A stretch of DNA of 46,732 nucleotides from Candidatus Tayloriibacteriota bacterium (lineage in GTDB: Bacteria; Patescibacteriota; Minisyncoccia; Phycocordibacterales; CAIZLB01): assembly GCA_018883165.1 (NCBI GenBank), contig VEQN01000006.1, positions 1 through 46,732 on the forward strand, in the 5' to 3' direction. Below are positions 1 to 46,732 of this stretch, piece after piece. Every line of letters begins with the position of its first letter. The first letter of the stretch is position 1. The position numbers and the translations under genes were made by a program. The notes under the pieces were generated by a model. That model did not search any database and had not been told where the DNA came from. It was given only the letters and a program-made list of their open reading frames with translations.

Positions 1-159
1 CGTACTTCCAGCATTCTCCTGAAACTCACTTGGAAGTAGCCCAAACACTGAGAGGATTATTGCTGTGCCTAAGAAAAATACAGAGAACCACACGATATAG
101 CTTGATTCTTTTTGTGTGAATATGGAATCAAAATTTTTCCAAAGTGGTTTTTTAGGCAT
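1..159 (-). CDS. N-terminal part of a membrane-anchored protein (runs off the window)
   Basis: Only the first 53 codons are present, reading leftward off the window edge with no stop. The start is the ATG at 159-157, followed by a basic, aromatic stretch (MPKKPLWKNF). A single strongly hydrophobic segment follows at about residues 26-43, then a polar exit. This is a signal-anchor topology with a short cytoplasmic N-terminus. The gene is divergent from the EamA transporter gene, 38 bases apart. Sortases and other surface enzymes in Patescibacteria often begin this way, but no catalytic region is visible, so the function stays open. Confidence 0.6.
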   Translation of the reverse strand, partial: MPKKPLWKNFDSIFTQKESSYIVWFSVFFLGTAIILSVFGLLPSEFQENAGST

Positions 160-197
160 ATATGATATGTCGATATTATAGCGTATAATCAGAGGAT

Positions 198-1115
198 ATG
201 ACATGGGTACCACTCGCATTAATTGCATCTGTTTTTAAATCACTGGCCACTATTTCTGAGAAAGAAATACTTACAAAAGAAAGTACTGCAAATTACATAG
301 CGGGCGTAAGCTTCATCATTGCAATTTGCTCCCTCCCCCTTCTATATTTCACAGAGTACACACATATATCCGCACACTCATTCTGGCTCATCTACATATT
401 CTCGATTTTCTCAGTCGTCAGCGCATTATCCATGGCATTTGTAGTGAAGCATTTAGATATCAGTGAATCGAGTGCACTCTTTGCAACAACACCAATTGCG
501 GTTGGAATCTTCGGGACCATATTCATAGGTGAAATCCTTACAGCAACACAAGTTGCAGGTATCATCGTGTCATCTCTTGGTCTTTTCATACTTGAATTTA
601 GACATAAAAACAGACACGGTGTTGATATAAATAAAAAGGAACATGATGATGACCATCCAATATATGGTCGGAAGAAACTATACACCATCCTCATCATCGG
701 TCTTGTAGCATTTGGTCTAAGCTCAATTGGAGACAGATATTTAATCTTCTACAAAGGAGTTGATCCGATGTTGTTTCTGGTAATCATCCAACTATGTATT
801 AGTTTAAATATGTTTGCATATGAGATAGTTAAGAATGCATTCATGAAACCAACCGAAACTAGACTAAAACTCATTGACCCCGAGCTTTTACTTCAAAAAT
901 CATTCTGGGGCAATGTCATATTCATCATCTCTCACAGGGTAACTCATATGTTTGCAATTAATCTCGTTGCAGCTGGTGTTCTTAATGCAGCAAAGCAAAT
1001 TAATGCTGTATTTACCACAATATTAGGAGGAAAACTCTTTCATGAAGAAGATCTACTCCGAAGGACCATTGCCTGTCTGGTCATCATTTCAGGGGCTGTT
1101 TTGGTCATTCTCTAG
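198..1115 (+). CDS. EamA/DMT-superfamily transporter
   Basis: This 305-residue integral membrane protein has the two-fold repeat of drug/metabolite (EamA) transporters: a first set of helices over about residues 1-135 and a second over about 160-305. They are joined by a hydrophilic His/Asp-rich linker (KKEHDDDHP) near residue 148. The helix pattern and the motif around LDISESSALFATTPIAVGIFG fit DMT exporters, whose substrates are usually amino acids, metabolites or drugs; the substrate here cannot be told. The ATG at 198 is chosen because the reading begins right after it, and a TATAAT box at 184-189 leaves only 8 bases before the start, so the mRNA is probably leaderless. The gene stands alone and is followed by the promoter of the next gene. 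Confidence 0.8.
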   Translation: MTWVPLALIASVFKSLATISEKEILTKESTANYIAGVSFIIAICSLPLLYFTEYTHISAHSFWLIYIFSIFSVVSALSMAFVVKHLDISESSALFATTPIAVGIFGTIFIGEILTATQVAGIIVSSLGLFILEFRHKNRHGVDINKKEHDDDHPIYGRKKLYTILIIGLVAFGLSSIGDRYLIFYKGVDPMLFLVIIQLCISLNMFAYEIVKNAFMKPTETRLKLIDPELLLQKSFWGNVIFIISHRVTHMFAINLVAAGVLNAAKQINAVFTTILGGKLFHEEDLLRRTIACLVIISGAVLVIL

Positions 1116-1118
1116 TAT

Positions 1119-1148
1119 TTGACAGATATCAATATAGTGTGATATAAT
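1119..1148 (+). promoter_or_regulatory. sigma70-type promoter, leaderless for the CARDB gene
   Basis: TTGACA (1119-1124), an 18-base spacer and TATAAT (1143-1148) match the consensus exactly. The start codon is at 1158, only 9 bases after the -10 box, so transcription should begin within two or three bases of the ATG. It is the cleanest example of the start-proximal promoters found across this window. Confidence 0.8.
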
Positions 1149-1157
1149 AGTAACACT

Positions 1158-2336
1158 ATGAAAACATTCCTAAGAGTCCTCATCATCGGTGCGATTCTTT
1201 TAATTCTCGTACTTCTCAGTGTGGGAATTGTTCGAATTGTCCCAAAAGCACTTTCATCACTTGCATCTGCAACAGTATCAATTAACTCCCTGTTTACAGG
1301 CAATGATTCAACTGCTTCAACAACAAAACCTGCTCCATCAGGGACAGGGTTTGTTACAGTTGCCACTTCAACACAAAACGCAACATCTTCAATTCTTGAT
1401 ATCTTGAAACCAAACTTTAATAAGTACGGACCAAACAACTACGTCCCTACCCCTGGTACAAACTCAAATACATACAATCGTGTTAATGGCACAGCAAACG
1501 GAAGAGGTGTCTCAACAAACACAGTTACAACTACATGTGCTGCAAATGGTTCACCCGATCTTGCAGTATCAATCATCGGAAAAGGTGTAATCTCAAAGAC
1601 AACAGGTCAATATGTTGAGACTAATAACTTCACAACTGGTGATATGGTTTCAATAAAATTCAAAATTGAGAACCGTGGTACATGTCCAACAGGAACATGG
1701 AACCTGAACACCACACTCCCTTCACAAAACTCAGCTGACCGAACACGAAATGTTACAAATGTTGCATCACTTCCTGCAGGTAGTGCAGTAACTGGTCAGG
1801 CAAACTTTGATATGCCTCAACCGGGAAATGTTTCTGTAACGCTTGTTGCAACAGATGGTTCAGGAAAAGATACTGACGCATCAAACAACACCGCGTCACA
1901 AGCGCTTTCTGTAGTTAATACCGGAACAACTGGTGGCACAAATGTAACTGTTATTGGGAACGGTCAGCCAGATTTGATTGTCCGAGTACTACAGACAGGT
2001 ATCCTCACATACAACAACCAATTCATCCCAACAGGAAACACATTCCGAGCCAGTGATCGAGTTGCAGTAAAGTTTGAGGTTGTAAACCAAGGTCAAACAA
2101 CCACAGGACCATGGAACTTCAGAGCAGAGCTTTCTGACTTCCCTAACCGAGTGTATAACAACAATCAGTATGAAGCGGGAATCCCATCAGCAGGAAAAGC
2201 TGTATATACAATCGCATTCGACAACGTGAGACCAGGAAGCAATACAATCACTCTGTTTGTAGACTCAATGAATCAGGTAAATGAATTCAACGAATCAAAT
2301 AATACAAGTGCTGTAAGTTTCAATGTAAACTACTAA
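1158..2336 (+). CDS. Membrane-anchored surface protein with two CARDB domains
   Basis: This 392-residue protein has an N-terminal hydrophobic segment (about residues 5-27), a Ser/Thr/Ala-rich linker, and two similar immunoglobulin-like domains at about 130-250 and 270-390. Both begin with a PDL-V motif (PDLAVSI, PDLIVRV), contain V-KFE/I-N-G turns and end in D-N-E-NN-S strands, the signature of CARDB (cell adhesion related domain in bacteria). It should sit outside the membrane and may take part in adhesion or cell-cell contact, which is inferred from the family. The gene is monocistronic, bounded by a consensus promoter and a terminator. Confidence 0.75.
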   Translation: MKTFLRVLIIGAILLILVLLSVGIVRIVPKALSSLASATVSINSLFTGNDSTASTTKPAPSGTGFVTVATSTQNATSSILDILKPNFNKYGPNNYVPTPGTNSNTYNRVNGTANGRGVSTNTVTTTCAANGSPDLAVSIIGKGVISKTTGQYVETNNFTTGDMVSIKFKIENRGTCPTGTWNLNTTLPSQNSADRTRNVTNVASLPAGSAVTGQANFDMPQPGNVSVTLVATDGSGKDTDASNNTASQALSVVNTGTTGGTNVTVIGNGQPDLIVRVLQTGILTYNNQFIPTGNTFRASDRVAVKFEVVNQGQTTTGPWNFRAELSDFPNRVYNNNQYEAGIPSAGKAVYTIAFDNVRPGSNTITLFVDSMNQVNEFNESNNTSAVSFNVNY

Positions 2337-2350
2337 TACACAAATTGAAA

Positions 2351-2384
2351 ACAACCCAACCAAAAATCGGGTTGCTTTCTTTTA
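2351..2384 (+). terminator. Rho-independent terminator after the CARDB gene
   Basis: The stem CAACCC (2352-2357) / GGGTTG (2369-2374) is followed by a T-rich tract (CTTTCTTTTA) directly downstream of the stop codon. Confidence 0.65.
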
Positions 2385-2385
2385 C

Positions 2386-2413
2386 TTGACTATTCAAATA
2401 TATATTGTATAGT
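2386..2413 (+). promoter_or_regulatory. Promoter of the 2499 membrane-protein gene
   Basis: TTGACT (2386-2391), a 16-base spacer and TATAGT (2408-2413). The predicted transcript start near 2420 leaves a leader of about 65-80 bases before the gene, unlike the leaderless host genes. Confidence 0.6.
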
Positions 2414-2498
2414 AACACACAGAACCACACCGTCTATGTGATTCCTCGCAGTGTAGAAAAGTCTGTACTGCCTGGAAGAGGTAGTATGAATATTTCTC

Positions 2499-3302
2499 GT
2501 GCACACACCGAGCTCACTGGCTCAACTGCGAAAAAGAGACATACCACCCGAACATACCGTGAACCCGCACAATAACAAAAATATCGATAACGCCGAACTC
2601 GGAAAGAATGCAGACCGACTCCTGTGGCACATCCTCGGGATGTGTTTCGGAAAATATGCCAAACATTTGCCAACACCTTGCTCAGCAACAGACACAAATC
2701 TCGATGCTGAGACTGCGGCCAGGTCTCTCCTGCTGTTTCTAACAGTCAGGGTGACTATCCTTGTCTCTGGACTCTCCGGACTTGCCGTCTTTGGGAGTGC
2801 GATGGCGATTGACTACAGCAAGCACGAGGACTGGGCCATAGGCCTTGGAATCATTGGAGTGGCTTTCATGGCGTATGCAGCCATTCTCACTTTTTATCAT
2901 TGGAATGAAAAAATGTGGGATAATCTCCTACTCACCAATCGCCAGAAAGCACTCGGCTACCGTTGGCTCAAAGTCCGGTGGTTACTTAGGCTGGCCCAAC
3001 TTGATGTATGTGTAATCCACCCATTCATACGTGGTGGTGCTATTGTGTATCAAGACCTTGAAGCAGCCTCGGGCTGGGAACTCCATAGCTTCGAAGAGGA
3101 AATCTGGAAGAGCATCCGAATTCGCCTCTACGAGCTAGGGTTCCTCCTGGTCGTTTCAGAAAGCAAAGGAATGTGGCCACACTGGATAGTTATGCGGACA
3201 CTGTATCGCTGGCAATTCAAAGCGGTGTATCGTCTTTACATCCATGGCGACTACTCAAGCGGCAATGACGTACGTCACTTCTTAACCCTGAGGGAAGGTT
3301 AA
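2499..3302 (+). CDS. Unknown protein with two transmembrane helices
   Basis: I do not recognise this family. The 267-residue product has a polar N-terminus of about 70 residues, two transmembrane helices at about 75-103 and 113-133, and a cytoplasmic-looking C-terminal region rich in Trp, Arg and Tyr (about 135-267). The only start in this frame near the leader is GTG at 2499, because an in-frame stop lies at 2487-2489. A better ribosome site (GGAAGAGG) sits just before an out-of-frame ATG at 2486 that opens a 28-codon reading frame, so the true start is uncertain; the ATG near 2640 is another option. Base composition is richer in C and G than in the neighbours, and the gene has its own promoter and terminator, suggesting transfer or a separate expression class. 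Confidence 0.6.
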   Translation: MHTPSSLAQLRKRDIPPEHTVNPHNNKNIDNAELGKNADRLLWHILGMCFGKYAKHLPTPCSATDTNLDAETAARSLLLFLTVRVTILVSGLSGLAVFGSAMAIDYSKHEDWAIGLGIIGVAFMAYAAILTFYHWNEKMWDNLLLTNRQKALGYRWLKVRWLLRLAQLDVCVIHPFIRGGAIVYQDLEAASGWELHSFEEEIWKSIRIRLYELGFLLVVSESKGMWPHWIVMRTLYRWQFKAVYRLYIHGDYSSGNDVRHFLTLREG

Positions 3303-3323
3303 GATTTCAAACCATTTCCCCTA

Positions 3324-3350
3324 CCCCAGAGGATCATCCTCTGGGGTTTC
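3324..3350 (+). terminator. Strong hairpin terminator
   Basis: A perfect 10-bp stem (CCCCAGAGGA 3324-3333 / TCCTCTGGGG 3337-3346) with a 3-base loop is followed by TTTCGTCATTT. It ends the rightward gene at 2499; there is no T-run on the other strand. Confidence 0.8.
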
Positions 3351-3351
3351 G

Positions 3352-4101
3352 TCATTTCACGACATACCAAAGATATTCAATATTTCCAGAACCACCTTGT
3401 ATTGGACTTTCAATCTCACCTTGAAGGTTAAACCCACACTCACGTAAAACATTTCTAATATTCGTCATTGCATTGTGTACAGCTTTTTCATTCTTCACAA
3501 TGCCATTCTTGGATATATATTCTTTCCCAACTTCAAATTGAGGTTTAATCAACACGACACCTTCAGCATGTTTCTTAACAAATCTTTCAAGTACTGGAAA
3601 TATATTCTTTATTGAAATAAAAGAAAGATCGATGACAAAGAAATCTACTCGTTCATCAGCAGGAAGCCCCTCAAGTGTTTGAATATTTGTTGATTCGAGT
3701 GACACTACCCTTTCGTCATCTTTCAATTTCAAATCAAGTTGGTCACTTCCTACATCAACTGCATATACCTTCGATATACCTTTTTCAAGAAGTACTTGTG
3801 TAAATCCACCTGTTGAAGATCCTATATCAATGGCAGATTTTCCTTGAACTGATAACTTCCAAGTGTCGAAAGCTTTCAGCAATTTGTATGCACCTCGACT
3901 TACATACTGGGTAGTTGAAACTTGTATACAATCTTTAGTTAATGAAGAAATATCGAATAGTTTTGAAGGTTTTGATACAACAACAAATTCACCTCTGTTA
4001 TTTCTCACAGAAACAAGACCTCGCTTAATGAGGTCTTCTGCTTCTGAACGACTTCTTGTGATTCCAAGCGTATATATCGCTCGATCAAATCTTTCCTGCA
4101 T
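3352..4101 (-). CDS. tlyA: TlyA-family rRNA 2'-O-methyltransferase / hemolysin-like protein
   Basis: An N-terminal S4 RNA-binding domain (about residues 1-60, with RSRSEAEDLIKRGLV) is followed by an FtsJ-type SAM methyltransferase domain. Visible motifs are SRGAYKL at the domain border, the SAM loop DIGSSTGGFTQVLL, VDVGSDQLD, the acidic strand FFVIDLSFIS and VVLIKPQFEVG. TlyA proteins methylate the 2'-hydroxyl of cytidines in rRNA; the hemolysin name is historical. The ATG at 4101 lies 5 bases past the gyrB stop and is preferred. A TTG at 4110 would overlap gyrB and add three residues. It is the second gene of the gyrB unit and is probably co-transcribed. Confidence 0.88.
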   Translation of the reverse strand: MQERFDRAIYTLGITRSRSEAEDLIKRGLVSVRNNRGEFVVVSKPSKLFDISSLTKDCIQVSTTQYVSRGAYKLLKAFDTWKLSVQGKSAIDIGSSTGGFTQVLLEKGISKVYAVDVGSDQLDLKLKDDERVVSLESTNIQTLEGLPADERVDFFVIDLSFISIKNIFPVLERFVKKHAEGVVLIKPQFEVGKEYISKNGIVKNEKAVHNAMTNIRNVLRECGFNLQGEIESPIQGGSGNIEYLWYVVK

Positions 4102-4106
4102 AAATC

Positions 4107-6263
<2,157 letters not shown>

Positions 6264-6315
6264 TTACGAAAATAATATGGATAAATTATACCAAAAAACG
6301 ACACTATACCTTATA

Positions 6316-6343
6316 TTGACTATATTTAATGATGTGTTATTAT
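6316..6343 (+). promoter_or_regulatory. Promoter of the 6414 gene, with a possible attenuator just downstream
   Basis: TTGACT (6316-6321), a 16-base spacer and TATTAT (6338-6343). The leader runs about 64 bases. It begins with a small GAGC-GAGG-GCTC hairpin (6350-6361) followed by seven Ts, resembling a weak terminator or attenuator, and ends in a CA-rich stretch before the ATG. Confidence 0.55.
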
Positions 6344-6413
6344 ACCACTGAGCGAGGGCTCTTTTTTTATTTGTCCCGAAGCTCTTTGACAACCAAACCC
6401 AGCAACCCAACCC

Positions 6414-6923
6414 ATGAAGAAGATAATTATCATTGGAGCAGAACCAGATCCACACAAGATCAAACCTGAAAACTCAGACTCATTTTGGAGGAGACTTGCA
6501 CGTCGAGCAGAGGAAATGCTCAAAATGCTTTCCCCTCACCTGGTGAGCCAAAAGCCAATCTCGATTGTCCGTGAACAGTGTTCACAGTGCCAGACTACGT
6601 CTGCAAGAATCGAAACAAAGGTGTTGTCTGATGGAAAACACACAACCAGAAACCTAGTCCGGTACGAAGACATACCGGAGACTGTGGCAACAACTGATGC
6701 TGACATCATATGCATCACCACTGCCGCAGCAACACTCAGGGATTTGGTGGAGACTATCGCACAGGAACATGCGGCCAGTTACACCTGGCCACAAGATCGA
6801 TACCTGATGGCAGTTGTCATTGATGGCGACAAAGTCACTTTTTGTACTCCAAACCAATCAATACCACTGTTCAAACAGGGCCATCTCATTGAGTATCATG
6901 TACCTGTTGCTGTAGCTGCATAG
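6414..6923 (+). CDS. Unknown protein, possibly a degenerate histidine-phosphatase fold
   Basis: This 169-residue soluble protein is not recognised with certainty. It begins KKIIIIGAEPDP, where a SixA-like histidine phosphatase would have a beta strand ending in RHG. It then has an Arg/Glu helix (SFWRRLARRAEEMLKML), a strand plus IVREQCSQCQTTSARI, where SixA has SSPLxRAxQTA, and a strand-helix unit ICITTAAATLRDLVETIA, where SixA has the second catalytic His. None of the catalytic RHG or GH residues survive, so an enzyme of that type would be inactive. This is fold-level reasoning only. The C-terminal strands (VIDGDKVTF) resemble those of the next gene. It stands alone with its own promoter, CA-rich leader (AAACCCAGCAACCC) and terminator. 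Confidence 0.6.
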   Translation: MKKIIIIGAEPDPHKIKPENSDSFWRRLARRAEEMLKMLSPHLVSQKPISIVREQCSQCQTTSARIETKVLSDGKHTTRNLVRYEDIPETVATTDADIICITTAAATLRDLVETIAQEHAASYTWPQDRYLMAVVIDGDKVTFCTPNQSIPLFKQGHLIEYHVPVAVAA

Positions 6924-6950
6924 GGAGTTAAATCTCTCGTAGCTTCCAAA

Positions 6951-6979
6951 GGAGCAACCTGCCAAGGTTGCTCCTTTTT
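6951..6979 (+). terminator. Hairpin terminator after the 6414 gene
   Basis: The 10-bp stem GGAGCAACCT (6951-6960) / AGGTTGCTCC (6965-6974) has a 4-base loop and is followed by TTTTT. Confidence 0.85.
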
Positions 6980-6982
6980 GTA

Positions 6983-7010
6983 TTGACCTGATCGTATATC
7001 TTCGTATATA
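6983..7010 (+). promoter_or_regulatory. Promoter and leader hairpin of the 7075 gene
   Basis: TTGACC (6983-6988), a 16-base spacer and TATATA (7005-7010). The roughly 58-base leader contains a 7-bp hairpin GGGGCAT (7026-7032) / ATGCCCC (7039-7045), then a CA-rich run up to the ATG. Confidence 0.55.
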
Positions 7011-7074
7011 TTGTTGCCGTAATTCGGGGCATAGAAATATGCCCCCCCTTCCTTGAAAATTAAACTCAACACTC

Positions 7075-7587
7075 ATGCTGTTCCAATTCCTACCCAAACT
7101 CATGCACGTGGTCATCATCATCGGTCGACCAAGTACACACACCGTCAGCAACCCAGACACACATTTCGGTATACAAGGGAGAAATCTACTCTTGCAACTG
7201 AAGAAAGCCGTAAGGCTTGATGACTTCCAGAAGGCGAAGAAATTCTGTCTCTGCGGAAATAGTGCCGTAACAATTCCATCCTATAAAGACATGTTTTGTA
7301 ACGGTGCTCCAACAGGACAGATCGGTTTTTGCTCGTTCACACCGAGTATGACCAGAACGGAAACCAGACAAAGCATTCTAAGTCAATGTGCAGAGAAGAA
7401 AATGCATGACTTGGAACTACTTTTCATATTCGCTGATACAGATCCTTATTACTACGTCACAGTCGTTGGTGAGGATTTCGTAACTGCAAAATTACCTGAC
7501 TCAATTAATCCATTTCATGCACTCATCTTTACAAAAGGTGAACTTGAGGTGGAGCTTATCGAGCCTAAAAACCCCTCGGGTACATGA
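7075..7587 (+). CDS. Unknown protein, possible distant paralogue of the 6414 product
   Basis: This 170-residue soluble protein has no family I can name. It starts with a hydrophobic strand (MHVVIIIGRPS) like that of the 6414 product, then a helix (GRNLLLQLKKAV), a Cys-rich segment (KKFCLCGNSAV, DMFCNG, GFCSF), a central strand LELLFIFADTDP and a C-terminal beta region (VVGEDFVTAKLPDS). Overall order, length and adjacency suggest the two genes are old duplicates, though identity is low. The start could be the ATG at 7075 or the in-frame ATG nine codons later; the second begins directly at the HVVIII strand. No Shine-Dalgarno is seen. Confidence 0.55.
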   Translation: MLFQFLPKLMHVVIIIGRPSTHTVSNPDTHFGIQGRNLLLQLKKAVRLDDFQKAKKFCLCGNSAVTIPSYKDMFCNGAPTGQIGFCSFTPSMTRTETRQSILSQCAEKKMHDLELLFIFADTDPYYYVTVVGEDFVTAKLPDSINPFHALIFTKGELEVELIEPKNPSGT

Positions 7588-7590
7588 GAA

Positions 7591-7629
7591 AAAACGCCTT
7601 GATAGCACTAGCTGCAATCAAGGCGTTTT
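7591..7629. terminator. Bidirectional terminator between convergent genes
   Basis: A 13-bp perfect stem AAAACGCCTTGAT (7591-7603) / ATCAAGGCGTTTT (7617-7629) has T-runs on both strands. It serves the rightward 7075 gene and the leftward 7633-8891 pair. Confidence 0.85.
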
Positions 7630-7632
7630 CAT

Positions 7633-7788
7633 TTACAGTGTATCTTTATTAGGATCGGTTACCTTCAGACTTTTCATCTCTTCACCATCGCTCACAGTAT
7701 CAACAACACTTCTCATAATTGAAAAGAAAAAGAATATAAGAATAGCGAAAAGTATTGCCAATGTTGTTTTTAGAAATCCCTTGTTCAT
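7633..7788 (-). CDS. Small single-pass membrane protein
   Basis: This 51-residue product has a basic N-terminus (MNKGFLK), one hydrophobic helix at about 6-24 rich in Phe/Ile/Leu, and an acidic, polar tail (VSDGEEMKSLKVTDPNKDTL). Its ATG overlaps the stop of the upstream PEP-utilising gene in an ATGA arrangement (7788-7785), a typical sign of translational coupling. This is why I accept such a short gene. It ends just before the bidirectional terminator. The function is unknown; coupling suggests a partner role for the upstream product. Confidence 0.65.
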   Translation of the reverse strand: MNKGFLKTTLAILFAILIFFFFSIMRSVVDTVSDGEEMKSLKVTDPNKDTL

Positions 7789-8891
7789 GGGTGTAGTATA
7801 ACACTTCCATTTTTCATATTTACTGTAACTGTGGAATTGTCTACCACTACATCAAGCAGTCTTTTAATACCCATCACTGTTGGTATATTCCGAACCAACC
7901 CCTCTTGTACAATTACTGAAGTATGACTTGCAGAACCACCTTCTTCTGAAAGTACTGCTCCCGCTTTGGATATTAACGGAATATATGCAGGATTCGAATT
8001 CATGGTTACTAATATATCACCATCATTAAAAGTGATATTTGATATATCACTTCCTGTCAAAACTCTTGCGACTCCTGTCACAATTTCTCTTGTACCAAAT
8101 GAAACTGGTATACCGACTAATTCTGTTACATCACCCATATATTCCCCTATTCTCCTTACTGATTCTTCTCGTGATACAAACTCAAGCGAAGCCACACCAT
8201 CTATTACCAAATACATGAAGTCTTTACCAGAAATACTGTTCCGTCTTTTCAGAATCGCTTCCTCAAATACCTCACGCCCCGATTGATCCAGTGCCCTGAT
8301 CTCATTGAATGTAAACAAATTCAAGTCTTCTCTTGCAATTCCTGTTCTACCCTCAAGGTAAGGGAGCAATACTTTGTGAAAAAATGATGGATATAAGGTA
8401 TCAGCTCTCAATTTCCGACAAAGTTCTTGTATCCTTGACTCAGGTGCAGTTTCATCAAACCAAAAGTATGGAAGGATTGCAGTATACACTGCAATTGAGA
8501 CAAACGTGTCGCACACCTCTTCAATACTGTGATATTCAAATTGCAGATTCTTACGGAGAACTTTCTGATCTTCCGGCTGTTTCCTTTGCATCGAGCGCTC
8601 AGCGGTATACATATTAAATGCGCTCTCGAGCACACGTAATGCAAGATCTGGCTTTGTTTCAATAATTTTATGAAAAGAATCCTTCATTCGTTTCAAATCA
8701 CTTTCACTACGAAAACACCTGACCATATATTCATGAGGATACCCACCAATCGCTGGTGTACCAAAAAACACACCTTGAGTGAAATTAAAACCGGAAATTT
8801 CTTGAAACTGTTTAGACCTATACCAATATTCCCAAAGAGAAGTACCGAGTATTGAAAAACTTCTTGTTAAATATATCGTTAAATCATTCAT
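7785..8891 (-). CDS. PEP-utilising enzyme mobile (swivelling His) domain protein
   Basis: The 368-residue protein has a C-terminal phosphohistidine swivel domain. GDILVTMNSNPAYIPLISKAGAVLSEEGGSASHTSVIVQEG contributes the motif GGSASHTSVIV, with the phospho-accepting His as in PEP synthase, PPDK and EI. The N-terminal ~270 residues are mainly helical and lack an ATP-grasp nucleotide-binding domain or a PEP barrel. It is therefore not a full PEP synthase and may pass phosphate to an unknown partner or have lost that role. Proteins of this architecture occur in Patescibacteria next to rifampicin-phosphotransferase-like genes. A TATAAT at 8925-8920 gives a leader of about 20 bases. It is coupled to the small membrane-protein gene downstream. 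Confidence 0.75.
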   Translation of the reverse strand: MNDLTIYLTRSFSILGTSLWEYWYRSKQFQEISGFNFTQGVFFGTPAIGGYPHEYMVRCFRSESDLKRMKDSFHKIIETKPDLALRVLESAFNMYTAERSMQRKQPEDQKVLRKNLQFEYHSIEEVCDTFVSIAVYTAILPYFWFDETAPESRIQELCRKLRADTLYPSFFHKVLLPYLEGRTGIAREDLNLFTFNEIRALDQSGREVFEEAILKRRNSISGKDFMYLVIDGVASLEFVSREESVRRIGEYMGDVTELVGIPVSFGTREIVTGVARVLTGSDISNITFNDGDILVTMNSNPAYIPLISKAGAVLSEEGGSASHTSVIVQEGLVRNIPTVMGIKRLLDVVVDNSTVTVNMKNGSVILHP

Positions 8892-8933
8892 ACCCTTGTG
8901 GACATAATCTCAAAAAACCATTATATACTCATA

Positions 8934-8961
8934 TTGATAAATATCTATACTGTGGTATAAA
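8934..8961 (+). promoter_or_regulatory. Promoter of the 9004 gene
   Basis: TTGATA (8934-8939), a 16-base spacer and TATAAA (8956-8961). The leader of about 36 bases is CA-rich (AACCAAACAACCAACC) and ends in GGAG five to eight bases before the ATG. Confidence 0.5.
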
Positions 8962-9003
8962 TTGATCAGATTTGAAAACCAAACAACCAACCGGAGAAAC
9001 ACC

Positions 9004-9687
9004 ATGTCAGACGATCCTACCGCAACCCACTTCCTTGAACTAGCAGTCTATGTAACAATCTTCCCAAGAGTTGTTACACTCAACAAAATGAAAAATCTGC
9101 TTACTGAGAAATTCGGCAAGTCAAACCCGACCATCAACAAACTGCTCGATCCAAAAACCGGCTTTGATGCACACTCTGAAATAAGCCTCAAAGCATATAC
9201 CGCATCAGTGCTCAAATCGAAAGGAGTCCTCAGGTTTGATGCATTCAAGCAAGAGCTACATAAAGCATTTGAAGAGGCAAACATCGACATTAACCAAAAG
9301 AGATCATCACTAGCATACCTAGGCACACCAGAAGAAATATTTAATGGTCATGCGATGAAACAATTCGAGTTATTCGAGATGTTCAAAGATTGTTTGATTC
9401 CACTCATGCGATCTATTGCCACCGTACAGATGCAACATGCCGAGAAGATAACGAAGGTAAATTTACCAGAACACCTTGGTGCAATTCTCCGTGAAGCTAA
9501 TCTGCATTACGAAAACACCACGGTTACACTGATTGAATCTGCAATGCCACTAGCATTCGCTTTACCCGCTGGCTTTCTCGCACTTACCATGACTGCGAGA
9601 ATAGATTTGGGAGACTTCGACACGACATCCTTTGTTACAAATGTTGCAAGGGAGGTCAGAGAAGAACTCCAACGGTTGATTACGTGA
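9004..9687 (+). CDS. Unknown soluble protein
   Basis: This 227-residue product belongs to no family I recognise. The ATG at 9004 is preferred over the ATG at 8962 because GGAG precedes it at a proper distance and 8962 lies at the predicted transcript start. The sequence is mixed helical, with no signal peptide. One moderately hydrophobic stretch lies near the C-terminus (LAFALPAGFLALTMTARI). Lys/Glu helices are frequent (LNKMKNLLTEKFGK, VAREVREELQRLI). The gene stands alone, with its own promoter and a strong shared terminator, and its codons end in C/G more often than those of the flanking methyltransferase and swivel-domain genes. Confidence 0.6.
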   Translation: MSDDPTATHFLELAVYVTIFPRVVTLNKMKNLLTEKFGKSNPTINKLLDPKTGFDAHSEISLKAYTASVLKSKGVLRFDAFKQELHKAFEEANIDINQKRSSLAYLGTPEEIFNGHAMKQFELFEMFKDCLIPLMRSIATVQMQHAEKITKVNLPEHLGAILREANLHYENTTVTLIESAMPLAFALPAGFLALTMTARIDLGDFDTTSFVTNVAREVREELQRLIT

Positions 9688-9693
9688 CCACCC

Positions 9694-9738
9694 ACACAAA
9701 ACCACCTCACTTGAGCTGGAGTGTGGGTGGTTTTGTGT
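9694..9738. terminator. Bidirectional terminator
   Basis: A 13-bp stem ACACAAAACCACC (9694-9706) / GGTGGTTTTGTGT (9726-9738) lies between the convergent 9004 gene and the methyltransferase gene whose stop it touches. T-rich flanks are seen on both strands. Confidence 0.75.
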
Positions 9739-10646
9739 TATCCTAACAAACTTGCCTCAATACACATGAACAAAGGAATTTCTTTTCGAGCAGTATCCTC
9801 AGCACTTGCTCTTGGACCTTTTTCACTTGTTTTATGTGATGCCCATTCTTCAATTCGAGTGATTGCAAAACCATGTTTTGCAAGCCACTTTGTAAATACC
9901 TGCAAAGGCCTGTGATATGAGACGGTATACACCTTATCTCGTGATCTTTCCTTTGGCATTCCAGGGTTCATATCAATTGTTATCTTACCTTCACTGAGAT
10001 ATTGATATACAACTCTACCCTGCTTTCCCTGATGTGGATTTTCTGCCTTGTCTTCATAGTGCCAATCTGAACCACGTGGAATCCTAAATGATGGATGATT
10101 TAAGACAAGTATTAATCTTCCACCTTTGAAACTTGGCATATCTTTGTAATTACCCTTTTGATGAATTGCCATTCGTACCCGGTCTTGTGCCTTTGATCTC
10201 TTCAACACTCGTGCAGCTTCAGAGAACATAGCATCGAGTTCCTGAATATTCTGTGCCGCAAGTACACATATCGCATTATCAATACTCGAATTCGGTATTG
10301 ACGACATATCATCTGCTTTGCCTACAAACACCCTCGCATTCTCCACATTGTCATATTTTAGTTTAGCCTCTGCTTTTTTAATGAGTTCGGGAGATATATC
10401 AAAACCAACAACATCGGCACCTCGTTCTGCAATTGCCTCTGTGAAGTAACCTTGCCCACACGCAATATCCAAAATCATTTCTCTTGGTTTGGGGTCAAGC
10501 ACTCTCATTAAATTAGGGAGGATTACCTGTTTTTGATACGAGTCATCATCTTGAAGGTATTCATCATACCAATCTGCAACCTTACCCCATGAAGTCTTCG
10601 AACCCTTCTTTGCCTCACCCCCTTTATTAACATAGTGTTTTTTCAT
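9738..10646 (-). CDS. Class I SAM-dependent methyltransferase
   Basis: The 302-residue protein contains a Rossmann-type methyltransferase core. Motif I is MILDIACGQGYFTEAIAERG (about residues 58-77), followed by the acidic strand VVGFDISPELI, VFVGKADDMSSIP, and the post-motif II strand DNAICVLAAQNI. This matches the Methyltransf_11/25 group. The substrate is not evident; the N-terminal KTSWGKVADWYDEYLQ segment is typical of small-molecule or lipid methyltransferases. A TATAGT box at 10658-10653 is 6 bases before the ATG, so the mRNA is probably leaderless. It is a single gene between two unknown rightward genes. Confidence 0.85.
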   Translation of the reverse strand: MKKHYVNKGGEAKKGSKTSWGKVADWYDEYLQDDDSYQKQVILPNLMRVLDPKPREMILDIACGQGYFTEAIAERGADVVGFDISPELIKKAEAKLKYDNVENARVFVGKADDMSSIPNSSIDNAICVLAAQNIQELDAMFSEAARVLKRSKAQDRVRMAIHQKGNYKDMPSFKGGRLILVLNHPSFRIPRGSDWHYEDKAENPHQGKQGRVVYQYLSEGKITIDMNPGMPKERSRDKVYTVSYHRPLQVFTKWLAKHGFAITRIEEWASHKTSEKGPRASAEDTARKEIPLFMCIEASLLG

Positions 10647-10687
10647 ACGGCTACTATATCACAAACATGGAATATGTCTGTACCTTG

Positions 10688-10716
10688 TTGATTTTAGGGC
10701 GTAAATGAGGTAGTCT
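10688..10716 (+). promoter_or_regulatory. Possible promoter of the 10821 gene
   Basis: TTGATT (10688-10693), a 17-base spacer and TAGTCT (10711-10716) give a weak match and a leader of about 98 bases. The leader contains GTGAC...GTCAC near the gene and a CA-rich end. Confidence 0.35.
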
Positions 10717-10820
10717 TTCCGCCAGATATGAACCTTCACATGTCGCAGGAAGCTGTGAGTTTTTATGCGAGAATTCACAACTTTCTGTGACACAGCAACC
10801 CGTCACGGAATGCACCCAAA

Positions 10821-11300
10821 ATGACAACAGCAAAAGTAATAATCGCAGGTACGATTTTAATCTGCCTGCAAATCGTGTGGTTCCTGCAGGAGCTGCAACA
10901 TCATGTAACGACGAATGCCATCCTTGAATTATCCGGATTCATGGGGAAACCAATGATTGGACAAACCATTGCTCCATTCTTCAAGGTGGTCTGTTTCATT
11001 ACCATCCCCTACAGCATCTGGAGAATCTCACAGGTGCTGATGCTTGAAAAAGATGAACCTGAACACACGGCAAATTCATTCTTCTTCGAACTTGCTGCGG
11101 TGTTTCTGTTTTTTCTTGCCATGCATGATCTTTGCTACGGCTTCAGTGGCAAGGTGTTCACTCCTCTGACATTTGGCCCAGCAAGGCTCATACTCACCCT
11201 CATTGTGTGGGTGGTTGCCTATAGGCTACTGGAAGAATCGCAACAAGAGATGGGGAGAAGCATCCAGAAAAGGATTGATCGAACACGGATGGTGTTCTGA
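10821..11300 (+). CDS. Unknown membrane protein with about four helices
   Basis: The 159-residue product has hydrophobic segments at about 5-22, 50-68, 87-105 and 118-137, with a short acidic loop (MLEKDEPEH) near 73-81 and a basic amphipathic C-terminus (GRSIQKRIDRTRM). This is a small polytopic inner-membrane protein without recognisable catalytic residues. The ATG follows a CA-rich leader (AATGCACCCAAA) with no Shine-Dalgarno. It stands alone, ends in a strong terminator, and its codon choice (CTG, ATC, GGC) differs from the AT-ending codons of the neighbouring operons. Confidence 0.6.
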   Translation: MTTAKVIIAGTILICLQIVWFLQELQHHVTTNAILELSGFMGKPMIGQTIAPFFKVVCFITIPYSIWRISQVLMLEKDEPEHTANSFFFELAAVFLFFLAMHDLCYGFSGKVFTPLTFGPARLILTLIVWVVAYRLLEESQQEMGRSIQKRIDRTRMVF

Positions 11301-11304
11301 AAAA

Positions 11305-11338
11305 AGGTCGACGAGAATTCCACTCGTCGACCTTTCAT
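11305..11338 (+). terminator. Hairpin terminator after the 10821 gene
   Basis: The 11-bp stem AGGTCGACGAG (11305-11315) / CTCGTCGACCT (11323-11333) has a 7-base loop, followed by TTCATCTTTATT. Confidence 0.8.
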
Positions 11339-11358
11339 CTTTATTGTATTTCCCGATA

Positions 11359-11826
11359 TTACTTACTCACTGCATCCTTTGCCTCTTTTGCAACTTTCAC
11401 TGCAACTTTACTTACTTTCTTCACCGTTTTCTTTGCAGCTGAAGTACCAGCTTTAAGCTCTCTCTGAATATTCTTCCAGTGACTTCGAAGTTCTTTGGCA
11501 ACAGCCTCAACATCTTTAGTATCAATACTTTTAATGTTGTTGTATTTCTTCATCACTGTATCAATCACGGTATGATATGCATTCTCATCAACCTGCTTCA
11601 GTTTTTCAATCTTCTCAAGCGCTTCTGCTTTCGCCTTAAGAGCCCAACCTTTAACCTTACTTGTGATCTGTCCCTTTACCTTCTTAATATTCTTCTGTGC
11701 ATCTTTGTTTCCATAGACAAAGTATGCACCCGCGGCTGCCGCTGCTGCAAGACCACCAAGTATTGCGATGCCAGCTGCCTTATTTGATCCATTTGCTTTA
11801 CTGTTTTTTGAACTATTCTGTGTCAT
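11359..11826 (-). CDS. YtxH-like single-pass protein with a Lys/Ala-rich tail
   Basis: The 155-residue protein has a short polar N-terminus (about 1-16), one Ala/Gly-rich hydrophobic helix (GIAILGGLAAAAAAGAYFVY), then a long highly basic helical region with K-A/K-V repeats through the C-terminus (KKTVKKVSKVAVKVAKEAK). This matches the YtxH/gas-vesicle-like layout seen in stress-response membrane proteins of Gram-positives. The Lys/Ala tail also resembles histone-H1-like proteins and could contact nucleic acid or the envelope; that is inference. It is the last gene of a leftward block, and a TATACT lies about 40 bases upstream in the AT-rich gap. Confidence 0.65.
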   Translation of the reverse strand: MTQNSSKNSKANGSNKAAGIAILGGLAAAAAAGAYFVYGNKDAQKNIKKVKGQITSKVKGWALKAKAEALEKIEKLKQVDENAYHTVIDTVMKKYNNIKSIDTKDVEAVAKELRSHWKNIQRELKAGTSAAKKTVKKVSKVAVKVAKEAKDAVSK

Positions 11827-11870
11827 ATATATTTTTAAATTTATAAGTATATATAAAGTATATCACCTAT

Positions 11871-12224
11871 TTACTGAGATTCACCATCATCTTCAGTTTT
11901 CGCTTTTTTTGTCGTCTTCTTTGTTTTTCCAGAGAAGATTCCAGCTGCAGCTTTTCCAAAGAGCATAGTCAGAATCCACTTACTCATTCCTGTGAGTTGT
12001 GATCCACCATCTTTAATCTTTTCTCGTAGGTCAGACAAGTCATCAATGACCTGATCACTCTCTGTTTTAATCTTCTCTACCATCTGAGATATTGTTTTCA
12101 CAGCTCGTGCGATATAGAACAAAATCACAATGAGGATTATGGTCAAAAGCACTACTGATATTGCTGTAATGAAGAAAAAAATATCTGCGTGTATGAGGTT
12201 ACTTGTATTCATGATATTAATCAT
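11871..12224 (-). CDS. Small single-pass membrane protein with a coiled-coil (DUF948-like)
   Basis: The 117-residue product has one strong helix at about 16-41 (FFITAISVVLLTIILIVILFY region), an amphipathic heptad region at about 43-75 (VKTISQMVEKIKTESDQVIDDLSDL) and a Lys/Thr-rich tail (KTKKTTKKAKTEDD). The layout resembles DUF948 proteins, which are small membrane proteins with a cytoplasmic coiled-coil. The ATG at 12224 overlaps the upstream gene's stop by a few bases; the ATG at 12212 is the alternative. It lies between the Gmad2 protein and the YtxH-like protein in the same direction and is probably co-transcribed. Confidence 0.6.
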   Translation of the reverse strand: MINIMNTSNLIHADIFFFITAISVVLLTIILIVILFYIARAVKTISQMVEKIKTESDQVIDDLSDLREKIKDGGSQLTGMSKWILTMLFGKAAAGIFSGKTKKTTKKAKTEDDGESQ

Positions 12225-12717
12225 TAAATCTAATTGGCATATCTAGAGAGTCAGCATTCTCACCTGACGGATCATCTTTTGAAAGTCTTAGCATACCCAC
12301 ACTAGAAGCCGGTGTTTGTGACAAAGAAATTTCTACAGTAAACGGAACAAAATTCTCAGTCATCCAATCCCCTTCAGCCTTGGCTACACCCTGACCGACA
12401 ACTGCTCCCGTAGCATCAATGACAGAAACTGGAAAGGATGCTTCAAAAAACCAAAACCCTCTCGCCATACCTTGAACTGTAAAAGTATTTGCCACAATAT
12501 CATTCTTTTTTGGACTTGTTACAAATATTTTTCCTTCTGGATGTACATATGCGCCCTCAGGAAGTCCAGGAATCTTTTCTACAAGTGTTTTTGGTTTTTC
12601 TCCAGCGGACCCCTCTTCATTATTCTGATCACCAAGGAGGACAAAGAATGCGAAGCAAATGACAAAAAGCACTATGATGCTAGCTACTGTAATTGTAAGT
12701 ATTTTTTTCTCTGGCAT
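12217..12717 (-). CDS. Membrane-anchored Gmad2 (immunoglobulin-like) domain protein
   Basis: The 166-residue protein has an N-terminal anchor helix (about 7-28). After a Gly/Glu/Lys linker comes a beta-rich domain at about 62-163. Its motifs IFVTSPKKNDIVANTFTVQG, ARGFWFFEASFPV, VVGQGVAKAEGDWMTENFVPF and LRLSKDDPSGE are those of the Gmad2 domain, first described in spore-germination proteins and common as a lone extracellular domain in Patescibacteria. It should face outwards; the ligand is unknown. Its stop overlaps the start of the next small membrane protein, suggesting an operon. Confidence 0.8.
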   Translation of the reverse strand: MPEKKILTITVASIIVLFVICFAFFVLLGDQNNEEGSAGEKPKTLVEKIPGLPEGAYVHPEGKIFVTSPKKNDIVANTFTVQGMARGFWFFEASFPVSVIDATGAVVGQGVAKAEGDWMTENFVPFTVEISLSQTPASSVGMLRLSKDDPSGENADSLDMPIRFND

Positions 12718-12751
12718 ACAAGTCTATGTTATGTATAACAAAGATATTGTA

Positions 12752-13570
12752 TCACACATTAAATATTCGTTTGAAGAATGATCCCTTACTATCAGGTAGT
12801 GGACCATATTGATTGTCACCCGGAGCACCTTTCTTCGCCAAAAGGAGCATGAATAAGATACCTAATGCAATGTACACAAACCACATTCCATAAAACATAC
12901 TGATATCGATTGGAATAAAAAGTACCAAAAATAGCCAACTGAGGGTTCCGGGAAGTTCTAAGTTATGAAGCCTTCTGGTAATCAGTGAGAGCATCATTAC
13001 AGTTATCGGTGCAAGTATTACAGGTATAGTAAGAAGGAGTGCCCCATTCTTATCACTCTCAATAAGTGACAGAACCATAGACCACAGTTCAGGTGATATT
13101 AATGAAATAAGTACCGCAGCAAGTGCCAAAGTTACATACCCAACCGCGAAGAAGAACAAGAAACCAAGGGTGAAATCTTTTCTCCTCAACCTACCCTGGA
13201 ACAAACCTTTATGTATTTTAAAATGACGGTCGAGGTGCTCAGCTGCAGTACGTTTTACCACCCCTGCACTCTTTTGAATATGCTCCGAAATATCTTTTTT
13301 TAGATCTTTCTTCGGACTTGCCACGAGTTTTTTTGTTTCCAAAGAAACAACCTTTACACCAGGTTTATGTATTTCAGGAAGAAAATCATTCGCTGCAACA
13401 ATTTCTTGTAATATTTCCGGATATGTATCTTTTACAAATCTAAACGCTAGATCAACATGTTCCTCAGCGAATCCAGCTCGCATGAGTGTTCTTTTGGTTT
13501 CTTCAGGAGATACTCCTGAAGAGATTTTCATCTTAATGAAAGAAACAATACCTTTCTGTGGCACGTGCAT
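12752..13570 (-). CDS. DUF805 membrane protein with an N-terminal helical extension
   Basis: The 272-residue protein has a cytoplasmic N-terminal part of about 120 residues that includes a short UBA/FeoC-like helical unit (KISSGVSPEETKRTLMRAGFAEEHV). A DUF805 domain follows at about 130-262: the GRLRRKDF motif, four hydrophobic helices, the RRLHNLELPG signature and the NQYGPLPD ending. DUF805 proteins are small inner-membrane proteins of unknown role. A second, minimal DUF805 protein lies at 39246, so the N-terminal extension is a distinguishing feature of this copy. It is followed by the Gmad2 gene. Confidence 0.8.
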   Translation of the reverse strand: MHVPQKGIVSFIKMKISSGVSPEETKRTLMRAGFAEEHVDLAFRFVKDTYPEILQEIVAANDFLPEIHKPGVKVVSLETKKLVASPKKDLKKDISEHIQKSAGVVKRTAAEHLDRHFKIHKGLFQGRLRRKDFTLGFLFFFAVGYVTLALAAVLISLISPELWSMVLSLIESDKNGALLLTIPVILAPITVMMLSLITRRLHNLELPGTLSWLFLVLFIPIDISMFYGMWFVYIALGILFMLLLAKKGAPGDNQYGPLPDSKGSFFKRIFNV

Positions 13571-13591
13571 ATATACACATTATACATGATT

Positions 13592-14125
13592 CTATGCGCC
13601 GCAACGTATACTATTCCACAAACCAAGTTCAGAATCTCTTGCTTCACGCTCTGCTTGCTTAAATCTCAACTGATATTTGTACGATGTATCATATGTATAT
13701 TCATGTGCAAATCCATTTTTTATCAACTCTTCATTGACAGATATTGTAGAAGTTGAAAGAAACACATATCGTAGTAATCGATTATATTTATCATATTCAC
13801 CTTGTGACTCATCCTTCTCTAAATACACATACGCATCAGAGAGCATGTTCTTTATGTATTCGGAAGATTCTTTACCCATGCATTCAACTTTACGACGTGG
13901 ATCAACTGATTCAGGTGCATTTACACCAATCATTCTCACTTTCACATCCGCCATACCCTTCGCAACAACTATCGTATCTCCATCAACAACACGAACAACT
14001 TTTACATATTCAAGATCAGTATTAGGAATATGTTGTACAGGACTATTTTCGGGTACTTTGTGTATGATGTATGCAAAAAGAAGCACAACAGAGGTAATAA
14101 GTATGCGTATTTTACGTTGAGACAT
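13592..14125 (-). CDS. Secreted or membrane-anchored thermonuclease (SNase-like)
   Basis: The 177-residue protein has an N-terminal hydrophobic signal or anchor (about 7-22) and a staphylococcal-nuclease fold at about 38-175. It shows VVDGDTIVV (metal-binding Asp near 48-50), VRMIGVNAPES (catalytic Arg64 and Glu72) and YDKYNRLLRYVFL, where a second catalytic Arg is expected. SNases are calcium-dependent phosphodiesterases cleaving DNA and RNA. An extracellular location could supply nucleotides to an organism that probably cannot make them, which is inference from the phylum. It lies one base downstream of the EVE gene stop and is in one operon with it. Confidence 0.88.
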   Translation of the reverse strand: MSQRKIRILITSVVLLFAYIIHKVPENSPVQHIPNTDLEYVKVVRVVDGDTIVVAKGMADVKVRMIGVNAPESVDPRRKVECMGKESSEYIKNMLSDAYVYLEKDESQGEYDKYNRLLRYVFLSTSTISVNEELIKNGFAHEYTYDTSYKYQLRFKQAEREARDSELGLWNSIRCGA

Positions 14126-14126
14126 A

Positions 14127-14618
14127 TTACTTTGTTGCTATTTTTTCAATGTATAAAAACTCTTGCTTAGTGACTGGTTGAATCGAGAGTCTACTGCCCT
14201 TCTGACAAACTACCATATCTTTCAACACCGGGTCATTCTTTAATTCATGAAGTGACACCATCCTTGGATATTTCTTAACAAATTCAAAATCTACAAGCAT
14301 CCATACTGGTACAAATTCTGTCTTATTCTTTCTTGCTTCTTCATATAGTTTGTATGACCGAGGGTCATAGTGTTCGTCATTCTTGTCTCTAGCAGTCACA
14401 TCTTCGTAAGGAGTGCTACAGACTCTTGCAACACCAACAACACCACTTGGGCTTGCATTTGAATGATAGAACAATGCGAGATCACCAACAGACATGGCGT
14501 CTCTCATAAAATTTCGAGCCTGAAAGTTTCTCACACCACTCCATGGTGTTTTTCTATCTTTTTTAAGCTGGTCGATACTATAACAATCGCCTTCGGACTT
14601 AATCAACCAATATCTCAT
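14127..14618 (-). CDS. EVE-domain protein
   Basis: The 163-residue protein is a single EVE domain (a PUA-like fold). The motifs MRYWLIKSEGDCYSIDQL, WSGVRNFQARNF, VGDLALFYHSNA, GVVGVARV and PVWMLVDFEFVKKYP match the YciF/thymocyte-nuclear-protein-1 family, whose aromatic cage binds modified bases in DNA or RNA. In bacteria these proteins are linked with modified-nucleic-acid recognition and sometimes with restriction. It sits directly between a membrane protein and the nuclease in the block that begins with lexA. I see no nuclease fused to it. Confidence 0.88.
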   Translation of the reverse strand: MRYWLIKSEGDCYSIDQLKKDRKTPWSGVRNFQARNFMRDAMSVGDLALFYHSNASPSGVVGVARVCSTPYEDVTARDKNDEHYDPRSYKLYEEARKNKTEFVPVWMLVDFEFVKKYPRMVSLHELKNDPVLKDMVVCQKGSRLSIQPVTKQEFLYIEKIATK

Positions 14619-14619
14619 T

Positions 14620-15672
14620 TTATTTCTCTAAAATGTTGAATGAAGTGACACGTACTGAACCTTTTGAATCGACTGTAAAGTTTGCAACAGCTGCAATGTG
14701 CATACTACCGTCGCTATATGATACCAGTGCTCTATTCGTACCATCGAATCGTACATCCTCCACTGCATACCCTGTCGCTGACTTAACAGGAGAAAGTTTG
14801 TTTATATTCATATTTATATATGAACTTACTAGTTCTTTTTCAGCATCACCAAACATAGGTTTCTTGGCAGTTGCTGTTGGCTTCGCAACAGGTGCTGACT
14901 CCTCTGGGGCGAAAGCCGAATCAAGAGCTTGCGTAGGTCGTGTAGTGGTTCCTTGTCGAACTACAGCTGGGAATTCGCTTTGTGGCACAACAGGTGCAGC
15001 TGGTTTTGCTTGTGTCGGAGTCTTTACAGTATTAACAGGTGAAGGGGCGGATTTGTTAATCATATCTTTACCTCCCATGTATGCGTACCAGTAATACACC
15101 CCACCACCAATGAGTCCAAGAATGAGTAGTATAGAAAAATACAAAATAAATGAATGTGCTCTGCCACCATCTTTCTTCTGTGGAGCACCAGTATCATTGA
15201 TTGATTCATCGAAGATGACGTCATTACTTCCAAGCTTATGTGCTGCGGATGATGCTTGTTGAGCCTGAGCTCTCGCGGTATTCATACCAGTAAATGGATT
15301 ATTCAATGGCTCAGTAGACTCGGCATGAGTTAATGGTGCAGACTTATGCTCAAATACGGGCGCAGTCTGAGGAAGTGGTTTACTCACAGGTTGCACAGGT
15401 GTTGTTGAAAGGGTTGGAGACATCTTCTCAACTGTTGCTTGGAGTGATGCAACGCTCTTTGCCTGTTCCGCTTTCATTCGTTCTGCAAAAACAGCAGATG
15501 CATCTTCAACTGCTTTTGGAAGTGGCTTCGACACAGGAACTTCACCAGTCATTGGTTTTGGAATTAAGGGATCATTATGAAATGATGTTCCTGTATTTAA
15601 ATCTGCTTGAGCACTTAGCAAAGAGTGCTTTGTATTTGAATTAGATTGACCTGTAGATGTATTGTTTTCCAT
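14620..15672 (-). CDS. Single-pass membrane protein with a Pro/Ala-rich cytoplasmic region
   Basis: The 350-residue protein has a long, low-complexity N-terminal half rich in Ser, Pro, Ala and Lys with repeated PVSKPLP motifs (about 45-105). One transmembrane helix follows at about 177-197. After a second Pro/Ala/Thr linker comes a compact C-terminal domain (about 275-350) with strands such as GYAVEDVRFDGTNRALVSYS and ANFTVDSKG. I do not recognise that domain. A TATACT box at 15687-15682 lies 9 bases before the ATG, so besides read-through from lexA it has its own leaderless promoter. Confidence 0.6.
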   Translation of the reverse strand: MENNTSTGQSNSNTKHSLLSAQADLNTGTSFHNDPLIPKPMTGEVPVSKPLPKAVEDASAVFAERMKAEQAKSVASLQATVEKMSPTLSTTPVQPVSKPLPQTAPVFEHKSAPLTHAESTEPLNNPFTGMNTARAQAQQASSAAHKLGSNDVIFDESINDTGAPQKKDGGRAHSFILYFSILLILGLIGGGVYYWYAYMGGKDMINKSAPSPVNTVKTPTQAKPAAPVVPQSEFPAVVRQGTTTRPTQALDSAFAPEESAPVAKPTATAKKPMFGDAEKELVSSYINMNINKLSPVKSATGYAVEDVRFDGTNRALVSYSDGSMHIAAVANFTVDSKGSVRVTSFNILEK

Positions 15673-15693
15673 ATACTAGTAAGTATATCACTA

Positions 15694-16278
15694 TTATAGT
15701 TTTCGTATAACAGCTTTAACAACAGCTGCGATTCTTAAATCAAATTCTGGGTAAATAGCTTTATAACTACTGTTTGCAGGCTCAAGATAAGGCCTACCCT
15801 TCTTGTCGATTCTAAAATATTTCATAGTCCAACCGCCATCAACCTCAGCGATGACAATCTCGCCAGGCTTTGCAATATTCTTCCGTTCCACTAGCACCAT
15901 ATCACCTTCAGCAATAAACGCCTCAATCATGGAATCACCTTTAACTTCTAACATAAATGTATTACCACTTGATGGATCAGAATCTCCCAAGAGAAAATCT
16001 TCAATAGTCGTTGAATCTAGCATTTCTTGTTCTATTGAAGTTGGAATACCGGCTTCAACAAGCCCAAGTACAGGTACCTCATGTGTAAGTCTCTTCGGTA
16101 TTAACTTACCTTGTGAGTCCTTATCAAAAATACCTTCATCAACTAATTTGTTTAACAATTTATATACTGCATTCTTAGATTTGAAACCAACCAAAGACAT
16201 AATTTCATTGTAACCAGGTACACGTTTATACTCTTTGTAAAATCTTAATATTTTGTTTTTGTAATCTTCGTATGACAT
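15694..16278 (-). CDS. lexA: LexA-type SOS repressor
   Basis: The 194-residue protein has an N-terminal winged-helix DNA-binding domain (about 1-65; RVPGYNEIMSLVGFKSKNAVYKLLNKL). The S24-type self-cleaving peptidase domain shows the Ala76-Gly77 cleavage site (LVEAGIP), the nucleophile Ser116 (KGDSMIEA) and the general base Lys153 (TMKYFRI). This spacing matches canonical LexA (84-85, 119, 156 in E. coli). It should repress DNA-damage genes until RecA filaments trigger cleavage. A consensus SOS box in the promoter of the small gene upstream (16534-16562) implies autoregulation of the two-gene unit. Confidence 0.93.
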   Translation of the reverse strand: MSYEDYKNKILRFYKEYKRVPGYNEIMSLVGFKSKNAVYKLLNKLVDEGIFDKDSQGKLIPKRLTHEVPVLGLVEAGIPTSIEQEMLDSTTIEDFLLGDSDPSSGNTFMLEVKGDSMIEAFIAEGDMVLVERKNIAKPGEIVIAEVDGGWTMKYFRIDKKGRPYLEPANSSYKAIYPEFDLRIAAVVKAVIRKL

Positions 16279-16305
16279 GTTGTATCTTCTATATCTGGAA
16301 TCAGA

Positions 16306-16503
16306 TTAGAAAAGAAATGATGCAAGAGACAAAGTACGCGCAAGTGACGCCTCGCTCTCTAGCTTTCTCAATTGTAGCACCAAATCCTTATGTCGCTGAG
16401 CCTCTCGGTCATATGATTCACCTTTGATAATCTTTCTATCAATTCGCTCATTAAGCTTTTTGATTTCCTTTCGGATTGAAAACATAAATGTCATTCTTCG
16501 CAT
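16306..16503 (-). CDS. Small basic coiled-coil protein upstream of lexA
   Basis: The 65-residue product is mostly one amphipathic helix rich in Lys, Arg and Glu (IRKEIKKLNERIDRKIIKGE, then HKDLVLQLRKLESEA) with a short hydrophobic end (LSLASFLF). It has in-frame ATGs at 16503, 16494 and 16485. The first lies about 24 bases from the predicted transcript start, and GGGA precedes it. It is the first gene behind the SOS-box promoter and is followed by lexA after 27 bases, so it should be induced by DNA damage. No family is recognised. Its size and position recall small SOS effectors, but that is speculation. Confidence 0.55.
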   Translation of the reverse strand: MRRMTFMFSIRKEIKKLNERIDRKIIKGESYDREAQRHKDLVLQLRKLESEASLARTLSLASFLF

Positions 16504-16533
16504 ATTTTTTTGGTTATTCCCTAATATGTTTCA

Positions 16534-16562
16534 AGTATAGTGAACCATGGTTCACCTGTCAA
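16534..16562 (-). promoter_or_regulatory. SOS-box promoter of the small-gene/lexA unit
   Basis: On the minus strand TTGACA (16562-16557), a 17-base spacer and TATACT (16539-16534) form a near-consensus promoter. The spacer contains a perfect 14-bp palindrome TGAACCATGGTTCA (16541-16554), the GAAC-N4-GTTC operator of Gram-positive LexA/DinR. A repressor bound there would lie between -35 and -10. Confidence 0.88.
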
Positions 16563-16580
16563 AATATATCTGTGGAAAAC

Positions 16581-17804
16581 CTACTTTCTCGTAAACTCAT
16601 AGAGTATGTCTGCAGCAGTTCTAAGTACCAGAATGTCTTGATCTACCACTTCATATTTCACACCATCCTTTAGTGAAAGTACAATCTCCCCTTCTGCTAA
16701 AACCCTTGCAGCGTTAGTACACAGACGAAGTTCACTATTTGTTACATTCAATTTTATTACATTATGTGCACCAACCAACTTGCCTGTTACCTTACCACAT
16801 CCACTTACAGTAAGCATTCTCGATACTTCATCAAAACTAATCTGTACATCCTCACCTGAAACTGTTGACTGTGTGACACCTCTAAATTTTTTGAGTTGCC
16901 ATGAGCCAAAAAGCCCTGAGTCACTGAGAGGTATGCCTGACTCCAGTATCGCCCTGTACTCATCCATATTCTGAGACACACTCATGTTTGATGGTGTAAA
17001 TGAATATACATACGTCTGTATTGTTGTAGGGATTACAGAGGTTGAAGAAGTTGTAGTTGCCACTTCTACATCCTTAGGTACATATACTGGTTTTTTGAAT
17101 GCCACATCTCCTAATTTTGTCTGCACAAGATAGACGCCCGATATAATTTTAGGCGCATTCTTAAATACAGTAATAGTCTTCATTACACCAATAGAAGGTG
17201 GTACATACATTGTGAACATCTTTGTCTTAGTTAAATTTAGGCACTTTGATTTCGAAGTAGTGCAGAATAACTGACCAAATACACTTGTGTATCCCTTCGA
17301 ATTTAGATCTGCGACCACAGCTTGAACAGGTGCAGTCTTTGCTAATTTCACATCAAGTTGATCTGGCCTGTAATGTACAAAGCATGTACCTTTTTCAAAA
17401 AACATTTTATTTAAAAGAACTCTTGTAGCATTATCAACTACGCCACTTTGATTTAAGTTATTCGCTTTCTGAAACTTAGCCAATCCTGCAGCGGTTACCG
17501 GGCTGAATGTTCCCGGTGCAGTCGAACTTGATATGACCATATAGCCACCACGAGATAGAAATTCCTGAAGTGAAGATACATCTAGACCACTAACACCATT
17601 TGTAATAGTTCTCGTAAACACTGTTCCTACCGGACAGTTTGAATGTACATTAAGGCATACCCCATCACCACATCTTGCATTTTTATTTACAAACCGAGCC
17701 ATAGCAGTCATTTCCAAGTCTTCAGTAACAGAAAAAGTCGCTGCGTCAAGCTTTGTAGCAAAAAACACTGAAAGTATTAAAAGAATACACGATACGGATC
17801 TCAT
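16581..17804 (-). CDS. Secreted protein with peptidoglycan-binding and META domains
   Basis: The 407-residue protein has a signal peptide (about 1-21, ending in a DAA-type site), a Cys-rich segment (CGDGVCLNVHSNC), then a PG_binding_1-like three-helix domain at about 72-135 (VSSLQEFLSRGGYMV, FSPVTAAGLAKFQKAN, GVVDNATRVLLNK). The C-terminus (about 295-405) is a META/HslJ-like domain with GSWQLKKFRG, the VSGCGKVTG core and ILVLRTAADILYEF. This domain is linked to heat-stress or novobiocin-resistance lipoproteins in other bacteria. It likely binds the cell wall. A TATACT at 17817-17812 is 7 bases before the ATG (leaderless). Confidence 0.78.
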   Translation of the reverse strand: MRSVSCILLILSVFFATKLDAATFSVTEDLEMTAMARFVNKNARCGDGVCLNVHSNCPVGTVFTRTITNGVSGLDVSSLQEFLSRGGYMVISSSTAPGTFSPVTAAGLAKFQKANNLNQSGVVDNATRVLLNKMFFEKGTCFVHYRPDQLDVKLAKTAPVQAVVADLNSKGYTSVFGQLFCTTSKSKCLNLTKTKMFTMYVPPSIGVMKTITVFKNAPKIISGVYLVQTKLGDVAFKKPVYVPKDVEVATTTSSTSVIPTTIQTYVYSFTPSNMSVSQNMDEYRAILESGIPLSDSGLFGSWQLKKFRGVTQSTVSGEDVQISFDEVSRMLTVSGCGKVTGKLVGAHNVIKLNVTNSELRLCTNAARVLAEGEIVLSLKDGVKYEVVDQDILVLRTAADILYEFTRK

Positions 17805-17817
17805 GCATACAAGTATA

Positions 17818-19152
17818 CTATAGTCCCTGACTGACGAGGAAATCTTTTACACGTTGATCGATTTGGATATCTTTCAGAGACAATGGTGTTTTCAATGTAA
17901 TCCCCTCAAGACTTCGCACACGCGAAAGTGCCACATATGCTTGGCCGTGAGCGAATGCACCTTTACCAAAATCAATTACAGCAGTATCAAAAGTTTTTCC
18001 CTGACTCTTATGAATCGTTACAGCCCACGCAAGCTTTAATGGTATTTGTGTGAATGTACCCGTAACCTCTGACTCGATATGATCAGAATCCTCATCATAT
18101 TGATACTGATGCATTTCCCAAGTCTCTCTTTCAAGATCATACACTTTACCATTCTCAAAACGAACTTTTACAGAATCAGGTGAAAGCCCGATAACAAAAC
18201 CCATATCGCCATTTACCCATTTACCTTCCATGTTGTTTCGAATAGCCATAACTTGAGCACCAATACGAAGTGGTAATTCAGGAAATGTCGGAGCATTCTT
18301 TACATCAAACCTACCAGCAGTTGTTGCCTTGTACACTCTCTGCTCAGTCTTAAGATTACTTAATTCCCGCATATTCATACTGTCTGTCATCGCATTTGTG
18401 GTAACTAAATGCACAGATACCTCACCTTTTTTTCTAGCATTCTTCTTCCTTTTTTGTGGAACATCATACGAGATCGTCACCTCTTCAAATTCTATACCTG
18501 TCTCGGGCTTTTCTCTAGGTCCAGTAAAACATCGTGCGTTTATATATTCTACATGATCAAAATCAGCGTCACCTGTTCTAATCTTGTCGAGCACTGAAAT
18601 GAAATCTTCATCTTGCTGTCTATATACTTTTGTAAGTTCAATCACCTCAAAAGAGCCTGCGTAAAATGATTTAGCATCAAAAAAATATGGGCTTTGATAT
18701 CGAGTTGAAAATATATGGTATTCATCCCGAGTCACTACCGGTGGAAGTTGCAACAAATCTCCAAATAATATTATCTGCACCCCTCCAAAATATTCACCTT
18801 CTTTCTTTCCATTTAGGCGCATAAACTTCTCCATGCAATCAAAAAGATCCGCACGCACCATCGAGATTTCATCTATAATTATAGTATCAACCTTTTGATA
18901 CAATTTCGCTAGCTTTTCTTCAGATATTTTCTTTACGTCAACAAGTGTGACTCCAGGCTTAAACTTGAAGAAACTATGTATAGTCTGACCGCCCACATTT
19001 AACGCCGCCACTCCTGTAGGTGCCAGAACAATGACGTTCTTTTCGGTATGCTCCATAAACTTTCTCAACAATGTGGACTTACCCGTACCAGCTCTTCCTG
19101 TTACAAATACATTTTTCCCAGCATTTTTTAATACATCTAGAACTTCCTGCAT
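17818..19152 (-). CDS. Pif1-like SF1 DNA helicase
   Basis: The 444-residue helicase has Walker A GRAGTGKST (residues 19-27), VLAPTGVAA (motif Ia), the Walker B IIIDEISMVRADL, GVQIILFGDLLQLPPV (motif III) and C-terminal motifs QGKTFDTAVID and AYVALSRVRSLEGI (motifs V-VI). This is the Pif1/RecD-like set of 5'-3' helicases that act on G-quadruplexes and stalled forks. The reading frame extends 30 codons further upstream, but that extension runs through the terminator of the DoxX gene, and TATCAT (19164-19159) lies 6 bases before the ATG at 19152. I therefore take 19152 as the start. Confidence 0.88.
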   Translation of the reverse strand: MQEVLDVLKNAGKNVFVTGRAGTGKSTLLRKFMEHTEKNVIVLAPTGVAALNVGGQTIHSFFKFKPGVTLVDVKKISEEKLAKLYQKVDTIIIDEISMVRADLFDCMEKFMRLNGKKEGEYFGGVQIILFGDLLQLPPVVTRDEYHIFSTRYQSPYFFDAKSFYAGSFEVIELTKVYRQQDEDFISVLDKIRTGDADFDHVEYINARCFTGPREKPETGIEFEEVTISYDVPQKRKKNARKKGEVSVHLVTTNAMTDSMNMRELSNLKTEQRVYKATTAGRFDVKNAPTFPELPLRIGAQVMAIRNNMEGKWVNGDMGFVIGLSPDSVKVRFENGKVYDLERETWEMHQYQYDEDSDHIESEVTGTFTQIPLKLAWAVTIHKSQGKTFDTAVIDFGKGAFAHGQAYVALSRVRSLEGITLKTPLSLKDIQIDQRVKDFLVSQGL

Positions 19153-19172
19153 ACATACATGATACCTTAAAC

Positions 19173-19206
19173 AAAACAACCTGCCATATTGGCAGGTTGT
19201 TTTAGT
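19173..19206 (-). terminator. Hairpin terminator after the DoxX gene
   Basis: A 13-bp stem AAAACAACCTGCC (19173-19185) / GGCAGGTTGTTTT (19191-19203) has a 5-base loop and U-rich 3' end on the minus strand. Confidence 0.8.
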
Positions 19207-19222
19207 ATGTGTTCCTAATCGA

Positions 19223-19645
19223 TTACGCCTTAGGGTTTTCAACTACACATGTACCTTCCTTTACAGGACAACCACATTTCGCACCAAGTGCATACTTCCC
19301 TGATCCGGCAAAGAAAATTGCTAGGTTAGCTGCCATGAGTGTAAGTACGAATTCTGAGTTATTGAATCCTTTAGGACCATGAACTTTAATGATCGCCACG
19401 AGCATAGTGAACGCAAGAAGCGCTGATGAAATCTTTGATCCATATCCGATTACAAGTGAAATACCACCGAGTAGTTCAACATATGCAACTACATATGCTA
19501 GAACAGCTGGAAATCCAAGCATTCCAAAGAATCCAATTGTCTGATCAATACCAGTCACTTTTCCATATCCGTGCACGATGAATACGAGACCAACTACGAT
19601 TCGTAGGATAAGGAGACCAATATCCGTATTGTGTATAGCTTTCAT
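19223..19645 (-). CDS. DoxX-family membrane protein
   Basis: The 140-residue protein has four transmembrane helices at about 8-27, 48-66, 73-90 and 100-116, with the DoxX features LLILRIVVGLVFIVHGYGKV and the conserved AYVELLGGISLVIGYGSK segment. The C-terminus carries three Cys residues (AKCGCPVKEGTC), unusual for DoxX and suggestive of metal or thiol chemistry. DoxX proteins are linked to quinone or thiol oxidoreduction in other bacteria. It is a single gene with its own terminator. Confidence 0.88.
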   Translation of the reverse strand: MKAIHNTDIGLLILRIVVGLVFIVHGYGKVTGIDQTIGFFGMLGFPAVLAYVVAYVELLGGISLVIGYGSKISSALLAFTMLVAIIKVHGPKGFNNSEFVLTLMAANLAIFFAGSGKYALGAKCGCPVKEGTCVVENPKA

Positions 19646-19741
19646 AATTTCAGTTAAATTTAAATATTTGATAAATGATAACCAATGTCATCATCTATAT
19701 ATAAGTATACCTAACCAAAACCTCTTTTGGGTGTGTATAAA

Positions 19742-21058
19742 CTAGAAGCCTTTTTTCTTCATCTGAGAAAGCTTGAACTGAAGAGCCTTATCTGATGATA
19801 CGGTTGTCTTAACAAGAACCTCCGGGTACTTTCTGTATACAATATATGCACCAAACGCACTCCAAAGTAGAAGACCGAGTGTAAAGAGTGTCACCTTAAG
19901 ACCAAATGAAATACCTGTTGCTGGAACCTGATTTAGGAATACCCCTGAAACCGGCGTACCTGTTTGCGCTGAACTATATGAATATGTCGGCTGTGTGTAA
20001 TATGTTGTAGGTTGAGTATACGTCGTGTATGTCGTTGGATATGTGTATGAGTACGGATAGGTGTTGTATGTTGAATTTGAGAATCCGTAGTTATATGGAT
20101 ACGTATTGTTGTACGTATAGTAATTGTACGGATACGTATTATTGTATGAATACGGATTGTAGTATGTTGAAACATTCACATACACTGCTGCACATGAATA
20201 TGTTCCTGATCCTGAACATATACTATATGAGACACTTCCAGGGTTTACACCGTAAATTACCAATTGGTTACCATTAATTGATGCGGTTGCAATATTTGTG
20301 TTTGGATTGTTTGTGATGTAGTAACTTCCACCACCGTTGATTGTTACAACCTGTGATTGACCCTGATTCAGATACACACTACTTTGACTAAGTGTTACCG
20401 ATCCTGAACCATAGTATGTTCCCGTAACTGTTACTTGGAAAGATGCACAATTAGAAGTTGAACCGGAAGCACAGATGTTTACAGTGGTAACACCCTGAGT
20501 TACACCGTACACCTGAAGTATATTTCCGTTTATTGTTATTGAAGCAATACTAGGGTTTGAGTTTGATTGAATCGTATATGAACCAGTGCCACCGTAGATA
20601 TTTACAGTACTTGTTTGAGCAACAGAGACTGTCACACTTGGTTGTGAGATATATACATTACTGCCAGTACTGAATGTATTTGGCCATACAGCGTTTGGCG
20701 ACTGTTGACCATTAACCACTACATATGCAGTAGCACCGCCTGGAATACCGTATGTACCCTGAGAGACTGAAGTACTGAAGTATCCGGAGCTATTTGTTGT
20801 ACCAACATTGATTGGATTACTAAGGAGATTCGAACCAAGTTGATAGTAATACAAATTAATCGCTGCATTAGGGTCACCTTGTACATTCATTTGTACAATA
20901 CCGTTACTTGTACTATATGCAGAGAAAGATGGAGTAACCGCTTCGGCTTTTCCTGGTACCAAGACAGCTACCATTAAGGCAAGGGATAGGGTTAGAGCAC
21001 CAATCTGTGGCTTAGATAAAAGGTTTTTAATTGTATTAATAAGGCTTTGGTTCTTCAT
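19742..21058 (-). CDS. Surface protein with two Ig-like repeats and a Tyr/Asn-rich stalk
   Basis: The product is about 438 residues from the ATG at 21058 (the ATG at 21067 would add three). It has a signal peptide (about 15-38, ending in GKAEA) and a beta domain. Two similar Big_2/BACON-like repeats follow, each opening with VxLSQSSVYL/ISQPSVTV and ending in VTV or VNV; both contain an INGN motif and a paired-Cys CASG-SNC or CSGS-YSC motif. The low-complexity stalk that follows at about 305-375 is almost only Tyr, Asn, Thr, Pro and Ser (YPYNY, TTYT repeats). A C-terminal helix at about 395-417 and a basic tail complete it. This suggests a membrane-anchored surface fibre or adhesin. Confidence 0.7.
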   Translation of the reverse strand: MKNQSLINTIKNLLSKPQIGALTLSLALMVAVLVPGKAEAVTPSFSAYSTSNGIVQMNVQGDPNAAINLYYYQLGSNLLSNPINVGTTNSSGYFSTSVSQGTYGIPGGATAYVVVNGQQSPNAVWPNTFSTGSNVYISQPSVTVSVAQTSTVNIYGGTGSYTIQSNSNPSIASITINGNILQVYGVTQGVTTVNICASGSTSNCASFQVTVTGTYYGSGSVTLSQSSVYLNQGQSQVVTINGGGSYYITNNPNTNIATASINGNQLVIYGVNPGSVSYSICSGSGTYSCAAVYVNVSTYYNPYSYNNTYPYNYYTYNNTYPYNYGFSNSTYNTYPYSYTYPTTYTTYTQPTTYYTQPTYSYSSAQTGTPVSGVFLNQVPATGISFGLKVTLFTLGLLLWSAFGAYIVYRKYPEVLVKTTVSSDKALQFKLSQMKKKGF

Positions 21059-21111
21059 AGTGACCACATACTACTACTTAGACCACAAAAAATCAAGTAC
21101 GTGAAGAATGC

Positions 21112-21627
21112 CTAGATTCTCTTGAAAGATATTGATTTTTCACCTTCAGTCCCAATGGATGTAATCTTCAATTCGGTCGGAGTTACAGTATCAATTTGAT
21201 AATATGTAACACCTTCTGTAGTAGTTCCGTTCTCGTCAGTTACTGTTGCTTTATCATCAATAATTTTCATGTATGACCTACCTGGCTGCATAGTAAATGA
21301 GACCTTCTCATCTGATTGTATGTTGAATAGCGTCAAGCTTCCTGAAAATATTTTCTTGTTCGCATATCTATCTGTAACAGTACTTGATGCGGTGAATTCT
21401 CGGACCAACTTTTTATCCGCCACACTTTGCCAATTACCTGTAACTGCACGGAGCATATTGCTCAGATTCGGACCAGTTTCGATCGGTTTCTTTTCTGTAA
21501 TTTTAGCAGATGGGGTTTTTAGACCTTGTGTATGTGCAGTATCAAACCCTATATTGTATCCATAAGTGTACCCAGCCGCTCCCGCAGCAATTGCTAATGC
21601 AAATAATGTAATTGTTCGTTTAAACAT
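21112..21627 (-). CDS. Membrane-anchored or secreted protein of unknown function
   Basis: The 171-residue product has an N-terminal Ala/Gly-rich hydrophobic segment (about 5-23) and a beta-rich domain from about 55 on (NWQSVADKKLVREFTASS, KIFSGSLTLFNIQ, RSYMKIIDDKATVT, YYQIDTVTPTELKI). The strand pattern recalls small lipocalin-like or META-like barrels, but no diagnostic motif is seen. TATACT (21639-21634) lies 6 bases before the ATG, so the mRNA is predicted to be leaderless. The surface protein gene follows in the same direction. Confidence 0.6.
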   Translation of the reverse strand: MFKRTITLFALAIAAGAAGYTYGYNIGFDTAHTQGLKTPSAKITEKKPIETGPNLSNMLRAVTGNWQSVADKKLVREFTASSTVTDRYANKKIFSGSLTLFNIQSDEKVSFTMQPGRSYMKIIDDKATVTDENGTTTEGVTYYQIDTVTPTELKITSIGTEGEKSISFKRI

Positions 21628-21646
21628 ACTACAAGTATATCATGAT

Positions 21647-22891
21647 TTATTTTAGGTTGTTGATGAGTGATTCAACAGCTTCAATGTCATCGAAGTCATA
21701 CACGAACACAAATGAAGTATTAGATCTTGAAAGTACATATACATACTCTCGGACATTTTCTCTACCCTCTTCTGTCGATCTTTCATATGAATATATATTT
21801 TTACCGAGTACAGCTCTTGGGGCTTGATATGTTGTTCTCTCGGTATGCACCAACACACCCTTAAATATTTCCTTTTGTCTATTTTGAAGTGCATTCAATA
21901 AAAGTTGTATATCTTTGTTCTTTACAACAAACATGTGTACACTCTCAACCAATCGAGTATTTCCTTTAGGCCCTTTCGTTGGTATTGAAAACAGTCTGAA
22001 TTTTTCGATTGGTAGCCATGTTGATATACCAAGATTATTTGATTCCGTATTATCTGCGACCTGTATCTCTGATCCAAAGTATGCAGTTTCAAGATTAAGT
22101 GTCACATCAGCATCTGCAATCTTTACATACTCTACTCTATTTTGCCTATCAACATTTGTAGTTCTCCAAGCCACAAATCCTTTTGGAATTCCTGAATCGA
22201 ACACAGGCTTTGAATCACATGATCCTCCAACTTGTTCAGCTACACGATGTATATCAGCAGTCTTTTGTCCCACAACTTCAACCACGGTCGAACCACTCTT
22301 ATATACATACTTCTCTTTATCTTTTAACCCAGACACTTTCATTAGTTTAGATTCAATATCTTTAGATTGATCGAGATCAAACACTTTACCAAGTTCTGTA
22401 TACAAATCTGAATCTGTCTTATACCTAAACACTCGAGCAGTAATATTTGTTGGTTTAACTTTATCTTTAGTATTGTATACCGTTGGTATATATTCCAATT
22501 CAATACGTTCATTAGGATGAATAGAAATCAGTTTTTTTGCCACAGCGTCGTAATATGATGTATGACCCTCTTCAGATGCAGTATTAGTGATCTTCTTAGT
22601 AAATAATTCATATGTCGAAGCTTTCCTTGGGAATGGTGAACACAGAGTCACCTCTTTTTCTTGCGGAATATCCTTAATATATTCTGGTGACTTATCTTTC
22701 AATGAAAGCACAGTAATGGAATCAGAGGCTGATGCCTTGTTACTATTAGGTAATTGTTTTAAATACCCCTCTGTTGTCTTGCTGCCCAATGGTGTTACTA
22801 GTACGTAGAATGCAAGGTACGCAGAAACACCAAACACACCAATGAGTAAAAACGAAAGGAGAGTTTGTCGTGTGTGACTCTTCAATACCAT
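21647..22891 (-). CDS. Membrane-anchored extracytoplasmic protein of unknown function
   Basis: The 414-residue protein has an N-terminal anchor helix (about 11-32) and a large soluble part with no recognised domain. Strands and helices alternate: CSPFPRKASTYELFTKK, RVFRYKTDSDLYTELGKVF, KYVYKSGSTVVEVVGQK, and FVFVYDFDDIEAVESLI at the C-terminus. There are two Cys residues outside (near 83 and 227), possibly a disulfide. TATAAT at 22907-22902 is 10 bases before the ATG. It precedes two more envelope genes on the same strand. No enzyme motif is visible. Confidence 0.6.
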   Translation of the reverse strand: MVLKSHTRQTLLSFLLIGVFGVSAYLAFYVLVTPLGSKTTEGYLKQLPNSNKASASDSITVLSLKDKSPEYIKDIPQEKEVTLCSPFPRKASTYELFTKKITNTASEEGHTSYYDAVAKKLISIHPNERIELEYIPTVYNTKDKVKPTNITARVFRYKTDSDLYTELGKVFDLDQSKDIESKLMKVSGLKDKEKYVYKSGSTVVEVVGQKTADIHRVAEQVGGSCDSKPVFDSGIPKGFVAWRTTNVDRQNRVEYVKIADADVTLNLETAYFGSEIQVADNTESNNLGISTWLPIEKFRLFSIPTKGPKGNTRLVESVHMFVVKNKDIQLLLNALQNRQKEIFKGVLVHTERTTYQAPRAVLGKNIYSYERSTEEGRENVREYVYVLSRSNTSFVFVYDFDDIEAVESLINNLK

Positions 22892-22951
22892 ATGTATTCA
22901 TATTATACACATACAATCTTACTTTACTTAATATTTCATGTGTAAAACAAA

Positions 22952-22981
22952 AGAGGCCTGCGCACGTTCGCGCAGACCTCT
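22952..22981 (-). terminator. Hairpin terminator after the 22997 gene
   Basis: The stem AGAGGYCTGCGC / GCGCAGRCCTCT (22952-22963 and 22970-22981, one mismatch) is followed on the minus strand by TTTTGTTTT. Confidence 0.75.
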
Positions 22982-22996
22982 GGATGTTGACCGATA

Positions 22997-23341
22997 TTAC
23001 TTCTGGCCAGCAACAGGGAGCTCGCCTCCCCACTTGACCAGATAACCTTGGGCTTGCCACCGCCGGATATCGGCAGTTGTCACTGCCCTCCATTGGTTCT
23101 GGGTATCCACCACCCAGTAGTAATAGAATGGAGGCGGCCAATACGTCGTCCTTTGACGATGGACAAGAATCATCAGCCTGTTGCTTGAAGACACCGCAGT
23201 CCTGACGGTGTAACTCGCATACTGTTGTGATGTTTGTGCACCACAACCAGGAGGCTCTGATCCATTGTAGTCAGAGCACGAAGTACTCATGAGTGAGAAC
23301 CCAAGTGCAAGAAGCACGAGGATTGTTTTTTTCAGGTTCAT
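22997..23341 (-). CDS. Small putative lipoprotein
   Basis: From the ATG at 23341 the product is 114 residues: a basic start (MNLKKT), a hydrophobic core (ILVLLALGFSLM) and STSCSDY, a lipobox-like site with Cys at about 22. The mature part has Tyr/Trp-rich beta segments (YASYTVRTAV, YWPPPFYYYWVVD) and a short amphipathic stretch (TADIRRWQAQGYLVKWGG). An upstream reading-frame extension of 20 codons lacks a signal-like start and is rejected. The family is not recognised. The gene has its own promoter, a leader of about 125 bases, its own terminator, and G/C-richer codons than its neighbours. Confidence 0.6.
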   Translation of the reverse strand: MNLKKTILVLLALGFSLMSTSCSDYNGSEPPGCGAQTSQQYASYTVRTAVSSSNRLMILVHRQRTTYWPPPFYYYWVVDTQNQWRAVTTADIRRWQAQGYLVKWGGELPVAGQK

Positions 23342-23473
23342 TAGCAGAATGACCCCAATGCTGCTGCACCGGGGATTTGGTTTGTTTAACAGACGTTGCA
23401 ATACAACATGAACAAGACCCCACTTCTGGTGAGAACAAAGATCATGGTTGCGTAAGACGCCTACTAAACGATG

Positions 23474-23518
23474 ATATTACATTACACTTATCCATCTTGT
23501 CAATATCTATATTTGACA
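23474..23518. promoter_or_regulatory. Divergent back-to-back promoters
   Basis: Two -35 boxes point away from each other within a 7-bp inverted repeat, TTGTCAA (23497-23503) and TTGACAA (23513-23519). Leftward: TTGACA (23503-23498), 18 bases, TAATAT (23479-23474), for the 22997 lipoprotein gene. Rightward: TTGACA (23513-23518) with a TA-rich -10 region about 17 bases on, for the 23614 gene. Confidence 0.5.
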
Positions 23519-23613
23519 AACACTTTATATATATGTTATTTAAAAATATGGGCTTTTGGTTTCGAGTGAAATCTTTTCCGCCCCCCTCAGTTAAACCCCT
23601 AAGAAAATTGTAC

Positions 23614-23769
23614 ATGGAAAAAATATTCGTCATCATCATTCTGGCAATGGCACTTGCATTAGTGTCGCACATGAAGAATGTTAAGAAAGACATTCCGATT
23701 CACGATTCGACGCAAGAGGTCCACCCAATGAAACCCTTCTCAATATATCACTTACCCTATGGTGAATGA
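23614..23769 (+). CDS. Small single-pass membrane protein
   Basis: From the ATG at 23614 this is a 51-residue protein: MEKIFVIIILAMALALVS forms one helix, followed by a polar tail (HMKNVKKDIPIHDSTQEVHP). A longer reading frame from 23377 exists, but the divergent promoter lies inside it, and its upstream part is not protein-like. A leader of about 65-95 bases and a strong terminator flank the gene. The function is unknown. Confidence 0.5.
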   Translation: MEKIFVIIILAMALALVSHMKNVKKDIPIHDSTQEVHPMKPFSIYHLPYGE

Positions 23770-23783
23770 TCGATCGAGACCGC

Positions 23784-23832
23784 ACCGGTACAGGCTACTC
23801 AACACGATGTTGGGCGACCTGTACCGGTTTTC
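23784..23832. terminator. Bidirectional terminator
   Basis: The 11-bp stem ACCGGTACAGG (23784-23794) / CCTGTACCGGT (23818-23828) has a 23-base loop and is followed by TTTTCTTCT on the plus strand. It sits between the convergent 23614 and 23835 genes. Confidence 0.75.
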
Positions 23833-23834
23833 TT

Positions 23835-24128
23835 CTACAAAATTTTAAAAACCAAACATACAGTATCACCATCCTGAACACCACACTGTCTCCGTATACT
23901 TTTTTTAATCGGGACAATATATGTTTTTGTCCGTGAGTTAAAAAACAATGCAGTGTGCCATACAACTTTGCCAATCCTTGCTTCAATTTTTACCACCCCA
24001 AATGATTTTGGTTTCACTTTTCCAACCCGAATCTGCTCAGAGATCTCTTTCGGTATTTCAACAAAATACCACGATGTAGTTTCTGAAGGATATATCCAAA
24101 CTGTAGATGTACATGTGTATGTCTTCAT
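23835..24128 (-). CDS. DUF1905-domain protein
   Basis: The 97-residue protein is a single small beta domain of the DUF1905 type. An N-terminal strand (TCTSTVWIYP) precedes SWYFVEIPKEISEQI, KPKSFGVVKIEARIGKVVWHTALF and YIVPIKKSIRRQCGVQDGDTV. The ending GDTV and the IPKE-I motif are characteristic. Its biochemical role is unknown. It lies 5 bases downstream of the metallopeptidase gene on the same strand and is probably co-transcribed. Confidence 0.85.
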   Translation of the reverse strand: MKTYTCTSTVWIYPSETTSWYFVEIPKEISEQIRVGKVKPKSFGVVKIEARIGKVVWHTALFFNSRTKTYIVPIKKSIRRQCGVQDGDTVCLVFKIL

Positions 24129-24133
24129 GTGTA

Positions 24134-24691
24134 TTAAAATATTCCTTTTAATTTTTTTCTTCTGTCTACATAGTCAGGAATGGTCTTGGAAACTAATTTC
24201 CAGAATCTATCTGAATGATTAAACTCACAGAGGTGACAAAGCTCGTGCACTACTAAATAATCTGCGAGATCATCTGGAAGAAGTGCAATCTTGTAACTAA
24301 ACTGTAGATTTCCTTTCCGTGAACAACTTCCCCATCTTGTCTCAGACTTTCTAATTGATATCTTTTTGTACACAAAACCATATATCGAATTCCAATATGT
24401 CACTTTTTTCAAAGCAATATCTTTCGCCTTCTCTTTATACACCCGATATTCATTCGATACTACATTACCTCTTTCAACGCGAGTCTTTGGAAGTATGTTT
24501 CTCTTGGAAAACCAAGAATATATCCAGGTAGCTTGTCTCCTTACAAAATCAGAAATGACTTCATCAGAAACATTCTTCCTTGTTGAAACAGATACAACAC
24601 CTCCAGAACTAATCCTTAATCGAATAGTCTTCTGATGACTTCTTCTTGTGATAGTGTATGGAATTTTCATACCTTTAATATCAATCTCCAT
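24134..24691 (-). CDS. YgjP-like (M48/DUF45) zinc metallopeptidase
   Basis: The 185-residue protein belongs to the YgjP/DUF45 group related to SprT and WLM peptidases. After an N-terminal beta region (RRSHQKTIRLRIS) and the SETRWGSCSRKGNL motif, it shows the zinc site HELCH (149-153) with the third ligand near His159 (EFNHSDRFW). TATACT (24703-24698) lies 6 bases before the ATG at 24691, so this start is preferred to the ATG eight codons upstream. In other bacteria the family sits near restriction or repair genes. Here its partner is DUF1905. Confidence 0.88.
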   Translation of the reverse strand: MEIDIKGMKIPYTITRRSHQKTIRLRISSGGVVSVSTRKNVSDEVISDFVRRQATWIYSWFSKRNILPKTRVERGNVVSNEYRVYKEKAKDIALKKVTYWNSIYGFVYKKISIRKSETRWGSCSRKGNLQFSYKIALLPDDLADYLVVHELCHLCEFNHSDRFWKLVSKTIPDYVDRRKKLKGIF

Positions 24692-24716
24692 ATATGTAGT
24701 ATATCTAAAAATCAAA

Positions 24717-24755
24717 AACCCACCCGAAGACCGGAATGGATCTTTGAGTGGGACA
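24717..24755 (-). terminator. Terminator after the 24758 gene
   Basis: On the minus strand CCCAC (24752-24748) pairs with GTGGG (24723-24719), with an inner AAGATC/GGTCTT pairing, followed by TTTTTGATTTTT. Confidence 0.6.
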
Positions 24756-24757
24756 GA

Positions 24758-25405
24758 TCAGAGAAGCTGTTTTTCTTGAGAGCGCATGAGTTGTATCCCC
24801 GAACCCTCTTCAATACTCCAACCCCAATCAACCGTCGGATCTTTCGGTATGAGGTACTTGTACTTCCCATTAAGCCATTCGACCATGAGCCTTGGTGGTG
24901 AGTTTTGATCAATCCAAACTCTCACCACACCACGTTCAATGTAACGGATGACCTGACGCGCCCATCGTGCTGGAACATACATCGCACCCATGTATCCCGG
25001 GATTGAATCATGCTGCAGAGCCAATTTTAACCCAGATCCCGTGTCGAGACAAAACGTGGCACCCACAGATATTCTTTGGTGACCAGACATCAGATGCCTG
25101 AAGGCAATGAAGAGACCCACCATGTTGCTGTATCGTCCCTTCAAAGTCTCGCAAGGAGCATGACTCACTGCCAGGTTAATGACACGAGACATTTGTACCC
25201 ATCCATCACTGATCAAGTACCGAGCTGACGGTGCAAGATCAATGCCTGTAAGGTCAATATCGAAAAGATCCAAAGAAAGCCCCACTGTTCTCCATTGAAA
25301 ACCAGGTGAGCACATCCTTGCGGGCGGGCACTTCTCTACTTTTTGCGGATAAATAATGTATGGCGTATCCTGGCGCCTTATATCGACGGTTAGTTTTGTT
25401 TCCAT
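24758..25405 (-). CDS. Unknown soluble protein
   Basis: From the ATG at 25405 this is a 215-residue protein with no recognised family. It starts METKLTVDIRRQDTP, followed by a Pro/Cys motif (KCPPARMCSPGF), a beta-rich middle (DLFDIDLTGIDLAP, ISVGATFCLDTGSGLKLAL) and a C-terminus with several Trp residues (RLMVEWLNGKYKYLIP, TVDWGWSIEEG). No signal peptide or membrane helix is seen. TTTGCA (25496-25491), 17 bases, CATAGT (25473-25468) could be the promoter, leaving a leader of about 55 bases that ends in CAAACCCAGCAGAAA. Codon use is richer in G/C than in the neighbouring ABC-F gene. Confidence 0.6.
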   Translation of the reverse strand: METKLTVDIRRQDTPYIIYPQKVEKCPPARMCSPGFQWRTVGLSLDLFDIDLTGIDLAPSARYLISDGWVQMSRVINLAVSHAPCETLKGRYSNMVGLFIAFRHLMSGHQRISVGATFCLDTGSGLKLALQHDSIPGYMGAMYVPARWARQVIRYIERGVVRVWIDQNSPPRLMVEWLNGKYKYLIPKDPTVDWGWSIEEGSGIQLMRSQEKQLL

Positions 25406-25499
25406 TTTCTGCTGGGTTTGAGGTGAAAGGATCGTTTGCAGTACTACCACAAATTACATCCGCGTACACTATGCCACAAACATGAGAATATGCAAACAC

Positions 25500-25871
25500 C
25501 TACATCATATCCAACTCATCTTCTGTTCCAACATGCGCAAGAAAATATTCTCTCATTTCAGTAAATATATCTTGGAAGCCACCACTTAGCGCACCATTAA
25601 GTGCCTGCGCGAGTGCATCCTTACCCTCTTCTACAAAACCAGCCTCAAGATATATCTTTGCCAGTTCGTATGTGAATTCGACTCTTCTAAATTCACCCTC
25701 TAGGGCATCCTCATATTGATCTATCTTATTCTCGTGAAATTGTATATATGCACGAAGTGATACCATTTCAGGAGTATTTTTTCTTTCTTCAGGCGAAAGG
25801 TTCTTTTCGTGTAAGCTACACAAATTGGCTACAACCTCATTTCTGTCTGGTATATGTTCATGTGATTCCAT
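25500..25871 (-). CDS. Small helical protein, TPR-like
   Basis: The 123-residue product is acidic and almost all helical (EERKNTPEMVSLRAYIQFHENKI, FTYELAKIYLEAGFVEEGKDALAQAL). The YELAKIYLEAGFVEEGKDAL part reads like one tetratricopeptide repeat. No catalytic motif is seen. It lies 20 bases downstream of the ABC-F gene on the same strand and is probably in its operon. It may be a protein-protein adaptor, which is a weak inference. Confidence 0.6.
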   Translation of the reverse strand: MESHEHIPDRNEVVANLCSLHEKNLSPEERKNTPEMVSLRAYIQFHENKIDQYEDALEGEFRRVEFTYELAKIYLEAGFVEEGKDALAQALNGALSGGFQDIFTEMREYFLAHVGTEDELDMM

Positions 25872-25891
25872 GCTACAAATATACCACGAAC

Positions 25892-27460
25892 CTACTTCCC
25901 CTCCACAACCTCTTTGTCACCTCCCATCTCAGCAAGAAGTTCCCCTAAATCTCTCCATCTTGGTGTCACAGTTTGATTACCAATTACCCAAAACAGACCC
26001 GGTTTGAATTCTTGTATAAATTCATAATCATGACTAACCAGCAATATTGTACTTTTCGACAACTTACACGCAGACAACAATACTTCCCATGTCACTTCAT
26101 CGATATGGTTTGTGGGCTCATCAAGAATCAAAAAATCTGGTTTCTTTCCGAAGACAATAGCAAAACGCAATCTCATTCTCTCACCACCAGAAAGTCTTCC
26201 GATTGGTGTTTGCTGTCTTGTTAGATCGAACCGCATAGCACCTAATGCTGCACGTGCTTCCATTTCAAAACAGTTCAGTTTTTCCATAACCACATCAACT
26301 GGTTTTCTTTCAGGATCAAAAGACATATGCTGATCAAAGTATGCAAACGTGACAGGTTTTTCTGGAATCTTTGCAGTAGGGTCATATGTGCTCGCCCAAG
26401 ATATCTCACCTTCGGTAAGTGGCAATTCTCCAGTCAGACATTTGAGAAATGTTGATTTCCCAGCACCATTTCTTCCAAGAAGCGCAATGTGAGTCCCAGT
26501 TCGCACTTCAAGTGATACATTCTTAAACATATACGCTTTACCGTCAGGATATTTAAATCCAATTTTTTCCATTCGTGCCAAGAGCTTTCCATCATGGAAA
26601 CCTGGACCACCTTGTGATATTTTAATCTTCGTCTTCTTCTCTTCTGGTCTACCACTCTCTTTGTGACTCTTCTTTAGCTCATTAAGTTCTGCAAGTTTTC
26701 TTTGATATGCAGATATTTCTTTACCTCTAATTGCTTTTTGTTTCAAAATGACAACGGTTTGCTCAAGTTGTTTGATTCGTTTTGTTTCTGCATCAAATGC
26801 ACGTTGCATACCACCAATACGTGCCATTTTGTCTTCGATATAATCATCATATGTACCCTCAGAGATGTGCACTTCTCCCTGTGCAAGTTCTGCAACCTTT
26901 GTTGCAATGGAATCAATCACTAATCTGTCATGTGAAATGAATACGATACCTCCTCGATATTCCTGAAGCATTCGAATGAGGATCATTCGACTCACAATAT
27001 CCAGGTGGTTTTCAGGTTCATCTAAAAGCAAAAAATCCGGATTTGTTGCAAGTGCAACACTCAGTGCCAGAATCTTTTGTTGCCCACCAGAAAAAGATTT
27101 ACACAAGGCTTTCGAATCAATTTTTGTAATATCAAAACCAAGCTCTTCAGCAATTCCTTCAACACGTTTAGTGAGTGAAACTCCAATCTTTGTATTAATA
27201 TATTCTGACACTGTAAGTTCTGATGCATCTTTAGGAAACTCTTGCTCTACGTATACAAAACGAACATGTCCTCCTTTTTCCACTGAACCAGCATCGGGCG
27301 TAATATCACCGCACAAAATCTTAAGAAGTGTGGACTTGCCAACACCGTTCTCTCCTAAAATACAGAGTCTCTCCTTTTCGGTACACGTAACAGAAACATT
27401 TGAGAAAATGTTTCTTTCGCCGTAACTGTATTGTACTTTCTTTAAGGTTATGGATTTCAT
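25892..27460 (-). CDS. ABC-F family ATPase (ribosome-associated)
   Basis: The 522-residue protein has two ABC ATPase cassettes and no transmembrane region. Cassette 1 has Walker A GENGVGKS (36-43), signature SGGQQK and Walker B LLLDEPENHLD. A Lys/Arg-rich linker (about 210-275) is followed by cassette 2 with GRNGAGKS, LSGGERMRLRFA and LILDEPTNHID. ABC-F proteins act on the ribosomal E site as translation factors or antibiotic-protection factors. The exact subfamily is not clear from the linker. In cassette 1 the D-loop N replaces the usual T (EPENH). The 25500 gene follows. Confidence 0.9.
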   Translation of the reverse strand: MKSITLKKVQYSYGERNIFSNVSVTCTEKERLCILGENGVGKSTLLKILCGDITPDAGSVEKGGHVRFVYVEQEFPKDASELTVSEYINTKIGVSLTKRVEGIAEELGFDITKIDSKALCKSFSGGQQKILALSVALATNPDFLLLDEPENHLDIVSRMILIRMLQEYRGGIVFISHDRLVIDSIATKVAELAQGEVHISEGTYDDYIEDKMARIGGMQRAFDAETKRIKQLEQTVVILKQKAIRGKEISAYQRKLAELNELKKSHKESGRPEEKKTKIKISQGGPGFHDGKLLARMEKIGFKYPDGKAYMFKNVSLEVRTGTHIALLGRNGAGKSTFLKCLTGELPLTEGEISWASTYDPTAKIPEKPVTFAYFDQHMSFDPERKPVDVVMEKLNCFEMEARAALGAMRFDLTRQQTPIGRLSGGERMRLRFAIVFGKKPDFLILDEPTNHIDEVTWEVLLSACKLSKSTILLVSHDYEFIQEFKPGLFWVIGNQTVTPRWRDLGELLAEMGGDKEVVEGK

Positions 27461-27511
27461 GAATCACTCAATATATATCATGTATGTACGGAAACACCAA
27501 CAAAATGCAAA

Positions 27512-27540
27512 CCCCACGCTAACGCGAGGTTTACGTGGGG
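27512..27540 (-). terminator. Terminator after the 27543 gene
   Basis: The stem CCCCACG (27512-27518) / CGTGGGG (27534-27540) begins 3 bases past the stop codon; the minus strand continues with a T-rich stretch (TTTGCATTTTG). Confidence 0.65.
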
Positions 27541-27542
27541 CC

Positions 27543-28013
27543 TTAAGAAGATTTACCGGTGAGTACGTTTACCCGACCACCGGTGATGTTCACTTCAAGC
27601 ATGGAACCATCTGGAAAACTTTGACTCATGAAGTTCGGATACGGAGGGATTCCGAATTGGTTACAAACATGACCCGAAAGTTTCTGGATTGATTCCTTTC
27701 TTGGATCAACAAAAATCACGATGGTGCAGTCTTCATCGATGGCTTTTGTCAGGACAGACAAGGATGTATCCCCGTTAATATATTGAGGATCGATCTTGAA
27801 TGCTTTTGACAAACTACCACACACCGACCGCGCTTCCTTCGAATCAATCGTGATGAGTTTAATCCTTACTTCCTCATTCGAAATTCTAGCACTGATGGCT
27901 TTGATCAGATTTCGCAATCGAAACTGTTTGTCAGGCGAAAGAACTTCGCCTTGACCAACTCGCTCGAATGGATTGGCGTGGATGAAATACACGTACATTA
28001 CTGACTGTTTCAT
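27543..28013 (-). CDS. Degenerate histidine-phosphatase-fold protein (SixA/PGM-like)
   Basis: The 156-residue protein follows the order of a SixA-type histidine phosphatase. Strand 1 VYFIHANPF sits where RHG is expected. SPDKQFRLRNLIKAISARI matches the T-xGxxQA helix, LITIDSKEARSVCGSL the SSPLxRAxQTA segment, CTIVIFVDPRKESIQKLSGHV the V-xVGH-P segment, and SMLEVNITGGRVNVL the last strands. The catalytic Arg-His-Gly and the second His are absent (IHA; FVD), so it is probably not an active phosphatase. The promoter TTTACA/TAATAT (28117-28089) leaves a leader of about 68 bases ending in CGAAACCCAGCACC. Its composition is richer in G/C than that of its neighbours. Confidence 0.6.
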   Translation of the reverse strand: MKQSVMYVYFIHANPFERVGQGEVLSPDKQFRLRNLIKAISARISNEEVRIKLITIDSKEARSVCGSLSKAFKIDPQYINGDTSLSVLTKAIDEDCTIVIFVDPRKESIQKLSGHVCNQFGIPPYPNFMSQSFPDGSMLEVNITGGRVNVLTGKSS

Positions 28014-28088
28014 AGTGGGACTGAGGTGCTGGGTTTCGAGCGTGTTACAAACGAGAACAGGGTGTTTCGAAGAACAAACTCATCCAAG

Positions 28089-28117
28089 ATATTACTCCTC
28101 TCTTTCAGGATTGTAAA
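28089..28117 (-). promoter_or_regulatory. Promoter of the 27543 gene
   Basis: On the minus strand TTTACA (28117-28112), a 17-base spacer and TAATAT (28094-28089). A leader of about 68 bases precedes the ATG. Confidence 0.5.
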
Positions 28118-28122
28118 CAAGT

Positions 28123-28365
28123 CTACAAAGCTCCAATTTCTTTAAGGTACGCTTCGAGTCGATCAGCGTCTCCGTCTGGTATCCAATGACCATCAATCTG
28201 TATCGTGGGGCACTTAGACTGACCAGTGAGTTTTTCACATTCATCCATATACTCAGGGTGTTCTGTCATATTCTTTTCCTCATATGGCAAGTCATACTTG
28301 TGCAAAAAATCAATAACATTCTTTCTCCAAGGGCACCCAGTTTTTGTATATACAACTATGTGCAT
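28123..28365 (-). CDS. Glutaredoxin-like protein
   Basis: The 80-residue thioredoxin-fold protein has a single active-site Cys in CPWR (Cys11), the cis-Pro motif KCPTIQIDG and a C-terminal helix. This fits monothiol-type glutaredoxins of the NrdH/Grx group, although the usual second Cys of CPYC is Arg. It may reduce protein disulfides or mixed thiols with a low-molecular-weight thiol. It is the last gene of a leftward set with DUF2177, Nudix, msrB and proS. Together with MsrB it suggests an oxidative-repair role. Confidence 0.85.
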   Translation of the reverse strand: MHIVVYTKTGCPWRKNVIDFLHKYDLPYEEKNMTEHPEYMDECEKLTGQSKCPTIQIDGHWIPDGDADRLEAYLKEIGAL

Positions 28366-28366
28366 G

Positions 28367-28783
28367 TTATTTCAAAAATGTTTTCATGAGGAACACTCCG
28401 ATAGTCGCGGTTGTTCCTGTTACAAACGCACCCCAAAGCATATCCATAACTGTTATGAACAGTGGCCAATCTTTAAGTGTTGCATGATTTGTTAAATCGT
28501 ACGCAGCGTATGCGACGAATCCAAGTACAAATGCTTGTGCAAATACCTTTCCAAGTGACAAGAGTTCAACCCCTCCAGCAATGTGAATGAGTGGTTTTAC
28601 AACTAGAAAATATATACCGAAGGCGTAAATTGGATAAAAGACGATAACCGGAATCATGTTAATTGGTGAAATAAACAAGTGACCAAGATACTTCTTGTAT
28701 ACACCCGCCATTGATGTGAGCCACAATGCGTCGATAACCGCTAATGGAATTAATATAAATATATATGAAAGTAATATGTGCAT
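28367..28783 (-). CDS. DUF2177-family membrane protein
   Basis: The 138-residue protein has four transmembrane helices (about 4-24, 40-60, 78-97 and 108-130). It shows the DUF2177 features IDALWLTSMAGVYKKYLGHLF near the N-terminus and the conserved YAAYDLTNHATLKDWP motif in the third helix region. The family is of unknown function. It is one base upstream of the glutaredoxin gene and three bases downstream of the Nudix gene, so all three are surely co-transcribed. Confidence 0.88.
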   Translation of the reverse strand: MHILLSYIFILIPLAVIDALWLTSMAGVYKKYLGHLFISPINMIPVIVFYPIYAFGIYFLVVKPLIHIAGGVELLSLGKVFAQAFVLGFVAYAAYDLTNHATLKDWPLFITVMDMLWGAFVTGTTATIGVFLMKTFLK

Positions 28784-28786
28784 ATG

Positions 28787-29299
28787 TTATGTATTAAAAA
28801 TTTGTATTGTTTTTTGTACCTCATCCTGAATACCATCAATGCATTCATAGCGCATCACCTCTTCTTCATTTACCCAAGCGTAATCTGTAAAACTCCCCTC
28901 CTCAACCACAACCTCACCACTCTTGTACTTTGCAGCAAACTTCACAAGCACCACAGGTGTCTCATCAGGTCGTATGAACGCGACACTGTTTAGATATATA
29001 AAGGGCTGCTCCACATCTACACCAGATTCCTCTTTCGTCTCTCGTACAAGCAAATCTTCTACGGCATTCTCATAGTCTAGAATATCACCATTGACCCGTG
29101 TCGGCTTATCAATTGGCAAATCTTTCCATTCAAGCTTTCCACCAACCACACCATATTTACCAGGATGTGCTTTTTCTCTCATATCCCTTTTAAGAATGAG
29201 ACATCTCTTGTCACTTTCACGGTACACAACAACATTTGCTACGAAATAAAATAGCTTGTCTTGTTTAGCATTATCTATACTAATTTTTTGTGCTGGCAT
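28787..29299 (-). CDS. Nudix hydrolase with an insertion in the Nudix box
   Basis: From the ATG at 29299 this is a 170-residue Nudix protein: strand FVANVVVYRE, LILKRDMREKAHPGKYGVVGG, then the RETKEESGV half of the Nudix box (86-94). In the canonical box 13 residues separate the first Gly from that Arg. Here Gly54 and Arg86 are 31 residues apart, an insertion of about 18 (DLPIDKPTRVNGDILDYE region), and the first box Glu is displaced by one. The metal-binding REXXEE core is intact, so activity on a nucleoside diphosphate derivative remains possible. The start at 29329 would overlap msrB; the GGTGGGT before 29299 is a good ribosome site. Confidence 0.82.
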   Translation of the reverse strand: MPAQKISIDNAKQDKLFYFVANVVVYRESDKRCLILKRDMREKAHPGKYGVVGGKLEWKDLPIDKPTRVNGDILDYENAVEDLLVRETKEESGVDVEQPFIYLNSVAFIRPDETPVVLVKFAAKYKSGEVVVEEGSFTDYAWVNEEEVMRYECIDGIQDEVQKTIQIFNT

Positions 29300-29309
29300 A
29301 TACCCACCA

Positions 29310-29684
29310 TTATCCCAAACATATACCATTCATACAATATCGCCTGTGGGTCTCTGTTGGACCATCATCAAATACATGGCCTAAATGCGAGCCACACGAT
29401 GCACATAGCACCTCAGTCCTAATCATTCCACGACTTGTGTCAACAACCTCTTCTACCGATCCAGGTATTGCTTGGTCAAAACTTGGCCACCCTGTGCCAG
29501 AATCAAACTTAGCATCTTCTTTGAAGAGCGGGTTGCCACAGGCAACGCATGAATACACACCATTCTCAGCGGGTTTTAATTTTGAACTAAACGGAGCCTC
29601 AGTTCCCTTCTCCCGTAACACCTTGTACTCTTCTGGTGTGAGCATCTTTTTCCATTCTTCATCTGTGCGTGTGATGTGTTTCAT
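29310..29684 (-). CDS. msrB: Peptide-methionine (R)-S-oxide reductase
   Basis: The 124-residue MsrB reduces methionine-R-sulfoxide in proteins. It has the zinc-binding pairs CVAC (46-49) and CASC (94-97), the GTGWPSF substrate motif, GSHLGHVFDDGP and the catalytic Cys117 in RRYCMNG. The usual N-S after the catalytic Cys motif (CxNS) is N-G here, a minor deviation. The resolving Cys may be Cys122 (GICLG), which is not typical. It is 3 bases past proS and followed by the Nudix gene. Confidence 0.94.
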   Translation of the reverse strand: MKHITRTDEEWKKMLTPEEYKVLREKGTEAPFSSKLKPAENGVYSCVACGNPLFKEDAKFDSGTGWPSFDQAIPGSVEEVVDTSRGMIRTEVLCASCGSHLGHVFDDGPTETHRRYCMNGICLG

Positions 29685-29687
29685 TCT

Positions 29688-31139
29688 CTAATACGCTTTA
29701 GCAAACACCACTCTTTTCTTTGATGGCTTACCACTGTAAACACACACACCATCTTCATCAGGTTCAGCAAATGGAATACATCGTGTGGTTGCACCAGTTT
29801 CTTCTTTGATCTTGGCTTCAACTTCTGCATCTCCACACCAATGCGCAAGTGCAAAGTTTCCAGCTTCAATCTCTTTCTTAAATTCCTCGTACGAATCAAC
29901 TCGTTTGGTTCGTTCAACCAATCTGTTTTGAGCCACAGTGAACAAATCATTTTGAATTGCATCAAGTAATCGTACGGCTTCTACAGCAGCATCGGTTAAT
30001 GACACAATTGCTTTAACACCAGTATCTCTTCTTACAAACACTGTCTGGTTTTGTGCAATATCTTTTGGTCCGAGTTCAACTCGAACAGGTATACCTTTCT
30101 TCTCATGATCAAAGAATTTCTCACCTGGCCTAATATCCCGGTTATCAACTTCAACTCTAATACCACGTTCTTCAAATTCTTTCTTCAGTTCAAAAGCTCG
30201 CGCTTCAACCATTGGTTTTGAATCAACAGGACCAATTGTAGTGATGACTACTTGAGTACTTGCAACCTTAGGAGGAAGAACCAATCCTTTGTCATCAGAG
30301 TGACACATAATGAGTCCACCAATTGTTCGAGTACTTAATCCCCAACTTGTTTGCCATCCGTGTTGCATCTCACTGTTTTGATCTAAGAATTTAACATCAA
30401 AGGCTTTTGCGAAGTTTTGTCCCAAGTTATGTGATGTTGCAAACTGAAGTGCTTTCCCATCTTGCATCATTGCTTCAACAGTATATGTTCGAAGTGCACC
30501 TGCAAATTTTTCTGATTCAGACTTCTGTCCAGGTATTACGGGTATCGCGAGAAACTCTTCTGCAAATACTCGATATATCTCGAGCATCTGTCTCGCTCTC
30601 TCATCTGCCTCATCATGTGTTGCATGCACTGTGTGTCCTTCTTGCCACAAGAATTCAGTTGTACGCATAAAGAGACGTGTTCGCATTTCCCATCGAACCA
30701 CGTTTGTCCATTGGTTAATGAGAAGTGGTAAATCTCTGTATGACCGTATCCAACCTGAGAATATTTCATACATGATGGTCTCTGATGTAGGTCGAACAAC
30801 CAACGGCTCTTCGAGTTTCTTTCCACCAGCATGAGTTACAACTGCAACTTCAGGAGCAAATCCTTCTACATGATTCTCTTCTCTTTTGAGAAGCCTCTCA
30901 GGAATGAGCATTGGGAAATACGCATTTCGTACTCCTGTTTTTTTAAACTCTTTGTCTAGATATGTCTGTATAGATTCCCAGATAGCATACCCGTTCGGCT
31001 TAATTACCATACACCCTTTAACCGGTGCGTAGTCAGCAAGATCTGCCGCCTTAATTACATCTATATACCACTCTGCGTAGTCTACAGATCTTGGGGTAAT
31101 GCCTTTTTCAGTATTCTTCTGTGATTCTTCGCTTGTCAT
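29688..31139 (-). CDS. proS: Prolyl-tRNA synthetase (archaeal/eukaryotic-type)
   Basis: The 483-residue class II aminoacyl-tRNA synthetase charges tRNA-Pro. The type-3 architecture is visible: catalytic core with motif 1 ([11 protein letters not shown]), motif 2 ([19 protein letters not shown], then QWTNVVRWE) and motif 3 region ([17 protein letters not shown]). The anticodon-binding domain ([23 protein letters not shown]) and the C-terminal zinc-like domain ending [18 protein letters not shown] follow. It lacks the editing domain of bacterial-type ProS. TAATAT (31154-31149) is 9 bases before the ATG. msrB, Nudix, DUF2177 and glutaredoxin follow in one transcript. Confidence 0.95.
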
Positions 31140-31185
31140 ATGTTGTAGATATTAGCACAAAAAAGACAAACATACAGATGAAGAG

Positions 31186-31210
31186 AGCACCCTGCATATT
31201 GCAGGGTGCT
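31186..31210 (-). terminator. Hairpin between the 31220 gene and proS
   Basis: A perfect 11-bp stem AGCACCCTGCA (31186-31196) / TGCAGGGTGCT (31200-31210) has a 3-base loop. It lies 10 bases past the stop of the AAA-CYTH gene; the T-run is weak. Confidence 0.6.
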
Positions 31211-31219
31211 TTGCGTGTA

Positions 31220-32365
31220 TCAGAGTGTAGAGAGCATGTAGTTTGAGTACATTGGGTCATCAGTCACTTCTGATGCGACTTTCACAAACGGTGGGATTAC
31301 AACAGGGGCACTCATATCACTCTTTTCAGGTCTTTCAACCTCAAGCAAGATGAGGTTCTTGTGTTTTTCAGGCTCCATGAAGAAATCAATCTCATAGAAG
31401 CCACCATTCCAATGAAATGATATGCGCTTCTTTCGCACAGGACTCCTTGTCTGATCTCGCAGAGCAAGAAATTCATCATATTCTCGACGAGATATTATCC
31501 TCTCATCTTCCAGTGACTCCCCTGATGATATATGTTTTTTGTGCGTATAGTAGTAGGAGATACCGAAAGAACTTTCTCTCCTTCTTACACGCACCACTTC
31601 ATCCGGAGCGTCAGTATGTAGATATGTTTGAGTAATATCCGCCACACTATGGAGCTCAGTGATTGAAGACAAATCAACCGAAGAGACCAAGAACTTTCTT
31701 TCTCGTTCAATCGGAACCGGGTCACCAATCTGCGCCGAAACCTCAACATAGAGCTTCCGAAGCTTGGTTTCAAAATCTGTATCATTCCCAAACAATCTAA
31801 AGTGCGGATGACTGTGCCACACCTCTTGAGTCCTACAATCTAGTAGTTGTGCACCTGCTACATCCTCAGTCCGAGACTCATTGTTTTTTGTGGTATACAA
31901 ATCAGGACGACCGACAGCAACGGACTGCAAAAAGTACACCCCATGATATCGATATTCAGAAAGTTCCACACGGGTATACCCAAAGCCATCCAAAACCTCA
32001 GTGAATTCATCGGAGCTCACATACGCTTCACCATCAAGAAGTCCCCGATCACAGAACACAACAACTTTCTTCCCCATGTCTCGATATTGCATAGCAGTCT
32101 GAAGAAACAATTCTTCTTGCATTAAGGCATACTGTAATATCAATTTCTGGAACTCTTTGGGTGGAAGGTGACTTTCTCCGTGAAAAACACCTGCACCAAT
32201 GATGTTCGTAGCAGCTTCAGGCACAATGAGTACCACATACCCTCGTGCTTCAAATTCTTTCTTCAAAAGCGCAAGGCCTGATGTTTTTCCTCCACATGGT
32301 CCACCAGTGATGGCGAACACATATATATCTTTACCAATTTGTGTAATATTTGTATTTGTTTTCAT
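31220..32365 (-). CDS. AAA-type nucleotide kinase fused to a CYTH domain
   Basis: The 381-residue protein joins two enzymes. Residues 1-~205 form a P-loop domain: Walker A GGPCGGKT (21-28), VLIVPEAATNII, VVVFCDRGLLDGEAYV (Walker B-like), the AAA_28/NadR-like group. Residues ~215-381 form a CYTH (triphosphate tunnel) domain with the ERERK motif (near 219), VVRVRRRES, YYYTHKKH and FYEIDFF strands, and LLEVERPEK. CYTH enzymes hydrolyse triphosphates such as thiamine triphosphate or tripolyphosphate. A fused kinase plus tunnel enzyme suggests nucleotide or polyphosphate turnover; the substrate is unknown. It is monocistronic and divergent from the HTH-Nudix gene. Confidence 0.8.
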   Translation of the reverse strand: MKTNTNITQIGKDIYVFAITGGPCGGKTSGLALLKKEFEARGYVVLIVPEAATNIIGAGVFHGESHLPPKEFQKLILQYALMQEELFLQTAMQYRDMGKKVVVFCDRGLLDGEAYVSSDEFTEVLDGFGYTRVELSEYRYHGVYFLQSVAVGRPDLYTTKNNESRTEDVAGAQLLDCRTQEVWHSHPHFRLFGNDTDFETKLRKLYVEVSAQIGDPVPIERERKFLVSSVDLSSITELHSVADITQTYLHTDAPDEVVRVRRRESSFGISYYYTHKKHISSGESLEDERIISRREYDEFLALRDQTRSPVRKKRISFHWNGGFYEIDFFMEPEKHKNLILLEVERPEKSDMSAPVVIPPFVKVASEVTDDPMYSNYMLSTL

Positions 32366-32426
32366 GGTTCAATTTCGGGTTATGTTTCCGATCCACATAT
32401 AGTATGGAAGAAATATGACATATTTC

Positions 32427-32461
32427 TAGTCTAACCCATTTGAGTCGAATATGTTAGACTA
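32427..32461. promoter_or_regulatory. Palindromic operator candidate between divergent genes
   Basis: The perfect 9-bp arms TAGTCTAAC (32427-32435) and GTTAGACTA (32453-32461) are separated by 17 bases. The right arm ends 10 bases before the HTH-Nudix start codon. Arms 26 bases apart centre to centre would suit a dimer binding two or more helical turns; a hairpin in RNA is another reading. Confidence 0.6.
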
Positions 32462-32470
32462 AACCACAAT

Positions 32471-33139
32471 ATGCACACCATCGAAGAACATGTTCTCAGA
32501 CACCTCACTCGATATTCAGAAGCCACATTTAGCCAGATGAAACCAAAGCTCATTGAGAGTAACGTATTTACATATCACCTCAAGAAACTCATTACTGCAG
32601 GGTATATAAAGAAAACAAAGCAGATATATTCCCTCAGTGCCAAAGGTAAGCAATTTGCAGATACCATCTCACATGAAAACTTTACCCCGAGGATCCAACC
32701 AAAGATTGTGACTCTCATCGTACTTGAATATCAAAACAAATATCTGTTGTACAAGAGAGACAAAGAGCCGTTTGTAGGGTATGTTGGTTTTCCGTATGGA
32801 AAGATTCATCTTGAAGAGCGTGTAGCAGAAGCTGCGAAGCGAGAACTCATTGAAAAAACTGGTTTCGAAACAGAACTCGTACACAAAGGTGATATGTATA
32901 TCACCGCACACAGTGAAGTTGAGCTCATCAGTCACATGCTTTGCCACATTTTCTACAAAAAAATATCCAAAGCTGAATATACAAAAAGTCTTTTGAAACT
33001 TCACAGCACCTCGTTCTGGTCTGAGATACAAAAGAATGGAGATACCAAATATATTCCAGGTGTCATGCAAATACTTAAGAACTTAGCTAAACACAAGGGT
33101 AAAAAGTTCTTTTTTGCTGAATACTTCCTTAATGTATAA
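32471..33139 (+). CDS. Winged-helix/Nudix fusion, probable autoregulated protein
   Basis: The 222-residue protein has an N-terminal winged-helix domain (about 3-65: EEHVLRHLTRYSEATFSQM, VFTYHLKKLITAGYIKKTKQIYSLSAKG) and a C-terminal Nudix domain (about 76-205). The Nudix box has the form G-x5-E-x7-RELIEKTG; the usual second Glu of EE is Lys, and most metal ligands are kept. NrtR-type regulators have Nudix first and HTH last; here the order is reversed. It may sense a nucleotide-sugar or NAD derivative and act as a regulator. A palindrome directly upstream (32427-32461) could be its own operator, and the AAA-CYTH gene is divergent from it. Confidence 0.82.
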   Translation: MHTIEEHVLRHLTRYSEATFSQMKPKLIESNVFTYHLKKLITAGYIKKTKQIYSLSAKGKQFADTISHENFTPRIQPKIVTLIVLEYQNKYLLYKRDKEPFVGYVGFPYGKIHLEERVAEAAKRELIEKTGFETELVHKGDMYITAHSEVELISHMLCHIFYKKISKAEYTKSLLKLHSTSFWSEIQKNGDTKYIPGVMQILKNLAKHKGKKFFFAEYFLNV

Positions 33140-33170
33140 CCAGCTACCAAGTAGCCCCAAACTTGATATA

Positions 33171-33223
33171 ATTAACTAATCGGTTCATATACCATATATA
33201 TGACCGTATATGTATTAGTTAAT
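33171..33223. promoter_or_regulatory. Inverted repeat upstream of the 33232 gene
   Basis: The perfect 10-bp arms ATTAACTAAT (33171-33180) and ATTAGTTAAT (33214-33223) enclose a second, imperfect pairing (CGGTTCATAT / ATATATGACCG). The right arm overlaps the likely -10 region, 8 bases before the start codon. It could be an operator or, if transcribed from upstream, a hairpin. Confidence 0.5.
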
Positions 33224-33231
33224 ATCGATAT

Positions 33232-34053
33232 ATGAAATCACAAACAACAACAATAGCAGTACTTGCTCTCCTTCTCTCTCTTGTGGCTTCTTCTGTATAT
33301 GCAGAAGAAACACAGAGACCGGGTCTACGGGAAGCAAATAGAGCTGAACGAAAAGAAATTAGACAAGAAGGTCGAGAAGATCGAAAAGGGATAGTTAAAG
33401 ATGCGATCGAAGACCGAAAAGAAGTTCGAGAAACTTTTAGATCAACAGTAAAAGATATTCGAAACAGCTCATCAACTCCAGAAGAACGAAAAGCTGAAAT
33501 GGAGAAGGCACGGGAAGAACGAAACAGAGACCTTAAAGGTATCGCAACTTCTACACGAGCTGCGCTTAAAGAAAATGCATCTTCTACACGAGCTGAAGTA
33601 AAGGCAAAGCGAGAGGCTCTTCAGAAAGAACTTAAAGCAAAGCTCAGTGAAAAGAAAAAGAAGCTTGAGACTAAAGCAAAAGAACGAGTTGAAAAGCGAG
33701 TAGCAAATATCTATGAAAATCTCGGTAAGAGAATCCAGAATCTTGTAGAAGTTGATACAAAAATTACAACAAGAATCAATCAACTTAACACGCAAGGAAC
33801 ATCGACAGCTGCAGTTTTAGCTCTTCAGAACACTGCCAAAGCACTTCTTGAAACTGCAAAAGTAGATGTTGAAGCAACTAAGTCAATCACGGCTGAACAA
33901 TTAAGTGCATCATCAACCTCTGGAGTAGGTTTGAAAGCTGTAATTACTAAAGCACAGACAAGTGTAAAGACTGCTGGCGAAGCGTACAAGAAAACTCTTG
34001 ATGCTCTCCGACCGTTCGGTAAAGGAACATCAACAAGTACTTCCTCTAATTAA
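33232..34053 (+). CDS. Secreted Lys/Glu/Arg-rich coiled-coil protein
   Basis: The 273-residue protein has a signal peptide (about 1-24, ending YAEE) and a long charged helical region (about 30-160; EERKAEMEKAREERNRDLKG, KAKLSEKKKKLETKAKERVEKR), then a mixed helical domain with Thr/Ser-rich segments (about 160-273). Such proteins are common in Patescibacteria, have no known function and resemble periplasmic stress chaperones (DUF5667-like layout). The next gene, 34071, follows after 17 bases. Confidence 0.68.
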   Translation: MKSQTTTIAVLALLLSLVASSVYAEETQRPGLREANRAERKEIRQEGREDRKGIVKDAIEDRKEVRETFRSTVKDIRNSSSTPEERKAEMEKAREERNRDLKGIATSTRAALKENASSTRAEVKAKREALQKELKAKLSEKKKKLETKAKERVEKRVANIYENLGKRIQNLVEVDTKITTRINQLNTQGTSTAAVLALQNTAKALLETAKVDVEATKSITAEQLSASSTSGVGLKAVITKAQTSVKTAGEAYKKTLDALRPFGKGTSTSTSSN

Positions 34054-34070
34054 TTAGCTCACATACATAT

Positions 34071-34376
34071 ATGGCAATAAACAACTTTGAAATTAACTCA
34101 ACATACCCAAGCCAACAGCCTGAGAGTCACACAGGTAAGCTCATACTTGTGCTTGTAATACTCGCTCTTGCAGGATTCTTGTATTACACATTCAAGATGA
34201 ACAACAAGGAGGTTCCACCTGCTCCACAACCTGTTGTGGAAACACAGCAAGAAGTGGTTCCTGAACCTGCCCCTGTTCTAGAAGAAATCTCGATCGATGA
34301 TCTTAGCGCGAACATTAATGCAGCATTCGAAAGTGATGCATCTGACCTTAGTGCAATTGATGCTGAATTCAAGTAA
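34071..34376 (+). CDS. Small single-pass membrane protein with an acidic tail
   Basis: The 101-residue protein has a polar N-terminus (about 1-20), one helix (about 22-41; KLILVLVILALAGFLYYTF), a Pro/Val/Glu-rich linker and an acidic C-terminus (ISIDDLSANINAAFESDASDLSAIDAEF). The C-terminal pattern repeats D-LSA-I-A. It is co-directional with and 17 bases after the coiled-coil gene and ends at a bidirectional terminator. The function is unknown; it may be an envelope partner of the upstream product. Confidence 0.62.
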   Translation: MAINNFEINSTYPSQQPESHTGKLILVLVILALAGFLYYTFKMNNKEVPPAPQPVVETQQEVVPEPAPVLEEISIDDLSANINAAFESDASDLSAIDAEFK

Positions 34377-34396
34377 TTAAACACAGGAGTAAAGAA

Positions 34397-34424
34397 AAAT
34401 GCCACGAGCGATCGTGGCATTTTT
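34397..34424. terminator. Bidirectional terminator
   Basis: The 10-bp stem AAATGCCACG (34397-34406) / CGTGGCATTT (34413-34422) has T-runs on both strands. It serves the rightward 34071 gene and the leftward desaturase gene. Confidence 0.85.
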
Positions 34425-34444
34425 CATATACACCACCCTCTGCG

Positions 34445-35344
34445 TCACCTTCTTTTCCCATTAATTGAGTCCACTGAAGGAATGATGACATCCTTCGCAA
34501 GACCCGCACGCTTCAATGCCCTGATCACCGCATAACTCAGATCGAGCCAGGGTGTATCAATACCATGAAGCGCTGACCGTGGAAATGCATGATGACCGTT
34601 ATGGAAACCCTCGCCGAAGGCAAGAATACCGAACACATAACTATCCGTCGAAAGATCTCCCGAACGAAATCTGCGTTTACCCCAGATGTGACAGTAGCTG
34701 TTGATGGCCCAGGTCACATGTTGAAGAAGAAAGAGTCTTGCACAACTCCCCCACAAGAATCCCTTGAGGAATCCGTGCTCTGGATCATAGAGGTGTCCAA
34801 GAACCGCTGGCAAGAAAGCACTCGTAAGCATCCAGAACCAGGTAGTACTATCCACCAACGAAACGATTGGATCCGAGATCAGACGTTTGTAGCATTTGTT
34901 TTCAGGTGGTTTTCCAACTTTAAGTAACCACATAAACTGTGCATGTAATACACCTTTAAGCAGGTTCCAAAAACTTACTCCATATTTCCATGGCGAATGC
35001 GGATCTCTCGGCTTGTCACTAGCCTGATGATGATCGGCGTGCCGAGTACACCAGTCAATGATACTTCCTTGAAACGCCATACTACCAAGGACTGCAAGCA
35101 GGAATCGAATTGAAGGATTAGCAACGAAAGATTCGTGAGTAAACAAACGATGGAATCCCACTGTGATACCAAGTCCAGTAAGGACATAGAAAACCAGAGC
35201 GAGGATGATGTAGAACCATTCAAGGTATCCATGCTGCCATAGAGTAAGGCAAGCATACAAGAAACCTACAAACGGAACGATGATAACAGCAAGCACCGCG
35301 AAGCGCTTAGGTGCGGATGGACCGCTTCGAGAATCAGAGTTCAT
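34445..35344 (-). CDS. Acyl-CoA/acyl-lipid delta-9-type fatty acid desaturase
   Basis: The 299-residue integral membrane enzyme has the three His boxes of stearoyl-CoA-type desaturases: HRLFTH (65-70), HADHH (102-106) and HNGHH (248-252). Four to five hydrophobic helices lie at about 17-38, 43-63, 82-98, 165-185 and 195-212, and the DPHSPW and GEGFHNGHHAFP contexts match. It introduces a double bond into acyl chains using a di-iron centre, O2 and electrons from an outside donor, none encoded nearby. An extended -10 (TGATATAAT, ending 35410) leaves a leader of about 58 bases ending in CCTCAACCCAAGAC. Its composition is richer in G/C than the flanking host genes. Confidence 0.92.
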   Translation of the reverse strand: MNSDSRSGPSAPKRFAVLAVIIVPFVGFLYACLTLWQHGYLEWFYIILALVFYVLTGLGITVGFHRLFTHESFVANPSIRFLLAVLGSMAFQGSIIDWCTRHADHHQASDKPRDPHSPWKYGVSFWNLLKGVLHAQFMWLLKVGKPPENKCYKRLISDPIVSLVDSTTWFWMLTSAFLPAVLGHLYDPEHGFLKGFLWGSCARLFLLQHVTWAINSYCHIWGKRRFRSGDLSTDSYVFGILAFGEGFHNGHHAFPRSALHGIDTPWLDLSYAVIRALKRAGLAKDVIIPSVDSINGKRR

Positions 35345-35424
35345 AATTAAGTCTTGGGTTGAGGTCGTGTATATGAATATGAAATTTTCAACGACCGATG
35401 TTCTCTGGGATTATATCAAGAAAA

Positions 35425-36150
35425 CTATCGTAATTGCTCTAGGAGACTGTTCTCAATCATGATGCTATATATAAAACCAGACTGTAATATTGAAGTCTCT
35501 ACTTTCTTGTCTATCCCAAAAAATATTGATACACCCACAAGTACAAAGAATATTCCAAGCACCCTTCTAAACTTCATAGATTCGGAGAGAACGCCAAAGA
35601 AGTTCAATATCTTTCCACCTACATACACAATGAGAAGCAGTCCGATACTTAATCCAAGAGTAAATGAAAGTAGATACAACACACCAGTACCAAACGATGT
35701 TGGTAACACACTACCCAGTACAAAGAAAAATGTAGGACTGCAAGATGTAAACACAGGCCCGAGAGACGCACCGACAAGCACATCACCTAATGTACTCTTT
35801 TTCGCATCACCCTTACCTAAAAGTATATTTGATTTGGTTTGAAACTTTGCGAGAAAACCGTTTTTCCATGTACCAGGTGAGATATATGTAATACCCAGAA
35901 AACAAATCAATGCGCCAGAAACCCAACTCCATATATATGGTGGAATCTCGATGAGGATCGTGCTCGCTTTAAGTAACAGGGTGAAAACAATAATGGAAAC
36001 GGAGAGAGATAGAAGTACCACAAACACTCTTCTATGCTCTACTTTTCCATTTGAAAGTGACCCACCCACAATTACCGGAAGCATTGGAAGTACACAAGGT
36101 GCAATAACGGTGAGAATTCCAGCAATAAAGGAGATGATGAGTAATATCAT
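35425..36150 (-). CDS. ccdA: CcdA-like thiol-disulfide membrane transporter
   Basis: The 241-residue protein has six helices of the DsbD/CcdA family with the conserved Cys motifs APCVLPMLP (Cys19) and TSCSPTFFF (near 137). These pass electrons from cytoplasmic thioredoxin to extracytoplasmic thiol proteins. The N-terminus ILLIISFIAGILTVIAPC is typical. It sits one base after the 36152 gene and is probably co-transcribed, with the FG-GAP-like protein as a possible client. The desaturase promoter is embedded at its 3' end. Confidence 0.88.
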   Translation of the reverse strand: MILLIISFIAGILTVIAPCVLPMLPVIVGGSLSNGKVEHRRVFVVLLSLSVSIIVFTLLLKASTILIEIPPYIWSWVSGALICFLGITYISPGTWKNGFLAKFQTKSNILLGKGDAKKSTLGDVLVGASLGPVFTSCSPTFFFVLGSVLPTSFGTGVLYLLSFTLGLSIGLLLIVYVGGKILNFFGVLSESMKFRRVLGIFFVLVGVSIFFGIDKKVETSILQSGFIYSIMIENSLLEQLR

Positions 36151-36151
36151 A

Positions 36152-36883
36152 TTATTTCACTAAACCTTTCTTTTGTACTTCAGATTTAGAAACCTCTGTC
36201 ATTTCACCCAAATCCACACTCTTGAAGTATGTATTTGTCACAGTAGTTGTCGCACCAGTATCGATATCGTACGCTGTCTTTGTATGTATATAATACATAG
36301 TAGCAGGACCCTCAGTTCGCATCACCTGTTCAAAATTAATCATGTCTTGTATTTCACTGCCTGTATATCTCCACTGACCATCTTTAAATGTGAAATATTG
36401 AACCGTAAACATATCCCCGAGTCCTCTACCCTTAAAGAAACTTCGTATAGTTTTCTGTTCCATATCGAAATCAACAGCACCAAGGACGATACCCTCACCT
36501 TCAACTCCTAAGAGTTTTTCAAACGGATTATATGGATTAAATTTCTTTGAAGATATATCATTCACCACAAATCGAGTTGAAAGATTGTATGCCCCTGCAC
36601 TTTCTACAATCATCAAATCATCTGCTCCGTCAAAGTTAATATCTACATGTTCAACTGACATTACAGGAAAATCTCCACCCAATGAAACTGTAGTTACTGC
36701 ATTTGTATCAAAAACTATCGCCACAGTATTTGTTTCAGGATTTAACTCTGCGGATTTAATTTTATGTCCCCAAGTCTCAGTAGCTTTCGGTATACTTTTT
36801 TGTGCTGAGAAATCATAGTTCAGTAATGCATATATACCCAAAAGAACAAAGAAACCAATGACCCATAGAAGTGTGTTTTTCAT
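36152..36883 (-). CDS. Membrane-anchored protein with an FG-GAP-like/XAC2610-type segment
   Basis: The 243-residue protein has an N-terminal anchor helix (about 4-20) and an extracytoplasmic domain containing the calcium-binding-like motif VDINFDGADDLMIVES (about 80-95). AGAYNLSTRF and FDMEQKTIRSFFKGRG follow. This arrangement occurs in FG-GAP/VCBS-like and XAC2610-related proteins, which often bind calcium through D-x-N/D-x-D-G. TATACT (36897-36892) lies 8 bases before the ATG (leaderless). It is co-transcribed with ccdA. The function is unknown. Confidence 0.68.
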   Translation of the reverse strand: MKNTLLWVIGFFVLLGIYALLNYDFSAQKSIPKATETWGHKIKSAELNPETNTVAIVFDTNAVTTVSLGGDFPVMSVEHVDINFDGADDLMIVESAGAYNLSTRFVVNDISSKKFNPYNPFEKLLGVEGEGIVLGAVDFDMEQKTIRSFFKGRGLGDMFTVQYFTFKDGQWRYTGSEIQDMINFEQVMRTEGPATMYYIHTKTAYDIDTGATTTVTNTYFKSVDLGEMTEVSKSEVQKKGLVK

Positions 36884-36920
36884 ATACGATAAGTATATAT
36901 CAACTCAGATATTGTGTGTA

Positions 36921-38099
36921 CTATACCCTCTTACCATCTGTGACACGAAGAAACGGATATTCAATATATCGATACGTCCAGGCTGATACCAAAACCGTGC
37001 ATATTCCCGAAAAAGCAATGAGTGACCAAAATGTATACGCATGGAGATTTTGAATCGGTACATACATATTAAATACGCCTAAAACTGCATACAGCATGAT
37101 ACCGTGAAGCAAATATACACTGTAACTAATGGTACCTAAAAATATTGCAGCTTTAGTTCGAAGTAACCCAAACAAACTGTTACCATATATAAAGCACAGT
37201 AGGATACACATGGTCACTGCGTACTGCGGTACAGAATATGGTTCATGTTGCATCAAATATACCAAAACAAGACCAATAATTGGCAAAACGGAATATCTCT
37301 TCTTCTTAAGAAAATCCATCCGGGGATACTTGCGTACAATATGTGCTGCTGTAATTCCAAAAAAGAATATTATCCAATACCCCCAGCCAGGAAGAATGAA
37401 TGCAAGTAGTGCAAATGGTATTGCAAGAAACCGGTACCACCCCGGACGAAGTGCAATGGCAAAGAATGGTAACAAGAGATAGAAGACCCACTCAAAGTGT
37501 AATGTCCAGTGAATACCGGCATTGATCGGTATAACACTCAGATCATTTACTGTTACCGTTGTCACAAGTCCAAGTGTGAGCCAAGACGCAATATCTCTAA
37601 AAAATGTATACCAAGAAGAAATATGGAAGTTTGAAATGATGAGGACAGAGATTGTTACAATACACGCAGAAACTAAATACATTGGTGCCAATCGATTAAA
37701 TCTGTTGATATACAATCTCTGCGCATTAATTCTCCCCTCTGAAGCAATAGCTTTCGACCAATATAAAAAGCTGGTAATCATAAAGAACAGAATGACCGCT
37801 TCTCCACCAGCATGTCTGTAAAATGCATACTCTGTAATTTTCCATACCCCTGTTTGATAGTAGGTATAGTTTGTGACAGCGTGTTGGAACAGAACTCCTA
37901 GTGCCAAAATACCACGTAAGCCATCAAGCACTTCATGTCTGCTCCTTCCTTTGTGATCCGAAGCCGATTTCGGTTCAGCACGAGTCATATCACTGTAAAA
38001 TGGAATTCTTTTGGCAACAATATCCGCACACACGAAGATTATCGCCATCACTATGAAATAGAAAAGACTACTGAATGGAGAGATATTCATTGGGTACAT
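36921..38099 (-). CDS. Acyltransferase 3 family (OafA/YrhL-like) membrane enzyme
   Basis: The 392-residue protein is polytopic, with about ten helices. The acyltransferase-3 signature LDGLRGILALGVLFQHAVTN (catalytic His near 79) lies after an N-terminal cytoplasmic segment. HWTLHFEWVFYLLLPFFAI, a conserved motif of the family, follows, and the C-terminal RYIEYPFLR is typical. Such enzymes O-acetylate cell-wall sugars or polysaccharides. This fits a cell-surface modification role, but the substrate is unknown. The ATG at 38099 has no visible strong ribosome site. The ATG three codons downstream is an alternative. Confidence 0.9.
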   Translation of the reverse strand: MYPMNISPFSSLFYFIVMAIIFVCADIVAKRIPFYSDMTRAEPKSASDHKGRSRHEVLDGLRGILALGVLFQHAVTNYTYYQTGVWKITEYAFYRHAGGEAVILFFMITSFLYWSKAIASEGRINAQRLYINRFNRLAPMYLVSACIVTISVLIISNFHISSWYTFFRDIASWLTLGLVTTVTVNDLSVIPINAGIHWTLHFEWVFYLLLPFFAIALRPGWYRFLAIPFALLAFILPGWGYWIIFFFGITAAHIVRKYPRMDFLKKKRYSVLPIIGLVLVYLMQHEPYSVPQYAVTMCILLCFIYGNSLFGLLRTKAAIFLGTISYSVYLLHGIMLYAVLGVFNMYVPIQNLHAYTFWSLIAFSGICTVLVSAWTYRYIEYPFLRVTDGKRV

Positions 38100-38125
38100 T
38101 GTACCATGACTGATATACTGTATCT

Positions 38126-38962
38126 ATGAAGAAATACGTACTGAAACCCATTCTGTACTTGTTATGTATAGCACTCATCAGTTACACTGCCATCCTCATG
38201 TTTTTAAAACCCTCAAATAACCGTAACTGGGAAAATGACCAAAAAATACTTCCTTCTGCAGAGATATCAGAGAATCTGGTGCATATTAAGCATATCCGAG
38301 ATTTTGAATACAGTAGCACTACATCATATGTACAAAAATGGTACGACAAGACATATAACCTAGACCACCTCAAAAGGGTTTGGTACATAGTCGAACCATT
38401 CTCTGGTATTCCCGGATCAGCACACACGTTTCTTTCCTTTGAATTTGAACTTGGAGAAATTCGAGAATTTGTATCAATTTCTGTTGAGATTCGTAAAGAG
38501 GTGGGTGAAAAATTTCACCCAATCAAAGGACTCTTTAATCAGTATGAAATCATGTACGTCATTGCGGATGAGAAAGATGCGGTGAAGCTAAGATCAAACT
38601 TTAGAAAAGATGATGTATATGTCTACCCAGTAAAAGCAAACCATGGGAAAGCAAAAGCACTATTTGTCGATATGATAAATAGGACAAACAAACTTCATGA
38701 CCACCCTGAGTTCTATAACACGCTCACAAATACCTGTACTACAAATATTGCAAGGCACATACGAAAGATATCACCGGGGAGAATTCCATACTTCGCCCAC
38801 GAGATACTATTCCCTGCTCTTTCTGACAAACTCGCATTCGAACTCAATCTCATTGATACCAACCTATCATTCGAAGAAGCTCGTAAGCGGTTTCATATAA
38901 ATGAAAAGGCGGAAAAATATGCACACGATTCAAACTTCTCAATTAAGATTAGAGAGGAATAA
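38126..38962 (+). CDS. DUF4105 (Lnb N-terminal-like) membrane-anchored protein
   Basis: The 278-residue protein has an N-terminal anchor helix (about 8-26) and an extracytoplasmic DUF4105 domain. DHLKRVWYIVEPFSG, SAHTFLSFEFELGEIREFVSISVEIRKEVGEKF, and the TLTNTCTTNIARHIRKI segment with its Cys match the peptidase-like Lnb N-terminal domain known from lipoprotein N-acyltransferase-like proteins. His and Cys in SAHTF and NTCTTN could be catalytic. TATACT (38114-38119) lies 6 bases before the ATG, so the mRNA is probably leaderless. Confidence 0.82.
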   Translation: MKKYVLKPILYLLCIALISYTAILMFLKPSNNRNWENDQKILPSAEISENLVHIKHIRDFEYSSTTSYVQKWYDKTYNLDHLKRVWYIVEPFSGIPGSAHTFLSFEFELGEIREFVSISVEIRKEVGEKFHPIKGLFNQYEIMYVIADEKDAVKLRSNFRKDDVYVYPVKANHGKAKALFVDMINRTNKLHDHPEFYNTLTNTCTTNIARHIRKISPGRIPYFAHEILFPALSDKLAFELNLIDTNLSFEEARKRFHINEKAEKYAHDSNFSIKIREE

Positions 38963-39193
38963 TTAGAAGAAGATATCAATAGTTCCCTCACCCTCGGTGT
39001 ATCGAATCTGCTTCTCACGTAAGTAACTACGTACAAAACTCGGAAGCACTGGTAAGAATTCGCTGTTTACTCCTTTTCCTACAATTAATCTAATATGCTT
39101 CCATTCAGGCATAATACATATCTCATCCAACACCTCTTTACACTCAGCACGCGTAAGTCCATGTAAATCTAAAATATGTTCTGGCTCTGTCAT
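38963..39193 (-). CDS. Smr-domain protein
   Basis: From the ATG at 39193 this is a 76-residue protein consisting of a bare Smr domain: LDLHGLTRAEC (9-19), the WKHIRLIVGKGVNS motif (about 31-44) and the closing strand GEGTIDIFF. Smr domains are nucleases of the MutS2 type that cleave DNA or RNA at structured sites; the HG and GKG motifs are present. A longer in-frame reading extends upstream, but it passes through a terminator and overlaps the DUF805 gene and is rejected. Confidence 0.85.
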   Translation of the reverse strand: MTEPEHILDLHGLTRAECKEVLDEICIMPEWKHIRLIVGKGVNSEFLPVLPSFVRSYLREKQIRYTEGEGTIDIFF

Positions 39194-39210
39194 ACCAGAT
39201 GAGTATATCA

Positions 39211-39238
39211 AAAAACACCAGAGTGCTGGTGTTTTTTG
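39211..39238 (-). terminator. Terminator after the DUF805 gene
   Basis: The 11-bp stem AAAAACACCAG (39211-39221) / CTGGTGTTTTT (39226-39236) is U-rich on both strands and separates DUF805 from the Smr gene. Confidence 0.8.
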
Positions 39239-39245
39239 TGTATAC

Positions 39246-39647
39246 CTATACTGTTGGTGTTTCTCTTGGAGGAAGAACAGTAGCCTCTTCGATTTTTGGA
39301 TCTGATCCGTAATCGTTCGGGCCAGCATCACCTTTACGTGCAAGCCACACGATAATGAGTATCCATCCAAGTATTGGAATGATACCGATGAGTAAAAACC
39401 ATCCACTCTTGTTAATATCATGCAGTCTTCTTGCTCCAGCAGCGAGTGATGGGAGTAATATAAGAAGATTGTATGCAAACCCTAGAGTACCTGTTCCGAA
39501 CTCTTGTGACACAGGATCTACAGACTCTAACAATCCAATAACGATTGAAATCAATGTACTGAAAAGTACAAAATACCAGTACTCAGCTCTTCGAGCTCTC
39601 CCTTCAAATACTGCATATTTCTTTAGACATGTTATGAAATAGTTCAT
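39246..39647 (-). CDS. DUF805 membrane protein
   Basis: The 133-residue protein is the minimal DUF805 form: FEGRARRAEYWYFVLF, helices at about 26-43, 55-70 and 82-100, the GARRLHDINKSGWFLLIG signature and the NDYGSDP ending. It belongs to the same family as the longer 12752 product, without its N-terminal extension. TATACT (39659-39654) lies 6 bases before the ATG, a leaderless arrangement. It has its own terminator. Confidence 0.92.
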   Translation of the reverse strand: MNYFITCLKKYAVFEGRARRAEYWYFVLFSTLISIVIGLLESVDPVSQEFGTGTLGFAYNLLILLPSLAAGARRLHDINKSGWFLLIGIIPILGWILIIVWLARKGDAGPNDYGSDPKIEEATVLPPRETPTV

Positions 39648-39659
39648 ATAGTAAGTATA

Positions 39660-40301
39660 TCAGAAATCTATAACACTACCTGGTATCATTGGTATAAACT
39701 CAATACCATGTCTTTTAAGAATGTTCTCTGGAACTTTATGAGAACCGCCAATACGCTCGGTGATGAGTTGCCCGTCATGTACAGGAAAAGCTTTTACGGG
39801 TTTTACAGTGAGTGCATATGTGATAGCAGATGAAACTTTACACCATGGTCCTGCAACAGGAAGAGCCAATATCTCGACAGGTTTTTCAGGTACAGAAAAT
39901 GCATCACCTGGATAGAATAGCCGATCATCAATGAAATACCCAGTATTTTGCACCTGACCAAACTCTTCATATATCTCCTCATGACGCGCATCATATGCCT
40001 CAACAGAAACATCTTGAAACACTTCTTTTGCACGTCCCTCAAGAACCTTGTATGTCATACCTTCTGTATCTAAGATCTTTCCGACACTTGTGTTTGTGAC
40101 CACCACCGCATTCGGATTATTCTTCAAGACTTCCTTCAATGACGATACATGCAGATGATCTCCATGCTCATGTGTAATGAGAACAATATCGATTCCTGTA
40201 ACTGTATTTTGATCAGTTGAGAAATTACCAGGATCTGTGAGGATGGTTAAGGTGTTTGTTCGTACAAGTAGGCAGCAATGTCCGATTTTTTGTATGTTCA
40301 T
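39660..40301 (-). CDS. Metallo-beta-lactamase-fold hydrolase
   Basis: The 213-residue protein is an MBL-fold hydrolase of the UlaG-like/Lactamase_B_3 group: HCCLLVRT, LTDPG, the HEHGDH zinc motif (44-49), YDARHEE, FYPGDAF and a late His (FPVHDGQ). The metal ligands of the HxHxDH type are all present, so it should be an active zinc hydrolase, perhaps a phosphodiesterase or lactonase. It overlaps no gene and sits 1 base past the Nudix gene on the same strand. Confidence 0.9.
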   Translation of the reverse strand: MNIQKIGHCCLLVRTNTLTILTDPGNFSTDQNTVTGIDIVLITHEHGDHLHVSSLKEVLKNNPNAVVVTNTSVGKILDTEGMTYKVLEGRAKEVFQDVSVEAYDARHEEIYEEFGQVQNTGYFIDDRLFYPGDAFSVPEKPVEILALPVAGPWCKVSSAITYALTVKPVKAFPVHDGQLITERIGGSHKVPENILKRHGIEFIPMIPGSVIDF

Positions 40302-40302
40302 G

Positions 40303-40746
40303 TTATTTTCTATATATAACCCCCTCTTTGTAATTCTCTAATATCTCAGCACTAGGTGAGAATAGTGGGTCGGGTAAGTCATCTATTGAAAACCAATCCC
40401 ATTCTGTAATTTCATCTGGCTCCATAACAGAAGGAGTCCCCTCGAATGCAGTACATACCAGTCCGATGGTTACAAAATGCGCATCAGGAACTCGGTTATT
40501 CGCAAGACTAATTATTTCTAAATCATTAACCTGTGTAACAAGAGAAGTTTCTTCTTTTAATTCACGTATCGCACCTTCTTCAAATGTCTCCCCGAATTCT
40601 AATTTTCCTCCAGGCATAGTCCAAGTACCTTCACCATGAAGTTCACTGTCAGCTTTTGAAGGGTCAGTATGTCTTCTACCAAGAAGTATTTTTCCTTCTT
40701 TTAATACCAGAACACCGAAACCAACTCCTACTTTTTTAGTTTCCAT
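40303..40746 (-). CDS. Nudix hydrolase (MutT-like)
   Basis: The 147-residue Nudix protein has the box starting MPGGKLEFGE (Gly47, Glu53) and continuing RELKEETSL (61-69). All metal-binding Glu residues are kept, but the late Gly of the box is Ser68. The strand VGFGVLVLKEGKILLGRR precedes it. MutT-like enzymes remove oxidised or otherwise harmful nucleoside triphosphates. It is between a small hypothetical gene and the MBL gene on one strand and is probably co-transcribed. Confidence 0.92.
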   Translation of the reverse strand: METKKVGVGFGVLVLKEGKILLGRRHTDPSKADSELHGEGTWTMPGGKLEFGETFEEGAIRELKEETSLVTQVNDLEIISLANNRVPDAHFVTIGLVCTAFEGTPSVMEPDEITEWDWFSIDDLPDPLFSPSAEILENYKEGVIYRK

Positions 40747-40760
40747 ATGTATATACTGTA

Positions 40761-41048
40761 TTACTTTTTACCCCAACTCACAACCTTCGGCTCCACTTCA
40801 ATTAACTTCGATTTCTCCTCTATTTCTCTCTTTTGCTCTGGAGTGATTGATTTATCTCTCATTGCCAATATCTGAATCGCTTTACTGACCGCTCGTGAAT
40901 CAACTGGCGGCATGAACTTTGCAATCTCTTTTACTGGTGTATCAGGATGTGCTTTTATAAAATCATGGAGTTCAACCAAAGCTTCAGCTTCTTTCTGAAT
41001 CTTTTTTTCCTCCTCAATGTCTATAGCTTGTACAGGTATATATCTCAT
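40761..41048 (-). CDS. Small unknown helical protein
   Basis: The 95-residue product is rich in Glu, Lys and Ile and mainly helical (IDIEEEKKIQKEAEALVELHDFIKAHP, DSRAVSKAIQILAMRDKSI). The middle part reads like a winged-helix or helix-turn-helix fragment (TPVKEIAKFMPPVDSRAVSKAI). I do not recognise a family. It lies 14 bases upstream of the Nudix gene and follows the lectin gene by 19 bases. Confidence 0.55.
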   Translation of the reverse strand: MRYIPVQAIDIEEEKKIQKEAEALVELHDFIKAHPDTPVKEIAKFMPPVDSRAVSKAIQILAMRDKSITPEQKREIEEKSKLIEVEPKVVSWGKK

Positions 41049-41067
41049 GTAGTTACCGAAAACCTAC

Positions 41068-42900
41068 CTATTTAACAAGCGAATTAACTAAAGCACGAGT
41101 TGCTGGACCAAACGTACCGTTTGTAGGAACCACACCCTTCGCTTTTTGGAACTCTCGTACCGCATTTCTAGTCAAAGTACCGTACCATGTACTAGTTCCA
41201 TTTTGCTCTAATCTAGTAGCAGCAGGTCCAAGTTTCTGTTGCATCAGAAACTGCTGCAACTTAATAACATCAGCGCCAATTGAGCCATATCTCATATCCC
41301 GTGTGAAAACCTCAAGAACAGGTACTGTGGTTGTGGCTGGAGTATTCTTACTTACAACCGCATACTGACAAAGTGATTGAGTGTGCGTTACAAATTTTGA
41401 GAAATTGAGTGCCGCAGGATCAGTACAACCATATGACGCAACACTTGCAGCAGTTGCTGAACTTCTGCTTCGGTTTAATACAGATGATATTACGGAGCGT
41501 ATTTTTGAAATCGTATTTACACTTTCACCATCCGCATCACGTACCGCATTGTTTGCAAAATCAAGATTCTGTACTGTCACTTCTGTAATTCCAAGCGAAG
41601 CATAGTCAGAAAGCGCTGGTGCTGTTTGAGTATACCCAAAAGCATAATCATAGAACTTTCTTATAATATCTGCTTGTACTGCAGTTGGTGATCCATTAGT
41701 TACTGAAATAGATGCAGATGCTGTACTTGGTGACGGGTCAGTTAAATTAGTACCTGGCGTTGCACTTACTGATACATCCAAAGAATCAGTATCAATTGTT
41801 TCAGAGCCCACCATTGCTCTAACCGTAAAGGTTGCTGTATTTCCATTAGGAAGATTAAGTGGAATGTTTGACATATTACCGAACCCTCCAGCACCAGTAG
41901 CTCCAGTAGTTGATACATAACTCCATGTCATATTTGAGTATCTATTTGAAGCGATTGGAACAACATTGTTTACCACTGCAGCGGACGTGTCATTTGGTCC
42001 AGCGTTTGAAACCGTATATACATATGTCACCACATCTCCTCTATTGTATGACCCTGATGGGGATGTTGTTACTGTAACTCCAATATCTGCAGGTATTCTT
42101 ACACTCACATTGTCGATTGCATGCACGTTTGTACTACCACCTGTACTTGCAGTGAAACCGAGCTTCAAGTTTGTTGGAGGAAGAACTGTTGTATATGAAT
42201 AGTTATTTATCACTGTATTCCAAGTTGTACCACCATCAAAACTCATCTCAACTCGAATAGTTGCACCACTTAAATTCGGAAGTACTGTGACTCTTGCTCT
42301 TCTCCATCCTGTATCTGTCTCATATCCCAATGTAGCAGACACATCAGTAGAGGTAAGGTATGCATACCCAACAGATGTATTCCCCGCTCCTCGTAAAGCA
42401 ACACTGTTTGGTACTCTTCCAATACCTCCTGTTTTTCCACTTTCATTCGAAGTAAAGTTACCGAATTCATCAAAACCAACACCGAGGTATGCATGCGGTA
42501 TACCATTATGAGAACTTGATTGTGCATATCCAAGCGAACCTCCAGAGGCACCTATGGCAATATTACTCTCATCAACCTGATCACCATCAACAAGGAAGAA
42601 TACTATTCCATCTGCCCCGTCACCTTCGTTTGCATAGTAATCAAACTCAGCAACAATACCCAAAGAAGAAGAGAATGCTTGGTTATAGAATGCGAGGCCA
42701 CTACTGTCGTTTGCATTTGGAGTAAGGAGAAGTGTGGTTTGACCACCTGCAGTTGTACCCCAGATTGCATTTGATCTCAATTCCCAATCAGATGACTGCG
42801 CACCAGAAAAGTCTTCAGATATTGGGAGTGCAACTGCATATGCAGGTGTCGATCCTAGTAAGATTGTTAGACAAAGTATCAAATAAAATATATTTCTCAT
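41068..42900 (-). CDS. Secreted lectin-like protein with DUF11 and peptidoglycan-binding domains
   Basis: The 610-residue protein has a signal peptide (about 1-23) and an L-type-lectin-like beta sandwich (about 28-270; ADGIVFFLVDGDQ, FDEFGNF). A DUF11/CARDB-type repeat follows (about 275-400; GDVVTYVYTVSNAGPND), with a helical linker after it. A Cys-containing GCTDPAALNF module (near 495) leads to a C-terminal PG_binding_1 domain (about 540-608; RYGSIGADVIKLQQFLMQ, YGTLTRNAVREFQKA, FGPATRALV). It should sit on the cell wall and bind sugars of a host or matrix; this is inference. The C-terminal modules match those of the 43914 protein. Confidence 0.82.
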   Translation of the reverse strand: MRNIFYLILCLTILLGSTPAYAVALPISEDFSGAQSSDWELRSNAIWGTTAGGQTTLLLTPNANDSSGLAFYNQAFSSSLGIVAEFDYYANEGDGADGIVFFLVDGDQVDESNIAIGASGGSLGYAQSSSHNGIPHAYLGVGFDEFGNFTSNESGKTGGIGRVPNSVALRGAGNTSVGYAYLTSTDVSATLGYETDTGWRRARVTVLPNLSGATIRVEMSFDGGTTWNTVINNYSYTTVLPPTNLKLGFTASTGGSTNVHAIDNVSVRIPADIGVTVTTSPSGSYNRGDVVTYVYTVSNAGPNDTSAAVVNNVVPIASNRYSNMTWSYVSTTGATGAGGFGNMSNIPLNLPNGNTATFTVRAMVGSETIDTDSLDVSVSATPGTNLTDPSPSTASASISVTNGSPTAVQADIIRKFYDYAFGYTQTAPALSDYASLGITEVTVQNLDFANNAVRDADGESVNTISKIRSVISSVLNRSRSSATAASVASYGCTDPAALNFSKFVTHTQSLCQYAVVSKNTPATTTVPVLEVFTRDMRYGSIGADVIKLQQFLMQQKLGPAATRLEQNGTSTWYGTLTRNAVREFQKAKGVVPTNGTFGPATRALVNSLVK

Positions 42901-43095
42901 TGGTATGTATTTTTAATTATAAAAATTATACCATGTACAAAAACTATTAATACAATGTAATGTGTACTACTTCAAATTTTACAATCTGCAATATTGTATA
43001 TTTTAATAAATAATATCAATACCTGTATTTACCTTCATCGATTCGGTGTTTTCTCTTGTACCACACACAAGTTTTCGCTGATGAATAATAAAAAG

Positions 43096-43133
43096 AGAAC
43101 CCGTTGCTTCCATAGAAGAGAAGCAACGGGTTT
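43096..43133 (-). terminator. Terminator after the phosphoribosyltransferase gene
   Basis: The 12-bp stem AACCCGTTGCTT (43098-43109) / AAGCAACGGGTT (43121-43132) is followed on the minus strand by TCTCTTTTTATT. Confidence 0.85.
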
Positions 43134-43136
43134 CGA

Positions 43137-43811
43137 TCAGGCAGTGAGGAGTTCCCAGTTTGTTTCGGGACGCTTTGGTGAGATGGCCTCACTTCCATCT
43201 TTGCACAGCGGACACTCCTCTGGAGACCAGATGGGTCCGTGCTTGGTGATAAGTGCAAGAAGATTGAGATCTTCTCCAATCGAGTTCTCACCCGAGCGAT
43301 TCACAAGAGTAAGTACACGACTGAATGGGATACCACCAGCCTTGAGGACCGCATCATTCGCAAGGAGCACGCTTCCGCCAGTAGTGGTCACGTCCTCGCA
43401 AAGGAGAACGTGTTCACCAGGAAGAACCTTTCTTTCGGGATCGTCCCAAACCATGGTCTTCTTTTCTTGGTCCGTCCCCTTTGCAGGTGATGCCCACTTG
43501 CACAAAGTGCCGCGACGAACACCAATCGCTTTAGAGATTGCCTCCGCAAGCAATGTGGCACCAGTTTGTGGGCCGACCACACGATCAACCGTGGACAGGT
43601 CAAAACCGGTATGAAGGAGCAAATCGACGAGGTCGAGAGATGCTTCTTCACGGAGAGTGACGTCATCCACCACTGGTTTGGAGTAGAAAAACATAGAGGA
43701 GTGATTCCCCGATGTCATACGCGCATGAGGTTTCCTGGTGTCGCCACCGTGAAACCACAGTGCACCTTTTTCCTGATAGGCTTTAATCCAGCCGTCTGAG
43801 TTTCTGTGCAT
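43137..43811 (-). CDS. Type I phosphoribosyltransferase (orotate PRTase-like)
   Basis: From the ATG at 43811 the product is 224 residues. A substrate-binding N-terminal part (GALWFHGGDTRKPHARMTSGNHS, an OPRT-like lid and Lys-Ser/His region) precedes the PRPP-binding loop VLLCEDVTTTGGS (near 138-150). C-terminally, Cys-containing PLCKDGSEA follows. It resembles orotate or purine PRTases (pyrE-like) but the exact base is not certain. A GTG start at 43880 would lie upstream of the predicted transcript start (TTTACA 43910-43905, TACTCT 43887-43882), so 43811 is preferred. The leader is about 64 bases. Composition is G/C-richer than the surrounding surface-protein genes. Confidence 0.8.
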   Translation of the reverse strand: MHRNSDGWIKAYQEKGALWFHGGDTRKPHARMTSGNHSSMFFYSKPVVDDVTLREEASLDLVDLLLHTGFDLSTVDRVVGPQTGATLLAEAISKAIGVRRGTLCKWASPAKGTDQEKKTMVWDDPERKVLPGEHVLLCEDVTTTGGSVLLANDAVLKAGGIPFSRVLTLVNRSGENSIGEDLNLLALITKHGPIWSPEECPLCKDGSEAISPKRPETNWELLTA

Positions 43812-43881
43812 TTGTAAGGATCTAACACCATGTTGTGAACCACATGGACAGGTATACAAAGAAATACCCTTGTACGGCACA

Positions 43882-43910
43882 AGAGTATTCTAAATACATA
43901 TTACTGTAAA
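43882..43910 (-). promoter_or_regulatory. Promoter of the phosphoribosyltransferase gene
   Basis: On the minus strand TTTACA (43910-43905), a 17-base spacer and TACTCT (43887-43882). A leader of about 64 bases precedes the ATG at 43811. Confidence 0.45.
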
Positions 43911-43913
43911 GAG

Positions 43914-46016
43914 CTACCTTAGCGTACTCAATGCGACCCTTGTCTGCGGACCAACCAAACCATGTGCGGGTGTAATGTTTTGTGACAACTGAAACTCCCG
44001 TACCGCATTCCTTGTTAACACTCCGTACGTCCCAGTCGCTCCATATACTTTCAATGTTAATGCAGCAGGACCTATATTCTTTTTAATGAGTAACTCTTGT
44101 AGAGCCATCACATCTGCACCTTTAGATCCAATTCGAAGGTTCCGTGTAAAGGGTACGGTTGTGGTTGCAACTTTATCATATACACAGAGTGACTCTACAT
44201 GTTCTACAAATCTCTGATAGTTTTTTGCTTTCACATCAGTACACCCTTTTGGAGTAGCACCTCCTCCACCAGATGAGAATGAACCACTAGATGACTGTGG
44301 TGCTCCGCCAGAGCTTATAGTAAATGAGGTAATAGAAAGTGTGTTTACATTATACGAAGCATCACGCACTGTAATTACACAGTTACCATACACTCCAGGT
44401 GCAAGTTGTGTGAGGGTTATGGTATTTGTACCAAGAGTAGTTGTTCCAACTGAACTTGAACAATACCCAGAGTATGTCAGTGTACCTACCTCATCTGTTG
44501 TTAACACATAGTCTGGTGTTGTGTCAGTTGTGGTACCAATTGGAGTAACTTCAGTGAGAGAAGGAGCCTGGGTGTCTAATGTAAGTTTCAACAAGAAATG
44601 TCCAATCACAGAAGGTGTGACCGAGTACGTTCCACTTGTTGGATCAAAATCTGTAACTCCAGATATTGTACCGGATGTGTATATATATGTACCATCTATG
44701 AAAATATCATCAAAACTCTGGGAGTCTGGTCCGGAAATTTGTGCGTACCAAATATATTCTCCCGTTGAGTCGACACGAATAATAAAACCATCATAAGATG
44801 CTGTTGGGGTGAACAAATCAACACCGACACCAGGGTTTGCATCAAATGTTGTTTCAGAGCTACCAGAAATATATACATCATTCTGTGCATCAATTGCTAT
44901 CTGATCAAATTGAACAGTTCCATTTTCAGCTGACCACAAGTTACCCCACAGAAATGAACCCGTAGTGTCCAACTTAACAAGAACCCCACCTACATATGAT
45001 CCTGCCAAGGAACGAGTATCTGTTCCTTCACCAGGATTTAAATCCAAGGTGCCAGAAGTGGTGCTCATTGAGAAATACACATTTGATGCACTATCAACTA
45101 GTAAGTCTTTTCCTTCCTCAGTATTATCTCCTCCCCAAGTCTTTACCCAAGCGAATTGTCCATTACTTTGTAATTTTAAGAGAAAGATATCTTGTGATGA
45201 TCCTTGAGCTGCAACAGTAGTCGTACCTACACCTGGATCAAAATCAACCGAATTATGAAAATACCCTAGGAGATATACGTTATCAGATTGATCGATTGCT
45301 ATCTTTATTGGCCGATCATCACCAGTTCCTCCAATTAGATTACCCCACACATATTCACCTGCTGTATTTAACTTTACGGTAAAGGTGTCATATGATCCAA
45401 AATGTGAAGATGTTGTCGTGCCAGTACCTGGATCCAAGTCCATTGCACCTTGTGTGAATCCGCTCAAGACAACACCATCGGTCGTAAGACCTAGGCCAAA
45501 TCCAAGATTTCCAGCAGGTGTACCAAATATCTTTCCCCACTGTATAACACCGCTACTGTTTAATTTTACCAATACCACATCACCTCCACCTGGTGGAGTA
45601 ACTGTGACTGTACTACCTGTCGGGTCAATATCAACAGCAGAATTACCCACAAAATTCATGAGCACGTACACATTCCCTGACGCATCAACAACGATCTCTG
45701 TCGGTGACTCATCGCTTGCACCTCCTCCAACTGCCTTCGCCCAGATTAAATCACCTGCATTTGTGTACTTGGCAACAAAAACATCACCGAACCCACCACT
45801 TGAAGAAACTGTTGTTGTACCAGGTCCAAGATCTAAATCTATACTTCCATTCAATTGTGCTGTCACATACACATTTCCTGCACTATCATTTTCGATAATG
45901 GGTAAACTATTTGTATACGGTATGCTTTTAACCCAAACCAAATCAGTTACTGCTGCTTGTGTAATATATGGTACCCCAAAGAGTACGAGTGTGAGTGCGA
46001 ATAAAATGTGTTTCAT
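43914..46016 (-). CDS. Large secreted SBBP/beta-propeller protein with a peptidoglycan-binding tail
   Basis: From the ATG at 46016 this is a 700-residue secreted protein. A signal peptide (about 1-20) is followed by about eight repeats of roughly 55 residues with the pattern D-GNVYV / DLDPG-GT / VKLNTAGEYVWG (about 24-480), typical of SBBP or beta-propeller repeats. A beta domain (about 490-590), a Gly/Ser-rich linker, the GCTDVKAKNYQRFVEHVESL module and a C-terminal PG_binding_1 domain (LRIGSKGADVMALQELL, YGVLTRNAVREFQ) complete it. The start at 46061 would add 15 unlikely residues. It likely attaches to the wall and acts as an adhesin or sensor. Confidence 0.8.
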   Translation of the reverse strand: MKHILFALTLVLFGVPYITQAAVTDLVWVKSIPYTNSLPIIENDSAGNVYVTAQLNGSIDLDLGPGTTTVSSSGGFGDVFVAKYTNAGDLIWAKAVGGGASDESPTEIVVDASGNVYVLMNFVGNSAVDIDPTGSTVTVTPPGGGDVVLVKLNSSGVIQWGKIFGTPAGNLGFGLGLTTDGVVLSGFTQGAMDLDPGTGTTTSSHFGSYDTFTVKLNTAGEYVWGNLIGGTGDDRPIKIAIDQSDNVYLLGYFHNSVDFDPGVGTTTVAAQGSSQDIFLLKLQSNGQFAWVKTWGGDNTEEGKDLLVDSASNVYFSMSTTSGTLDLNPGEGTDTRSLAGSYVGGVLVKLDTTGSFLWGNLWSAENGTVQFDQIAIDAQNDVYISGSSETTFDANPGVGVDLFTPTASYDGFIIRVDSTGEYIWYAQISGPDSQSFDDIFIDGTYIYTSGTISGVTDFDPTSGTYSVTPSVIGHFLLKLTLDTQAPSLTEVTPIGTTTDTTPDYVLTTDEVGTLTYSGYCSSSVGTTTLGTNTITLTQLAPGVYGNCVITVRDASYNVNTLSITSFTISSGGAPQSSSGSFSSGGGGATPKGCTDVKAKNYQRFVEHVESLCVYDKVATTTVPFTRNLRIGSKGADVMALQELLIKKNIGPAALTLKVYGATGTYGVLTRNAVREFQLSQNITPAHGLVGPQTRVALSTLR

Positions 46017-46076
46017 GTTATGAGTAATTTTAACATGTACACCATGTATATGTTCAAACATAGTGTGTATAAGAAC

Positions 46077-46385
46077 TTACATCTTTCGAAGTGCCATGAG
46101 ACCACCTTCCACATTCGTAACGTTTGCATATCCTAAAGACTGGAGCTTAGTGCACGCCCTTGCACTTCTTCCACCACTTAGGCAATAGCAGATGATGGAA
46201 CAATCTGTTGTAATACCATGTGTTTCCATCATCTCTTTCGATATCTCATCAACTGGTATACACACTGCCCCTTGAAAGTGCCCCTCATTGAATTCCTCCA
46301 GTGTACGTACATCAATGAGTGTGACAGTGTCACCTTTCTTGAGAATTTCATCAAGCTTGAGTTTTGATACACTTAGCTTATTCAT
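46077..46385 (-). CDS. Rhodanese-like sulfurtransferase
   Basis: From the ATG at 46385 the product is 102 residues, a single rhodanese domain. VTLIDVRTLEEFNEGHFQGAVCIP contains the family's DVR-xEEF motif, and the active-site loop is C68-LSGGRS (in CYCLSGGRS). The ending VEGGLMALRK is typical. It transfers sulfane sulfur to thiols or acts in sulfur trafficking. A TTG at 46391 is possible but less likely. It is 9 bases past the stop of the DUF2075 gene and is probably co-transcribed. Confidence 0.92.
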   Translation of the reverse strand: MNKLSVSKLKLDEILKKGDTVTLIDVRTLEEFNEGHFQGAVCIPVDEISKEMMETHGITTDCSIICYCLSGGRSARACTKLQSLGYANVTNVEGGLMALRKM

Positions 46386-46394
46386 ACCCAAATT

Positions 46395-46660
46395 TTAAGA
46401 AAAATTTAAATCCATAGATGCTTCTAATATATATTTTCTGAGATTAAGGTCATGAACATATACATACGTACCGTAAATTCCACGAGTAAGTAAAGTCTTA
46501 TATATATTTAGTATATATGATTTCAATTCATCCGGACTAGACACGGATCTTTTACCGTTGATATCTTCGTATCGATCCTTATGAATGATAATCTCATGAT
46601 TCTCAGGATCATATGATATTTCTGGCCCAATTATGACACCGGTGTAATTTAAATCATATC
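46395..46660 (-). CDS. C-terminal end of a DUF2075 ATPase-like protein (partial)
   Basis: On the minus strand an open frame runs from the window edge to a stop at 46397-46395. It reads GPEISYDPENHEI, LKSYILNIYKTLLTRGIYGTYVYVHD and LRKYILEASMDLNFS. The N-IYKTLLTRGI-G-YVYV ending is the mark of DUF2075/Schlafen-type DNA-binding ATPases. Only the last ~80 residues are present. The reading enters the terminal inverted repeat at 46651, and nothing beyond 46660 can be trusted as gene sequence. Confidence 0.7.
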
Positions 46661-46732
46661 TAAATTACACCGGTGTCATAATTGGGCCAGAAATATCATA
46701 TGATCCTGAGAATCATGAGATTATCATTCATA
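46580..46732. repeat. Perfect 72-bp inverted repeat at the contig end
   Basis: Arm 46580-46651 and arm 46661-46732 are exact reverse complements of each other, with a 9-base loop at 46652-46660. The repeat ends exactly at the window end and the left arm lies within the DUF2075 coding region. This is most like a fold-back or chimeric read at a contig end. A true hairpin end is a remote alternative. Confidence 0.95.

Follow-up and report, generated by a model that had tools for sequence, protein, structure and literature searches.

The window analysed here, the whole stretch of 46,732 nucleotides, is one contig of a 749-kb genome that is 99.7% complete (G000). It contains a gene for a winged helix-turn-helix (wHTH)-Nudix protein, hereafter the regulator, and a divergently oriented gene for an AAA_28-CYTH protein, with the following features at and between them:

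31220..32365, minus strand: divergent AAA_28-CYTH gene, 381 aa, with Walker A motif GGPCGGKT and CYTH-type motif ERERK
32425..32433: left flanking site TCTAGTCTA, 15 bp from the core site, including most of the left arm of the dyad initially annotated here
32427..32461: nine-base dyad TAGTCTAAC-17-GTTAGACTA, within a 35-bp imperfect palindrome
32440..32448: candidate core operator site TTGAGTCGA, consensus TTGA-S-TCAA, centre 32444 (G32444)
32455..32463: right flanking site TAGACTAAA, 15 bp from the core site, including most of the right arm of that dyad
32471..33139, plus strand: wHTH-Nudix regulator gene, 222 aa, ATG at 32471

The nine-base dyad that the initial annotation had described at the start of the regulator gene is present exactly and is the sole match in the window when up to 3 mismatches are allowed, whereas none of 100 shuffled sequences yielded a match. 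It does lie just before the ATG, but its last base is 9 bases from it, not 10 as had been stated. Perfect 9-bp dyads are in themselves common in the window (77 arm pairs with spacers of 3-30, many of them lying within a single longer repeat). This one is beyond chance because it belongs to a larger palindrome of 35 bp, centred on 32444 with 14 of 17 pairs matched, and because the centre is conserved in homologues. The arms of the dyad are the outermost elements of a larger array, the strongest site of which, TTGAGTCGA, sits in the dyad's spacer with the ATG of the wHTH-Nudix gene 31 bases beyond it. Elsewhere in the window, a second Nudix gene, without an HTH, is found 3 kb from the regulator (28787-29329), near genes for MsrB and prolyl-tRNA synthetase, and a 75-bp inverted repeat (46580-46732; 99% complementary, 3-base loop) lies exactly at the contig end, possibly representing an assembly end effect or the terminus of an element.

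Pfam searches and an AlphaFold model, the latter using four orthologues and having a mean pLDDT of 80, place the winged helix at approximately residues 1-68 of the regulator and the Nudix domain at approximately residues 76-222, confirming the proposal that the domain order is opposite to that of NrtR. In the model, helices span residues 3-15, 20-23 and 30-42, a wing follows at 46-55, and the Nudix fold begins at residue 78. The Nudix domain is closest to MTH1/MutT, both in a PDB sequence search and by fold, and fold comparison also revealed resemblance to NrtR with ADP-ribose and to AraR. Neither a zinc ribbon nor an ATP-cone was found in the regulator using Pfam.

Searches covering whole genomes and a genome collection identified eight orthologues, referred to as A-type: those of the window, G105, G009, L038 (G398), L039 (G399), G207, G208 and G099, two of which come from Paceibacterota and Kaiserbacteria assemblies. 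Identity to the window protein is 39-48% for six of them, G099 being outside this comparison, and the seven intact A-type proteins form one clade (support 100/99) apart from the wHTH-Nudix clades B and C. An alignment-based scan of genome contigs recovered four loci, two of them also reached by the whole-genome search; a single-protein query of these contigs returned no matches, and no relatives of the regulator were detected in the viral contigs searched. Class-wide and second relatives searches produced no further A-type orthologue, only B or C members or genomes already seen. The sample is small, standing at eight, because carriers are few in the order. In G099 (L006 / L024), a frameshift within the Nudix box breaks the wHTH-Nudix reading frame in two, reflecting either an assembly error or a broken gene.

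The Nudix box of the window regulator, GKIHLEERVAEAAKRELIEKTG, has a Lys where the second Glu of the EE pair would stand. The resulting signature RE-x-x-EK (REL-x-EK-x-G), in which a metal-ligand Glu is changed to Lys, is common to all seven intact A-type proteins, none of which contains the complete box Gx5Ex7REUxEExGU, and the same change is carried by the reading frame of the frameshifted G099 gene. Given this replacement of the metal-binding Glu, hydrolysis by A-type proteins is doubtful, and by analogy with BtAraR they probably act in sensing and not in catalysis. The other two subfamilies share the wHTH-Nudix order and each forms its own clade. Subfamily B retains the Nudix box intact, and its genes are preceded by another palindrome, TAGTGAAG..CTTCACTAGACA (at loci L005, L104 and L105 in the form TAGTGAAG-nnnn-CTTCACTAGACA, weaker in L105), whereas in subfamily C the box is degenerate in another way. 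Members of subfamily C at L007-L010, L025 and L044 display a GGVVxKGE box and have lost a Nudix glutamate in a different way, and at L009, L010 and L044 the gene adjoins a similar gene of ~280-300 aa.

TTGA-S-TCAA or a near form of it is located upstream of all eight A-type genes, and in seven of the eight the core starts 31-55 bases 5′ of the ATG. When every 4-N-4 palindrome was considered in an unbiased search, the best over the eight upstream regions was TTGA-N-TCAA, with 2 mismatches in total; the minimum across 1,000 dinucleotide-shuffled control sets was 7. The core is accompanied, on one side or both, by weaker copies 15 bp away, centre to centre, and second sites at exactly this distance reach 6.0 of 8 matches, where the spacings tried average 3.1 (sd 0.73). 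Arrays with 15-bp spacing read as follows:

Window: TCTAGTCTA-TTGAGTCGA-TAGACTAAA
G105: TTGAGTCAA-TTGACTCAA
L039: TCGACTCAA-TTGACTCAA
G207: TCTAGTCAA-TTGAGTCAA
G208: ACTAGTCTA-TTGACTCAA-TTGAGTGAT

A double site with zero mismatches was found once in 397 genomes of the order, before the G105 orthologue. In G208, a stretch of ~200 bp from upstream of the regulator, with the operator in it, recurs 2 kb away behind a pair of radical SAM genes (L097:5878); being part of a duplicated block, this second array was left out of the counts. Conservation of the core supports an operator-like element at the gene's own start, as had been anticipated. The nine-base arms, by contrast, find no support as the recognition unit: they are not kept as a dyad upstream of homologues, and the conserved sequence lies in the spacer.

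The same observations bear on whether the dyad could form an RNA hairpin in the leader instead of a DNA operator. The window sequence indeed folds well as RNA (-12.2 kcal/mol, z -4.7), but the orthologues keep the 9-base core and not the long palindrome, the window gap contains no detectable terminator-like T tract, and a -10-like hexamer found 6-9 bases before the ATG in several orthologues suggests that transcription begins downstream of the array. We regard a leader hairpin as very improbable. Similarly improbable is the notion that TTGACTCAA is a plain -35 promoter element. Although it includes TTGACT, near TTGACA, what is conserved is the full 9-base palindrome together with its 15-bp copies, the distance to the likely -10 varies, at ~20-37 in the four clearest cases, sites occur in both orientations, and thyA genes of relatives are devoid of the site. 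Inspection of the window gap revealed no sigma-70-type promoter.

Genes lying divergently across the operator encode AAA_28-CYTH in the window, AAA_28 alone in G009, CYTH alone in G099, and thymidylate kinase in L038. Judging by coordinates, these four partners start 70-75 bases from the core, with the start codon of the window AAA_28-CYTH gene at 74. The expected co-occurrence with an AAA/CYTH gene was recovered, in whole or in part, in three of the eight genomes. Of 148 relatives, 19 encode an AAA_28-CYTH relative, and most of the 19 lack the regulator. In G009, dCMP deaminase, dUTPase (dut), thymidylate kinase (tmk) and AAA_28-CYTH genes form a row in this order on the same strand (L141:468-3460); other AAA_28-CYTH genes are near NrdR-like and PyrE-like genes (L153) or an Hpt-like gene (L152), as judged by eye. 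The window protein matches AAA_28 with 67.8 bits (Pfam cut-off 27), its Walker A motif reading GGPCGGKTS, and CYTH with 22.6 bits, slightly under the cut-off of 23.2, with ERERK present; the G099 partner is called CYTH from its match to the CYTH half of the window protein, Pfam alone giving no match. Gene neighbourhoods suggest a role for AAA_28-CYTH proteins in nucleotide metabolism, and we infer that this role may be in nucleotide salvage or clean-up.

The AAA_28 family also includes the NadR kinase domain, which raises the question of whether the regulator is an NrtR-like sensor of NAD or ADP-ribose controlling an NAD-salvage kinase, the divergent gene then encoding a ribosylnicotinamide kinase. 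NrtR proteins operate by such logic (PMC4666351), and the fold resemblance noted above fits it. However, MTH1/MutT came first in the PDB sequence search, where the AAA protein had no NadR match, the domain order of the regulator is reversed, and the operator precedes nrdAB, thyA and tmk, with no NAD gene found beside the operator sites seen. Control of NAD salvage is, in our assessment, quite unlikely.

Occurrences of the operator away from the regulator were located by pattern searches and by reading stretches of sequence. There are seven exact TTGASTCAA sites in G000, two before nrdA-nrdB and the other five inside genes. The former are 272 and 203 bases upstream of the nrdA start, 69 bp apart, with nrdB next after nrdA; a small opposite ORF overlaps one of them with its 5′ end, and the nrdA evidence comes from this one upstream region, that of G000. 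G398 and G399 contain five exact sites each, two of the five being in the regulator/thyA cluster, and a second perfect site is present ~80-85 bp before thyA in both L038 and L039, where the regulator is clustered with genes for thymidylate kinase, dUTPase or dCTP deaminase, DHFR and thymidylate synthase. Upstream of thyA in relatives, G000 and G009 included, 0 of 26 regions have the exact site. Target genes thus vary by genome: nrdAB in G000, thyA in two genomes and tmk in one. In G009, an exact TTGACTCAA falls inside the end of tmk (L141:1948), possibly by chance.

Could the array be purely local, acting on itself and on any gene that happens to be divergent, with the nrdA and thyA sites due to chance? 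The partners are certainly diverse (AAA-CYTH, AAA, CYTH, tmk, Nudix, a radical SAM pair, unknown or none), and the nrdA and thyA sites are single, without 15-bp neighbours or arrays. Nevertheless, a stray exact site is expected with a probability of ~0.001 per genome within 200 bp upstream of thyA, where it was seen in two genomes, and of ~0.003 for the 300 bp before nrdA; furthermore, nearly all intergenic exact sites seen in four genomes are at these genes. A strictly local autoregulator hence seems unlikely. With the same sign before nrdAB, thyA and tmk, the circuit looks like one for DNA-precursor supply, not for one odd fusion gene. The P-loop/triphosphatase fusion, originally put forward as the target, does share the operator, but that assignment was too narrow. 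The underlying idea of a nucleotide-related regulator appears sound on sequence grounds, albeit with a different recognition unit and target set.

Collectively, the best explanation, which we consider probable, is a Nudix sensor that regulates its own gene, is probably non-catalytic and governs dNTP supply. Comparison of the sequences shows a conserved operator with 15-bp periodicity, its placement before dNTP genes, the domain order and the Glu-to-Lys change. The N-terminal winged helix would bind TTGA-S-TCAA sites, whereas the C-terminal MTH1/MutT-like Nudix domain, having lost one catalytic metal ligand, would probably serve as a nucleotide sensor. From the three-site array at 32425-32463, the regulator most likely represses its own promoter and that of the divergent AAA_28-CYTH gene, and it may also control deoxynucleotide supply genes, namely nrdAB in G000 and thyA and tmk in other genomes. 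By default we assume repression, not activation, since the core either overlaps the likely promoter or lies next to it. We propose that a nucleotide, most likely a dNTP or a related compound (as guessed from its type of Nudix domain and its targets), alters DNA binding by the regulator, so that precursor synthesis would track demand. More tentatively, the protein might exemplify a new class of dNTP-sensing transcription factors in Patescibacteria, in which a catalytically dead MTH1-like Nudix domain, placed C-terminal to a winged helix, would sense a deoxynucleotide directly and, partly in place of NrdR, coordinate ribonucleotide reductase, thymidylate synthesis and a new AAA_28-CYTH enzyme for nucleotide salvage or triphosphate clean-up; we see this as a possibility, not as the expected outcome.

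The proposed circuit bears on how Patescibacteria with very small genomes control their DNA-precursor supply, and the open-access literature searched yielded no wHTH-first Nudix regulator or comparable dNTP regulon. A defined operator together with its candidate regulator makes the circuit directly testable and gives bacterial AAA_28-CYTH proteins a first functional context, that of nucleotide metabolism. In bacteria generally, ribonucleotide reductase is regulated by NrdR, which consists of a zinc ribbon and an ATP-cone. The regulator described here would likewise place ribonucleotide reductase genes under nucleotide-level control, but it is built from a wHTH and a Nudix domain, and TTGASTCAA is unlike NrdR boxes. 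The 8-oxo-dGTP hydrolases MTH1/MutT provide the nearest Nudix domain by sequence and fold; in contrast to them, A-type regulators carry a Lys in place of a metal-binding Glu. With the NrtR family, including SoNrtR and BtAraR, the regulator shares the coupling of a winged helix to a Nudix-like sensing domain, as well as palindromic operators at its own and target promoters. In AraR, an enzymatically inactive Nudix domain serves ligand binding, and in BtAraR the ligand on this inactive domain shifts the DNA-binding domain (PMC4666351). However, the NrtR family has an N-terminal Nudix domain and a C-terminal winged helix, and its targets concern NAD or sugars, whereas here the Nudix domain is closest to MTH1/MutT, the operator is different, candidate sites are seen at nrdAB, thyA, tmk and AAA_28-CYTH, and the order is the reverse, which would add a Nudix sensor of reversed domain order to those already described.
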